64,000 nt of DNA. Source: Pseudophaeomoniella oleicola. Its lineage: Eukaryota; Ascomycota; Eurotiomycetes; Phaeomoniellales; Phaeomoniellaceae. The notes beneath the pieces were generated by a model. The model ran no database searches and was not told the origin of the DNA. It saw only the letters and a list, made by a program, of their open reading frames with translations. Of the stretch, positions 1 through 64,000 are shown in pieces (within the stretch, counting starts at the first letter, position 1; every line of letters begins with the position of its first letter). The stretch lies in NCBI GenBank assembly GCA_003868215.1, contig QWDQ01000014.1:124001-188000 (forward strand), written 5' to 3'. Position numbers and translations under genes: made by a program.

Positions 1-467
1 CTCTTATAACAATCGAAATTCAATGCCGCCCAATGACACATGAGGTGCGAACCTTCCTAGCGCTCTGACTAGATTGCAGGAGGAATATAGATTTTGTGGT
101 CTTCGTTACTTGGTTGAGTCTGATTGCTACCACAAATGCTATTGTTCTACCAATGATTGGGTGATCTTTCACTATTGGCTGATTGACGTGCAACTTCCAT
201 CTACCATTGCCGCTCGTTCTAGCTGCTGGTCTTGAATGTGATTGGAATGTGATGTTCGTGTGAGTAGAACTAGACTTCCACTAATTGAATGCCGTGGACA
301 GATTGTTGGATGTTGGTTTGAACGACATTGTGATGGACTAGATAAAATCATAAACGACTAACACTCAAAGGCTGGATCTGACTAGGGTGTTATTTCTCTG
401 CCATGCGAGGATTCCCAATGCTCACAGCCCAAAAACCATAGTATGTACAATGCGACGCGGACAGCTT
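1..467. other. non-coding left edge
   Basis: No convincing gene is visible. The stretch lies downstream of the NDUFS4 stop codon, so it includes that gene's 3' untranslated region. No reading frame here shows a recognisable domain. Confidence 0.5.
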
Positions 468-1235
468 CTATTTCGTTTTGATGTGCTTGATCCTGTGGGT
501 TCCCACAACATCCTTCGCCTTTGTCGGTAGACCCTTGTCATGTACGAAATTGTTCGCATACGCCTTAGGTACAAACTTCCTCTCGTTGGGCTCTTGCACG
601 AAGTACTCATAACCCTGTTTATTGGCGAACATAATGGCGTCCTCCTTCGACTTGAAGCTCAGGTGTGTACCCTGCATGGCATCTGATGAAGACTGCCAAC
701 CCATGAGAGGGTTTTCCCAGCGGTGGCCTTTCTGCAAAGGGTCCCAATCCATTCTCCAGCCATGTTGATGCCATGTACCTGATTGCGTTGCCGTCTTCGA
801 AGGGCGGTATATACGTACAGTCCGAGCTTGAAGGTCAACTGGAGCACCTGAGAGGACGGCTGCTGGTGTGATCTCTCCTGGCTCTGAGCCATCCATCACT
901 CGTCGAGGGACGGGGGAGAAGGTCCTGGAGACTTGTTAGACAATCATGTTGTGATCGTGGTGAGAACCTTACGATGTTCCATGATCTATCGGAGCGTCGT
1001 AGTCAGGTCGATGGTGTGGGAGACCCTCAGACGGCCCTTCCCTCCTGGTAAGTCCTCCTTTACTTAACGCTCTAGCATCTCCAGCGGCATCTGGGGGGTC
1101 TGCGGCGCTAGCCTTTGACGCCGGTGCTTCGTAAAATCTTTGAGTAGTCTGACTGAGATACCGAGGTGAAGGACGTAGATATACAGTAGAGGCTCTCAAG
1201 AGTCTCGAAGATATTTGAGTGCGTGTTAGAGACAT
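468..1235 (-). CDS. NDUFS4: NADH dehydrogenase (ubiquinone) Fe-S protein 4, complex I
   Basis: Accessory subunit of the peripheral arm of mitochondrial complex I (human NDUFS4, the 18/21-kDa subunit). Two exons are seen, 1235-973 and 924-468, split by a 48-nt GT-AG intron; together they encode 239 aa. The start at 1235 (MSLTRTQISS) was chosen because it opens an Arg/Ser-rich mitochondrial presequence; an in-frame ATG at 1322 lies further upstream. The core reads TFSPVPRRVMDGSEPGE, then ARTVRIYRPSKTATQSG, and the C-terminal half has WDPLQKGHRWENPLMGW and the closing VGTHRIKHIKTK block. These are family signatures. The splice joins a TC and a G into a serine codon and restores the conserved TFSPVP context. 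It is divergent from ATP17, with 282 bp between the start codons. Confidence 0.93.
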
Positions 1236-1517
1236 TTTGTCGCAAGTTGATGGTCTGTCGTGGGAAGTTGGGATGATTAGTTGATGCAATGGCTGGTGGA
1301 TGAATTGGGGTTTGCCAAGCATTTGGGGTGTCTCCGAAGCAAAGCTCCTCCGTCGGCCATGAACAACTTCAACCTCGAAGGCTTCTCATCTCCACTCTCT
1401 TCAATAACCACAAGGCCAATCAATTGAAGGTGCGATGACTATCTTGCGCGCAGCGTGGAAACACTGCTATTGCTCAATTGAAACCAAAGGGCTAACAAGA
1501 AATCAGACACTGTCGCC
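1236..1517. promoter_or_regulatory. shared divergent promoter NDUFS4/ATP17 with CCAAT box
   Basis: The 282 bp between the two start codons must hold both promoters. A CCAATCA sequence at 1416-1422 matches the binding element of the HAP/CBF complex, which is known to control respiratory genes in fungi. Regulation by HAP is inferred from the motif and from the kind of genes it flanks. Confidence 0.5.
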
Positions 1518-2065
1518 ATGAGCTTCATCACTCGCCGTGGTCTTTCGACCCTCATCCCTCCCAAGGTACGAAACATATACTCCTTTCATGCAACTGATGC
1601 TAACTTTCTCCCAGATCGCTACCCCATCCGTAAGTTCATGACATCTCTTCTAGCGGAAAGTTGGCAACCTCGCGCCTTGCGCAGTGTTTCCCGAAAATAT
1701 CCCTACAGCTTTTTCGACCAGCACCAAGTTCTTACAGTCGACTGACATTTACATGATAGGCGGTCAGTGGCGGTGGCTCTTCAGCAAGAATGGAACGAGT
1801 TGTTGGTTTTTACGAGAAACTGCCTCGTGGCCAAGCTCCAGAAATCAAGCCTAAGGGTCTTCTCGAGAGATACCAGGCACGTTACTTTGGCAAGCAGCCA
1901 TCAGCAGCACGTATGTTTCATCTCCCGCGTTCTTCTAGATTGATAATTTGGTCTCTGGTTAACCAAGCAACAGCTATCTGGCACGCAATCATTGGCATTC
2001 TTATCTTGGGTTACTCAACGGAATACTACTTCCATTTGCGACACCACAAGCATAATGCTCATTAA
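1518..2065 (+). CDS. ATP17: mitochondrial F1Fo ATP synthase subunit f
   Basis: Small membrane subunit of the Fo sector of ATP synthase in the inner mitochondrial membrane. Four exons (1518-1565, 1615-1629, 1760-1910, 1974-2065) give 101 aa. The second exon is only 15 nt and encodes IATPS. The spliced protein begins MSFITRRGLSTLIPPK, continues into the conserved RMERVVGFYEKLPRG and ERYQARYFGK blocks, and ends with one hydrophobic helix (IWHAIIGILILGYSTEYYF) and a His-rich tail. All junctions are GT-AG and keep frame. Length and motif order match fungal Atp17. Confidence 0.92.
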
Positions 2066-3134
2066 AGCTATGAACCTTTATAAGTCGTGGATCTGGGAAA
2101 CTTGCTGATGCAGGCAACGTCTGTGAAGGCTCTGGATCTATGGGTGTACATAAATTAGCAATACCAACAAAATCGTTCTATTACTGCAAGCGATCTCCCT
2201 GCACTTTTCTCTCTTTTTCTCTCCTTCCGTTCTTTTGTTTGTCCGTGTGAATCTGCATTACTCTGTGAGGCCAACTACTCGCTAAGGCACGAAGGCTTAT
2301 TCTGACAGGTGTTGTGGAAGGAAGCACGACAGGTATACCCTGCGTCGTCCAGAGACCGAGTTCGACGAGTTTCATGAGATGGAAACAGGCTGCTGTCAGT
2401 ATCAGGATGTTTACAAAACATTTGACCATAATCCAAGCTCCATGGTGTCCATCTGCGTTATAGGTGATCCTATATCCGATTTGTAGATAAGTCTTCCATA
2501 AAGTGAGTCACAAACATTGATGACTGGTGAAACATCATTGCAAGAAATTGCGATATGAACACAACAGACCCTGTGACTTCAATGAGCATCACTGTAATTC
2601 ATGAAGAGGTCAAGACAAGTCTTTCGTGTCTGATTCCATTAGCGACGTTATCGATTACGAAATTGGCAATCATCGAGTAAGGTGATTCCACGCATGTTCT
2701 TCGTGATTATTAGGTTTGCATGCTGCTTCAGCCGCTTTGGTGGCGCCAACCCAAATCCGATCATCTCTCGGAGACACTTTGACCTCCTCCCATCGACAAC
2801 CGACAAAAGGCGCCGTGATTAACTTCACTTCCATCAAACAGAGGCACTTCTAAGGATAGCCTGGTTATCACTTTTGAGACCTGGTCCTCCTCCTCTTTGG
2901 GCGGCTTGTCTTCGCTCTTTCACCTCTCCCTTTCAATCAAATTTCGTCAGTCCAGGCCAAGGTCAGCTTGAAGCGAAACCGCTGCAGGGTTGTGCAACCT
3001 AAGGAACTATTTACTCATATTTCCTCGTCCCTGTGTATAGGACAAGAAACCGCCCCTCGACCGATTTCCATCGTGGCGGACTCAAAGCCTTAATCAAGGT
3101 AGATACCTCTTTGCTTGCCCTCTGATGTCGCAGG
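2066..3134. other. intergenic, ATP17 3' side and promoter of next gene
   Basis: About 1.07 kb with no supported gene. A pyrimidine-rich tract lies around 2195-2240, and CT-rich sequence precedes the next start codon at 3135, as is common in fungal promoters. Confidence 0.5.
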
Positions 3135-6100
3135 ATGGCTGCGCCTGGCAGCTTACCTCCTGATCCCTTGTCAGCTATTGCCGAAGAACCCAGATCTAAC
3201 AAGACCGATCCCGTTGGGGTATTAGACACAGAACCTGTTATGGCAGAGTCGAGCACTCAAGATGTGGTGAATCAAGCTTTGTCGGTCGGCGACGCTTCGC
3301 CTGCCGACGTTTCTGCGACCAACAACCACAGTTCAGCTACTGGAGGCGATGAGGGGAAGAAGTTTAGTGGTGTGCAGGAACATAATGCAAACGAAATGCC
3401 ACGAGATTTTCCAAATGGTGGACCGGTCAAACCGGTTGATGCGAATACCGCTTCGGTAAGCTTGATGCGCATCGTGCGCTCCACCGTTATCATCACTCAA
3501 CTGGCTGACCGATTACAAGGCGATTAACGATTTTACCACATTCGATCGAAGCGTAACGCCTTCTGACGCAACGTACGTCAATGGCAGTTCGATCTTGCAC
3601 GATGGCAGTTGTGGGTCAGATACAGAGACCAGTCGAAATGATAGTGCACCTACGACACTAGCAGACTCAGCAGGCGCTATGAAAAAGACAGCAAGTTTCA
3701 AGCCAGTCTCATTTGCTAAATATTCCGTCACGAAAGTGGTGTCGGCGGCGTCTACGACAAAGGTAGCCTCCGAAAAGGGTACGTCGTGTTTCTCTATTGA
3801 CAAGCAGATCGTGCTGACTCTGTTAGGGCCGCTGTCGACTACATCTAGTGTGACTCCTCAGCATCCACCAACTCGCCCTCGCCTTATCGCAAAATCGGGG
3901 AGCGGTCTACGCGATTCTGCAAAGGCGTACAAGGTAAATGGCAAGAGCAGTACAGGCCCAGATCCGATGCAGGTCTGGAACAAGAACAGAGCTATCCCAC
4001 CGCCTTCTACGAAACATCTCACGGATGAGGAACTCAAGCAGCAATACGGCATACACATGACTTCACGAATACAGGCTGATGGCGACGGCAAAGAAGCAAA
4101 GTGGGCGGACATTGACGATGATGAGGATGACTGGGCTCCGGATACCATAGAGTGGAACGATGGGACCAAGATATCTCTTGATCAGGAATTGCCAACGCCC
4201 CTAAAGGAATCAAAACCAACCCTACCCCCTGCCGAAAAAGCGAAGATGGCGCCACCGAAGAAGGTGTTGGCTTCTCAAGTAACCAATTCTGTCGGTCCAA
4301 ACGCTACCATTTTGAAAGTGGGTCAAAATGCAGAAAAGCAAGCCAAGGCAGTCGCAACCCAGCCAAAAGGTCCAACGGATAAGTCGACTTCGGGCACCGG
4401 TAAAATGCCAGCGCCGCCACCAGTGAAGTCTCCCTGGGCTTCTCTTCCTCCTGTGACGAAATCTCCAATCACGACCAATCCCGACCCCGTCGGCGCTCAA
4501 CCCCGCGGATATTTCACTTCTCCGGGACAGCACAATGCTCAGCAGCTATACACCCAGTCGCCTGCACAAGAAATCTCCGCGGACGATTTCAATAGAAATT
4601 GGCGAGACGCTCAATCCAGTGGTCCAAGAGAGTTGTATATGCCAAATTCTGGCCGGTATGAGGCAGTAAGTGAGGGCAGACGACGGCCATCCCGAAACGA
4701 GACACATCTCAGGCAGCCTTCCGTCTTGCAAAGACCGAGTGGCACTGCTGCCGAGCCTTCGGCGGCCTTCCAGACAAGTCGAATGAGTGTGGACCAAGAG
4801 CGGGGGCCCTGGAGCCGTCGTAGAGCATCATCCAATGTAAGCGGAGGCAGTGGTCAATATGGTCGCAGAGCGTCAGTCACCAGAGGAAGCGACTTCTCCA
4901 AGCCGCAATCTGTTGTTCCGCATCATTATCAAGCCCATCAAGGTCCTCCTCGTGGAATGTCTCCAGCTCAGTTCAGTCATGACTCCCCCAGGCTGAGCCA
5001 CGTATCCTCCGAAGCCATAGCATCACCGGCCACTATACCGCAAGAACAGGAAGTTCCAGTAGAACCAATGGAAGATGCGGTGACGGTGCAGAAACGTGTC
5101 ATGGCCGAGAAACGCGAAGCTGCTCGCAAACGCCGCCAAGAGGAAGAAGAACGGGAAGAGGCTGCCAAAAAGGAGCGAATTCGCATAAAGCTTGAGGCTC
5201 TAGGTCCCGCACCTATTAAGTTGGCCGAGAAAAGCAATGAAGCTATCTCTGCACCGTCTGCAGAACCCAATGAACTGCAGATCAAACCAGCCGATGACTC
5301 CACGACTGCTGCATCACATTCACCTCCGAAGCCTCCGGTGCCAGAAGCATCTGGAGAGCCGAAGCAGTATGGTATGATGAAAGTGCACCACCCAGATTCT
5401 GTCAAAAAGATGGTGCCTCACGGCCAGCAGTCTGCTCATCAGCAACAGTCATTGGAGCATTTGACCGCGGGGCAGCAATCTATACCGCCAATCCATGAGG
5501 TGCGATCTGATCCTCTGAGGCCAACGCATCCTTCCATCAATGGACTACGACAAAGCAGTGACGACGTCGTCCGCCAGCTAGACAAAGCTTCAGACGGCCT
5601 TTCAAGAGATAGAAATGTGCGAAGCTGGAACGACGGCCTAGGTAATGGTCAGGTTGTGTCACCATGGGGTGGCGCACGGGTCGAACAGCAAGTGCCAAAA
5701 GGTTCAGTATGGGGATCGGCTAATAATGCGCTGGGCAACGGCACGTTTGATCGCAGTCTTGCCGAATTCGGCGGCCTCCGTGGCCAGTTGCCTCCTCCAG
5801 TTCAAGGTGGACGACCCACGCTCTGGGCACATGAAAGATCGCCCTTTCCTGGAGTGGAACCGACACAGTTTTCGCATTCTGCAATTGGTCATCCCGAGGC
5901 AGCACAGACCGTACCATCTCTTCCATCGCCTCATGAACAACCACTAGCGGCGGACAGTGAGATCGATTCGATGCCACCGACGTCCCGGCCGATGCCCATT
6001 GGTCCACCTCAACAACCACAAGCTATTCCTGGAGCGCCTGGCTCAAGGGTCTCGACAACGGGAGTGGCTGCTTGGAACAACTTCCATAATGTCGCAGCTC

Positions 6101-7350
6101 GGGAAGATCGGGCAACCAACGAGGCATATCGCCTAGACGAGGAGACAAAAGGAGGTCGCCAGCAAGCACAGGTCAGCTATCAGGAGACATGGCGCCAGGT
6201 GGATCCTGGTGATCAAGCTGGACAACGACAAGTCATTAATGTGTCTCGTTCTACGGCCCTGCCCACCGCAAACGTCGCGCCTTTCAGCGCTGTGGGTTCA
6301 AGCGTCCAGGATCTAATAGTTCCAAAGCCTTCTAGTGGGGTCAACAGTAGCCAACGAGCGTCTAGATTCTTTCCCAGCGGTGGCAGCAACGGGCTTCTAC
6401 CTCAGGATCGCAGGGCAGCGACATTCAGCCATCCCACTATTCCTAGTTCACCATCACCTCCTCCACCCGAAGAGCTCGGTCATCCTGCTTTCGTAGGAGA
6501 CGTGCACCGACCACAGGTGAGCTTGCCAAAACCGAAGGCGGTCGTGAAATTTCCACCGAAGGAACAACTACGAACTCCAGATGTCAAACGCCTAACTCCA
6601 CCTCCTCAAAGCTGGTCGGCAGTCGTTGGATCTCGCGCTGTGTCGACTCCAGTAAGGTTTGATGCTAAGCAACAACTCCAACCAAGCTGGCAATCGAAGA
6701 TTAATGCACTTCTTGAGAAAAAAGGCGCTGTTCTTGATAAAAAGCAAGCGCTGGCTGGATTTTCCTCAACGAAAGATGTGCTAGATGTCTCTTCCAATAC
6801 AAGAATGACCGTGTCTTTACCAGCGTCCGATCCTGACAGTCTTGTACCTGGGTCGAAGGTTACTACTAAGGATGTCGAAGAGGAGGATGAGATTTTTGAA
6901 GACCGCGTCGCTGGATCGTTACCGGTGGTGAAGGTTCCACTGGAAGTCTCCGCTTTGGTTATGCAGCCTTTGCCGCCACCTCGACAAAAGGGCCGCTTCA
7001 TAAAGAACATCGATCCGTTTTCTGTCAAATTCTACAGTATGGAAAACGCTCCAGCGGAAAAAAACAATGTTGTGATACATCTACCTGGTGGCTACTCCTT
7101 CAAGAAGTCGGTGGCTGCTAGACGTTCAGAACTAGGAAGCTCCGGTTCCAAAACAGTCAGGCATGGTCATCCGAGCAGGGGTCGAAACCCCCCGAGATCG
7201 AGGGAATCTTCTGGTAATTTCAAACACAAAGGTCCAGCTGGGCAGCAAACACCAGGAAGCGCCCATATGTCGTCACCGAGAACTGGGTTTTCGTCCCATC
7301 ATAGCAGTGGGTGGAAAGGTTCAAGGCCAAGCTCTGGTATAAGTCATTGA
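3135..7350 (+). CDS. large disordered fungal protein with acidic-Trp motif (unknown function)
   Basis: Not assigned to a named family. Three exons (3135-3455, 3520-3778, 3827-7350) give 1,367 aa. The second intron is 48 nt, a multiple of three and free of stops, so unspliced RNA also reads through. The protein is Ser/Pro/Gln-rich and looks mostly disordered. The best-defined element is an acidic tryptophan segment near residue 190 (WADIDDDEDDWAPDTIEW), preceded by a PPSTKHLTDEELKQQYG stretch. A charged helix rich in Arg/Glu (KREAARKRRQEEEEREEAAK) lies near 510-535. Several short W-containing motifs follow (SPWGG, SVWGS, AAWNNF). The C-terminus is basic (RGRNPPRSRESS). A scaffold or RNA-associated role is possible but is only inference from composition. 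Confidence 0.8.
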
Positions 7351-8508
7351 ACGACTACAGTATGCTTGATGAGCATCGAAGAGATCATTTTCTTCAACAC
7401 GTTGCCTGAGTGGCTTACATGTCATGTACTGCAGTTCAACGGCCTCGGCCATAATAGAGCACTCATAATGTTGCAACATGTCCAGTACATGTCGGGGAAC
7501 TTACACATGGCTACGATGGCCTCGAGTTCGCGGCTTAGAGTGGGCGGGGCTTGGAGTGAGAGCTTCTGTCTGAACAGATCCAAATGGTGATCATCTTATG
7601 GTTCATGGAACTTAACCATTCCTTCTCTTTTCGGTGCTTATCTTACTGTCTAGCACACAATCAACTTCTGTTTTGACTGTTACAACATTCTAATTTCAAA
7701 GTCGTTGTTATTCGACACGACCTTTACCTCGTACAACCTATTGGCGAGGTTATGGGTATCCTTCAACGGAGATCATAGTTCTTTGATTTCTTTCCCTAAA
7801 CTCCAGGGCTTAGGAACCGAAGGTGCTCGAGCTGCACCAGCAGCAACGGGCTCATACTCACGTGCCCTTGTTTATGTAGCAAATCCAGCGCGCCCCAAAG
7901 AGAGCGAGCAAATATGAACTTGTATCAATATTTCGAATGTTTTCCCGTGCCCATTTTTTCCGTCATGAGTGAGTGTGTATAGTCAGTAGGCATATGTCTA
8001 CCGTACCATGGCGTATTACATGTAGAAGATGATGCCGTTTGGGGAAGGCCTTTTTGCTGAAGTTGTAGTTGCAGTGTTTCTTGCCTTTTGCTGCAGCTGA
8101 TTTGTCGGAAGCATTTTTATTGAGGGTTGGGATACAAATGGGGATAGTATATGGCTGGCCTGGATGAATAGACCGATGAATAGAGTATGTTGTTACATCC
8201 TACTAAGAAAGGCCCTCAACTCAAGCAATCTCTTCTTGCGTGGATAGTACAGATGGAGGAACAAGACGGCGCATTTGGTTGAAATGGCTTGTTCTCTTAG
8301 GTAAGTTATGCTTTGGATAGAAAAATGTACAATGAGCAATGGACCTAGTCTCCTAGGCACTGCGTCTGCTATCACAGTACAATAACAACCACCACCACCA
8401 ACGTCAAACTGATCTATTGTAGATTACACTAACCACCGTCCACCACAACACATCTTCACCTCCTCCTTGCCACACACCGCTAATTCACGAATTCTATTCC
8501 CCGTATGT
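7351..8508. other. intergenic between convergent genes
   Basis: About 1.16 kb holding the two facing 3' untranslated regions. Short frames occur (for example 7705-7917 on the plus strand), but none has a recognisable motif or convincing start context, so no gene is called. Confidence 0.45.
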
Positions 8509-9444
8509 CTAACCAATGATCAACTTTCCGTCCTCAGGGAAGTCGTATGCTGGCACCTCGAGGTTCAAAGGTGCAGGACCCTTCCTGACTCTTCCTGAAA
8601 TATCATAATGGCTACCGTGGCAGGGACAGAACCAGCCGCCAAAGTCACCAGCTTCGCCAATGGGCACACAACCCAAGTGTGTGCAGATACCCAACATTAC
8701 CAGCCATTCGGGATTTTTCACTCTGTCTGAGTCGGGTTGAGGGTCACGCAAGGACTGCCATTTCTCGGATTCGGCTTCTTTGATCTCATCAGAGGTACGG
8801 TGTCGGATGAAGACCGGTTTACCACGCCACTTGATGATGACCTAAAAGTGGAAGACATTAGTTACAACGCTCATCATTGGGAGCACGTCCCCTGCATTGA
8901 CGAGAGACATGAAACCCATTTAGGTATAAACATGGTATACTCACATTTTTGCCTAATGGAACAGACTCGAGGTCGACTTCAACCTTTGCTGAGGCGAGGA
9001 CATCGGCTGAAGCGGACATGTTGAGCAAGAAATCTGTCCAAGAAATTGTCAGTCCATATGATCACTAACCCTTGCCAACGCAACCCTGAGTGTAGTCTAA
9101 ACGGCGTTCATATTCTGATCAAAAGCCATACCTTGGACTGTCGCCTTTGCACCAGCAGCAGATATCAAACCCATAGACCCGGCAACGAAATATGAAAAGA
9201 CTCGGTTCGAGATCTCTGGTCTCTTGCTGGCATATTTGCCGAAGCTAGGAACGCGGTACGTAGTGGCACCACCGCCAGAGAATGGGCTCTCAAATGACGA
9301 TCCAGTGGTCTTTGAGGTTGCGTTTCGTTGCTGTTGTTGCTGTTGCACGGAGGTAGCGGCAACCACGCGCGATGCCTTGGCGGGCAATGAGTGACGAGTC
9401 CATGCGCGCACAGCGCCAGAGGCGGAAGAGGTGAGAGTGGGCAT
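8509..9444 (-). CDS. RIP1: Rieske iron-sulfur subunit of the cytochrome bc1 complex
   Basis: Electron-transfer subunit of complex III that carries the 2Fe-2S cluster. Three exons (9444-9132, 9033-8945, 8841-8509) give 244 aa. The start at 9444 (MPTLTSS) opens a long basic, Ser/Gln-rich presequence that includes a six-glutamine run. The single hydrophobic anchor follows ([20 protein letters not shown]), then the hinge ([20 protein letters not shown]) and the soluble domain. Both cluster-binding boxes are intact: CTHLGC and CPCHGSHYD. The chain ends in the usual [15 protein letters not shown] longer in-frame ORF reaches upstream to 9642, but its extra N-terminus does not look like a presequence. 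Confidence 0.96.
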
Positions 9445-10142
9445 CTCGAAGCCAAAGGAAGAAGAGTTGAGAGGCTTGGTGGTGGTTGTGTCGAGCTTGA
9501 GAAGTTGAGATGCGGCGAGTGATGAAAAGTGGTTCTGAGAAGGCAATTGAATTGGGGGAGCTTCCCGCTGATTCCTGGACACTCTGATTGGCCAATGCTT
9601 TTCTTCACTCCAATTCTCCCATCCGTACTGAACATTACTCAAACAATGCTGTACTATGATCTAATTAATTACTGTATCGTCCAATGCAATTCACCATCTT
9701 TTGGAGACTCATTCTGCTTCAACTGGCTCCTGCTACATTCTATTGATCTGTACCTTTATATGTAATGTCATAGATATCAACAATCTCGCAATTGTATTTC
9801 TCACGGTGTCTCGATCACTCCTTCATATTACACTGTCCATTAACATTGCCGTTGAGTGTTACTTTTTACTGATTCAGTATCCCAATGGGGCTCCTGTGAA
9901 CAATGTGATACTGATGTAGCGACGTGGAATAAGACCAACCCCCCTGGAAGCGCCATCATCCGCTTCACAATAACATCGTTGTATCCTAAGCAATAAATGA
10001 AGTAGCCCCGACCATAAATGTACATGATTATCCCTTGGATACATCGCCTCATTCATCCGTTCCTTCAACGCCTGATGCTATGCGACTTTATGGTTCCCCG
10101 AATGCTATGCAAAAGCGTATAGTAGATATAAGCTGTCAGTGT
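9445..10142. other. RIP1 promoter side and downstream flank of the histone-fold gene
   Basis: About 700 bp without a supported gene. It contains the RIP1 promoter (see 9587-9596) and A/T-rich sequence around 9640-9850. Short reading frames here show no domain. Confidence 0.45.
9587..9596. promoter_or_regulatory. palindromic double CCAAT box upstream of RIP1
   Basis: ATTGGCCAAT is a perfect palindrome made of two abutting CCAAT cores in opposite orientations, about 145 bp upstream of the RIP1 start codon. CCAAT is the HAP/CBF complex target in filamentous fungi. Function here is inferred. Confidence 0.45.
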
Positions 10143-10928
10143 CTATCCGGTCATTTCGACATCTCCATTAGCTGGTCGAACGTGTTCCGGACTTGAGATT
10201 GTCCGATCAACGATTGGACTCCCGTTTAGAGCAGGCATCAACGGACGGTGTGTGGCTGACGTAGGTGAGACTGGTGGCAGGAACCCTTCCGGCGAGGATA
10301 GACCATTGGGTCCAACCGGAAGCGAAGTTTGTGCTACTCGATCAACAGGTGTTTCGGACTGCTCAGCTGGTTGCTTCCCGTCGAGTGTCATCTGCCCTGC
10401 TTGCACTGTAGTACCGTTTGCGGTTTCCCTGGCCTTCTTCTCTTTGAATTGCTTGAAAGTCGTCGTTCTTGGGATCACATCAGACAAAAATTCAAGGTTA
10501 TCAATGCGTGCGACTGCCGTAGCTGGTAGAGGCTCAGTAAAGGCATTGAACCGAGGCAGAAAGAGAACGTACCCAAGTCCTTGTATTGGATATTCCTCCG
10601 AGGCTTTCGTTCGGATTTGACGACATTGTGGGCTTGTTCAGTCAATTGTCTCACGAACATCTCCTACTTGCTGTCAGCAGAGCTCGGGGGAGAATGTGGC
10701 TTGTAGGTCATACCGTTGCTACTGATATAACAAAAGCAGCACTATTTGAACATTGAGCAATGTCTTCATCTGCAGCGACGATTTTCTTCACTCTTGCGAC
10801 TGAATGGAGCTAGTCAGTATATGCCCAGACAAGACCGACGAAAAACCAGGTCCTTTCAACGTACGGGGGAGCACGGAAGTGCCACTCAACTCCTCTTCAG
10901 GCGATATGGGGGCGTTGTTGTAGGGCAT
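10143..10928 (-). CDS. histone-fold protein, Dpb3/CHRAC15 type (Pol epsilon or chromatin remodeller subunit)
   Basis: NF-YC-like histone-fold protein of the Dpb3/CHRAC1 group, known as small subunits of DNA polymerase epsilon or of ISWI/CHRAC remodelling complexes. Four exons (10928-10865, 10799-10714, 10663-10573, 10522-10143) give 206 aa. Spliced residues from about 20 read PLARVKKIVAADEDIAQ, then SNSAAFVISVATEMFVRQL and IQYKDLATAVARIDNLEFL, which are the successive histone-fold helices. The fold is followed by DVIPRTTTFKQF and a Pro/Ser-rich disordered tail of about 90 residues. Every junction restores family sequence. I cannot tell the polymerase-epsilon subunit from a remodeller subunit or a CBF-type regulator by eye. 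Confidence 0.88.
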
Positions 10929-11510
10929 CGTGGGTCACGATGTTGTTAAGCGGTTGCTTAAATGATGTATTATCTTAAATAGACCAGGATGCTGTGTGAT
11001 GATGGATTGAAAGATTGATAGATCGAGACGGCAAGGTGACGGTAGAATTTGAAGTTCAGGAAATGTCCCAAACGCCGAATCAAAGCAACACGAATCGAGC
11101 TAGGATCGGGCTGGAGAGAAAGAAGACAACGAGAAAGGCTGAACAATGAGATGAGAAATGAAACTATAGTCACGAGCCTCTTTGAGAAATATAGAAGATG
11201 CAAACTTCTCTTTGGAACCGATATGTGAACAAGAGTACTCCTAACTCTACGCGCTACTCTCTTACGCAAGGCAACAGCGCGTCACAAAGGAAAGACAGAT
11301 AACTTATGATACTTTGCTATCGTACCCCAAATAGGAAAAGGCGCCGATAAAGCAGCTTATCCAACACCCTCACTTCCAATAACAGGCCTATCTCATGGTT
11401 GTTAAGTTATAATTCTTGATCTTATTACCATTTCTGTCCTCAACACTATTCGTTATTTCCCTTCTGCTTTTTGGTGGACGGATGCAGAATATGAGCCTTG
11501 ATTTGGTGGT
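10929..11510. promoter_or_regulatory. divergent promoter region, histone-fold gene / CLC gene
   Basis: The 582 bp between two divergent start codons. It holds both promoters by position. I see no certain TATA or CCAAT element. Confidence 0.4.
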
Positions 11511-14157
11511 ATGAACCGGCATCTGTCCCCTCGACCTGCCGCAGTCCAGCGACCATCCTTTCCCGACCGCAGACTCTCGCGACGCTATTCTGCTCTCTCA
11601 ACAGCGGAAGAGGGCGTTAATAGCAATGCAAGTGCGCCTGCACAACATGCAATAACCGAGGAGATCGCCGAGATCAAACGTTATGAAGATTTCACAACCA
11701 TCGATTGGGTTCAGGATGCGGCGCGGGAACAGCTAAGACGACGAGCCCGACGAAGGGGAAATTCAGGCTTTTTTGCAAGCGATGGAGTTCTGGGTTGGCG
11801 GCGCAAGCTATACGAGACATACGATGCAGGGCAAGCATGGCTCGTTGTTACCCTGGTAGGGATCACGATTGGAATCATTGCATCAGTCCTCAATATCATC
11901 ACCGAGTGGCTATCGGACGTCAAACTAGGCTATTGTACGACTGCGTTCTATCTGAATGAAGGCTTCTGTTGCTGGGGTGCCGAAAATGGCTGCCCAGAAT
12001 GGAGAAGATGGTCGGGATTTTGGCCAGTGAATTACGTGGTGTATATTTTGTTCTCTGTACGTCCATTGCTTATCCTTGTACTAGTCAAAGGCTTACTATC
12101 ACAGACACTGTTTGCTTTCTCATCGGCATTTATTGTTAAGCAATATGCTCCTTATGCAGCCGGATCTGGTATATCTGAAATTAAATGCATCATTGCCGGT
12201 TTTGTCATGAAAGGCTTCCTTGGCTTTTGGACATTGCTCATCAAGTCAATCTGTCTTCCATTGGCTATCGCGTCGGGGTTGTCGGTTGGAAAAGAAGGTC
12301 CAAGTGTCCACTACGCGGTCTGTACTGGGAATGTCATCTCACGGTATTTCGAAAAGTACAAACGCAACGCCTCGAAGACTCGCGAAATTCTGACAGCGAC
12401 TGCGGCAGCGGGAGTTGCTGTCGCCTTCGGTAGCCCCATTGGAGGCGTGCTGTTCTCGCTCGAGGAGATGGCGACCTATTTTCCTCTCAAGACGCTATGG
12501 AGAAGTTATTTCTGTGCTCTTGTCGCGACGGCTGTTCTGGCCGCTATGAATCCTTTCCGCACTGGGCAACTTGTCATGTTTCAGGTTAAATATGATCGAA
12601 CATGGCACTTCTTCGAGTTCCCTTTTTTCGTCTTTCTCGGGATATTTGGCGGCCTTTATGGCGCCTTTGTTATCAAGTGGAACTTGCATGCTCAGGCATT
12701 TCGCAAGAAATACTTGTCGAGATTCGCCATACCAGAGGCAGTCACCCTTGCAGGTGCGACCGCGGTCTTGTGCTATCCAAATATGTTTTTACGGATCGAC
12801 ATGACTGAAATGATGGAAATCCTTTTCCTCGAGTGCGAGGGCCAGCATGACTACAATGGTCTCTGCGAGTATGTATTCCACGTCATTGACGACCCTGAAA
12901 ATCACTGACAGATTTAGTAAACAAAACCGATGGCGTATGGTATTTTCTCTCTTGCTCGCAACAGCGTTACGGGTAGGCTTGGTAATTATATCGTATGGTT
13001 GCAAAGTCCCTGCTGGGATTTTTGTTCCTTCTATGGCCGTCGGCGCGTCTTTCGGACGCATGGTGGGAATTCTAGTCCAGAGTCTACATGAGTCCTTCCC
13101 AGATTCGCGCTATTTCTCGACTTGCGAGCCTGATGTGCCTTGTATCACTCCTGGGACATATGCTTTTCTCGGTGCTGGGGCAGCTCTCAGCGGCATCATG
13201 CACATTACTGTCTCAGTGACCGTCATCATGTTTGAACTGACAGGGGCATTGACATATATCCTACCAACCATGATCGTCGTCGGTGTCACGAAGTCTGTCG
13301 GTGATCGTTTTGGCAAGGGTGGAATAGCGGACAGGATGATCTGGTTCAATGGGTTTCCGTTCCTGGACAATAAGGAAGATCACAGCTTCGGTGTACCTGT
13401 CTCTCAGGTTATGACAGCTACCATCAAAGCTTTGCCAGCAACTGGTCTGACGATAAAGGAGGCAGAGAAGCTACTGAACACTCATAAAGTATCCGGCTTT
13501 CCAATAGTTGAGAATCTGGACTCGATGATTCTGCTTGGCTATGTCGGTCATATCGAATTGCAATATGCTATCGACAAAGCTAGAAGGGGAGGACTCGTCT
13601 CAGCCAACGCTAGGTGTCTTTTCGTCTCTCAAGAAGCGCTTGACCCCGAGACCCCAGCAAGTATCAATCCTATTGTCTCCTTCGATGATGTCGCAACGTC
13701 TTCCGGCGAACAGACGGTAGACTTTAGCCACGTCTGTGACGCAACGCCGCTCAGCATACATCCTCGTCTACCTCTAGAGACCGTGATGGAACTATTCAAG
13801 AAGATGGGGCCCAGGGTCATCCTCGTTGAGTATCACGGGCGTCTGACCGGACTTGTAACGGTCAAGGATTGTCTAAAATACCAATTCAAGGTGGAAGCAC
13901 AAGAAAACCCTAAAGCTGATGAAGCTTTGACCCATGATACTTTCGCAATTTTGTTGCACCGTGGCGTAGACTGGATCGCAGAGGCAATATCAACCATCTC
14001 AGCTGGTCGTCTGCGATTGTCTCCAGGAACGGCGCACGGCTGGATAGGAGCTAATGGGCATTCCACATATCGATCCCCAGGACAGGGATCAAGAGATGGT
14101 CGGATATTGGATGGTACAGAAGATCTAGGCAGCGGGCTCGAGCTAGGAGACAGATAG
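11511..14157 (+). CDS. CLC-family chloride/proton exchanger (Gef1/CLC-3-type)
   Basis: Intracellular CLC anion transporter, 851 aa from exons 11511-12056, 12105-12868 and 12912-14157. The first intron (48 nt) is in frame and stop-free; the second is only 43 nt. The CLC filter motifs are present: GSGISEIKCI, GKEGPSVH with the gating glutamate near residue 245, and GIFVPSM. The FSLEEMATYFPLKTLW segment keeps the acidic residues expected of CLC-3/4/5-type exchangers, which supports antiport rather than a channel. Two CBS-type domains occupy roughly residues 595-660 and 705-760. Yeast Gef1 acts in Golgi/endosome acidification and copper loading, and a similar role is inferred. It is divergent from the histone-fold gene. 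Confidence 0.95.
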
Positions 14158-14566
14158 TCATAAATGAATCAGTCATTATTCAGAATTGCAATGCTTCGAT
14201 CTCTGCCCCTCCGTTCACGTTCTTTTCTTAGTATGAACTGTAGCACTGCCTTTGCCAGCTGAGCCTCTCTCCTAGGAGATTCTGGTTCTCAGGTCTCAAG
14301 GACCAAGTCCAGTAGCAAAAAACCTTGCTAGCTCCAGATGAATATTCTCTAACTGCAGGTAACTCATGTGACGCAGCGCAGACCATAACATATCAGATAA
14401 GCTTTCCCGAGCTCATGCCGGCGCGGCGCTCGTTCCGTCTCCGTTCACCAACTTACCTGTCGACATACTGTACTGTACATCCGTACGATACTTCCATACA
14501 CCCAACCAGCGGCAATCTACCTACCTTACTTATCAATCTCTCGTGGAGGAAGCGTGGAAGAAGAGA
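14158..14566. other. intergenic, CLC 3' side and TMEM42-like promoter
   Basis: About 400 bp with no gene seen. It holds the CLC 3' untranslated region and the upstream region of the following gene on the same strand. Confidence 0.45.
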
Positions 14567-15437
14567 ATGGCCACGATGAACAGTGCGAGGAATTTCGTGG
14601 CTCGTCAGCCATTGTGGCTTGTTCTCGCTGTTGCGTCGGGGACTTGCGCTGCGATCAATGGGGTTTTTGCGAAGTTGTGAGTATTTACTGTATTTCCTTT
14701 TCTTTTGCATGGCGGATCTTTTTTGGGGGTTGGTAGACGCGCTACTCGTCGAGGGGTGGGATGAGGCTCTCTATCTGCTGTCTTCGTGCACAGCGAATAT
14801 TATCCACTGCCCTACGCTCTCTTCTTTGTTCCCCTCGTTCTATTTCGCTTCTGTCAGCCGTGCATCTTACATATGTCCTTCACATTGCAGGACCACCACC
14901 TCCCTAACCACGACGTGGTCTCACTCCCTCTCCGCCCTTCTCGGCCTCTCCCCCGATAACACCCTAGTAAACCTCCTCCTCCGATCCCTCTTCTTCGGCC
15001 TCAACGTCGCCTTCAACATTCTCATGTGGACGCTGTTCACCGCCGCCCTCACGCGCGCCAGCTCGACGACACGCGTCAGCATCATCAACGTTTCCGCTAA
15101 CTTCATGGTCACGGCCGTGCTCGGCGCGATGATCTTTAGCGAGAAGTTGTCGGGTCGGTGGTGGATTGGCGCCGCGCTTCTGGCCGCGGGTAATGTCGTT
15201 ATCGGGCGACGTGAGGAGGCGGAGGTCCGCAAGGACGGTGATGGCGGGCTTGGACATGAAGGTGGTGCGGTGAGAGCGAGTTTGGATGTCAGAGGGGAAG
15301 AGCGGGCAGGCGAAGAGGAGCAGGTTATGTTGATGGACCAAGATGAAGAGCATGACGCAGCGGCGGCTGATATCATTGATTTGGGAGATGAGGACCTTGC
15401 AGGGAAAAACGATACGAGGAGAGAAGAGGAAGACTAG
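14567..15437 (+). CDS. TMEM42-like / EamA-type multispan membrane protein
   Basis: Two exons (14567-14676 and 14891-15437) split by a 214-nt intron give 218 aa. The ATG at 14567 was chosen because it puts LVLAVASGTCAAINGVFAKL at the N-terminus, matching the first helix of the TMEM42/EamA (drug-metabolite transporter-like) fold. Three further hydrophobic segments follow (NVAFNILMWTLFTAALT, SANFMVTAVLGAMIFSEKL, WIGAALLAAGNVVIG). The conserved ASSTTRVSIINVSANF and FSEKLSGRWWIG stretches are typical of half-size EamA proteins. The last 60 residues form an acidic cytosolic tail. Substrate and compartment are unknown. Without the splice, the open frame from 14583 reads different N-terminal residues that look like translated intron. 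Confidence 0.78.
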
Positions 15438-15794
15438 GTAGATTGGTACCTATTTTATGATACGTATGTCATGACCAGAACTACATTCTCGAAAGGAATA
15501 TATATCTATCTCCCAGTAAGGCCCGCCGAAATTCGCAACATGGCGGCGAAGGCAGCAGCACCTTTCGAGCATTCCTCATACGTTGTTATACCTCCTGCTA
15601 CTCGATAGGTACGTAAATGATGATGCTTCTAACAGGTACTGAATTGCCCCATGTTGTGATCATACACATATCTGGTTCCTCGCCTTGTCCCCAGTTAGTT
15701 ACAGTATTTACAAAAGACTGAAAGGCGAGTAGCCCCCTATTTTCATGCCTGCTTCCCCTTTTCCCGGTGGGCTTTGAATGTTCATTGACAACCC
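15438..15794. other. intergenic between convergent genes
   Basis: About 357 bp carrying the facing 3' ends of the TMEM42-like and PDX3 genes. No gene or repeat was seen. Confidence 0.45.
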
Positions 15795-16745
15795 CTACGG
15801 ACTTAGTCTTTGGATCTTCCATTCCGGATCCCCTTCAGATTCCCGTTCGTACGTGAACCGATCGTGCAGTCTGCTCTCGCGGCCCTGCCAAAACTCCATC
15901 ATGACGGGTACGATCCTCAGACCGCCCCAGTGGTCCGGGACGTCGATTTTGTCGTTGCCTTCCCATCTGGTCTGTTCTTCGCTATACCATTCCTTGAGTT
16001 GATTTCTTCCGTCGTCTTTTCCTTCTTCTGTGTCTTGCTGTTGAGTGTCGTCTGACACATCTTGGGGTCGAGGCTCTAGCACGACGCTCTGTTTGCTCGC
16101 CCAGGCACCGATCCTAGACCCTCTAGCCCTCGTGTCGAAATAGAGCTGACTTTCTTCCTTGCTCAACCGCTCACCCTTGCCTTCGACCCTGACCTGCCTC
16201 TCGACTCCTTTCCACCAAAACGTCAGACTGCACCACTTGTTGCTTTCCCAATCCTTCGACTTCCGACTCGTGCCCCAGTTGCTGTACACGACAAACCCCC
16301 GCTCGTCGAGCTCTTTCAAGTAGACCACGCGCGCGCTGACACGGCCCGAGGGTAGGGATGCCGTCGACAAGATGCAGGTTTCCGGCACACTGCCGACAAG
16401 TTTGGGATCGGCAAACCACTTGTGAAATTGTTTGAACGGGGACGAATCGAGGTCGGACCGGTTGAGGGTGCCGATTTTGAATTGCGCGGCTTGCGAGATT
16501 CGCTCGGCGTTTACCTGGGAACCTTCACCTGGTGCGACTGCGACAGGAGGAAGATGAAAGGTTAGCACAAGCATTGCGATGTGCGCTCATGTCCTTGCCA
16601 AAGGATGGCAACGGGAACAATCTCCATGCCGGTATATGTACCCGGTATGAAGGGTATTTTAAAACTGAAACCTACATATTAGCTTTTTAGACACCTGTGC
16701 AGCTGCCTTTGCTGAAGTATGGGTGGCCTCGGCGCCATCGGACAT
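15795..16745 (-). CDS. PDX3: pyridoxamine/pyridoxine 5'-phosphate oxidase
   Basis: FMN enzyme that oxidises PNP or PMP to pyridoxal 5'-phosphate, the last step of vitamin B6 synthesis and salvage. I place two exons, 16745-16676 and 16537-15795, giving 270 aa. The first exon encodes MSDGAEATHTSAKAAAQVSK and leads into KKLIF|APGEGSQ across the splice; the intron has donor GTAGGT, a GCTAAC branch site and acceptor CGCAG. An in-frame ATG at 16763 would add six residues. Family blocks are RSDLDSSPFKQFHKWF, STASLPSGRVSARVVYLK, FVVYSNWGTSRKSKD, FWWKGVERQVRVEG and RGSRIGAWAS, with the standard C-terminus EWKIQRLSP. Ignoring the splice gives an N-terminus (MLVLTFHL) that is really intron sequence. Confidence 0.93.
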
Positions 16746-16763
16746 CGCAGCAGTGTGTAGCAT

Positions 16764-17569
16764 GTTCTTCGGTGAAAATGGTAGGTGGAAGTGAAAGCCT
16801 AGAATACTTCGGCGCATGTGAAGGTCAAAACGGCGAAATGACTTTCTCAGTAATATTAATAGTCAGATAGAACAGAGATGCAGCTGTGAAGGATATATGA
16901 AAAGCACAAGTCTTTTGTCACTCTCCAGTCAATACTTCGTTATGGTCACCTTGTCTGAGTCATTGGTTGCGAGTTGCTGCTCTGAACCTATCAAGAGCTC
17001 CCCCTCCGATAAATACGATAAGTGTCAGGCTCTCTCGGCAACTTCCGACAAGCTTCGACTCATCGAAGTGGCACGACTGGTCAAGTGATCTAAAGGTTCT
17101 TACACATTGTTTTCAAGGGTTTGACTTAAGTCCATATTAACTAAGTGCTCAGATCTAGATGATAACATAGATCGAGAATTGAGTGGAGTGTGGTATCTAG
17201 AATACAGGAGCCGCTGTAACGCGCTCGAAACACAACCGAGTCAAAACAACAAATCCTGTGGTGTACGCCATAGTTCCATCTCGTATAAGAGCCGCCCTGC
17301 CCTATAAGGGGGACGATGATACCGGTTTTATAACTCAAGCGCCGTCGCGACCAAACCCGCTGGTATGCATCTGAAGCCAAACCGGTCTTCGAGTAACATA
17401 AGGAAATTCGTAATACAGGAGGTTGTTACCGGAACAGTCCCCTTAAGATAGCCAGTGTGACTGTTTTGGATATCACTTTTAGTGACCAAATAAGCTCGTG
17501 GCGGATTAAACCAAAAAAGTGCCTATCCTCGAGCTTAAGGAGAGACGAGAAAGTAGCAAAGCGAAATGC
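16764..17569. other. intergenic, PDX3 promoter and PPR-gene 3' side
   Basis: About 800 bp without a supported gene. It lies upstream of PDX3 and downstream of the PPR gene, both on the minus strand. Short frames (for example 16897-17088) show no domain. Confidence 0.45.
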
Positions 17570-20500
17570 TTAGACGGTCAATGGGATAGCGTTCCCAACA
17601 CCGCCGACGAGCTCGAGTATCTTTCCGGTTACTGCAGCGGGATACTGGCGTTGCATCATCTCGTTCACCACGTTCGCCGCACCTTGATGGTCTTCGACAG
17701 AAAGATATGCCCGTGTCATGGCTTCGTATGTGCTGGGTTCTCGACCTTGTTGACCTATTTGTTCATACGCAGCTTGTGACTTGGCAATGTTCCCAGCCGC
17801 CGCCCATCCGTGAATGAGAGTGTTGGCAATATATGGAGTCATTTCAACGTTCCTTGCGGTCATATCCTCCAACAATGGTTCCGTCTCAACGACCTTATGG
17901 TTAGCCACCAGCGCTTCACAGAGCGCCTGGTAAAGGCAGGCTTGAGGTCGAGTTGCACCCTCCGACAGGACTCTATCAAAAATCTTTCGAGCAGCCTGCA
18001 TATCGTGGGTCACACAACCTTTAGCATGGATCAGAGAAGCATAGTGAACCGCCTCTGGTTGTTGACCACTCGCCTTGATGTTCTCGATGATTCGTTCCGC
18101 AGCGGACATATCGACAGGCTCAAGAGAAGCGTGAGCATCAATCAGCAATTTGTAAGTATGCATCGTGGGTGCAATACCCTTCGAGATCATACGGTCGTAG
18201 TAAGCCATGACCTTGGTACGATCACGCTTGGTGTTGAGGAAGTACTGGATCATAGAGTTGTAAGGTGCTGGCCTTGGCTTGTAATTTGGCATTGATTCCA
18301 TCTCATCGAACATCTCCTCAGCAAATCGCTCATCGCTGACACGGCACAAGGCATTAACTATGGTGCCATAAGTGACACTGGTAGGTCGAATATTCTGTGC
18401 CCTCATGTCTGCGAAGTATTGCAAACAATCGTCGATACGTCGAGCCTTGCCAAGTTTGCCGATCAATGCGTTGTACAAGAATGAAGTTGGCTCCACTCCT
18501 TCCGCAATTGCACGGTGGAAGATCCGCACAGCCTCGGTCGCCTCGTCGAATGTCCTCGTGGATTCTTTCAAGGTGGTGATATATAGACCAAATGTGTTAG
18601 CAGATGGAGAAGCTCCCATGACAAGAAGGTCCTGATGTGTTCGGCTTGCAGCAGCACGGTCTCCCAACGTAAGGTAAGCGGCGACCATGGAATCAAGAAT
18701 CGAGACCCATCCGTGCTTGACAACAGGGTAGTGTTCAATATAAGGGACGTCTGTACAGGCCATGCTGAGTACATTTTCCACCACGTCACGCTTACCTGCT
18801 CGAGCAGCAGCTGTGATCATCTTAGCATACGTGATGTATCTTGGGTGTCGACCTATACGGCGCATGTTCTTGAAACGCGACAAAGCATCATTCAAAATAT
18901 GTTCTATGCGACCATTGCAGCTTTCAAGCTGATCGGCAATTATACTCGAGCCTTTGAAATCGGTGCTATGAGCATAGGGATCGAAAGTATCGGCGGGAGA
19001 ATTGTGGATGGGCGTAAAGGAAACTATAGTCGGTGTGGGTGGAGGCGGTATCGGTCGAAGGTACGCTTCAAATGCTGGAGCAAAATCAGGTCGAACACCA
19101 TGAACCATTGGGAGAGCTTCGCGGATAATAGAGACAGTATGAGCGTCGAGTTCCTTGCCTGTTGCCATGAGAGATTGAAGCAGACACGCAAATCTGAAGG
19201 CTGAACCATTATCACCAATCATAGCATGTCGCGCAAGCATGGTCGCTTGGACGACAAGCACAAATTTCAGGTCATCGAATCCAAAAGCTTGAATATCATT
19301 TGGGCCAATCGGAGCAAGACTGTTTGCTGCTACAGATGGGATCAAAGTCTCATTCTCCATCATCGCGCGAAGCAGAACTAGACTTTCCTTTGCAGAGGTG
19401 AGCGTTCCCATAGTCATGATTGTTTCGTCAAACTTCAATATCGCCTCAGCGATCTCATCACGGACTGCCAGCCCAGAGATCGTCTGTCGCATACGTGAGA
19501 AGATGTCGCGGGCACTGGCAACACCTTCGAGAATCATATGATTCGAGATAAGGCTAACAGCGAACATGGCCGCTGGTTGGAGAACCGACTTGTCAATTGA
19601 GGACGAATCTGTGACATATTGCCAGTACGATCTTGCCGCTTCGATATCCGCCCCACGAAGAGCCATCGCCATCATCGCAGGAGCTGCCTGAGTCTTAGCA
19701 GCAAGGGTAAGTGCACCAAATGCCTCCTGGGCCACTGCTGCTTCATTCGCATCTGCTGCCGCATGACAGATCTCTGAGAAAGCCTTGTCCGCTATCGCCG
19801 GGGGAATCTTCGCTCCAGCAAGGAAATCAAAGGCCTCTTGGTAAGCTTTCGTCGCGATATAACCGGCCACAACACCTTGTGGGATGACAATCGCCTCCAT
19901 TTCCGACAGCACTGGGGACTTTGTTTCCGCCCACTGATCCAGGGCCTGGCTCATCTCTTCGAAGAATGCAAGACCTCTGGCTTTTTGACCAGCCAGAATG
20001 TAGCTCTTAATGAGAGCCGCATAAGTCTTGAAATCGCTGCGATTTGTCCTAGTGCTGGCGAAAGTTGCATTGGAGGATAAAGCGAGATTCTTGTAGTTCT
20101 CGTACGCTTGCACAGCCTGGCCAAGATTCTTACTTGGTTGGAACGCCTGCATCATCGCGTAGAAACCGTCGGCACTTATGACTTTCTTGTGAGAGTTCAT
20201 GACATTGTAAACTTCGCACATGTCATCAACACGGCAGACTTGAGCACAAGCGCGGACCAAGGACTCATATACTTCTGAAGGGAACGCATGCTGTGGGAAG
20301 GTTACAACAGCTGTTCGAAATTGCTTCATTGCCAACGCAAGGGAGTCGTCTTCAGCAAGCAATTCATATTCGATTTCATTTGATTTGAAAAGAAATGAAC
20401 CCGAACCGTTGATACCGCCATATCTTTTCTGGCTTTCTTCGAGAGCCGCTTTAGATACCATGGCCTGCAGGGCTCGGTTGGCCAGAAACTGCACCATGAT

Positions 20501-21412
20501 AGCATACGTGTCTCCATTGGCCTTGACCCCTCGGCGGATCATGTCCCCCTGAACATCGAGGACTTTCGAAAAAGCTTGATCTGCATCAGCGGGAAGATTT
20601 ATCGCAGAGATCAGCAAGGCGTTATAAGCGTCAATTGTCGGTACGATGCCTTGTGATAAAGCCAACTGGAACACAGCTGGAATCTCTGCATATTGCTCTG
20701 ATTTTGCAAGCTGGACAATATGCTCCGAGGACGCTCCGGATGCGTCGCTCACTGATGTAACCGATCCATTGGAAGAGAGATTCTCCTGAGCACTCGTGGT
20801 GGCTGATGAATGACCCTGCAGTGTGCTAGGAGCTGTACCAACAGAGTCAAGGCCTGATGAACTTCGAGCTGCCTCCCTCGCCTCAGGTGAAGCAGCTTCC
20901 GAGGCAATGGCCGACTCATCGTGTGAGCTTTTAGTATCGCCGGTCACATTGGCAGTCTGAGGCCGAGCTAGTGAAGGACGCTCAGCACTAATGGCATCTG
21001 CTGCGGCAGTCGAATCCCGCCTCACACCAGGGATGGTAGCACCAGGCCCCTTCCAAACCGAGCGCTTCTGTAGCTGATGGTTCCGCCATTCGCTATCGTC
21101 TCCCGTCTGTTGCGATTGTTGCCATGCTGAATAGTAGGCAGCGATGCCGCCATCATTCGTCGAGGCATTACCTGTCCCCACTGAACCTGCCTTGGCTCCA
21201 GGTCCAGACGAAGTAGAGGTGGATGGGTAGGTGTTCTGTAACTGGGATGTGCGCCCGAGCTTCCCAACTGGGTAGTTGCTGTTTAGGCCCAGTGACGTGG
21301 TAGTTGATGCGTAGGACGACTGCGAGGCCGCAACGACTGACTGAGCGTAGCCATGGGCAAAAGTCTTTGAGAAGATCTGACGCGGAAGGTGAGTGAAGGG
21401 TTTGAAAACCAT
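17570..21412 (-). CDS. mitochondrial pentatricopeptide-repeat protein, CYA5/PET309-like
   Basis: A single-exon gene of 1,280 aa from the ATG at 21412 (MVFKPFTHLPRQIFSK), a basic amphipathic presequence; an in-frame ATG at 21457 would add 15 residues. The first 250 residues are Ser/Thr-rich and disordered. The rest is helical with PPR units, clearest in the last third: PTSFLYNALIGKLGKARRID, PTSVTYGTIVNALCRVS, RPAPYNSMIQYFLNTKRD, APTMHTYKLLIDAHAS and EAVHYASLIHAKG, at about 35-residue spacing. PPR proteins bind organellar RNA. Size and layout suit the Neurospora cya-5 / yeast PET309 group that activates COX1 translation, but CIA84-like or other PPR roles cannot be excluded by eye. Confidence 0.87.
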   Translation of the reverse strand: MVFKPFTHLPRQIFSKTFAHGYAQSVVAASQSSYASTTTSLGLNSNYPVGKLGRTSQLQNTYPSTSTSSGPGAKAGSVGTGNASTNDGGIAAYYSAWQQSQQTGDDSEWRNHQLQKRSVWKGPGATIPGVRRDSTAAADAISAERPSLARPQTANVTGDTKSSHDESAIASEAASPEAREAARSSSGLDSVGTAPSTLQGHSSATTSAQENLSSNGSVTSVSDASGASSEHIVQLAKSEQYAEIPAVFQLALSQGIVPTIDAYNALLISAINLPADADQAFSKVLDVQGDMIRRGVKANGDTYAIMVQFLANRALQAMVSKAALEESQKRYGGINGSGSFLFKSNEIEYELLAEDDSLALAMKQFRTAVVTFPQHAFPSEVYESLVRACAQVCRVDDMCEVYNVMNSHKKVISADGFYAMMQAFQPSKNLGQAVQAYENYKNLALSSNATFASTRTNRSDFKTYAALIKSYILAGQKARGLAFFEEMSQALDQWAETKSPVLSEMEAIVIPQGVVAGYIATKAYQEAFDFLAGAKIPPAIADKAFSEICHAAADANEAAVAQEAFGALTLAAKTQAAPAMMAMALRGADIEAARSYWQYVTDSSSIDKSVLQPAAMFAVSLISNHMILEGVASARDIFSRMRQTISGLAVRDEIAEAILKFDETIMTMGTLTSAKESLVLLRAMMENETLIPSVAANSLAPIGPNDIQAFGFDDLKFVLVVQATMLARHAMIGDNGSAFRFACLLQSLMATGKELDAHTVSIIREALPMVHGVRPDFAPAFEAYLRPIPPPPTPTIVSFTPIHNSPADTFDPYAHSTDFKGSSIIADQLESCNGRIEHILNDALSRFKNMRRIGRHPRYITYAKMITAAARAGKRDVVENVLSMACTDVPYIEHYPVVKHGWVSILDSMVAAYLTLGDRAAASRTHQDLLVMGASPSANTFGLYITTLKESTRTFDEATEAVRIFHRAIAEGVEPTSFLYNALIGKLGKARRIDDCLQYFADMRAQNIRPTSVTYGTIVNALCRVSDERFAEEMFDEMESMPNYKPRPAPYNSMIQYFLNTKRDRTKVMAYYDRMISKGIAPTMHTYKLLIDAHASLEPVDMSAAERIIENIKASGQQPEAVHYASLIHAKGCVTHDMQAARKIFDRVLSEGATRPQACLYQALCEALVANHKVVETEPLLEDMTARNVEMTPYIANTLIHGWAAAGNIAKSQAAYEQIGQQGREPSTYEAMTRAYLSVEDHQGAANVVNEMMQRQYPAAVTGKILELVGGVGNAIPLTV

Positions 21413-23039
21413 TGAGTAAGCGAGGAACTCTTCACAGAGAAGAGAAGATCTAGACACATATTAGCCGGCACTACCGTCCATAAAAGGCCAGCAGACGTAC
21501 GTAAAGAGGTTTCTGCTGTAACCGCAGGTTCATTTGACGACTACTCTGTCGCCAAAAGAACGCGCCACCAGAGGTATAGAGTGGAGAGGTGAATTTATCT
21601 GGGTGGCCGCGAAGGCACTCCTCTACTGTAGGTTCAATTGACAGTTGAATCGGTTTCAATCATGAATGTGAAGAAGGTGTAGGTATGAAAGACGGCAAGC
21701 CTGGGTTTAATTGTCCCAATCTGAAGATGGCGAAATCTGGGGAAGCCTGTTGCCTGATTTCGGGTTGCTTAGTACCTAGGTACTTGTATGTGTATGATTC
21801 AGATAGTGTGTGATCGGCAAAAGGCCCGGTAGGAAAAGGTGACAGGGAAATGCGACTAGAAGGGAGATAGGAGCAGGATTGAGAAGGACTGGAAAGTTGG
21901 CCGTTGACGAGAATCGCGTGGAAGCAAGTCGAGTCTGCCTACGGATACTCAACCATGAGGCATTTCGGTCTTCTCAGTCGCAAAAGGGTAACAAGGTGAA
22001 TCATCGACTTTTGGCAAGGCTTCGGGTTACGTGTACCACCGTGTACAGGTATGGTAAGTAAGCACTGGTTTCCGAACAATTGTCTTCCGGCGGCCGGCCT
22101 TAACCGCAAATGGGCTACGGCAGGAGAGTTCATCAAGACGATCAGCGACTCTCAAAGGCCCGTAAGGCGGGTACAGTGGCTGATGGTGGTTCAATAGGGC
22201 TTAGCCATGGTCCCCTGGACGGCAGAGGGTCATCTGTGGTAGAGCTCTGGGCCTGGAATTCCCTAATCACACGTGAGACCTTGCTTTTTTTCGTTCTCGA
22301 GTACCGGTAACTTTCGTATTTTATGTTCAATGGTTTTCATTTCCATTCTAGTTGTTTGAAACGGCCCTCTTTTTACCTGACACGCCTGACGAAAAGGGGT
22401 CCAGACCTGATCCGAGTCAACGCATCAATACAGTATTCACATTATCCTGTAGCAAACGTATTAGAAGATCATGTTGTAATGTGTATTATGTTTCATAGGC
22501 GAGCAGTCGGACTTACTTACATTAGGTATCTGAAAAATGATGAATAGTCCCGAGACCGAGGCGTCTTGGCGTGAGGTGAGCAGATGAGCAAGGGACAACT
22601 ACTACGTAGTATTCAGGCAGTTCGATCTCGTACGAATACATGATGCGTTTGTTACATTCATCAAATAAGTGACCTGCGATATACTGTCGCCATCCGACCC
22701 TTAATACTTTGTATCAGAAGCCGCCAGGTCCGATATCAGCCTCCTGTAGATACCATTTCATGATTGACTTTTGAAACTTCAAGGCATGTGCCTCGGCTCA
22801 ATGCTATACCTACTACGTAGTACGTTGCTCACTACAACTTAGTAGGTTGAGTCCACCCCACAGAAAGTCGAGATGCTTGTTTGTCGCAGCGAGACGCTGC
22901 GAGGCTGGAAGAAATATTCTCCGTGTCCTTTGTGGCAATGTCCTTTCGTAGCTGGACTTGAACATCCCTCGATCCCTACTGTCGTGTAGTTTCCTTTGCA
23001 CCTTTTTGCTATCACTACCAGTGAAGTATTCCTTGTGTG
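21413..23039. other. long intergenic region between divergent genes
   Basis: About 1.6 kb with no supported gene. It holds the promoters of the PPR gene and of the alpha/beta hydrolase. A 14-bp palindrome built on CCTAGG sits at 21771-21784, and CTACTACGTAGTA-like palindromes occur near 22600 and 22810. No function is inferred for these. Confidence 0.45.
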
Positions 23040-24134
23040 ATGGCCTCTGCTCAGGACACTGTTGTTGCGAGCGGTATACCCAAAGCAATCATTGCACCTC
23101 CATTACCCCTGAGCAAACGGATAAATCTATTTCTTCGTCTATGGTCGTTTAAGCTCTTGGTCAAATCAGCGTTCACCTTACTAAGGTTTTTCAAAGCCAC
23201 TGAATTCTCCTTTCCCAAACCCACATACATCAAAAGTTACCCTGTCGGACCACGATTGGAGAATCATGTCTGGATTCCGCGGTCGTACGAGAGTGGGACT
23301 GTTTTGCCTCTATACATTGACATCCATGGTGGTGGTTTTGCGATAGGTGACCCTCAGGACGGTCCGTGACCATCCATCCACACGGCCGCGATATGCAACT
23401 GATGCCAGCGTTTAGATGCCACCTATTGTGACTACCTAGCAAACAAACATGGGGTCTGTGTTGTCAGCATCAATTATCGAAAGGCACCTCTTCATCCATT
23501 TCCATCTCAGACACAAGATGTGGTTGAGATAGTCCAAGAGGTACTTAAGGATCCCGACTTGCCTGTCGATCGAACGAGAGTTGCAATGGGCGGGTTTTCC
23601 GCTGGTGGGAACCATTCACTCGCTGTGGCGCTGAGGGAGGAACTGCAGGAAAAGCTGAAGGCGTTGGTTCTATGGTATCCTGTCACTGATTTCTCTGGAG
23701 TATACAAGGGAGAATATCAAACAGCAAGTGATGGATCTCCCGATATGTTGCTCAAAATGTCGGAAATGTTTAATTACGGCTATGTATCACCAGGTCAAGA
23801 TCGTAAAGACCCGTTTCTCAGTCCCATCTACGCAGACAGGTCCCGATTGCCTGCGAAGCTTTTTTTCATTGGAGCCGAACGTGATGTTCTGTGTCATGAG
23901 GCGGAACAGACCGCTGAGATGTATGCTAAAGCAGAGGGTGCTGAGAAGCAAGGCAGCGATATTGATTGGGTTGCAGGAGGTATCTTCTGGAAGAAAGTCT
24001 TGGGTGTTCAGCATGGGTTCAATTTTGTTAAGAAGAGAAACGGGAAACCAGGTGCTGAAGCTCAGCGGTTGAAGATAACCGAACAAGCTTATGCTGATGT
24101 TGCAGCGTGGTTGAAGCAGGAGGTCTATTCTTGA
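23040..24134 (+). CDS. alpha/beta hydrolase, hormone-sensitive-lipase (HSL) family
   Basis: Two exons (23040-23361, 23416-24134) give 346 aa. The family marker HGGGF (oxyanion hole) sits near residue 97, and the nucleophile elbow GGFSAGGN near residue 185. A likely catalytic Asp is in ERDVLCHE and a His in VQHGFNF. The N-terminus has a hydrophobic segment (INLFLRLWSFKLLV) that may anchor or contact membrane. HSL-family fungal enzymes hydrolyse short acyl or aryl esters, and some act in secondary metabolism; the substrate here is unknown and there is no biosynthetic cluster around it. The intron is 54 nt and its removal gives the continuous DPQDDATYCDYLANKHG stretch. Confidence 0.87.
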
Positions 24135-24640
24135 AGTGTCTGTGATCTCTCGGGACGTAAGAGCGCTTGTTCGTTTCCTGCTACGAAAGACCAATGTCTG
24201 ACTGCATAAGGCTAACTGCGACTCGCATGTACTTGACGTGGATGGAAAGCAATGATTAGGAGCAGCCTAACTCATCGGTAACATTGATCAAGTAGAATTA
24301 TCAATGGTAGTAATGCTATGTAGAACAACGTATGTAAATTTGTAGGATCGTTGCATGAGTACGAAGGTTGCGATATCATTTCATCTACTATAGTTGATTT
24401 CTTCGTAGGTCAGGTAGCTTGCTTGAGCTCGATTACTTGATCGGGTAGAACGGTCAGGAGAACTGCATGTCGGTCAGTCGCCGATTTTAGTTTTATTCCA
24501 GGCTACCCTAATCTATCTCAAAGACAGCAAATCTAATGCACATCAACAACTAAACCAGAGCATTACATACAACGTTTTAGTATTCCATAACCGGTAGTAT
24601 CGCCTCCTATTGCTGCGTTGCTGATATCTGTGGCAGGGAC
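24135..24640. other. intergenic, hydrolase 3' side and ERG8 promoter
   Basis: About 500 bp, no gene seen. It lies between two genes on the same strand. Confidence 0.45.
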
Positions 24641-26243
24641 ATGGCCCCTGTTGTTATATCCGCACCGGGTAAAGTGCTCCTAGCAGGAGGCTTTCTGGTG
24701 CTGGACCGAAAGCACCGTGGACTTGTCTTCGGCCTTGATGCAAGGATCCACATTAGTATTGACTTCAACGAGGTCAGTGAGGCTTCATCGGAGGAGCTTC
24801 AGACAGTCGTTGTGAGGTCACCTCAGTTTCAGGGTGCGGAATGGATATACACTGTCCGCAAATCTCAAGGTGATAGGGCGGTGGACGTTAAGCAAACACG
24901 CAGAAAACAGTGAGTACCAGTCTATTTGATGCTCAAAGAGCTTGCTTCTGCTCATGTTCTCGAGCTGCTTTTGTGAGATTCCTACCGTTTTGTCCCATTT
25001 TCCTCTTACGTTATTGTCCTAGCTAGGTTTTCTTTTCATCAATGACCATTTTTCCATGCCTATATCTGACATCTTCCTTTCCAGCTCCAACGGAGAAATA
25101 TCATCCAACCCATTTGTACAGACTACGTTAGCCTATGTTCTTACATTCCTTGAACATGTACCATCCAGTTCGTGGGGGAATTTAGTGGTCACCATCCTTG
25201 CGGATAACGATTACTACTCGAACCCCGGCACCATCACCAGCTTCAGGGCGCCCTATGAAAAGACCAGAGGTTTCAAACAATATGGCATCCCTCTCTCATC
25301 TGCACACAAAACAGGACTAGGTTCCTCTGCGGCCTTGGTCACCGCTTTTACGACTGCATTGCTCGCTGCTCTAGCAAAAGATTTTCCGGTTTCCGAGAAC
25401 ATGTCTAGGATACACAATCTTGCCCAAGCTGCCCATTGTGCTGCACAAGGCAAAGTGGGTTCCGGGTTCGATGTCGCTGCTGCCGTCTTTGGATCATGTT
25501 TATATCGGAGATTCTCGCCGGCGATTTTGGAATGCGTCGGTGAAGCCGATACTGAATCCTTTGGGCAAAGACTACATAAGTGTGTAGAGAACCTGATGGA
25601 AGATGCCGTGTGGGATGAGGAGATCCGAAAAGATGTGGTCAATGTACCTCAAAGCCTCAGACTTGTCATGTGCGATGTTGATTGCGGCTCGCAAACTCCT
25701 GGTATGGTCAAAAAGGTTCTAAACTGGCGGAAGCAAAAGCCTGCAGAGGCAGAAATACTATGGGCAGCTATACAGCAAGGTGCGGAAGATTTGTGCAATG
25801 AATTGACTCAAATTGCAATCAAGGAGCCCACAGGTTACGCGGATTATACGGGTTTACGAGATATCATTGAAACAATCCGATCTTTCATTCGAGAGATGTC
25901 GGAAAAATCAGAGGTACCCATCGAGCCTCAGGTGCAAACAGAGTTGCTCGACGTATGCTCGTCAGTGCCAGGAGTAGTCAATGGCGTTGTTCCAGGAGCG
26001 GGCGGCTATGATGCTATCGCGCTCTTGGTGAAGAACGATGATGAGGTGGTCCAGGAGCTCACCAAGAAGTTGAACGGCTGGCAAAGTTCAGTGGTCGAAG
26101 AAGATCCGACAGCCAAAATTGGAAAGGTTCGCCTTTTAAACGTTAAGCAGGAGTATGAAGGTGTCAGGTCGGAAGACGTTACCAGATATACAGGGTGGTT
26201 GCAACACTACGGAGGATTTGTTGGCCTTGATCAGCTTGAGTAA
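24641..26243 (+). CDS. ERG8: phosphomevalonate kinase
   Basis: GHMP-family kinase that converts mevalonate 5-phosphate to mevalonate 5-diphosphate in sterol and isoprenoid synthesis. Two exons (24641-24909, 25085-26243) give 475 aa, close to the fungal norm. Motif 1 is at the start (APGKVLLAGGFLVLD). The glycine-rich ATP loop is LGSSAALVTAF, preceded by YGIPLSSAHKTG. GKVGSGFDVAAAVFGS follows, and a C-terminal GHMP motif reads GVVPGAGGYDAIALLV. The 175-nt intron ends TTTCCAG and the junction forms RRK|HSNGEISSNPF. It is unlinked to other mevalonate genes here. Confidence 0.95.
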
Positions 26244-27239
26244 ATACAGCTGAACAACTAAGAATCCAAACAGCCTCATCCAAGAACCTCGAGATCAATT
26301 GACGCTGTTTACATCCACCTAGTGTTACATAGCTTCAACGAACAACATCATAAGCCGAGTAATCTCGAATAGATACCCTCTACACATCTCCATACGCGTC
26401 GGGTATTTCTCGTGCGATTCCTCGTGCGACTCAGAAGCGGTAAGGTAGGTGTGTATCTTCCGTATGCTTCCTGCAACAAGGGCAATTTACGTCCTGACCT
26501 CCTGTGGGACATTTCTGGCTCCTTGACCCGTGTCTATGGTATACAGTCGAAATATACAGCGTCCAACAGCCTGCTGTAATTGAAGAGTGTGACTGCCAGT
26601 GTACCGTAGTAATGCATGCAAAGCAAAAAGTAGATCTTGCCTTGAAACAGACCCTGAAATCGGATTCCTGGAAATTGACGGGAGCGAGAGCTAAGCTTTC
26701 TTCCCCATCACCTAAGCGTGCTAAACTTACCTAAATACTGGCCTCTGGCCCCTAACTTTAGGGTCTTTACCGTAGTAGAATGTTTAGGGTCTTCAATTCA
26801 AAGAAAGCGGGTGGAAGAGGTAATTGAAATCCAACCATCATCCCGAGCCCCGAACTCAGAACCAACTTGCTTGTCCTCTCTACCAACTCTGCTCGACTCG
26901 GCTTGTCATGACTTAAGTCCTCCACTCCGCATCGCTCTATGTCCGACTGTTCCAATTCTATTGCACAAGCGTATCGATCTACATCGGCCTCCATCTTGCT
27001 GCGTATTTCTAGCCGTCTCTTAACCGTCCGATCTGTGGCTGTGTCATCCATCGCATTCGAGACCCCTGCCAACTTACGGCTTGTGACTAAGCGATAACGT
27101 GACCAACTAGGAGGCGACTCTGTACACGAACCCCAGGCAATCGCACGACACTCCTTCCATTATCTTCCTCCCATTCGCGCAAGTTAGCGCAACATTCATC
27201 TGCTTTGATAGAGGAGTTCGACCTTTCATCAAGAACTCA
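26244..27239. other. intergenic, ERG8 3' side and MUB-like promoter
   Basis: About 1 kb without a supported gene. Reading frames at 26504-27072 overlap on both strands and show no family motif. Confidence 0.45.
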
Positions 27240-28115
27240 ATGGCCTCATCAGGCCCAATGGAGGCCGATAAAGCAACTGGGGAGCCTTCATCACCGCAAG
27301 AGATAGCCAATGTCTCTAAGAAGTCCTCCACCGAGCATTTATCTTCGACGCCTCTGGAAATGACTGATTTGGCTTCAAAAGCTCAGACCGAATCCGCAGT
27401 ATTGTCCACCCCCACCCAGCCGGAGCCACCAAGTCAGAGAGAGCACGATCCGCAGACGACAAGTACAGATTCTGGCGCCCATGCATCCACCACAACCCCT
27501 GGCTCTCCTCCGCGATTTGATCGGTCACATTCCACAGCAATTGGTCCATCCTCAGACCAACCAGTGCCTGTTCCAAAAGATACTGGATTCATTGGTCCGA
27601 CGTTAATTATCACACTTCTTCTGACCAATGGAGCACGACACCCGTTTAAGCTGGATCAGAAATATTTGACCAAAAGGAATGTCAACGTGCAGGACAACGA
27701 TCCATACAACTTGAGCATATATACTTTAAAAGAACTGATACTCCGAGAGTGGAGGGATGGTAAGCAGTCCAAGAATCCACGTATCTCATATGGTCGCTAA
27801 CATGGTCCTATTGTAGAATGGGAACAAAGACCGTCGAGCCCCAGTTCGATAAGACTCATTTCTTTCGGTAAACTACTTGATGACAAGTCTCCATTAAAAG
27901 GTATGCCTTGCTATGCATCTCTGTGTCTAGCACCCTACTGATATCCGTGTCAAGACTCCAAGTTCAGTCATGACTCTCCAAACGTCGTTCACATGACAGT
28001 TAGACCACAAGAGATCGTGGATGAAGAAGACGCCAAAGGCGCTAAGAGCGCATTTTCTGCAAGAGATAGGGAAGGCAGCGAAAGAAGTCCTGGTTGCAGA
28101 TGTGTCATATTGTGA
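27240..28115 (+). CDS. membrane-anchored ubiquitin-fold protein (UBL3/MUB-like) with CaaX box
   Basis: Three exons (27240-27759, 27817-27900, 27955-28115) give 254 aa. The first 115 residues are Ser/Pro/Thr-rich and disordered. A ubiquitin-like domain follows: GPTLIITLLLTNGARHPFKL, then SIYTLKELILREW, SSIRLISFGKLLDDKSPLK and VVHMTVRPQEIV. The protein ends CRCVIL. CVIL is a CaaX box whose final Leu predicts geranylgeranylation, and animal UBL3 proteins end with a very similar prenylated tail. There is no C-terminal diglycine, so it is not a conjugating modifier. In plants MUBs recruit E2 enzymes to membranes; a similar role here is inference. Both introns are needed to reach the CaaX tail. Confidence 0.85.
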
Positions 28116-29556
28116 CCAGGATACATGTAACCAAGTTCCCTGTCCTTTTGACTCAAGTTTCAGCGACCATGAGTTTCGCATCGGAGAGTGACGGATAATA
28201 CCATCGATCAACAAACGAGTTTCTGGGCTGCACCATGTTTCATCGTCATTATCGTATCCCGCAGCAAAGGAAGAGGTGGGATGCTTCCTCATATGCACTC
28301 GTTGATAGCCTGGAACCAGCCTCCAGGACCGTCGAAATGTCTCCTATACGCTCTGTGTCATTGAGTCTGCGGATCACTGTCCTGTCAGCCCGCATTGTTG
28401 ATCAGCTGTCTCGTACGATTCCTAGCGTTTTGTTAATTCGTTATTTTTACGATTATCTCATCCGTTAATCCAGCATCCATTCTCTGGGGAGGCATGTTTC
28501 TGCTTGAGCCGATAGGTCGGTTTTCGGGGACGAATACCACATCATGTACAAAGAAAAGGGAAGAGGAGGCACAGGGGAGGAGAGTAGTGGAACGAACACA
28601 ACATGCGAGGGAAAGAAGAGGGGGGTAAAACGGCGCAAGCAACTGGGATTTCCTCTTTTTTCTTTCTCGTTTTTCTTTTCCTTTCACACATAGAGCGATG
28701 TTCTCGGAAGATATATTATTTGAGCCTTACCCCCTACTACTTGCCACTATCGCTGGCAACTAGTATCAATCTCCTTGCAGTCGGAGAATGGTGCATATGT
28801 ATTTTAATATTACGCATATGCCATCATCGATTAAACCAACAATGCAAACAGCAACCAATTGATACCCGCGTATACCTCACGAAATACCCCCGATAGACTA
28901 TCTGCGGGTAGAGTAGAGATCATGGCTGAAGAAAGGAGATATATCCTCACACACACCCCGGAACCTGAACAACGAAAGATCATGCCGTAGATAAAAATAG
29001 CTTGGATTTCCCCCTTTCTTCCATCATGAAGAAAGTAGACATGGGGTGGCTTGCGTATAGTTTTCCTATTGGAAGATTGATCGAATATCGTTCGATGTTT
29101 AACTTATACAATACATAGGAAAACTAAGTTAATTTGGACTTCTCTCTGCCTGACTATCTGTGTTTTTGTAGGGACTGCAGGAAGCCAATACATGTCGAAC
29201 GAGTACCACAGTGACAGTACTGTGCTTTCCCATGACAAACTAAAGAGGAGCATAGTACTCTGTTGTATTTGACTCTAGAGAGATGTGAGAGAAAGGAGGT
29301 ACTTGAGATAAACCGATCTCTCTAACGGCTCTGGGTCCATGAAAAGTATCGGAGTCGCTTCCTTGTAATTTGTTCCTCGTACATCTGCTTTGGACACTGC
29401 TGTTGGCGTTGTAGGCGGACCACGTTTGACTACTCTGACATTCAGCCAGGGTATAGTACACCGCCGCTTGTTTGATGTCCTTCTTCTCACACACCCACTA
29501 CCAACCCACAGCCTCCATCCAATGCTTGGCCCTGAAATCCCATCAAATCAAGCGAT
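28116..29556. other. intergenic between convergent genes
   Basis: About 1.44 kb with no supported gene. It carries the 3' ends of the MUB-like and UMP1 genes and A/T-rich stretches around 28650-28900 and 29050-29130. No repeat family is recognised. Confidence 0.45.
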
Positions 29557-30117
29557 TTACCACTTGTCCATCTTGACACCCCTCTCAAGGTCCGCCAATA
29601 CATTAGCGCCTCTGTCTTCACCGTCTCTCATCAACCTCGCCTCATCGCCTGCGTAGACATCCTCCCACGTTATTTCCGCATCTCTCCCAGTCAAGACATC
29701 TTCATGTATGCCGGCCGGTCTTCCCAAGGCGGTGGGTCGTAGGTAATCAGCTTCTCTAACCATCTTGAGTTCCATGCCTCGGCGGATGGGTTCACCCAAG
29801 CCATAAGTGCGGCGAAGAATTGAATTCTTAAGCTGTTCTTGCGTCGCGGTCCAGGTAGCGAGTCGCGATTCCAGTGGATGGCCAGATGATAGTGATGGTG
29901 TGTTGAGAGGCGCAGATGGTGTTCGAATGGTGTCGGGAAGTCCAGGAGCAGAGGGGGCGCCCTTGGTAGGTTGTTGTGTTGATGCGAATTTAGAGATGGA
30001 TGTGTTTGTTGTGCTGGTTGGGTGCGTGGAGGAGGGGGCTATGCGAAGAGACTGAGAGGTGAAATATTAGTTGACAGTATTCTGATGAGCTGCATGAAGC
30101 TGTTCAAGACGTACCAT
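29557..30117 (-). CDS. UMP1: proteasome maturation factor
   Basis: Chaperone of 20S proteasome assembly (UMP1/POMP family). The conserved C-terminal half is plain: LRRTYGLGEPIRRGMELKMV, then RPTALGRPAGIHEDVLTGRD and EITWEDVYAGDEARLM. The only fitting start is an ATG at 30117-30115 that is cut directly by a GTACGT donor; the acceptor CTCAG leads to TCTCTTCGC, giving MSLRIAPSSTHPTS. So exon 1 contributes three coding bases, exon 2 is 30051-29557, and the protein is 165 aa. The N-terminal 60 residues are Ser/Thr/Pro-rich. A shorter ATG-initiated frame from about 29760 would delete the family's first conserved block. Confidence 0.9.
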
Positions 30118-30709
30118 GATTGAGCCGAGTGCCTAGTTGAAGCTTGAAGGGGAGAGTAGTGCGGACTGAGGATGGTTTCGGATGGTGAGAAGGCGATTCA
30201 ATGCTCGTCTGATTGCAGAATGCCAAGTACCAACAATGAAGAGAATAGTTAGGATATCTGTAACAAAAAGATCGTGTCAACGTTGTAGATGGTGACTTCG
30301 ATACTGTCGATATGATTCAGGCAGGCGTATGTCCGCGTTGGACAGCTCTAGTAGCTTTCGCGGTCGGGTCACTTTCTATTTTTGAAAACGCAGTGTATTG
30401 AATCTTTTTGATAAGGCGTCATCATTTAGAAATTACCTAATTAATGATCACGTCTTAGTAACAGCTCTCGTGCTTCTCTTTATGCAGGTACGATTCTGAA
30501 TAGCAACCTGAGATTTACAGTCACTTTAGATGGCTAGATGCCGTGAGTGCTTCTGGGAATCCTATATGCTGGTGAAAACGCTTGAAACAGTGTAATACAC
30601 TTCAAATTTCTTGCCTATTTATTTCTATGTTTGATCAATGTAGGGACTATATATCCTACCTAAGTTGCAATGCATAACTTGCCACACCAATGTCGAGGGA
30701 CTAAAGCTG
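30118..30709. other. intergenic, UMP1 promoter and URK1 3' side
   Basis: About 590 bp without a gene, between two minus-strand genes. No PACE-like proteasome element (GGTGGCAAA) was seen by eye. Confidence 0.4.
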
Positions 30710-32226
30710 TTAGCAGCCAAAATACCTCTTCTCTATCCAACGCTCCTCATTATCGTCTACCACGTGGGCAGCAATTACCTTGATCTTCGGAAATACACTC
30801 ATCAGTCTCTTCACGCCCATATTTCCTGCCATGCATGTAACAAAGACGATTCTTTCCTCTTGAACACCATGGTCAACCAGTGTCCGTACAGCCATAAGGG
30901 CTGCTCCACCACTAGACATCTGAGGGTCTAACAGGAGCACTGTAGAATGCTCTTCGATGTCCGGGAACAGCTTGAAGTAATGGAGTTCCGGTTCTCCAGT
31001 ACGGTAGTTCGATTGGATGAGTAATCGCCCGGTTTGACAATCTGGGATGGTCCTTTTGAGACCGGTCTCGAGACAACTTCCTCCACGAAGGATGACAACG
31101 GCGGAGATGATTCCTACTGGCTTGACCCCATTGTATGTCGTCTGCTGTGGTGTTTTGACCTGTATACGTTGAACTGTGTGGTAATCTAGTGCTTTCTCAA
31201 CAAGCAAGGCAGCTAGTCTGTCTAGATAGAAAACGAAGTCGACTTGTTGGGTGCCAGCACTTCGAAGGATTGTCCCAATTGCTTTCACCTGTGGCGCATC
31301 GTTTACTAGGATGAGATTTTCCGAAAATGGCTCGTCCTGTGCTTGTTTCCCGAGACGCATCAACTCCTCATTGTGAGCGATGGACTTCTCCTTGAGCATC
31401 AACCGTATCTGGTTGGACACCATGCTGATTGCCATTTTATTCTCCATGCCGCGGGGGATGATAACATCAGCGACATGCCGTTGGGGCTCCACATACCGCC
31501 AAAAGACAGGCTTAACATACGCAAACCACTGTTTGATCACTCCTTCTATTGTCCGCCCGCGCTCTCGGACGTCTCTGACGACTTGTTTAAGTCTTCGTTA
31601 GCCAGATTCAATGGGTTTGTCAATAGTACTAACTTCTTCGAGATAGGCAGACATCACCATCAGCTTCAACGAAAATCTTCATATCTAGCATGTCTAAGAC
31701 CCGTGGATCGTTTAGAGCAAGGATTCCCTCGAGAATAACAATATGAGGAGCGTAGATAGAGACAGTCTCCCGCAATCGTTGATGCTGGGCGAAAGAATAG
31801 ACTGGAATCTCGGTCCTTTGCCTGAATGACAGATTAACTCCGACCTACGAAAGTGCTGTATTTGCCTTACCCTCTCTTAAGCTCCTTGAGTTTTTCCACA
31901 AGAAGATCAAATTCGATAGAATCTGGCGAATCGAGATCCCATTCATTCTTGTGGGCCAGCGCATGTTGCTCTGGCGTCAATGGCTTATAAAAAGAGTCCT
32001 GAGAATATCAGAATTAATGTAGATATGACGGACCGTAGTGACCTACAATAGACAATATAATGACCCACGGCAGACTGAGGGATTTGAGAATTTCTATGGC
32101 AAGCGAAGTCTTCCCAGAACCAGAAGACCCGGCAATCCCTATGATACTCATATCCGCCCATGGTGGTGAGTAGTGGGCCTTTTGTACCGCCGTATTGTAT
32201 GCGGCCATTGGAACGACCGGGACCAT
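30710..32226 (-). CDS. URK1: uridine/cytidine kinase fused to a UPRT-like domain
   Basis: Pyrimidine-salvage kinase (uridine or cytidine to UMP or CMP) with the C-terminal uracil-phosphoribosyltransferase-like domain found in UCKL1/Urk1 proteins. Four exons (32226-32047, 31998-31871, 31821-31634, 31581-30710) give 455 aa. The Walker A loop is GIAGSSGSGKTS near residue 29. ILSIDSFYKPL, VILEGILALNDP and RRIVRDVRERGRTIEGVI complete the kinase domain, and ERWIEKRYFGC closes the protein. In the UPRT-like part the PRPP loop reads LLLDPQMSSGGAA; true UPRTs typically have a Thr-Gly-Gly there, so activity of this half is doubtful. The third donor is GTTAGT, slightly off consensus. It is divergent from GID8. 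Confidence 0.93.
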
Positions 32227-32793
32227 TGTGGGCTTCGGTCTAAGACCTCAGGAGGCCAACGCCGATAGCTTGGTGCTACTAACTCAGGATGGATATATGA
32301 GCCTGAATTATATATCAGGACACTCGGGTACGGATACTGGACGACAGTAAAGCCTGAGCACCTAACAGATAACAGTATGTGCAGAAAATAAGGTGCCTCG
32401 AGTCCTCAGGCACACGACAACGGGAGGATCTTCAAGTAGTGGAAGAGGCTGGCCCGGCCCAGTTGACAAGTTGCCTCAAGGCCTGTTCTCGGATTGGAGC
32501 ACAGTCTGGACAACATCCATTCTGTCTAGCTGGTGCAAAGATACATTGAGACGGTTGAGTCGTCTACAATTAGTAGAGGACTAACAATAATGGGAGAAGT
32601 CCAGGGATCCACCACGGTTCCTCGGTGATAAAGATTATCCGCTCCAGCTATTGACAGAGCTTTTCGTTCCACACTTCAAAGCAACCTCATACCGTCAAAT
32701 CTAATAGCTTCTTTCTTCTGCTGGGGGTCTTTCGAGCTTACTTGAAAGCCCTTCAACTACCACATGTGACCGCTGGCGGTCAAAGAAGCCGCT
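32227..32793. promoter_or_regulatory. divergent promoter region URK1/GID8
   Basis: The 567 bp between divergent start codons. It must contain both promoters. No certain motif was seen. Confidence 0.4.
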
Positions 32794-34032
32794 ATGGTAA
32801 GCCAACATGCCTCTATCAATCTCAACTCAACCTGATTTCCTTCAGACTTCATCGACGCCTTCCACCACGACGCCATGGAAGCATCCATTCGAGTCCAAAG
32901 TAGACGAAATCAAGGTCTCCAAAGCGTATGTTGCCTCGCTTCCTCTCAAAGCCATCTTCCCTTTCACATGATGCACCTTCGACAAGTTGGGAATCTCTCT
33001 GATACTACTTGAAGAGAATATGTTAACTTGCTTTCTGAATTTTTACACTGGCATATCCACACCTCATTAGACGCAAGAATCATGGCTTTTCATGCTGACG
33101 CAGTACTCAATAGTGAGATCAACAATATCGTCATGGACTATCTGATCACTGAAGGCTACCCGCAGGCGGCACGAAGCCTTGCGGTCGAGGCGAACATGCA
33201 GCCTAAAACGGACTTTGAGTCAATCAATGAAAGAGTTGAAATAAGAGATTCAATCCACCGAGGCGACTTGCAGACGGCCATTGAAAAGATAAACGAGCTC
33301 AACCCACAGGTAAAGCCCTCTCGGTTCCACTCATTTCATATTTTGCTATGATTAGAACTTTGTTTCTCATGCACCACTCTTATACCCTTCGGGGCAATGA
33401 TGAGAACCAACACCGACTTCAGTCCTCAGTATGATCGCTATAACTTCCTACATTCGTGCAATGAATTCCTCTGGCTTCAATGTGGCTAATTATTGACTCC
33501 TCAGCTCCTTGACACCGACTCGTCTCTTCACTTCGCTCTTTTGCGTCTCCAACTTATCGAGCTCATTCGTGCCTGCACAACATCTTCGAATTCTTCCCCG
33601 GCCGATCTGTCCGCAGCACTTGACTTCGCAACAACTCATCTTGCGCCTCGCGCCCCCACAGATAAACGATTTTTGCAAGACCTGGAACGAACCATGGCGC
33701 TTCTGATATTCCCTCCTGAGAACATCGCACCTCAACTCGCTGAGCTTATTGATCCCTCTCTGAGGAAAGAAGTTGCGAACAGGGTCAATGAGGCAATACT
33801 GCACAGCCAAGGTGCGAGACGAGAAGCAAAATTACGACATTTGATACGATTGAGGGCCTGGGGCGAGAAGAAAGCACGGGATACGGGCAAGGAACTGCCA
33901 GAAAGACTTGGCATTGGTCTTGATACCCCTGAACCACCGTCCGATGGAGGAGAGGATACTGTGATGGAGGGAAACAACGGATCTAGCAGCTCGAATGGGC
34001 AAGCTGGTACCGAGGCCATGGTGACGTCATGA
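32794..34032 (+). CDS. GID8: GID/CTLH ubiquitin-ligase complex subunit 8
   Basis: LisH-CTLH-CRA protein of the GID (CTLH) E3 ligase, which degrades gluconeogenic enzymes in yeast. Exons are 32794-32796 (the ATG alone), 32846-32925, 33114-33309 and 33505-34032, giving 268 aa. The spliced N-terminus is MTSSTPSTTTPWKHPFESK. LisH reads INNIVMDYLITEGYPQAARS, CTLH covers ESINERVEIRDSIHRGDLQT and AIEKINELNPQ, and CRA follows (LLDTDSSLHFALLRLQLIEL, LAPRAPTDKRFLQDLERTMA). The fungal C-terminus is a disordered, acidic Ser/Gly tail. The 188-nt second intron contains an ATG-initiated frame that would misplace the start near 33082. Confidence 0.92.
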
Positions 34033-34408
34033 TAATCCGATAACGAGTGAATATTTCTGCAATGTTAGCGTTGGCGCTTGGGGATAAAGGGTATCTCAAC
34101 AGAGATCTTGGGTGTATGAGTTCGATCGGGGAACGGAGGATTCGCTTCCGCCATAGAGCATGGTCCCGACGAGGGTTCGCTCCTTGGAGTATTGAATAAA
34201 AATCATGAATTACAATTGCAAGGTACAGGACAATGATCGCGTACTGTGTTATCCATCGCTTTCTTTCACTGCTATATACAAGTACATTCTACTACTGTAC
34301 ATGCTAAAGTGCAGGCAACCCGTTCTCTCTCTCAAGACGCATGGGAAGCCGTACTATCAAGCAAAATTTCTCGACCGACTTTCTCGACTGGTACATACTG
34401 TATATACT
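34033..34408. other. intergenic between convergent genes
   Basis: About 376 bp with the facing 3' ends of GID8 and SHE9. Nothing else was seen. Confidence 0.45.
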
Positions 34409-35848
34409 CTATCGCTGCCTAACAATTGCGACAGCCAACAATCCTGCCAACGCTGCACCACCAGCAACACCTTCTAAAACCGCCGTCGTCAAATCCCGTC
34501 GCGTTATTGTCACCTTCGTGTCGCTGCACATGTTGCTTGCCACTGTTTTTGCGGCGTGGTATCTTGCCAGAATGGCTTGCTGGAAACCTTGGAGCCTTGA
34601 GGATGGCGACGAGGGAGCTGACGACGGTGAAGAGGTCATAGGGTCAGAGTCCGCAGGATCTGATAAGAGTGGGGCGCCGCTGATGTCGGAGAGGGGTGTG
34701 GGTTCTTCCTGAATCAGTTCGACTGTTGCTAGGACTGGGTCTGAAGAAGGCTCGGAAATGTTGGTAGCAGTAGATGCAGTGGAATAAGACGTGGTGGCAC
34801 CACTGGGATCTGCTGAGCTCTTCTTTTCTTCTACTGCTGGGTTGGTGCCTATGTTGGCCATAGATGCTGGTGTTGTAGCGGTTGCACTCGTAGCATGCAG
34901 AGAATTCTCTTTCTCCAGTGCTTCCATGACCTTTTCCTCGAACCCCTTGACAAGTCTCTTTCTCCTCCAAGGCTCCACCGCGACCTGGAAGATCAGGAAG
35001 AGGAAGATATTCAGACCCATCAAGCCCCAAGTTCCCCAGGTACTCATGCGCCGGATCTTGTCACTCCATATTTGCTCTTCGTGGTATCTTGCTAGGATAG
35101 TTCGCGCAAGTTTCGAGGCTGCCTCCTCCGCGTCTCTCTCTGCTCTTGACAATTCGTCCTGTGCTTGAGCCTCTGCCTGTTCGTTCACATGGTCAGAACG
35201 GTAGAGGCTCGTGAATCGCTCCAGGTCTGCAGCTGACCATGCATGTTTTCGCTGAAGCAGATCATTCACTTCTCGTTGTGAAGAGGACCTTATTGTAATG
35301 GCCTGTGTATATCTGTCCCTAGAGTCTCGGACTGCGCGTCGGGTTTCAGCTACGCGGCCTTCCTGGACTTCGATATCTCGCTTCAATGCTTCGATTCCAG
35401 AGTAGCCGGTAAGGTCGTTGAGGTGTCGAGACGCCACGAAAACGTTGGATTGCAGCGCGTCCATTATATTAGTAAAACGCTTAGAGATTTGGGAGCGTTG
35501 TGACTCCTGATGGGATGGTAGATGCTCGTCATGACTTGGTGAGGAAGTCGCCGGTGGGGTCTGGGTTGAAGAAATTGCGGCCAGAGTATCTGCAGCACCT
35601 GGAACATGGCGGCCAGAGATCTGACCTGGTAGTGAACCCTTGTGGGTAATGGGATCATCAGCGAGGTTCCTGTGTGAATTGTGGAATTGTCGTCTTGCAT
35701 TGAAGTCGCAGCTTGCCCATGGCCGCAGCTGTGGAGAAGCTTTTTTGACAATGCATTGTGCTGGTAGACACGTCCTGGACCATGTATTCCTGGATGCTCG
35801 AAAGGCGGAGCGGATAGCATGCGCCAGGAAAGACGGCGCTTGCTGCAT
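34409..35848 (-). CDS. SHE9: mitochondrial inner-membrane protein SHE9/MDM33
   Basis: A single-exon gene of 479 aa. SHE9/MDM33 proteins are inner-membrane, matrix-facing coiled-coil proteins that affect mitochondrial shape and fission. Seen here: a basic presequence (residues 1-60, RSAFRASRNTWSR), a disordered linker, the family core starting ASRHLNDLTGYSGIEALK, a long coiled coil (about 160-280) with the signature RKHAWSAADLERFTSLYRSD, and a membrane segment LMGLNIFLFLIFQVAVEPW followed by RRKRLVKGFEEKV. A second hydrophobic segment lies at the extreme C-terminus (VAGGAALAGLLAVAIV). The region between is Ser/Thr-rich and variable. Length matches the family. Confidence 0.92.
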   Translation of the reverse strand: MQQAPSFLAHAIRSAFRASRNTWSRTCLPAQCIVKKASPQLRPWASCDFNARRQFHNSHRNLADDPITHKGSLPGQISGRHVPGAADTLAAISSTQTPPATSSPSHDEHLPSHQESQRSQISKRFTNIMDALQSNVFVASRHLNDLTGYSGIEALKRDIEVQEGRVAETRRAVRDSRDRYTQAITIRSSSQREVNDLLQRKHAWSAADLERFTSLYRSDHVNEQAEAQAQDELSRAERDAEEAASKLARTILARYHEEQIWSDKIRRMSTWGTWGLMGLNIFLFLIFQVAVEPWRRKRLVKGFEEKVMEALEKENSLHATSATATTPASMANIGTNPAVEEKKSSADPSGATTSYSTASTATNISEPSSDPVLATVELIQEEPTPLSDISGAPLLSDPADSDPMTSSPSSAPSSPSSRLQGFQQAILARYHAAKTVASNMCSDTKVTITRRDLTTAVLEGVAGGAALAGLLAVAIVRQR

Positions 35849-36685
35849 TGAAGCTTCTTCTCTGCTGCCGGGTGCAGAAGATGCACTTTCCTACACCGAG
35901 ACCGTCAGGTGTAACATACCGACCTGTACCTTCTGAATTTGGAGAAAAGACCTTTAGCTATGGATGGTTTTCCGAAGCTCCAATTGTGGCTGAACTTCAG
36001 GTAAAGCTTAACCGAAACTAACAGGCCCTATGTCCTCAATGCCGGAGCCCATCGATATCAGGCACCGATGGTCGCAAATCCGTCTATCTTCTCTCTATTT
36101 GAGCAGATGACTCAGGCATGTATCAGGGAGTAAGTTTGTGCATTTAAGATTATAGATGCCCAATGGTTGACGGTCATTACTCTTGTAGAGAGCTTTCCGA
36201 ATGCGTTCTTCCTTAAAAACGTCATCTCGCCGCGCCAGGATGTAGCAGCATACAAACAGACGTACCATCAAAAGACATGTAGCTGAGTCCTCCAGTACAG
36301 GGAACGTGGTGCGCCTTGAGATAAATACACCAGAGATTAAAACATAGTATTAGCTATTTACAAATCTAAGATGTTCCAATAAAGCACCAATAGCTAAGCA
36401 AGACTGAGTATTGTGCTGAGAGCAATGATCGTCCTTTCACTTTGGTCCCGCCAAAATTTGCGTTAGGGTCGATCCCTTTCAACGACCAACGTGGGGTTCT
36501 CTCGTAGACGACGAGACCGACAGGATGGAGGAACTTGTAATGACAAAGTCTCTTTTCTCAATATACTGAAGACGCACTATATAAATCCAGCTCACTCTTT
36601 TTTGAGACTCATCACTGTAATAGTCCTCGAACGAAGCCATTCCCACTGTCAGAATCTCATTTCTCGTCTCTTTCTACCCCTCATT
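35849..36685. promoter_or_regulatory. divergent promoter region SHE9 / PYP1-like
   Basis: About 840 bp between divergent start codons. It contains an upstream ATG frame from 36491 that is not in frame with the phosphatase start and shows no domain. No other feature was seen. Confidence 0.4.
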
Positions 36686-37513
36686 ATGCCTTTCCCTGAT
36701 GCTCTGAAGGGGGATCCTAAGATCATCTTCTTCACTGATTTTGATGGCACAATTACTACAAGAGATAGTGAGTTTTCCGTGTTGCAGTAACAAGATAACC
36801 CACTAATGCATGATTTACTCAGCCAATGATTTCATGGTCAGTCCCCTTACGTATCGTCTGGCCCTCGCTCATGAAGTTCGCTCCAGACAGATAACTATGG
36901 CTTTGGTCTTGAGAAGCGGCGACAGGGTAATATGGATATCTTGAACGGAGAACCTTTTCGTGACGGATTCCGTAAGATGCTGAACTCGTGGACGACATCG
37001 ATGCCCGAAACTATCGAGATCCTCAAGAAGAACATCAAGCTCGACCCTCACTTTGCGGATTTCTGTAAATGGGCAAAATCTGCAGGGGTCCCGGTGATAA
37101 TTCTGTCAAGTGGCATGGTGCCAATCATTTCAAACGTGCTGCACCACTTGTTGGGGCCAGATGCCGAAGACATTGAGATCGTTGCAAATGAGACCAAACC
37201 CAAGCCACCGATCAATGACCTGAACAAGCCAGGCGGTTGGGAGATCGTGTATCACGACGACAGTGGTTTTGGTCACGACAAGAGCTTGACCATCAGGCAG
37301 TATGCAAACAAGATTGCAACCATGCCCGAAGCAGAGAGGCCCACGACTCTATACGCTGGTGATGGGGTCAGTGACTTGAGTGCGGCCCGAGAGACCGATC
37401 TATTGTTTGCCAAGGCAGGTCATGATCTGATCACCTACTGTGAACGAGAAGCGGTCCCGTTCACCGTGTTTGAGGATTGGTCGAGTATCCTGCAGAAGAC
37501 GAAAGATATCTAG
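36686..37513 (+). CDS. HAD-family phosphatase, PYP1 (YNL010W)-like
   Basis: Haloacid-dehalogenase phosphatase closest in my memory to yeast YNL010W/PYP1, reported to remove phosphate from sugar-alcohol phosphates. Three exons: 36686-36767, a 14-nt exon 36823-36836, and 36887-37513, for 240 aa. HAD motif I is FFTDFDGTIT (nucleophile Asp), motif II is VIILSSGM, the lysine region is GHDKSLTIRQ, and motif IV is AGDGVSDLSAAR. The micro-exon supplies most of TNDFM and links DGTITTRD to TDNYGFGLEKRRQGN, matching the yeast order (SNDYLTD). Without it the protein would lose the cap-domain entry. Confidence 0.88.
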
Positions 37514-38169
37514 TAAGTTCCCCATTCCATGCATTTCAAGGAGGAGCATCTCTGATGAAGTCTTTCAGCGATGGTAAGACGAACGTAAAGAAACTGGCCG
37601 TTGAGGGACGCAAAGAGGCAGATGCTTAGAAGTAATTTACGTTGCGCAAAACTCATGGAAACCTCTCCCCGAAGCTTGTTCAACACTGGCAAACCGAAAA
37701 GGAATCTACAGCAAATATGATAAGTGCTGATGGATAGATAGATCCTAGAAAGAGGGTAGGGATTATTTATTTTAGATAATCCCTGTAGATACATAGATAA
37801 ACAAATACACAGCACAATGTGAATAAATAGTGTCAATCACTTGATGTTTGACTGGTATGGAAACCATCGCCGGCGGCAACTCACCCCGAACTGTAAACCA
37901 CACGTAAATATGATGAATGAAGTCATGACCACGTGACGTGACGTGGACGATCGTAAGAGATTCAACCATCTCACCTCAAAAAGAGGACATGAAGTATGGA
38001 GACAAACATTTTGTAGTTATGTAAGGATGCTCTCGTCCTAGTGATAATGATGAAGACAATAAACATAACCCTCCCCTCCTCCCGCGCTCTGTCAACATTT
38101 TCATCTTACTTGACTGGAAATATATGCTTCGTTGATTGTTGATTCGTGACATCCTAGAATGCTGCATCG
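37514..38169. other. intergenic, PYP1-like 3' side and GFA promoter
   Basis: About 650 bp without a gene, between two plus-strand genes. CACGTG occurs at about 37931, a common bHLH/bZIP target, with no further support. Confidence 0.4.
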
Positions 38170-38948
38170 ATGAGACCAATGCGATTGACTGGAACTCTGT
38201 TGCGCGTGACATCATCTATACGCCCTCATACAGGCATCTTTTCACAATCACCAAAATCGCCCATTTCCCCTCGTGTCTGGCGAGGTAGTGGGATCAATTC
38301 AAATCCAATACCGAAATCCTCATTTTCAACTACTCGAGTAGCCATGTCTTCACATCCAGAGAAGGTCGACGGTGGTTGCCTGTGTGGCTCCATCCGCTAT
38401 ACGATCTCTATCAACGATGATCAATGGCCTCCAAAGGTGAGCACAAGCAGTATACGTCTACCGTATCTCGAACTAATTTTACCATGTAGGCTTCAAATTG
38501 CCAATGCACCACATGTCGCAAATGGACTTCGGCATTGGTCTCGCACGCCGTCTTGATCGATGAAAAGCAATTGAGCGACATCTCTAAAGCTCCAACTTAC
38601 ACCGAATACAAATCCAGTAAGGATTCAGCACGCATCTTCTGCAGCAAATGTGGCAGCGGACTCATCTGGAAGTCGGAGAGAATGCCTGGTCGAATCGTGC
38701 TCATGACAGGGACCTTGGACGAAGAAGTCCTCGTTGGCAAGAAGGTTGACGGTACCGAAAAGGAGACAGAGAGAGGGGTCGAGTTCAAGCGGACCAAGGC
38801 ATACGGCAAGGAGTTCGGAACGCCCAAGATCAGCATGTTCTGGGAGAATGTGATCACTGGTGTCACCGACCAAGGCCATGGAGAGGAGCGAACTCATGCC
38901 ACCAAATTCCTCCAGGACGCAGAGCAACATCTCGATGGCTTCCACTGA
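38170..38948 (+). CDS. GFA/CENP-V domain protein (Mss4-like zinc fold)
   Basis: Two exons (38170-38436, 38490-38948) give 241 aa. The zinc-binding cysteines are all present: GGCLCGSIRY, ASNCQCTTCRKW and IFCSKCGSGLIW. This is the glutathione-dependent formaldehyde-activating enzyme (GFA)/CENP-V family, whose fungal members mostly lack a proven reaction. The first 58 residues are rich in Arg, Ser and Pro with no acidic residues and could be a mitochondrial presequence. A second in-frame ATG at 38344 (MSSHPEKVDGG) begins right before the domain and could give a cytosolic form. The intron removes 53 nt and yields the continuous PPKASNCQC. Confidence 0.88.
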
Positions 38949-39635
38949 AAGTCATTTCGCGACTTTTGTTCATGATCGGCGCTTGATGGGATGGTAGCTG
39001 GACGACGTTTACTATGAGGACTTCTGTATCGGTAGGAACGAAAGACGTGGGAAAACAAAAAGTAATGATGCTATCGATGATGTTGACATGTTATCATGCC
39101 AAGCTCTCCGCCGATCCTCACCCTCCTTTGGGCCGAGGCTAGACTGAGCAAGCCGTAATAACGAGCTTTACTTCTGTTTAACTTAGGTGTAATTGTTGAC
39201 AAGATCATGAATGAGATGAATCTGCTTACTGCGGCGATCAACACTTTCTTTCCGAGTACAAGTTTGCTATCTCAAGAGGTCTTTGCTATATCGCACCGAC
39301 GACGAGCCTTTCCACTGCCCGATACTATCGAAGCACACAATTCTTGCAACGTAAGATGAGGTAACATATTATAAATGTTCCAAAAGAACAAAACTCAAAG
39401 TGGTATCATTTGCGCTGTTGAAACGGAGAAGCGGAGGACAAAAAAAGAACACGCTTGCTTGTCTGCTCGCTGCAGGAGAAAAGAGAGTGATCATGTAGAA
39501 CCATTACTAAGACACGCTCCGGATGTGCACGGAAGATTTGAGGGTAGAAGGAGGCAGACTGTATCCCCTGATTCCCTTTTCTGCGTCCAGATAATCTTGT
39601 TATTACTTCCCCAAGTATTACTTTGACCATCAACT
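38949..39635. other. intergenic between convergent genes
   Basis: About 690 bp carrying the 3' ends of the GFA gene and of the WG-repeat gene. No gene was seen. Confidence 0.45.
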
Positions 39636-42600
39636 TCAAAGTCCGGCAATCTTCGAGAACCAGCTCGTTCGTTTGTTCCCTATTTCGGGTCTTGCAGCAG
39701 AAGTAGCAGTCCTGCCATCAAATGTCCTGACCGGACCACCTTCGGCGTATCCGTCGTCAGCATCGTAAAAGTCTTCGGTATGTGGGCGTCGATGCTTGCG
39801 TGAGCTGCTATCACCATTTCCTCCACTGCCACCGCTAGTGCTTTTCACGTAAGGCGCGTCATCTCGTGCTAATCGACGTGCTTCGCGATCTTTGCGTCGT
39901 TGACGACGTTCCTCTGCGGGCTCGCTGCCATGTCGGCTAATCTTATCCCGATCTGAGCCGCGGTGACGACGGTTGTCGCGTTTGAGGCGACGACGAGCCT
40001 CTTCTTCTTCGGACAAGGTTGATTTTTTACCTCCATCCGGTGCTGGATCGAGGATCGTAGGTTCAACAGGTGGAACGTCCGGTGGATCTTCTGACAAAGA
40101 ATTTACCCAAGAGGATGTTTTGTCCGGTGGCGCACTGCCATTGTGAAAATCGAAATGGTCGTTGTCTGGAAGCACAGGGTGCCGATGACTCGGCTCTCGA
40201 GATGATTTCTTGCTACGATGGCGTTCGTCCCGCCGTCGCCGACGTTCTTCCTCTTCAGCGTAATAAGCTCGTCTACGATCTTCTTTGTTGGCCTGGATAG
40301 TCTCGTCACCTGTCACGCCATCTTTTGCAAGTCCAACTTCAACTTCAGCTCGCCTTCGTCGTCTTTCTGCTCTGCGAGCCTCGGCTTCTATGTCCATCTG
40401 CTTGGTTTCCTCCGCTTCCCTGGCATCCCGCTCTTTGCGTCGGGATCGTCTCTCCTCTCTGCGTCGGTCCCCGTCCTCTTGCTCTTGCTTTTCGCGTTGA
40501 AGGCGTCTGGTTCTCCTAGCCTCTTCCTCGGCCTTTTCGCGCTCCTTGCGCCGTGCTCGTCGCTCTTCGCGTTCGCGAAGCTCCGCTTCCTCAGCTTCCC
40601 TGGCTGCGACCTCTCGCGCTTCCCGTTTTGCCCTTCGTTCTGCTCGCCGAGCTTCGCGGGCCGCGGCATCCTCCTCTGGGGTATCGGTCGTCAGCCCTTC
40701 AAGGTCTGTCTCTCGTCGATGACTAGATTTTCGCTTCTCTTCCCTTTTTGGCCTGTAATCTTCATAGTCGGTCATCCTCTCTTCTCGGTAAGTCGATTTT
40801 GGCCGCGATGGTCCGCCTCCGAAGAGACCGCCGAAGAGACCACTACTTCTTTTCGAAGTTGTATTTGATCGTCTTAGTGCAGGAGGGAGGTCCACAAAGG
40901 CCATGTCATCCGGTCCACTAGTGATCTGAGGCTCTCCACCGGAAGGACCAGCATCAACCATGACAGCATCTTCTTGTAGATCAGAATCTTTGCTAACCTT
41001 GGGCTTAGATGACTGTTTGGGCGAAACCTTTTCGTTAGCCACTATTCTTTCAAACGGCCTCATTCGGTCTGCCAGAGTGGGAGTGGAAAACGAGTAGCTT
41101 ACCTCTCTTCTAGACCTTGATTTCGACTTGCTTGATGACTTGATCGGCCCTTTAGACGCTGGCTCGCCATTCAACAAGGGATCTTCAACGCCGTTGACCA
41201 TGACGAGGTCATCATCGTCGATGGGGAAAGGGTCTGGGACTGACTTGCCGTTAGCACGTTGGAGAGATACAGCTGTATAGAACTTACCTTTGGACTTCAC
41301 TTTGCTAGAAGTTCTTCGATCAAGTCTACCAGCTTTAATCCCCATCAATTTCGCAGCCTTATCCGTCATCCCCGGAGCGTCTTCAGGTGGCGGTGAGATC
41401 AGACCAGAGTCGGCTTCCATAGACTGGCGCCTTGACGAAGGCCTTGAAACACCAGTGGTACTGGAGCGACGCGATGGACGGGGTCTTGTCGCGGACGGAG
41501 GAGGACCGAACAGTGAAAAGCTCATGCCTCTACTAGGCCTAGAAGGTCGAGCTTCCGAGCGCTTATCCTTGTCTGATCCTGATGATTTGGAGGTCTTTTC
41601 GCCTTCTTTCTTATCTTCTCGTTCCTTTTCTTTCGGCGTACGGGTTGACTTGGATCTACTCACTCCTGTTGACGACTTCTCCTTCTTAGCAACTTCATCG
41701 TCATCCTTCGGCTTTGATGGCTTCTTCGTTTCTTTCTTAGCAGGTGCGGCGCCCCAGAATCCCCAGGATGAGTTTGCGCCATTACGCTCGACTCGCGCTC
41801 TCTCTTTCTTAACAGGCTTCTTCACATCCGGAGGTGGGGTAGGCAACTTCGGTTCCGGGACATCGACCACTTCAGGCTCTTCAACCACACGGGACTTTTT
41901 CTTCTCCTTTTCTTTTGAGGATGGCTTTTTCTTATCCTTCTCCTTTTTGGAGGAAGATTCCTTGACCTTCTTTTGAGGCACATTAACATCCACGATATCG
42001 AGGAGATCTCCCTCATCGTCACCCCAGGACGGGAAACTACCCGGAACAGAGTCCTTCGATTTCTTTTCATCAACGGGTGATACAGGCTCCTTGGATTTAG
42101 ACTTGGAAGACTTGCTCTTCTTTTCCTCCTTTGGCGAGATTGGTGGTGAGTCTTCACGCGTATCGACCTCCTTATCCTTAGCGTCGGACCTTTTCTTCTT
42201 TTTCTCCGAGACGGCCGAAACAGGGTCTTCCTCTTTCTTTTGTTCAAGAGCTTTGATTTTCTCTGCAACTAAACTTGATTTTGTTTTCTTCGCGCTCGAG
42301 GACATCGCTGTTGCCTTTGTTGTCTTGGACGAAACGGTTGGGATCTCGATTACTGGGTCAGATGCAGCGAGGTCTAGTTCATTCGCAGTTTCGGCTAGTG
42401 CATCCTCCTGATTGGCTGCACCCTTGTCTTTAATTTCCTTTTTGGTCAAGCCAGATGTCTTCTTGGAACTACTCGTACCCCAGAAAGACCACACGTCGTC
42501 CTTCGCCTTAGCATTCGCTTTCTCTGTCTCTTCTTCTTTGGGAGAGTCGATAATATCAATCAAGTCAGGGGCCTCGTTTGCCTTATTCTTCTTTTCATCG

Positions 42601-45600
42601 CTCTTGTCACTTCCTTTGCTGTCTGTTTTGCTTAGTTTGCTTCCTGACTTGGATTTAGATTTCGAACTCTTTTTCTCCTCCTTCGGCTCGTCAACAATCT
42701 CAATGATGGGGTCATCCACCGGCTCCACTGGTTCTGGTTCTGGCTCCGGCTCTGGATCCGTCTGTTTCTTAGACTTGTTTTTAGATGATGTAGTTGTCGC
42801 ACCGAAACTTCCCCAAATACTGCTGCTCTTGGTAGATTCCTTCTTGCCAGCCTTATCGTCTTTCTTTGCAGACTTTGATTTAGACATTCCTAGATCTCCC
42901 CACGCATCAGCTCCAAAGTCTAGTTGCGGAACTGCATCTGGTTCCGGCGTGAGGCCTTGCTTTGGAGGAGTCGGTGCCGGCGGTGGAGGCTCTGGTTCTG
43001 ATAATTTGCCCTTCTTACTCTTTTTCTTGTCTTTCGCCGTTCCCCAAGCCGCCCAAGTATCGTCCTCGAGGGGCTCAGATACCTTTGGCGGCTCTTCAAC
43101 AATAGTCACAATCTCAGGTTCCTTTTGTTTTTCTTTTTCTTCCTTTTCTTTCTTCGCCTTCTCTTTCTCCTTCTTCTTCTTGTCCTTTGCGGAAAGGCCC
43201 CAACCACCCCAGGTATCATCGGCAGTCTCCTCCACTTTATCCTCAATTGGCGGTTCAGAGATAGCCACAGCCGGTTCCGGCTCTGCCTCTACGGCTTTTC
43301 CCTTCTTCGATTTCTTGTCCTTCTTTGTCGTAAAAGTTCCCCAGATATCAACTTCCTCCTTCGCAGGTTCTGGATCTGGCTCCTTCGGAGGTTCTGGTTC
43401 GGGCTCGACAGCCTTACCCTTCTTGCCCTTCTTCTTATCCTTCTTAGTAGTGAACGCTCCCCATGAGTCCTCCTCTTCGTTCTTTGGTTCGGGCTCAGGT
43501 TCGGGCTCCTTTGGAGGCTCCGGTTCAGGGTCGGGTTCTTTGACAGGTTCCGGCTCAGCTGCTTTTCCCTTCTTCCCTTTCTTTTTATCTTTCTTAGAGG
43601 TGAAAGTACCCCAGATGTCATCTTCTTCCTGCTTTGGCTCTGGTTCAGGTTCGAGTTCGGCTTCCACGGCTGGCTCAGGTTCAGGCTCAGGCTCCTTGAC
43701 GGGTTCAGGTTCGGGTTCCGCTACTTTTCCCTTCTTTCCCTTCTTCTTGTCTTTCTTAGTTGTGAAGGAGCCCCAGATGTCGTCTTCTTGTTTCTGTTCT
43801 GGTTCTGGTTCTTTGGCAGGCTCGGGTTCGGGTTCCGCCGCCTTTCCCTTTTTCCCTTTCTTGTCTTTCTTTCCCCAGCTGCCCCAGGTATCATCATCAG
43901 CTGCGACAGGTTCTGGAGCTGGGGGTGGAGGCGGCGGTATTGCGGGGATTTCTTCCATCGTTGGTTCAATGCCCTTCTTGCCCTTCTTGCCCTTCTTGGC
44001 CTTGGCAGTTCCCCAGGTATCCCAGTCATCCTCTGGCTGTGTCTCAATAGTGGGTTCCGGTACAACAACTACAGGCGGTTCCTCAACGGCAGCCACCCCT
44101 TTTTTCTTTTTCTTGTCTTTCTTGCCCCACGCAGACGCCATCCAACTGTCGCCTTCATCTTCCTTCTTCTCCTCGACGGGCTCGGGCACAACCACAACCT
44201 CTGGCTCTTCAACCTTCGTGGGAACATCATCGACCCCTTTCTTGCCTTTCTTCTTGTCTTTCTTAGAGGCAAAGCCAAAAGATGCCCATTCATCGATGTT
44301 ATCGGCCTCTGGAGCAGGAGGAGGAGGTGGTGGTGGCACAGCAGGAGCTTCTTCCTTTTTGCCTTTCTTCTTATCCTTCTTAGTACCCCAACCACCCCAC
44401 ATATCATCTTCAGGTGCCTTCTCTGGCTCAGGATCAGGCACAGCGATCGGATCAGGTTCCTTGGGCTTCTCTTCAATCGCATCGGCGCCTTTCCCTTTTT
44501 TCTTCTTGTCCTTCTTGTTGATAGAGGTGAAACCCCATGTATCGTCTTCAAGCGGTTTCGAAGCCTCGTCGAGATTATTGCCATTATCTGCGGCTCCGAA
44601 ATCCCCAAAATCGAAATCATTGGTCATAGTGGTCTTCTTTTTGTTCTTCTTCCCACCAAATGACCATGGGTTGTTGTCTGCAGGATCTGTCATTGCATCA
44701 CTCTTGGCATCTTTGTCTTTCTCATCCTTCTTTCCTTCCTTGTCAGCATTGCCGAAGTCCCATGTCTGGCCCCATGTGCCGAATCCGCTGCCCTTTGTAT
44801 CCCCAAAACTGAAGTCAAGCTTTGGAGCTGAATCGTCGAGGCTTATTTCATGAAATGTATTGGTTGCAGGTGCTTCCTCTTCTGTCGCGGTTTTGTTTTT
44901 CTTCTTGTTCTTCTTGTCCTTTTTCGTCATGAATCCCCCCCATTCATCATTGGGTTCTGCTTCTGCAACTTCATCAGCCCAGCTGAGGTTGGTGCCCCCT
45001 TTTGCAGCCGCGGCAGCCTCCTCTTCCTCTTTCTTCTTTTTCTCTTCCTCCTCCTTCCTCTTTTCCTCCTCCTCTTCCTCTTGCTGTTTTTTCTTCTTGT
45101 TCTTCTTATTCTTTTTCCCACCTCCACCAAAATCCCAATCGTCCCCACCATCGTCGCCTCCACCGAAACCATCACCGCCGTCACCGTCACCATTGCCCCC
45201 GGTACCCTCACCGGCTCCACCGTCACCTCCTGCTCCAGTGTCCCCCCCATCTGCACCGTTCCCATCACCTTCGTTGTCCGAGCCAGCCCATTTCTCATGC
45301 GCAACTTTCTTTGCAGCCTTCTTCTGCTTCTTTGAGACGCGCATCCGAACACCTGATAGATCCTCGTAGTCAATACTCTGATTCACGGCCCTGTCGGCCT
45401 TGGTACATGAAGATGCGCGGGTGTATGCGGGAGGCGGTGCGGAACTGCCAACTTCGACATATGCTGTTGCACGGGAATCTAACGAGAAGTCGTCGACGAG
45501 CGCATCACTGATGCTGTCCTCGTATGCTGGAGGTGGAGTCCCATATAGACTTGGTGTTGATGAGATCACATGGAACAACTCCGCGACCAGCGCATGAGCC

Positions 45601-45632
45601 TTGCGAAGAAGTATCGAGGGGTCAGCCTCGCA
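39636..45632 (-). CDS. giant WG / KKDKK-repeat protein with PPxY motifs (unknown function; 5' end not resolved)
   Basis: About 1,980-aa low-complexity protein; no named family recognised. The frame is open from an acceptor at 45633 (TACTAAC branch, TAG end) to the stop at 39636. A 48-nt in-frame intron is likely at 41240-41287. No ATG starts the conserved-looking N-terminus ([19 protein letters not shown]), so at least one more upstream exon is expected. Seen in order: two PPAY motifs ([16 protein letters not shown]) near the N-terminus, a Gly/Asp tract, a highly charged KEEEEKK tract, about 18 copies of a D-x-W-G...[11 protein letters not shown] unit separated by Glu-Pro runs, a Ser/Lys/Pro-rich middle, and a long Arg/Glu coiled coil near residues 1660-1800. 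It ends in a basic tail, SWFSKIAGL. PPxY suggests a WW-domain partner such as an Rsp5-type ligase (inference). Confidence 0.8.
41750..44950 (-). repeat. protein-level tandem repeat, W-G plus KKDKK unit
   Basis: Within the giant gene, about 18 imperfect copies of an acidic-Trp-Gly block followed by a Lys/Asp block. Examples are [36 protein letters not shown] and [19 protein letters not shown]. Copies in 43250-43900 are most alike and carry Glu-Pro spacers, suggesting recent duplication. Outer copies are more diverged. Confidence 0.75.
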
Positions 45633-47636
45633 CTAGGACAGTTAGTACGCATTACAGACTAGTATCACAAGTTGCGATACACAATGCGGGGTTAAACTCG
45701 ACGGCGATCGCAAAGACTGAAGAAATGACTCGCGAAGCTAATAGAATGATGGATTCGTACCCATGATGTCTCACTCAGGCTGTTATGTCGGGCATGGCAG
45801 TCTGCTCTGTCATACCGCCTGATCTCTGTGCAATCTGGCTGCACTTTAGTAGCGTCATCGCATGTCACAGAATACTGTACGATGCCTCTGTCAACCAAAT
45901 CGATCTTTCTTTTTGTCAGGGCCTCTTTTTGATGCAATTCCGTGTGTCCAAGACCTCTGTACGATGCGGTACAAACGGTTGCCATTTTCGGGGGCACCAC
46001 AGCAGATTTCTGGTCGTGGTATAGCGTTCATTGGACGTCACCGCAGCGGCGGATACCGAAAAGCCAAAGCCGAATGCGATAAAAAAAAAATAAACAAAAC
46101 GTGTGTTGCTTCGATATCGTGAAAATGAAGATGTCGATATTCCCTTCGTAAATGACAATGATCTGATTCGAAGATTCGAAGGTGATATGCAGCGGGAAGA
46201 TCGCAGGACGGCAAGGTCACAAGATGTGTGATTTCACCCTTGATTGCATGGATGGAACGGTGGCTTGCTCTTCGTTTTGCCTGGCCATACGCGAAAAGTG
46301 TATCAGCCCAGACACCCCTGCCACCTTTGACTTATCAGCGCTTGGAAAGCCCCAATCGATAAATGATTGGCTTTTTCCGGTACTTCCCTCACCCACACAA
46401 AACAAAAGTTTGAAAGGGATTAAATGATAGTAGAAAACAATCACACTGTCACAGTATCACGCTTCCTGTCGTCCTCATATATCTAAATTCTCACCGAATA
46501 ATATAGGGCGGAAAATGTGGCATCGACCGACTTTTGAACTTGTTTGCTACTGGGACCCAGCATGAAAAAAACTGCTACTCGCACATCCAATTCATGTGGC
46601 TAAGTAAGGGTCGGCCGATTTGCAATTGGTTCTTCCAACAAGCTGGGGCGCACGAAGTACTCTCGAGTCGATTGGCCTTTCGACAAGTGCCAATGAACAC
46701 TAGACTTTCCAATCATCAGGCTTCACCGCATCTCTGTCGTGCAGCGGGTTTTCGCAGGCTTAGCGAGGATGGGAGCTATATCTATGTCAGACATGCCCGC
46801 TCGATGCCCTTCTTTTCGGGAGATGGTGGAGTAAACTGGTCACAGGCTCCAATGATTCTTCCTTTGGAGTGACGCCAATTGGTGTATGGCGAGATGGGCA
46901 ACGGAGTTGGGCATTGTAGTGGTGTGCTGGCAAGGTTGCTAAGGCAGGGACTTTCTCAGCCTAAAGAAATAGTCGAATTGATGGTGATCATGCTTTCTGT
47001 GACAGTGTTCTTGACTTTGAGGCCCAATCATTGGCGGAAGAAGGGATTCACAGACTGAGTCAGCCCGGGGATGTTGTCGCTGTGAATGAGATGTCCAAGT
47101 CTATGGCTGTACTATGTGGTATTGTAGTACAAGCAGTGCGTGTGCACAGAGTAATACCTACAACTGCGAGCCGGGTAACATGTAGTGGCTGCCCAAGAGT
47201 CCTAAGGTAGAATGATTAGTGATACCGTACTATGACCTACAACTCAACATGGCAAATGTTAATTAGGTAAGGGACGTTAACAATTCCAGCGGTCTCGTCC
47301 GTTCGATTATCGCGGGCCGCCAATCTGTTTATCTGCATGATCTCAACTTGTCCATTTGTTTCCAGAAATGTTTCCTGCACGTCGGAGATCTAACTTAGCA
47401 TAACTTAAGACCTACATGGACATACCTCAAGCCAACAGCCTTGTCGTACATAGTAAGGTCATAACGCCACGCTGACAATCAATGATGATACCACTCGAGA
47501 CCAACAGAGAATTAAGCAAGTCTGCGTGCCTCTTGGTTTTCCTCGCACAGGTTCATGTGGAATGCATCATGCATCGTGACCCGACAAGCCTCTCCTTGCA
47601 TGAAGGAAGATCCATATGCCACATACTTCTCGGGCA
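45633..47636. other. long intergenic region, includes unresolved 5' exon(s)
   Basis: About 2 kb without a complete gene. The first coding exon(s) and promoter of the giant repeat gene should lie in 45640-46100. A frame coding FAIAVEFNPAL at about 45680-45715 is a candidate but does not join in frame with canonical sites. A 13-base oligo-A/T-rich run occurs at about 46081-46093. Frames such as 46534-46872 show no domain. Confidence 0.4.
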
Positions 47637-49404
47637 TCACAGTTTCGCTTTCCTTTCCTTTGCCGCCATCGCTCTCAGATCCTTACGCAAGATCTTGCCG
47701 GAAGGGCTTTTAGGTATCGACAGCACGAACCTCACTCCTCCTCTCAATTGTTTATAAGGAGCCGAATCCTTCTTCATGTATTCCTGAATCTCAGCTTCCG
47801 AGACGTTCTTCTGGTCGGCCACCACATAGGCACGCGGTAGCTCTGTCGCCTCTCCTTCAACTCCGATGACTGCTGCATCGATAATCGAGGGATGCGAAAT
47901 GAGCTTAGCTTCCAGTTCCGCAGGCGCTACACCATGGCCTTTGTATTTGATCATTTCCTTCTTACGATCCACGATGAACACCAGTCCGTTTTCTATGTAA
48001 CCTATATCGCCCGTGCGGAACCATCCATCTTCCGAAAATGCTTCACGGGTAGCTTGTTCATTATTATGATACTATCCAATGAGAATCAGTACGAACGAAC
48101 TTTCGACCGCAAGATAGAGTGTGGGACTTGCCTTTTTAAAGACGAGAGGCCCTTTGATTAGAAGCTCCCCTGGCCTTTTATCTGACCCCTGAAGCTCCAT
48201 CCCACTCTCATCGACGACTTTCAGCTGTGCGTTGCGGGCTGGACAGCCGACACTGCCAATGTAGCCTCCCTGACTGGGAGGAGGGATTGTGACGGCACCG
48301 GTCTGTCAATGAAATAGTTAGCATCTGTGGTCTGAACTCGGAAACAATTCTTACTGTTTCGGTGAGACCCCAGGTCTGGAAGATAGCAAGGCCAGCCCTT
48401 CCCAGTTTCTTCCCGGCTGCCAATTGCAACTCTCTTCCCATCGGGGCAGCACTTGACATAGCTTGCTCGAGATCCTGAAATTGATCCGTCACCATGGGAC
48501 TCTTCGCGATGAGCAAATATATCGGCGGCACCGAGAGGCAAAAGGTGATGCGGTGCCTTTTGTGATACGTGAGGAACTTAGGCCAGTCAAAACCCTTCAT
48601 CCAATACGTCTCTCCTCCCACTATGCTAGGATTGAGAAACGATCCTTGAACACCTGCCACGTGAGAGCACGGCAAATGAGCCAGGGTCCGAAACTCATAC
48701 CGCCCACCGCCTTGCGAAACGTAGTTCAGCTTCATGGCTTTCCACAGAAGAGTTTCCGCAACGAAGTTGCAGTGGGAAGTGCTTACTCCTTTCGGTGCTG
48801 CCGTTGTGCCAGAAGTATACAGTAGGCAAACGGTCCTGTGCACCAATATCGCCGGGTCGATGACGTGTTCCCAGTCCAATTCACTGTCAGATATGCATGC
48901 GATCCCATCTCCTACGGACGTAAGGCGAGGCTTTGGACAAGACCCAAGAACCAATACTCTTGTCAAAGGGAGTCCGCACTCTTTCGCTGCCTTGCATGCC
49001 GTCTCCCTCAGATCCTCACTACAGACCAAAACCGTGGCCCTAGCATCCCGGACCTGCCTCGCTAGTTCTACCGCACCAGACCCCGAAGCCGCCGCAGAAA
49101 ATACGCCACCCGCTGCAACGATCGCATAGAATGCCACTGGTAACATGGTCTGACCCGTTGAAAAGCAAAGAACGACGTCGCCATCATCTCTCTCCTGCCC
49201 AATTCCAAACTTATGCCTCAACGCCCAGGCAATTCTTTTGGTCAACGTACGTGCCATGCCCTTTGTAATGTATACGGTAGGATCTGCCGCGTCAATGTGC
49301 CATTTTGTATCATCTGTGCCATCCGCATACTCCGAGTCGAAAAGGAGAGTCAATATATCTAGTTTGGGAATGCCGTAGCTTTCGGGCCATTCTGACGAGG
49401 CCAT
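47637..49404 (-). CDS. AMP-forming acyl-CoA synthetase / 4-coumarate-CoA ligase-like, peroxisomal
   Basis: ANL-superfamily ligase that activates a carboxylic acid with ATP and CoA. Exons 49404-48355, 48302-48132 and 48071-47637 give 551 aa. The start at 49404 (MASSEWPESYGIPKLD) fits the family; an ORF start at 49479 is less likely. The P-loop motif is LLYTSGTTAAPKGV, A5 is QTWGLTET, A7 is WFRTGDIGY, A8 is FIVDRKKEMIKYKGHGVAPAE and the catalytic lysine is in SPSGKILRKDL. The protein ends KAKL; AKL is a type-1 peroxisomal targeting signal. The second intron is GC-AG (donor GCAAGT). The substrate is unknown: medium-chain or aromatic acids are typical of this clade. Confidence 0.92.
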
Positions 49405-50283
49405 GCTTGCTAGGTCTGGATAAGGGAGGGTAGTCCAATTGAAGCAAGCGACACAAAAGAGCAGGAGGTAGATTGACAACGTCTGCTATTTCCGTCTTTG
49501 GTCATGGATAGTAAATTCAATCCAGTGTATGCAGCATGAGGGTCGATTATCTACAACGTCGGTAGAGCACTACCACAGTACCTAACGATCTAATAGATAT
49601 TTATCGAGAACCCAAGATGAAACCCGGGAATAAACCCTCCATACTTTCCACAACCCCAACTTCCTCAATCCTTCTCTCTAACTAGAATGTTCATCATCCA
49701 GGCCAATCCCATTGCAAGATCCCCCCTCATTCCTACGCACGTAAGGTCGGTCCCGGGGTTGTTGGGGTCCAAGCGCAGATCAGGCGGGGGGTCAGACGAA
49801 ACGATCGGACGATCGTTCGAGGTACGGCAACGGGCGGAGCTTACAGTACTCCGTACTTACCAGGGTACGATGGTTAATGGGTCAGATCTGGGTCAAGTTA
49901 TGTTTGCTTTCAGTGCAAACATTAAAAGAAGGAAGTAATCATGTAGGTATGGTATATTGTACATACATAAGTTCATAGTAATCCAATGTATTGATTGACG
50001 TTTGTATACTGATTGCTGATCCTGCTGCTTGGAGGATAATTGCTCGTTAGTAGAGTATATGTATAGTATCTAAAAGGCAATGTAGCATATTTTCTCCAGT
50101 AGTTGCTAGGTATGTGAGATGTAAGCAGGAGAAAGAGTCAAAGTTTTGGTATATAGTTCTATATTGAGATGAGTAAGATACTCCATGGGTACAGTTCGAT
50201 AGGTGACCTCCAACGCCTACGCTGGACATGATGTGAGACCGGTCCACTTGTCTATATAATCCCCTTTCAATGATAGCTGTGTG
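49405..50283. other. intergenic, ligase promoter and SAM-carrier 3' side
   Basis: About 880 bp between two minus-strand genes. A/T-rich after 49930. A plus-strand frame at 49687-49938 has no recognisable domain and is not called. Confidence 0.45.
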
Positions 50284-51418
50284 TTACTCTTGCCATGCGC
50301 TCTTCTTTATCGTCTCCTGTGAGCGGCTGGCACCGATACCCACCTTCTGGGAGAGGTTATCCCTCACCACTGGTCGAACAGACTGCAACGCATCGCCTTC
50401 GTCGTTCTTTCGTCTGTCTTCAAGCCAAAACCGGCCACCTTCATAGCATCCCAAGTAGAGACCGCTTCCGAATGCAGTCCAAAAGGACCGTATAAATGCA
50501 CCACGGAATAGACCTCGAACACCTTCATGCTTTAAGACTTCTTTGCCGATCTGTAAAGCGCCCTTTCGAGGAGCTTCGAGCGACCGTCCTGGACTGTCTA
50601 CGTGGCCTGCCTTGTCCCGAGCTTGATTCTCGTCGCTCGCAGAAAGCATGATCCTCGTCTTTATCACATCTATAGGTGTTGTTATCCAGGCCGCTGCGCT
50701 TCCGGCGATTCCGGCACTCATCGCAGTAATTCTAGCACGCTCTAAGACACCATCAACTGGTTGCCCTCCTTTCTTCCTCGACCTCTGTGCTATAAAGTGT
50801 GTCTTGAGGTATTCGAAAGCGGGAAATTGCAATCCCGTGAACGGTAAATTCCTCGCAGCAAGTGCACCATAGCCCCTCCATAACCTCGTAGGATGCCGCC
50901 TAAAGTGTTTCAAGACTTCTAGTGTCGGTGACTTTCCACGTCGCTTTGTGCCATCATCAACCACTATCTGCGCGTTCTGCTTGAGTACCTCCGCTGGTGT
51001 GAGAATTGCACAGCTGACAAGCTCTGCGCCAGCGCTGCTGATTGCATGAACGGCCGGTTGTGGGATGTAGAGAGACGAATTTGGAGGAGAGATCTCGCTG
51101 ATTGTGTATTTCAAAGCTTCGTAAGTCGTGAAGAAGGCACCAGACGAAGGGATCGTGATCAATATTATTGGTCCAATGCCTTGGTAGAGACCACGATATA
51201 ATGCAGGCTTCGCAGCGCCTTCTGCAGTTTTGTATACCTCGTTATATGAAGGTGATTGAATGCGAGTTTTGAGAGTGTCTAGCGGATAGACGAGAAGGTC
51301 GACACTGAACGCTGCGAATGCACCTGCCTTTTGGATCGTCAGCTTTGGATTTTGCATTAAATGGAATGAGAATGTTGCAACCTACAAACCAGATATCCAA
51401 GTTCGTATTGGAAGCCAT
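50284..51418 (-). CDS. mitochondrial S-adenosylmethionine carrier (SLC25A26/PET8-like)
   Basis: Mitochondrial carrier family protein, likely importing S-adenosylmethionine into the matrix. I place exon 1 at 51418-51386 (MASNTNLDIWF) and exon 2 at 51327-50284, giving 358 aa. The splice produces WF|AGAFAAFSVDLLVYPLDTLKTR, a proper first helix with its PxD carrier signature. The later signatures are ILTPAEVLKQ and WITTPIDVIKTR; the third repeat's form matches PET8-type carriers. The acceptor region is AAAAGGCAG: only the first AG keeps frame with the canonical GTAGGT donor. An ATG at 51357 in the same frame would cut off the start of helix 1. Insertions around residues 240-265 make it longer than yeast Pet8. 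Confidence 0.86.
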
Positions 51419-52566
51419 GGAGCAGGTTCACTGTCGGGCAGAACTACGCACAATTGGCGTTGCGCAGAAAGAAATACCCAATAAATACAGCTACCAGATG
51501 AAGCACTGAGAGACTCTGCGAGACGTGCGTCATGAGAAAAATAGATTATCTGATTATATGCAATCTAATCTTATCTGATCCCCAACCTTCGAGGGCTTAC
51601 TCATCAAACGCAGTGCCGTCGTCGTGCTACCTGTCGAGGAACCTATGATTCGAATCTATTACTACTAAGTGATGTTACCCAATTTCTCTAATGCGATTTA
51701 CTGTCAACTTGATCGTCTGCCTTATTGGCTTCCACTGGTCCATTGACACGGTGAGCGGCTGTCTACAAGATTAATCACACCCTTGAAATGACGCACGACC
51801 AGACACATCCCTGATCATTTCCTCTCACTTGTAAAAGGCAAATGACGCTTCTGGAACTTATCACATTACGCACATGTAAGAAGTGATCTGGAGGCCTGAG
51901 GTGAAGTTCATATAGTCGAGTACATGTGCAGCGTAGTAGAACGTATAGTCTGTAGTTGCGGTGGGAAGGCGGATGACCTACGCCAAGCACCATTACACCT
52001 CGTTCAGTGAGCCACTTCCAGGTTTTGACGCTTTATGCTCCTTTCTCCGCTATCAAAAGTCATTTACATGGTAAACAAAGTACACAATGAGATTGAACCT
52101 CACTTCACAGGTCTGTGCAAGCAAAGATGGGCAAGGCTTAAACAAATCAAGCCATTCGGAGTGAGTATCGTTTGGGCAAGATTGAGCGGATCAACATTAC
52201 CGCTTCACGATCCCAGTAATGACTTTATGTGATTCCTTCAATTTCGTCATCCAACATACCAGGAATACAGCTTACATAGTGCGTGTAACTCTTGTATTTA
52301 TTCTGGGGGAGGTCACCACTCAAGGAGAGAGCCATCATGCAGCATACCTTGCTGCTGTAGAACTAAACCTTCTCCGCGCCAGGATCCCTGCTCCTCTTAT
52401 TAAGGTACATTCGCTGCCACGCTGCTCAACTTTCTTCTTCACCTCCTCTCATCTCACTTTGCGGTTACGCGCTCCCCATACTCATTCCTTCCTGTCACTG
52501 TGGATGGTGTAGCTTTCATAACCAAGTTCCTTTCTCAAACGAAAGGCCTAATCATCTATCTCAGCC
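51419..52566. promoter_or_regulatory. divergent promoter region SAM carrier / PAP2 phosphatase
   Basis: About 1.15 kb between divergent starts with no supported gene. CT-rich sequence at 52420-52520 just upstream of the phosphatase start is typical of fungal promoters. Confidence 0.4.
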
Positions 52567-53924
52567 ATGGGTATCTTCTCTCGTCGAGCCCAGGCCGATA
52601 GCGGGAGATTGCCTTCAACCAATCCCGAGGGCGCTCATCATGCGAAGTCGAGTCGCCAGCCATTCTCGATTGAATCTGGTGCATTCAACCGCCGCCCGAC
52701 CTTCGGTCAGTGGCTGAAGATGACTTGGTTGGACATTCTCTCAATGATTATTCTCGGTGCCATTGGTCTTGGTGTCTACGAGGTAAATGATACTGCGGAC
52801 AGTGCTCAAGAACAATCACTAATACCTTCCAAAAGGCTCATCCTGCTCCTACACGGTCTTTCCCAGTCTACTTCCAGGATGGTGAAGTCGTCTACCCGGA
52901 GTTCGCCTACCCTCTTCGCCGCGAAATCGTCCCAATCTGGGCTGCCGCGCTTCTAGCTGCTCTGGTTCCGATCGCCGTATTCTTCATTGTGCAAATTCGA
53001 GTCAGGTCTTTTTGGGTACGGTAATCCCTCCCGTTGATTGTTGCGCGGATTTACAAATTATCATAGGACATGAATAACGCCGTCCTCGGTCTGCTCTATG
53101 CACTCATCACAGCTGCAGTTTTCCAAGTCTTCCTCAAGGTTGGTTTTTGCTTCGAGTCTGAACGCCCTCATCGTGCTAATTCTTCATAATAGTGGTTGAT
53201 TGGTGGCCTCCGCCCTCATTTCTATGCTGTCTGCAAACCTGCTCTCCCGGCAGGCGGTAGCAATGTTCTCACCGGAAACGGCTTCGAGGGTTTGATGTTC
53301 GACCGCAGGATTTGCACAGGCGACGAATCCGAAATCGATGACTCGCTTGAATCATTCCCATCTGGGCATACAACCGCTGCCTTTGCTGGTTTCGTCTTCC
53401 TCTACTTGTATCTCAACGCCAAACTCAAAGTCTTCTCAAACTATCATCCTGCGATGTGGAAGCTTGTTGCTATTTATGCTCCCATCCTCGGGGCTGTCCT
53501 CATTGGCGGCGCTTTGACGATTGACGAGTTCCACAACTGGTATGACATTCTCGCTGGCGCAATTATCGGCACAGTCATGGCTTTCAGTGCCTATCGAATG
53601 GTCTATGCAAGCGTCTGGGACTTCAGGTTCAACCACATTCCTCTGACAAGACATACACCCTTCTCTTATGGGGCCGGTGCACCTGGCGCGGGTGGTTTCG
53701 AGACTACAGTGTGGACAAGGCAAGCCGGCTGGGGGCATGAAGAAGCACTTGGCGGCGCACCATTCGATGCTGGCTACGGCTTGAGAGGCGGATTCGGTGG
53801 TCCTGGTCAGGTCGGAGCAGGAAACGAAGAGGCCAATAGCTCCAAATACCATCGACACACCGGTTCTATCGAAAGAAGGCCAGTGGGAAACGGCTTGAAT
53901 GACAGAGGGGCTCAAGCTGTCTGA
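52567..53924 (+). CDS. PAP2-family lipid phosphate phosphatase (DPP1/LPP1-like)
   Basis: Multispan membrane phosphatase acting on phosphatidate or diacylglycerol pyrophosphate. Four exons (52567-52782, 52836-53015, 53067-53138, 53193-53924) give 399 aa. Six hydrophobic segments are visible (for example LDILSMIILGAIGLGVYE, AALVPIAVFFIVQIRV, LGLLYALITAAVFQVFLK). Motif C1 is KWLIGGLRPHF and C2 is SFPSGHTTAAF. C3 reads ALTIDEFHNWYDILAG: the His and Asp are there, but the usual SR pair is AL. The C-terminal 100 residues are Gly-rich and disordered. Either these fungal enzymes tolerate the change or the catalysis differs. Confidence 0.9.
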
Positions 53925-54373
53925 AGGATGATAGCAAAACGCACGGTAGTCACTAGCGATCCATGGTCTCTGTGGAGTCTCCACAGCACACTCACGGTAA
54001 TGGAATAGCGATGGCGTTAAAAGGCGATACCACACAAGGCTCAAATTTCTAGCAACAAAAAGGATAGTGTGCTCATGCATGCTGTCCGGTTAGCTACCTA
54101 CCTAGGTGCTTAGTTATCTTAATGAATCACTCACGAGAGTCGCAAAAATCATATGCATGAACTCATCTTTTCATACCCCTTTTTCCACCGGTGACCCCTT
54201 CTTTCCAGAGCAAAAATGAGTAAACACCTAATCAAAGACAAACAATATTGTTTGTATATGGACCATGAACAAACAACCCTCCCTCCCCTTTCCCCTCTCC
54301 CCCAAAAAATAAATTAAATAAAATGCTCCAAGAAATCAATTGATTCCAATCTCAGATTTGTTGTCTGTGTTAT
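53925..54373. other. intergenic between PAP2 gene and tRNA
   Basis: About 450 bp. On the minus strand, T runs that could end Pol III transcription of the tRNA lie at 54320-54323 (TTTT) and 54304-54309 (TTTTTT), roughly 50 and 65 nt past the tRNA 3' end. Confidence 0.4.
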
Positions 54374-54540
54374 TGCCCTCACTCAGAATCGAACTGAGAA
54401 TCTCCTCATTACACATCATTGCTATGCATACTAGTGAGGCGCTAGACCTGGACAGCATTCAAATTATTAGAATGATTCCCAGTAAGAAAAGAGGGCGGCG
54501 GAGTGACGAAGGTGCGAACTCACCATTAAGCCATAAGGGC
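54374..54540 (-). tRNA. tRNA-Thr (anticodon AGT), split by a canonical intron and a D-loop insert
   Basis: Minus strand. The 3' half is clear: anticodon stem CCTCA/TGAGG, loop CTAGTAA, T arm CTCAG-TTCGATT-CTGAG, then TGAGGGC and discriminator A. The anticodon loop holds a 19-nt insert at the standard site after position 37 (54410-54428). No partner for TGAGGGC adjoins the D arm, but GCCCTTA at 54540-54534 pairs with it fully (one G-U). It is followed by TGGCTTAATGG, a good A box. Between lies a 76-nt insert (54448-54523). Removing both gives a 72-nt cloverleaf. Weak points: position 13-22 is U-U and position 21 is C, not A. It could be a disrupted pseudogene. Confidence 0.68.
54448..54523 (-). 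other. 76-nt GT-AG insert in the tRNA-Thr D loop
   Basis: Read on the minus strand it begins GTGAGT, has a CTAAT branch-like site about 20 nt before its end, and ends CCAG, so it has all three spliceosomal signals. GGT occurs at both junctions, which would fit a 3-bp target-site duplication or simple boundary sliding. Because the insert itself starts with GT, the tRNA A box stays intact. Confidence 0.55.
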
Positions 54541-54955
54541 GATTGGGAAACTTTTCCGAGATTCGGGAGATATATTTGAATACATTGTTAAAGAGGGGGA
54601 GGAATTGTGAGTGGTGGGAGAATGCCCTCGGGTCATTACAGAGTAGGTATACGTGAAAAGCAGAACACGAAAAATAAGGTCATCGGGATGAGTCAATCAG
54701 ATCCTCCTTTTGTCCCTATTATAGTAATTTACTAGAATTGATAAATAGGCCGTGAAGTACTAAGTGATAAAGGAGACAAAACTGAATAACCGGGGTATCT
54801 GGGACGCCTTGATGCTTTTCGCTCGCCAAACCCAAAGCAAATGTGCATCCTCCCAGGTGCCCTGTGTAGCAAAAAAATACGCCTATCGTTGATGCTGAGA
54901 GAACGATTCAATACCGAGACTTGCTGTACAAGGGGAAGTCGTGTTCCCGGTTGCC
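54541..54955. other. intergenic between tRNA and coiled-coil gene
   Basis: About 415 bp. Upstream flank of the tRNA and 3' side of the coiled-coil gene. A/T-rich around 54715-54770. No gene seen. Confidence 0.4.
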
Positions 54956-56890
54956 TTAGAATCTGCTGGGAGCACTGATATCCCGGATCCCGCCGATTAA
55001 CCCTCTTCGCGCGCTTCCTGGGACATGTCCAACTTGGCTCCTCTTCATGCTGATACTTCTCGCTCTGTCTCTTCTTGCACGGATTTGTGCCAAGGCTGCT
55101 TCGCGACTGATCGGTGTACCGGGAACGTTGAAGTCAGCATCTGGGGCAGGTGTTCCAGGGGTGTCGGGAGCAATTGCGCAGTAATCTGATTCACCATCAT
55201 GGTCACGCAGCGGAATTGTGACTGTTGTTGTTTGAGAGTGGACCGCGTAATTCAAAGGACGACATGGAGTCTCATATGAGGCATGGTTATCACTGCACGA
55301 CGATGGCTCGGCGCCTGGAGGTGTGGACTCGATCGGTTCCGGCAGGGACTGGAGTTGAGGTTCAGGTGAAGCTGCAATCGAGTGGACTGCCGGTGATTTT
55401 GAACTTTCGGTTGCAGATACACTATCATTGACTGGACCGATGTCAAACAGGTCTTCAGCAATGTCACCGTTGGACAAGACTCGATCTTCTCGAACAACGG
55501 GACAAGGCTCAGGAGAGTTGGGAAGAGGATGGTTAGCAGCATCCGCGCTTGGCGAAGCCACCGAATAGTGCGAGTCGTCATCCACTTTATCCTTCGTTCC
55601 AAGGTCATGGACAGGCCCGTCATCATGCTCCTGTTCCTTGGAGTCAATCTTGTCGATACTTCCGACCTGCTGAGCCAGTTGAACATTCTCAGCAGCATCG
55701 GTATCCTGAGCTTGCTCCTCTTGTCTCCTCTCTGCTGACAGAGCACGCATCCTGTTGTCATATTCTACATCATGCACAAAACGTTTACCTTCTTTCTCTG
55801 CCCGACGACATGCGCAACAATTAAATTGGCATTCCATGTTCATGAAGTCCACGAGATCCTCAGCTTCCAGCCTGAGTTTCTTTTCCCATAGTAGCTCGGC
55901 CCTGAGGTCTTCAAAACGATCACGGATGTCGATGTCATCCTCATCGTCCAGCGTCGACTTGAAGAAAGTTTCACGTCTGCCTTTGAGTGGATTGGCGAAT
56001 ATCGGATAAACCTCATCTTCCATAGCAGTAGATAGAAGCGGTCGTTCGAAGCGATTCCGCCTACGTGGTGCCTCGGAGGACGTTTCCGAGTGTGCGCCTT
56101 CTTCGTCATACGCCTGTTTGTAATCGACAGTCGCAACCTGAATGGAATCGATCTCCATGTCATCTGCAGATTCTTGCTTGATTTGAAGCTCATCGGCTTG
56201 TTGTTGCAGCAGTTCAGATTCTTTGTCTGATTTCAGTGACCTTAGCTCCTCTTTTAAAGACTGCATCTCTTCGGTGATACCGGCCAATGTATATGCTCTC
56301 TCAAAGGCTTCCTGTCGTGCCTTTTCTTTTTCGAAGCGCTCCCTTTGGTTCGTCGACTTGAGATTCCTATTCTCCGTCCTTGCTTCTTTCAGGTCCTCTT
56401 GCAACTTGACTAATGCTGATCCAGCTCGAAATGCATCCTTCCGGGCCCGCTTCACTTCCTTCTCATAGACTTGTCGCTCATGTGCCTGCCTCTCTTTCGT
56501 GCTTTGTAGCTCCTCCATGAGAGAGTCTAGCCGTTCACTAATCTTTCTTTCTCTTGCCTGAGCTTCTGCCATGTCTTGTTGTATTTCTTTCAAAGCCGAT
56601 TCGGCTTCTTCCCGTCCAAGGATGGCTCGCTGAAGAGCGGCAGTTGTGGAGTTACCGTGTGTGTGGGAAGCGTTGATGTTCTGACGTTGGAGGCCATTCA
56701 GAAATGCGACTTTGGATTGTACATCAGATGACATGCGATGATGCTTCGAGTCACCCAACCGATCAGGTAATGATGGTGACATTGGTAGCCGTTGCTGATT
56801 CATGCGGTCTGGTGAGACAGGATGCAGAGCAGTTGAGCCCGTGGGCGCCTTGAAAGGACTAGGAGGATCCATGGCTATGCTTTCGCCCAT
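54956..56890 (-). CDS. coiled-coil fungal protein with CxxCxC-like Cys cluster (unknown function)
   Basis: A single exon of 644 aa; function not recognised. Layout: a Pro/Ser-rich N-terminus with SP motifs (PPSPFK, HPVSPDR, PMSPSLPDR) that look like proline-directed kinase sites, then a short block SKVAFLNGLQRQNINAS, then a coiled coil from about residue 80 to 240. An acidic linker follows, then a second short helix ELLWEKKLRLEAEDLVDFMN joined to MECQFNCCACRRAEKEGKRF. The C-terminal half is disordered and Asp/Ser-rich, ending in a basic stretch with ALAQIRARRDRARS. Such layouts occur in spindle-pole or septation proteins, but I have no family evidence. Start ATGs at 56890 and 56872 are both possible. 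Confidence 0.78.
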   Translation of the reverse strand: MGESIAMDPPSPFKAPTGSTALHPVSPDRMNQQRLPMSPSLPDRLGDSKHHRMSSDVQSKVAFLNGLQRQNINASHTHGNSTTAALQRAILGREEAESALKEIQQDMAEAQARERKISERLDSLMEELQSTKERQAHERQVYEKEVKRARKDAFRAGSALVKLQEDLKEARTENRNLKSTNQRERFEKEKARQEAFERAYTLAGITEEMQSLKEELRSLKSDKESELLQQQADELQIKQESADDMEIDSIQVATVDYKQAYDEEGAHSETSSEAPRRRNRFERPLLSTAMEDEVYPIFANPLKGRRETFFKSTLDDEDDIDIRDRFEDLRAELLWEKKLRLEAEDLVDFMNMECQFNCCACRRAEKEGKRFVHDVEYDNRMRALSAERRQEEQAQDTDAAENVQLAQQVGSIDKIDSKEQEHDDGPVHDLGTKDKVDDDSHYSVASPSADAANHPLPNSPEPCPVVREDRVLSNGDIAEDLFDIGPVNDSVSATESSKSPAVHSIAASPEPQLQSLPEPIESTPPGAEPSSCSDNHASYETPCRPLNYAVHSQTTTVTIPLRDHDGESDYCAIAPDTPGTPAPDADFNVPGTPISREAALAQIRARRDRARSISMKRSQVGHVPGSARRGLIGGIRDISAPSRF

Positions 56891-57725
56891 AACCTATACG
56901 CTGTTGGCATATGCAGTGTTCCTAAGAGTTGTCTTCGTCTGTGACCATGAGAACGAAAGTCGGTGTCCTCTCTTTGGTCTGTTGCGGATTTGCGCGGGTT
57001 GCGCGCCAGCAAACACTTCGACTCAATAGTGTGGTTGACTGGGCAACGAGAGGAGACCTCAATACCGAATGTCAAACGGTACTTGAAAAGCTTCCGCCAC
57101 GCGACATTCAATATCTGTGATAATTACATTCCGAACGGCATATACTTCGAGGCTTATCTGTCTTGCGATACGATGCATTGATAGTGCTTCATCTCAGCTT
57201 TGTGCACACCGATGAATACATTAAGATTGTGTCGATGTGACTTTACTTACATAAGCGAGGTAAATGAGGCAGGTACGACCAGTCATCCCCGACTCGCCGA
57301 CCATGTAGAACGCAAATGGTTCTTGCCAATTTCAAATGGATTGGACAAGGGTGATTTGTGAGTGGTACACGGGCGATTGAGATCAGGAGGACAAGTCAGC
57401 GTGGAAGGTTCTCTACCGCCATTTGTGTTGCCAATCCTGAAAGTCCTCAGTGGCACGAATCACCCGCCAAGACAAAAACTTCGGGTCATGAGCTTGCTCG
57501 ACGACGAACAGCAATTCCTTTCGGTAATAGTAATGTACTCTGTGAAACTCTCAGCCTTTGATGTGCCTCTTCAGAGAACGGCTGGCTGCACTACAACGTC
57601 GTTCATTTTTCATGATCCTTGATTGACGGAACCAGCATTCGCTCTAACACACTTGTGTTCCTCAACATTTCCGTCGTGCCTCTGAATTATATTCCTAATC
57701 ATTAATCAGCCGCCATCTCATAGTC
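56891..57725. promoter_or_regulatory. divergent promoter region coiled-coil gene / DML1
   Basis: About 835 bp between divergent starts. Short overlapping frames at 56929-57622 lack domains and are not called. Confidence 0.4.
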
Positions 57726-59377
57726 ATGCACGAAATAATTACGCTTCAGCTAGGACAGAGGAGCAATTTCCTTGCCACACATTTCTGGAACGCACAGGTA
57801 TTGCGATATTGGATTTCAGTAGCCAATGTCTGACCATGGCAGGAATCGTACTTTACCTACAACGAAAATGAAGAGTCTGAAATTGACCCAAATATCCATT
57901 TCCGTCCAGGTATTGGAGCGGACGGGACGGAGACATTTACCCCCCGAACAGTCATCTATGATTTGAAAGGGGGTTTTGGAACCCTTCGGCAATTCAATGC
58001 ACTTTACGAAGCACAGGATGGGGCTGGGATGATCCGCGGCTTATGGTTTGCATATTATGTGAGGGTTGAACTCGAATACTAACCATGACAGGGATGGCAA
58101 TACTGTTACCCAGAGGCTACCTTCCATTGAGCCACACCCGTACCAGCAGAGTCTCGAGCTTGGCGAGCCTGCAACCGCCTTGACAGAAGATACAGTCCGA
58201 TACTGGTCAGATTTCAATCGTGTCTTTTTTCACCCCAAATCGATTGTTCAACTCAATGAGTACGAACTCAATTCCCAGATCATGCCATTTGAGAACTGGT
58301 CGAACGGGGAAGATCTTTTCCGGCAGATCGATAGGGAGGTGGATATCTTGGATCGTGATCTTCGCGTTTTCGCCGAGGAGTGCGATCAAGTCAGTGCCTT
58401 GCAGGTCTTTACAGGAGCTGATGATGCTTGGGGCGGGTTTGCTTCAAGCTATATTGATAGAATTCGGGATGAATACGGGAAGACAAGTCTCTGGACCTTT
58501 GCATTAGAAGAAGGCCGGCCGGATCAAACTAGACAACAGCGGATTGTCCGCTCTCAAAACGCTGCACGAACCATGTATCAGATTGCCAATCAAGCATCCG
58601 CATACATTCGCCTCGCCACTCCCCCACCAAAACTGCCCTCATACATACCTCCACTATCAAGCTCTGAATGGACCACATCGGCATTGTCAGCCATGGCGAT
58701 CGAGTCTCTCACCCTTCCATCGAGGCTCCGGGGTCGAAGGTCCGATCTTTCGGAATTCGAAACAGTTCTCAATGTTGAGGGCAATCAAAACATATACGAG
58801 CTCTCTACAAGTATTCTCTCTCAGAAACAGGAAGGCTACACGAATGGTAGTGGCGATGTTCTCGCTGGGAGCTCCAACAGTCACGATGGAGGGCTTGATG
58901 TTCGATTCTCTCCTGCAATTAGTAGCAACTCGCGGCCACCGAATGAACGTCTTTTCGGAGAGATCGTCGTCTCTCGCGGTCCAGATACCCACGGACTAAA
59001 TGGGGCCGTTGCAACAGGCGAGGACACGGAGACAGTGGTTCAAAGGTGGGCTCTAAGATTTTGTTCTTCATCCTGTTTTTGTTCTCATTACTGATTCTGG
59101 TTTTTATACGAGCAGCTACTCTAGCCGAACTTCCTTCCCTCTCCTCGACAGCTTTCCTTGTGGGATGTTCAACCTTTCAGGGTCACCAGACGCGGTAAGC
59201 GTCAAGAGCACGTTGTCCACGACGTCCAAAACGCAATCTCGGATTCAAGCTCTGCAGCGAATTGTTGGGTATTCCACATCGGTGGAAGATCGCGAGACGT
59301 TATACAGCGGCCTTGCTACTCTTGCCGAGGCATATGCCACCGGGTGGGTCAGCGATGGGTCAGACGAGGACGATTGA
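57726..59377 (+). CDS. DML1: DML1/Misato, tubulin-like mitochondrial inheritance protein
   Basis: Misato/DML1 proteins resemble tubulin/FtsZ at the N-terminus and are needed for mitochondrial DNA inheritance and morphology. Four exons (57726-57797, 57843-58045, 58092-59045, 59116-59377) give 496 aa. The N-terminal segment II signature is [20 protein letters not shown], then [11 protein letters not shown] and [19 protein letters not shown]. The tubulin-like part follows with [20 protein letters not shown] and [14 protein letters not shown]. After the last splice come [19 protein letters not shown] and a C-terminus ending in acidic residues. The second intron has an unusual donor, GTTTGC, but a textbook ACTAAC branch, and the join [10 protein letters not shown] is right for the family. 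Confidence 0.93.
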
Positions 59378-59600
59378 TCGGAACCAGGGATTACAGTGGT
59401 ATCCTCTGGGCGAACAGCGCAGGAGGTTAATCCCGCCCCTTTTGCGACTTGACAGCGCCTGGAAATGCTTTGAGCCTCTCACTCTGAAAGACTGGCTTGG
59501 TGTATGTCCGCTTAGTGCACCCAGCACAATAGGAAGGGCATAATCAATTACGCATTTCCACGTCAAAAAATATGATTAGATAACAAAGATGGAAACACGC

Positions 59601-60689
59601 TCACCCCTTCGGGTCCTGGTCGTGCAAATCAAAATCCGGTAGATGTGGCGGTTTCCCAGCTGCGAGTCTCGCCAGCTCCAGGTCGAAATCGTTATACCTT
59701 CGATGGGCAAGCATGACATCCTTTCCAGCGTGTGCCTCAGCATTCGCCACATCGCTAGTGGTTCTCGTGCGGTCCACGAAATTCCACACATCCGATGCAG
59801 TCACGGCAGTAGCGCCACTACCGAAGCTCCTCTTCCTGGGACTTTTGGTAGAGCTCCCCTCCTTATCATCTGCTGCGGCGAACAGATTCCCGCTGGTAAA
59901 CGCGACCGAGCTGCGCCTCGGTCCGTTCACAAAGGAGACCAGACGGCTGAGGACCGCATATTCGAGTTTGAGCTTGATGGCATAGATGACGCCTTTGATT
60001 GTTATCTGGAAAACGTATAGATTTGCATATTGGAGGGCCACGAGACCAATATCCATCAGGATGATGATGAGGTTGATAGCAAGCAGTTGCATCGCAAGTT
60101 TTCTTGTGTTGCTTTGTAGACTCCCGCGTAGAAGCTTGAATGTTTCGGCGATGTAGAAACCAGACAGGATGAACTCCTGGATACAAAATCCCGTCATTTG
60201 GATCTTCTCCATGATAATGTATGCGTGCAAGAACCCCGGTTGGTGCGGACTTCCTACCGCGTTGCTCCCGAAGGTCAGTACCGTTGTCGGAAGATGAAAT
60301 ACAACAGCGTCCACAATGATCATCCATAGCAGCCACTTCAAGACCTTCTGATCGTTCACGACCAAGTGCAACCGCGACCACAAGACCACACTTTGACCTG
60401 TGACGATCATATACCAGCCGATCGTCATGAATGCCAGACTAACCCACGCGCCGTCATCCCTTGCGACCCGGTAGTAACGGAGCAAGAAACCGATAGCGTA
60501 GGGTATCAGCCCAACGGAAGCAACGAACATGGAAGTGAAGTAGATGCCGCGGAAGTGGCTGAAGGTCACGAAGATGAGGACGATGAGTTCAAGAGCGCTG
60601 TAGAGGGCGAAGGAGCAGAGTGATGCCATGGTCACTTTCCAGGCGAGGGTTGACTGCTCGTCCGTGATCTGAAGGGGATGAGTCTCCAT
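59601..60689 (-). CDS. seven-helix fungal membrane protein, DUF7703-like
   Basis: A single exon from the ATG at 60689 (METHPLQITDEQS), 362 aa. The open frame runs upstream to 61034 but the added part is not membrane-like. About seven hydrophobic helices are visible in the first 270 residues (LCSFALYSALELIVLIFVTF, MFVASVGLIPYAIGFLL, LAFMTIGWYMIVTGQSVVLW, WLLWMIIVDAVVFHLPTTVL, and others), followed by a cytosolic tail of about 100 residues with basic and Ser-rich patches. The arrangement resembles fungal integral membrane proteins filed under DUF7703. It could be a receptor-like protein by topology only. Convergent with DML1, 223 bp between stop codons. Confidence 0.78.
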   Translation of the reverse strand: METHPLQITDEQSTLAWKVTMASLCSFALYSALELIVLIFVTFSHFRGIYFTSMFVASVGLIPYAIGFLLRYYRVARDDGAWVSLAFMTIGWYMIVTGQSVVLWSRLHLVVNDQKVLKWLLWMIIVDAVVFHLPTTVLTFGSNAVGSPHQPGFLHAYIIMEKIQMTGFCIQEFILSGFYIAETFKLLRGSLQSNTRKLAMQLLAINLIIILMDIGLVALQYANLYVFQITIKGVIYAIKLKLEYAVLSRLVSFVNGPRRSSVAFTSGNLFAAADDKEGSSTKSPRKRSFGSGATAVTASDVWNFVDRTRTTSDVANAEAHAGKDVMLAHRRYNDFDLELARLAAGKPPHLPDFDLHDQDPKG

Positions 60690-63600
60690 TGCCAGCCGAC
60701 GGAATGTTGCTTGATGTTGATATCCCAGACGGAGGTATAGGCATATCTTGGGAGAAGGGACAAGGAGGACAGCAGGAAGCGGGAGGGAGTTCAGCCCCGA
60801 GATATATATTAGTCGTTGCGGTCCATTTGTTATAGCACAGGCAGTAGGAGGCGAAGGGGAACGCCGTCGTAGTTGTCTCCCAACACGGAGACTGGCCTGG
60901 AAGACTGGAACACGGGAAGCCAAAAAGAGAAAGAGCAAAGAGATTGAAGTCTTGGTACAGTTCGGAGACCATGACCCAAGCAAGGCTTTTTGGAACACAC
61001 GCAATTCTTGCCGTAAGCGGGAGAGGTACATCATATTAGGGGATACTCCGGACCTGTCTTCACGGTGGATTGAGGTTGGAAACTTACGGGTGGCTACTAT
61101 ACCGCTTCCGGCGCATACCAGTCATATTGAAAGCTGGAGTTGCCAATTCGAGAGAGACTTTGGCCTGCTTTGGGATCCAAACTCATGTGCTGCAATACTG
61201 GTTCAGCAGTCACCAATGCGTTTCTACTCTGGCTGACGATGATCATGTGTTGTGTTGTCGTGTTGTGTCGTGTTGTGATAGATGCGGAGAGGTTGAGGCT
61301 CAAAATCATCTTTGCATTCCCTCGGCGAATATTTCACACACAAGCATTGCTGCGCGACAATTGCATTTTCCCCGAGGCAGGTGGACCGAGTCTCTTTGAT
61401 GGAACTGAGCACTTTTTCCAACGCCATAACATGGAAGAGTGGTTGGTGTCGACGGCAAAAGCCTTGTTCAGCAGTCTCGATGTCGACGACGAGAAATCAT
61501 TGTGGACTCAGTCATGACGATCGACCGGCGGCGGGCACCGTCAAAGAGGTTTGACTGGGGCAAAGTCAAAAGGTCCCAGTGCCCGCTTGGCGGGAAGCTT
61601 AACCTCGATGTCACTGTCCCAATCAGCCAATATCGTAATTAATTAGTATGAAAATTGATCCGAAAGAATGGTTCACTTCAGAGATCTGCGGTGGGCTCGT
61701 GGGTGACACAACACAGCAGATTTACGGGTCAGTTTGAAGCCCACATCCCGAGGGGGACCCACGTCCAAACACCATCAGTAATACTTCATGCTACTACATG
61801 TTACCCAAGTTTGGGGCCTGAGGAGATCGACGAAGCGAGAGCTGTGGTTGCTGGAGGACTCGGTATTCCTCTGAATGTCGCAGAAGTGTACCTACCCTGG
61901 ATTGCTCCGGACTTCTGAAGATATCAGCGCTTGCTACAACCTGCCCATACTCGTCACAGGCTCCCAGTGGCCGTCTGAAAAGAATGCTAGGGAAAAGTCG
62001 GGGAGTACGTGGCAAGAGGCGTCGAATCGTGTGTTCTCACAGCAAATCGTGGCTCTAACTGGAGTAGGTAGCTGAAGACCTAGCGAAGCCAACTGAAGGA
62101 TTAGTACCCCAATCTCATCTTGTATACCTAGGTAGGCAGGCTGAAACAATCTGGCGAAGTGATCACACGACCTCACGAGACAGCCTCTACACAGCGAAGA
62201 ACATTGGTGCCATCAGCGCCAGCCTTGCATCGAATCAAACGGGTCATCCAGTGCTGACGCCTCAAGGAGCATTTGTTCCCATCTCGTTGTTATTCATCTC
62301 TAACCATAGCATGAAAGAGGTACAGCATATGCAACACTACTGGCCAGAATGTAAAATTTTATCACAAATGCCCAAGTAAAGCAATTAAGACGTAAGATGT
62401 GGTCGAAGGCAATGTGTTACAGTTCTGATGAGTAGAAAGTTGACTGATACCCCTTCCTGAACACTCCTGCATAATGATTTGCCCCTAAATATCTGGAAAT
62501 CGAGACGTGGATGAATACTGCCGCTTTCGCTTGGGATGTGCAACTAACGCATCCCGCGTGTTAATGACAATGTGAAGTACCTCAACCACTTTTTGCTTCC
62601 TGTTCACAACGGTCGTGTAAGAGACACGTGAACCATCCGCCTGGTTGAACTGTGAAACCCCCAATGGCCTCGTCTCGCTCCCTACAGCGACTTGTTGCTT
62701 GTTGAACATACCACCGGCGATTGGTTGCATCGTCGGCATAGCTTCTGATAAGTAGCGTGGTTATCTCGTCAACGCTCTCAGGTGATGCTTCATTAGAAAC
62801 AAGACAAGACGCAACTTAGCGAGGGATTAGGATTCGTCTGAAAAGACGTCGTCGACAGGGTACTACGTCATTTGGTGAAACTGACTTCGCTGCGACCCAT
62901 GACCGCGTTCAGGAACAAGGATAACCCCAGTTGTTTTATCCCACCATTCTGGCCATAACAATGTAGAAACCATCCTCATAGGATCTAAAGGGTCTGTTGA
63001 ATGGTTCACGGCTATCAACCACTTGCTTCCTGATTTGTCGCAGCGTCCGCCGGCCCGGCTTAGAGCACAAACCGGTAGGGTAAGTCGGACTATGTTGGAT
63101 GTTGTTCTCTAAAAGGGCCACCTGGCCATGTGGTTGGCTGTTATCTTCCCCCTTCTCTTCCCAATCTGCTCAGGGATAATCTTACGCATGTAGCACTCCA
63201 TGATGATAGCAGCATTCCAGCCCTCCTACACCCGTATCCTCAGCGGTACCGAAGCGTTATCCATTGGAGGAAGAGTTCATTGGGCAGCAGCTTCCCATCC
63301 AAAGCCAGGTTTGTGGTGGCCCTGCTTGAAGATCTATTTTGATATCCAATTATGTCTTGCTCTACTACATTGTCTCCCATGGGGACACCTGTACGTCCAG
63401 CAGGCAGCAAACATCACCATGCAACGATCCTTTGCTGATCAGCGCAACTGCAGGACAATCGTATATCTTTCGAGGTCCATCCTGTTTCCCAGTATATAAC
63501 CGAACCGCAAATATATTGGACCCCCCGCATCATCTGCTTGCCACATCAGCAAAGTCAACAGAGAGGGGGCCGTTATGGCCGTCGAAGCTCTTCCTCTCAG

Positions 63601-64000
63601 AAGGATTATGAGACAGGATGTCTACTCAAACTCCGATCCGTTACTATCTGCTAGACGCACCAGTCCCAGTGCCTCATCTGCGACAGTATCTGGAGTATCT
63701 ACTTCACAGGACAGAAACGAGCCAAAGGCATGGAGGGCCGATAGCACTGGGCCCACCGTGGTCCGTCATGTCTCTTCCGGCTGTCGAGCTTCCAAGATGT
63801 CAGACACTACTTACCCCTTTCTATCATATCATATTTACTGACTTGTCTCAGGAGAGCCAAATCTCTCTCTCTACGAACCCCAAGGCCGGTGGTGATCCAT
63901 CAGGTACACGGCAATCCTCAGGGACAAGAACACGAGACACGATCTCCGGGTGAAATTTCGCGAGAGAACACCAAGATTGACGGCGTCGAAAAAGGCAAGA
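60690..64000. other. 3.3-kb right edge with no callable gene
   Basis: The longest gene-free stretch of the window. Overlapping frames on both strands (for example 61655-61918 plus, 62485-62739 minus, 63200-63499 plus, 63618-63953 plus) show no family motif. A TATATAA sequence near 63495 precedes the last frames, so a gene could begin there and extend past the window. No transposon ends, long repeats or tRNA were seen. Confidence 0.4.
61246..61278 (+). repeat. short TGTTG/TGTCG tandem repeat
   Basis: About 33 bp made of alternating TGTTG and TGTCG-like units, an imperfect microsatellite in non-coding sequence upstream of the DUF7703-like gene. Confidence 0.6.

What the first reader, a model, noticed from the sequence alone, without database searches (positions are those of the whole stretch)
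54374..54540. tRNA-Thr(AGT) whose D loop is interrupted by a 76-nt spliceosomal-looking insert
Seen in sequence: a clean 3' tRNA half with a canonical-site 19-nt intron has no 5' acceptor strand next to it, but a 7-nt complementary strand plus intact A box lies 76 nt further upstream. The insert starts GTGAGT, contains CTAAT, ends CCAG, and its removal leaves a 72-nt cloverleaf. Known: nuclear tRNA introns in fungi normally sit only in the anticodon loop and are cut by the tRNA endonuclease, while GT-AG introns are removed from Pol II RNAs. Inference: an introner-like intron may have landed in a tRNA gene, either killing it or being removed by an unexpected route. Caveats are the U-U at 13-22, C21, and possible chance pairing.
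Basis: partly seen in the sequence, partly recalled or inferred. Interest (0 to 1): 0.82.

Follow-up and report, generated by a model that had tools for sequence, protein, structure and literature searches.

The report
Spliceosomal-type introns inside fungal tRNA genes
In this fungus nine transfer-RNA genes, among them apparently the only ones for phenylalanine and tyrosine, are interrupted by introns that look like those of protein-coding genes, which suggests that the mRNA-splicing machine also makes tRNAs.

Summary
Window 54374-54540, minus strand, is a tRNA-Thr(AGT) gene with a 76-nt D-loop insert and a 19-nt insert at the usual tRNA-intron site. Removing both gives 72/72 identity to an intact, intronless tRNA-Thr(AGT) gene (C43) with unrelated flanks. 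It is not alone: eight further tRNA genes (Phe, Tyr, Arg-ACG, Lys-TTT, Gln-CTG, Leu-AAG, two Pro-TGG) have 51-88-nt inserts outside site 37/38. All nine inserts have GTNNGY, a YTNAY branch-like site and YAG; dinucleotide-shuffled inserts met this in 11 of 3600 trials, 31 other intron-bearing loci in none. No uninterrupted copy of Phe, Tyr, Arg-ACG, Lys-TTT, Pro-TGG or Gln-CTG was found. The two Pro genes have identical exons but D-arm introns only 40/51 identical. U6 snRNA has an mRNA-type intron here too. Best reading: U2-type spliceosomal introns removed from Pol III tRNA precursors. There are no RNA data and no relatives; Asp and Trp genes were not found, so the census is incomplete. My paper searches showed no earlier report.

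The parts
54374..54540 (-). tRNA-Thr(AGT) gene with two introns
   Evidence: Rfam tRNA model full length, 39.3 bits; spliced form 72/72 identical to C43:100153-100224
54524..54540 (-). exon 1, 17 nt (to tRNA position 18): acceptor 5' strand, D-stem 5' strand, start of D loop
54448..54523 (-). 76-nt GT..AG intron in the D loop (18/19)
   Evidence: GTGAGT...CTAAT...CCAG; absent from the C43 paralog; no other match in the genome
54466..54470 (-). putative branch site CTAAT, branch A at 54467, 19 nt before the intron end
   Evidence: sequence
54429..54447 (-). exon 2: D-stem 3' strand, anticodon-stem 5' strand, AGT anticodon
54410..54428 (-). 19-nt intron at the ordinary site 37/38 (four equivalent registers)
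   Evidence: absent from C43
54374..54409 (-). exon 3: anticodon-stem 3' strand, T arm, acceptor 3' strand, discriminator A
54523..54533 (-). A-box-like TGGCTTAATGG (its last G is the first intron base)
   Evidence: sequence; motif recalled
54386..54394 (-). B-box core GTTCGATTC
   Evidence: pattern match; motif recalled
54304..54323 (-). first TTTT (54323-54320) and T6 (54309-54304): a late, weak terminator candidate
   Evidence: sequence

Best explanation
The 76-nt insert is a U2-type spliceosomal intron in a Pol III tRNA gene. It is one of at least nine such introns in the tRNA genes of this genome, lying at sites 15/16 to 32/33. The most likely pathway: Pol III transcribes the whole gene from its internal A and B boxes; the spliceosome removes the GT-AG intron, as it presumably does for the U6 intron of the same genome; then the D arm or anticodon loop can fold; the tRNA endonuclease and ligase remove the ordinary 37/38 intron where there is one, and the tRNA matures as usual. 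Shown: positions, exact exons, splice signals, lack of detected intact copies, exon conservation with intron divergence. Inferred: transcription by Pol III, removal by the spliceosome, and the order of steps.
For: Thr: exons 72/72 identical to an intact paralog with unrelated flanks. Nine tRNA loci with inserts outside 37/38, 9 of 9 with GTNNGY, YTNAY with its A 11-20 nt before the end, and YAG. Near-optimal cloverleaf intervals meet strict signals in 9 of 9 real inserts against 11 of 3600 shuffled ones and in 0 of 31 other loci with ARAGORN-called introns. For Arg and both Pro genes the single best cloverleaf interval is the GT-AG one. ARAGORN types 9 of 9 spliced forms as expected. No uninterrupted copy of Phe, Tyr, Arg-ACG, Lys-TTT, Pro-TGG or Gln-CTG. 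Pro pair: exons 72/72, introns 40/51 with GTGAGC and ATACTTACAATGA.ATAG kept. U6 gene with a GT..CTAAT..TAG insert. Introns of protein genes in the window have like branch sites: GTAAGA..GCTAAC..CAG, GTTTGC..CTAAC..CAG, GTATGT..CTGAC..AG, GCAAGT..CTGAT..TAG. Precedent for spliceosomal introns in rRNA of lichen fungi (PMC8527467, passages) and in U3 and U6 (PMC5832005, passages).
Against: No RNA evidence. Relatives could not be searched. The simple cloverleaf score prefers another interval by 1 to 3.5 points in Leu, Gln, Lys and Thr (for Thr the GT-AG form scores exactly as the intact C43 gene does). GT..AG alone is no evidence: it turns up near the optimum in 814 of 3600 shuffles; the strict pattern was written after seeing the inserts. 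It is not met by the U6 intron (GTTTGG) nor by two of four mRNA introns (GTAAGA; GC-AG). Most of the 31 control introns are short; only four are 50 nt or longer. The Thr gene has an intact paralog, so it alone need not work, and its first T run starts 51 nt downstream. Asp(GTC) and Trp(CCA) genes were not found, so the census or the assembly is incomplete and an intact Phe or Tyr gene could be missing. One interrupted locus, L103, has no good GT-AG or GC-AG solution. Unspliced, the Rfam model gave no match at E 0.1 for Gln, Leu and Tyr and only a partial one for Phe and Lys. Eight of the nine loci (all but the window gene) came from patterns that ask for T5 near the B box, so their terminators are no independent evidence.
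Confidence: 0.85

Rival explanations
1. Non-canonical tRNA introns cut by the tRNA splicing endonuclease, as in Cyanidioschyzon merolae, archaea and perhaps nucleomorphs.
For: Such introns in D, anticodon and T arms exist in those lineages (PMC4090602 and PMC9602550, passages). Six of the nine genes here also carry an ordinary 37/38 intron.
Against: The 4-bp central helix of a bulge-helix-bulge is not formed at any of nine junctions (best 3 of 4) in my simple test; that test also failed to reach 4 of 4 at the six ordinary introns, so it is weak. The endonuclease is not known to need GTNNGY, a branch site and YAG (general knowledge), which all nine have.
Confidence: 0.08
2. Interrupted pseudogenes: introns or other short insertions landed in spare tRNA copies.
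For: Reviewed as the usual reading for short insertions in D or T arms of eukaryotic tRNA genes (PMC4090602, passage). An intact Thr(AGT) gene exists, and a second Leu(AAG) gene. Weak terminator of the window copy.
Against: Exons 72/72 identical in Thr and in the Pro pair; no intact copy found for six isoacceptors; uniform splice signals.
Confidence: 0.04
3. These tRNAs are processed out of Pol II transcripts, so that the spliceosome acts on an ordinary Pol II precursor.
For: GT-AG introns normally belong to Pol II RNA (general knowledge). The window gene lies some 415 nt downstream, on the same strand, of a 644-aa ORF at 54956-56890.
Against: A-box-like and B-box sequences are present in the loci, and the U6 precedent shows that no Pol II transcript is needed. 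Longer transcripts around these loci were not looked for.
Confidence: 0.1
4. Introner-like or other multicopy mobile elements inserted into tRNA genes.
Against: The C19 insert matches nowhere else; the nine introns show no mutual similarity except the paralogous Pro pair; the Leu intron resembles one mRNA intron (0 of 200 shuffles as high), which I read as the shared branch-site region. The other eight were not searched singly against the genome.
Confidence: 0.05

Closest known systems
mRNA-type introns in U6 snRNA and U3 snoRNA genes of fungi (U6 papers of 1989 and 2016 seen only in the reference list of PMC5832005)
   Same: Spliceosomal-type introns in a short, highly structured RNA; U6 is a Pol III transcript; this genome has such a U6 intron
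   Different: Host RNA is tRNA. PMC5832005 (passage) calls U3 and U6 the only small structured RNAs known to be often interrupted by an intron
Ectopic spliceosomal introns in ascomycete (lichen) rDNA (PMC8527467, passages)
   Same: Spliceosomal introns in non-mRNA of filamentous ascomycetes
   Different: Pol I rRNA, not Pol III tRNA
Non-canonical tRNA introns of C. merolae, nucleomorphs and archaea (PMC4090602, PMC9602550, passages)
   Same: Introns in D arm and anticodon loop outside 37/38, some genes with more than one
   Different: Those of archaea and C. merolae have bulge-helix-bulge-type junctions; these have GT, branch site and AG
Ordinary eukaryotic 37/38 tRNA introns
   Same: Six of the nine loci also carry one
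   Different: Different site; 0 of 31 other loci with ARAGORN-called introns show strict spliceosomal signals

Membership tests
U2-type spliceosomal intron | GT...AG ends with 5' splice-site consensus | tested here: met
   9 of 9 GTNNGY..YAG
U2-type spliceosomal intron | Branch site a short way upstream of the 3' splice site | tested here: met
   9 of 9 YTNAY, A 11-20 nt before the end; mRNA introns here have CTAAC, CTGAC or CTGAT
U2-type spliceosomal intron | Removal restores the host RNA exactly | tested here: met
   72/72 to the intact paralog for Thr; 9 of 9 typed as expected by ARAGORN after removal
U2-type spliceosomal intron | Spliced in vivo by the spliceosome | not testable with these tools
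   No RNA data
Canonical tRNA intron (tRNA endonuclease, 37/38) | Site one nt 3' of the anticodon | tested here: not met
   Sites 15/16, 16/17, 18/19, 19/20, 23/24, 24/25 (twice), 26/27, 32/33, numbered by hand
Bulge-helix-bulge non-canonical tRNA intron | 4-bp central helix between two 3-nt bulges at the junctions | tested here: inconclusive
   Not formed at any of nine (best 3 of 4), but the six ordinary introns did not reach 4 of 4 either
Group I or group II self-splicing intron | Catalytic core recognisable by Rfam models | tested here: not met
   No such match in the window stretch nor in the eight other loci at E 0.1; inserts are 51-88 nt
Introner-like element | Many near-identical copies in the genome | tested here: not met
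   C19 insert without a second match; no mutual similarity but the Pro pair; other eight not searched singly

The most novel reading that the evidence does not exclude
In this Eurotiomycetes-like fungus the spliceosome is an essential tRNA-maturation enzyme: tRNA-Phe, -Tyr, -Pro(TGG), -Arg(ACG), -Lys(TTT) and -Gln(CTG) exist only as genes with spliceosomal introns, so translation depends directly on splicing of Pol III transcripts, and introns have colonised tRNA genes at eight different sites, seven in or next to the D arm and one in the anticodon loop. The intact, intronless Thr copy could even be a retrocopy of a fully spliced tRNA.
Probability: 0.7. Interest if true: 0.93.

Novelty: new variant of a known kind. 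Interest (0 to 1): 0.88.

Why it matters
tRNA splicing and mRNA splicing are taught as separate pathways with separate enzymes. tRNA genes that depend on the spliceosome would join them, show that Pol III transcripts other than U6 can be routine spliceosome substrates, and give a clean system for intron gain: short, rigid RNAs in which every insertion site and every exon base can be read. It also has a practical side. The genome-wide Rfam search returned none of the nine loci among its 46 matches (63 of 781 candidates scored), and ARAGORN mistyped the window gene as Trp(CCA) and seven of the other eight loci as something else than their spliced forms show, so such genes may be missing or misnamed in fungal annotations.

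Tried and rejected
A 3'-half covariance model (R1) could not be used on this genome; B-box patterns were used instead. A codon-bias scan for mRNA introns failed (1, 0 and 18 non-overlapping candidates; of the 18, 3 had GTNNGY and 6 YTNAY), so only four introns bounded by homologs or Pfam domains were used. The bulge-helix-bulge test was not discriminating. The SSU rRNA search, meant to look for rDNA introns, never ran. Trp(CCA) and Asp(GTC) patterns gave no convincing gene; two Trp candidates read in full gave no tRNA match in Rfam at E 0.1. L103 was tested for GT-AG and GC-AG solutions and stays unresolved. Folding of the unspliced window precursor gave nothing special (z -1.24). Pseudogene and introner readings were considered and set aside for the reasons given above.

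Full report
Where it is. The window is G000:C19:124001-188000 of a 26.1-Mb, 112-contig genome. By protein similarity it is a filamentous ascomycete near Eurotiomycetes: the best match with a named organism of the She9/Mdm33 protein is Phaeomoniella chlamydospora (63% over 73%), followed among named hits by Cirrosporium, Endocarpon and Aspergillus. The species is unknown.

The observation. On the minus strand, 54540 to 54374, the Rfam tRNA model matches end to end (39.3 bits) with an insert in the D loop and one in the anticodon loop. A second tRNA-Thr(AGT) gene, C43:100153-100224 minus, is 72 nt, uninterrupted and without an intron (62.9 bits). A script found that deleting 76 nt and 19 nt from the window gene gives the C43 sequence exactly; no other pair of insert lengths in the range tried (60-94 nt for the first) did so. 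The 300-nt flanks of the two genes are no more alike than shuffled sequence (5' flank: 40 of 100 shuffles score as high; 3' flank: 61 of 100). So the two genes share their tRNA bases and no detectable flank. That fits selection on the exons, gene conversion, or a recent retrocopy of the spliced tRNA.

Not a single case. I looked for further tRNA genes by B-box patterns followed by T5 (whose list was cut short; and 50 hits, many overlapping). From these lists I picked 38 places by eye, fetched them and read them; the other hits were not fetched. Together with the Rfam hits (46 matches, 15 of them on C110, a 31-kb contig that I take to be mitochondrial) I count by hand 51 nuclear tRNA loci, mostly one per isoacceptor, plus one unresolved (L103). 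Nine of the 51 have an insert outside site 37/38: Phe(GAA) C36:747079-747232 minus, 81 nt, site 16/17; Arg(ACG) C29:233258-233380 plus, 51 nt, 32/33; Lys(TTT) C85:19847-19980 plus, 60 nt, 19/20; Thr(AGT) window, 76 nt, 18/19; Pro(TGG) C1:379568-379703 plus and C35:74606-74743 minus, 51 nt each, 24/25; Gln(CTG) C61:108105-108255 minus, 60 nt, 23/24; Tyr(GTA) C54:42248-42429 plus, 88 nt, 26/27; Leu(AAG) C91:145306-145466 plus, 61 nt, 15/16 (site numbers by hand). Thr, both Pro, Gln, Tyr and Leu also have an ordinary 37/38 intron; Phe, Arg and Lys do not. More such genes may have been missed.

Splice signals. All nine begin GTNNGY (GTGAGT, GTAAGT twice, GTGAGC twice, GTACGT, GTTCGT, GTAGGT, GTATGT), end CAG or TAG, and have a YTNAY with its A 11-20 nt before the end, CTAAC in five. 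To test this without leaning on the signals, I scored every interval whose removal leaves a tRNA-sized molecule by cloverleaf pairing and conserved bases alone. The GT-AG interval is the sole optimum in Arg and both Pro genes, ties for best in Phe (20 tied intervals) and Tyr (2), and lies 1, 1.5, 2.5 and 3.5 points below the best in Leu, Gln, Lys and Thr. For Thr the GT-AG form scores 50.5, as the intact C43 gene does, so there the rival interval is an artefact of the scoring. Among intervals within 3.5 points of the best, strict signals occur in 9 of 9 real loci and in 11 of 3600 dinucleotide-shuffled inserts, 400 per locus; bare GT..AG occurs in 814 of 3600 and so proves nothing. The strict pattern was written after the inserts had been seen. 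As a second control, of 39 loci where ARAGORN calls an intron, 7 are among the nine above and one is L103; of the other 31, none has strict signals and one is loosely GT-AG. Only four of those 31 called introns are 50 nt or longer, and some ARAGORN positions are probably off because it mistypes a few genes, so this control is weaker than its number.

Function. The seven spliced sequences other than Thr (one for the Pro pair) were searched as one 521-nt query: all 16 matches lie in the interrupted loci or in a diverged second Leu(AAG) gene on C93. No intact copy of Phe, Tyr, Arg(ACG), Lys(TTT), Pro(TGG) or Gln(CTG) was seen. Phe(GAA) and Tyr(GTA) are indispensable (general knowledge), so those genes should work unless an intact copy is missing from the assembly. 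The two Pro(TGG) genes have identical 72-nt exons, while their D-arm introns agree at 40 of 51 positions and their 37/38 introns differ in length (13 and 15 nt); the conserved intron parts include the 5' splice site and the stretch from the branch site to the AG. That is the pattern of working introns.

Same genome, like signals. The U6 gene (C32:203080-203235 minus, 70.1 bits) has a 56-nt insert reading AGATTAG, GTTTGGG...TGCTAATATTTGCGTCTAG, CATGG. Introns of protein genes in the window, bounded by homologs or by Pfam domains in adjoining frames, read GTAAGA..GCTAACTATTTCATTGACAG (52 nt, acyl-CoA ligase; a 43-nt form also keeps the frame), GCAAGT..ACTGATTCTCATTGGATAG (60 nt, same gene, a GC-AG intron), GTATGT..CTGACAG or ..CTGACAGATTTAG (43 or 49 nt, ClC channel) and GTTTGC..CTAACCATGACAG (46 nt, Misato). 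The U6 intron and two of these four fall outside my strict 5' pattern, so the tRNA introns are if anything closer to consensus.

Standard tools. On the unspliced loci, Rfam's tRNA model at E 0.1 gives Arg 44.3 bits and the Pro genes 29.0 and 28.8 bits at full length, partial matches for Phe and Lys (30.8 and 30.4), and nothing for Gln, Leu and Tyr.

Mechanism. Pol III transcription, spliceosomal removal of the GT-AG intron, folding, then endonuclease removal of the 37/38 intron is the simplest chain; only the DNA side is shown here. The tRNA endonuclease alone is less likely, since nine mostly unrelated sequences share spliceosomal signals it is not known to need, and no bulge-helix-bulge core was found (a weak test).

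What is known. [quoted passage not shown] PMC8527467 (passages) describes ectopic spliceosomal introns in lichen rDNA and their removal from Pol I transcripts in yeast. PMC4090602 (passages) says that D- or T-arm insertions in eukaryotic tRNA genes are mostly taken for pseudogenes, with nucleomorphs and C. merolae as exceptions. PMC8450103 (passages) describes models for archaeal non-canonical introns; no word beginning with spliceosom was found in it. My searches for spliceosomal introns in tRNA genes listed no paper whose title or shown start of abstract reports them; some lists were cut (15 of 36; 46: 25 of 37; 72: 10 of 18), and the library lacks most subscription journals and preprints.

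Limits. There is no RNA, no relatives, no complete tRNA census (Asp and Trp not found), and one unresolved locus (L103). The window gene has an intact paralog and a weak terminator, so the case for function rests most on Phe, Tyr and the Pro pair.

Noticed in passing
L058 1501-1656 minus (G000:C32:203080-203235): U6 snRNA gene with a 56-nt GT..CTAAT..TAG intron between GATTAG and CATGG.
   Followed up: partly
L103 and L128, G000:C21 near 299875-300050, minus: tRNA-like locus with 7/7 acceptor pairing, A box and B box, about 92 nt too long, no good GT-AG or GC-AG solution; isotype unclear.
   Followed up: partly
L094, L096, L114, L115, L116, L118: Dispersed family of about 200 nt sharing GACCTGCGACGGC or similar and a tRNA-like B box and an end such as GGTCA or GACCA; two members (L094, L114) and the looser L117 had no Rfam match at E 0.1. 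Possibly a Pol III small RNA or tRNA-derived repeat.
   Followed up: no
L099, G000:C42:130488-131088: Two neighbouring tRNA-Ala(AGC) genes, one with a 17-nt intron, the other without.
   Followed up: no
window 47700-48230, minus: GC-AG intron (GCAAGT..ACTGAT..TAG, 60 nt) in an acyl-CoA ligase-like gene.
   Followed up: no
whole genome G000: tRNA-Asp(GTC) and tRNA-Trp(CCA) genes were not found by the patterns used; they may be more heavily interrupted or unassembled.
   Followed up: partly
L006, G000:C43:100153-100224: The intact Thr(AGT) gene lacks both introns of the window gene at once, as a retrocopy of a fully spliced tRNA would.
   Followed up: no
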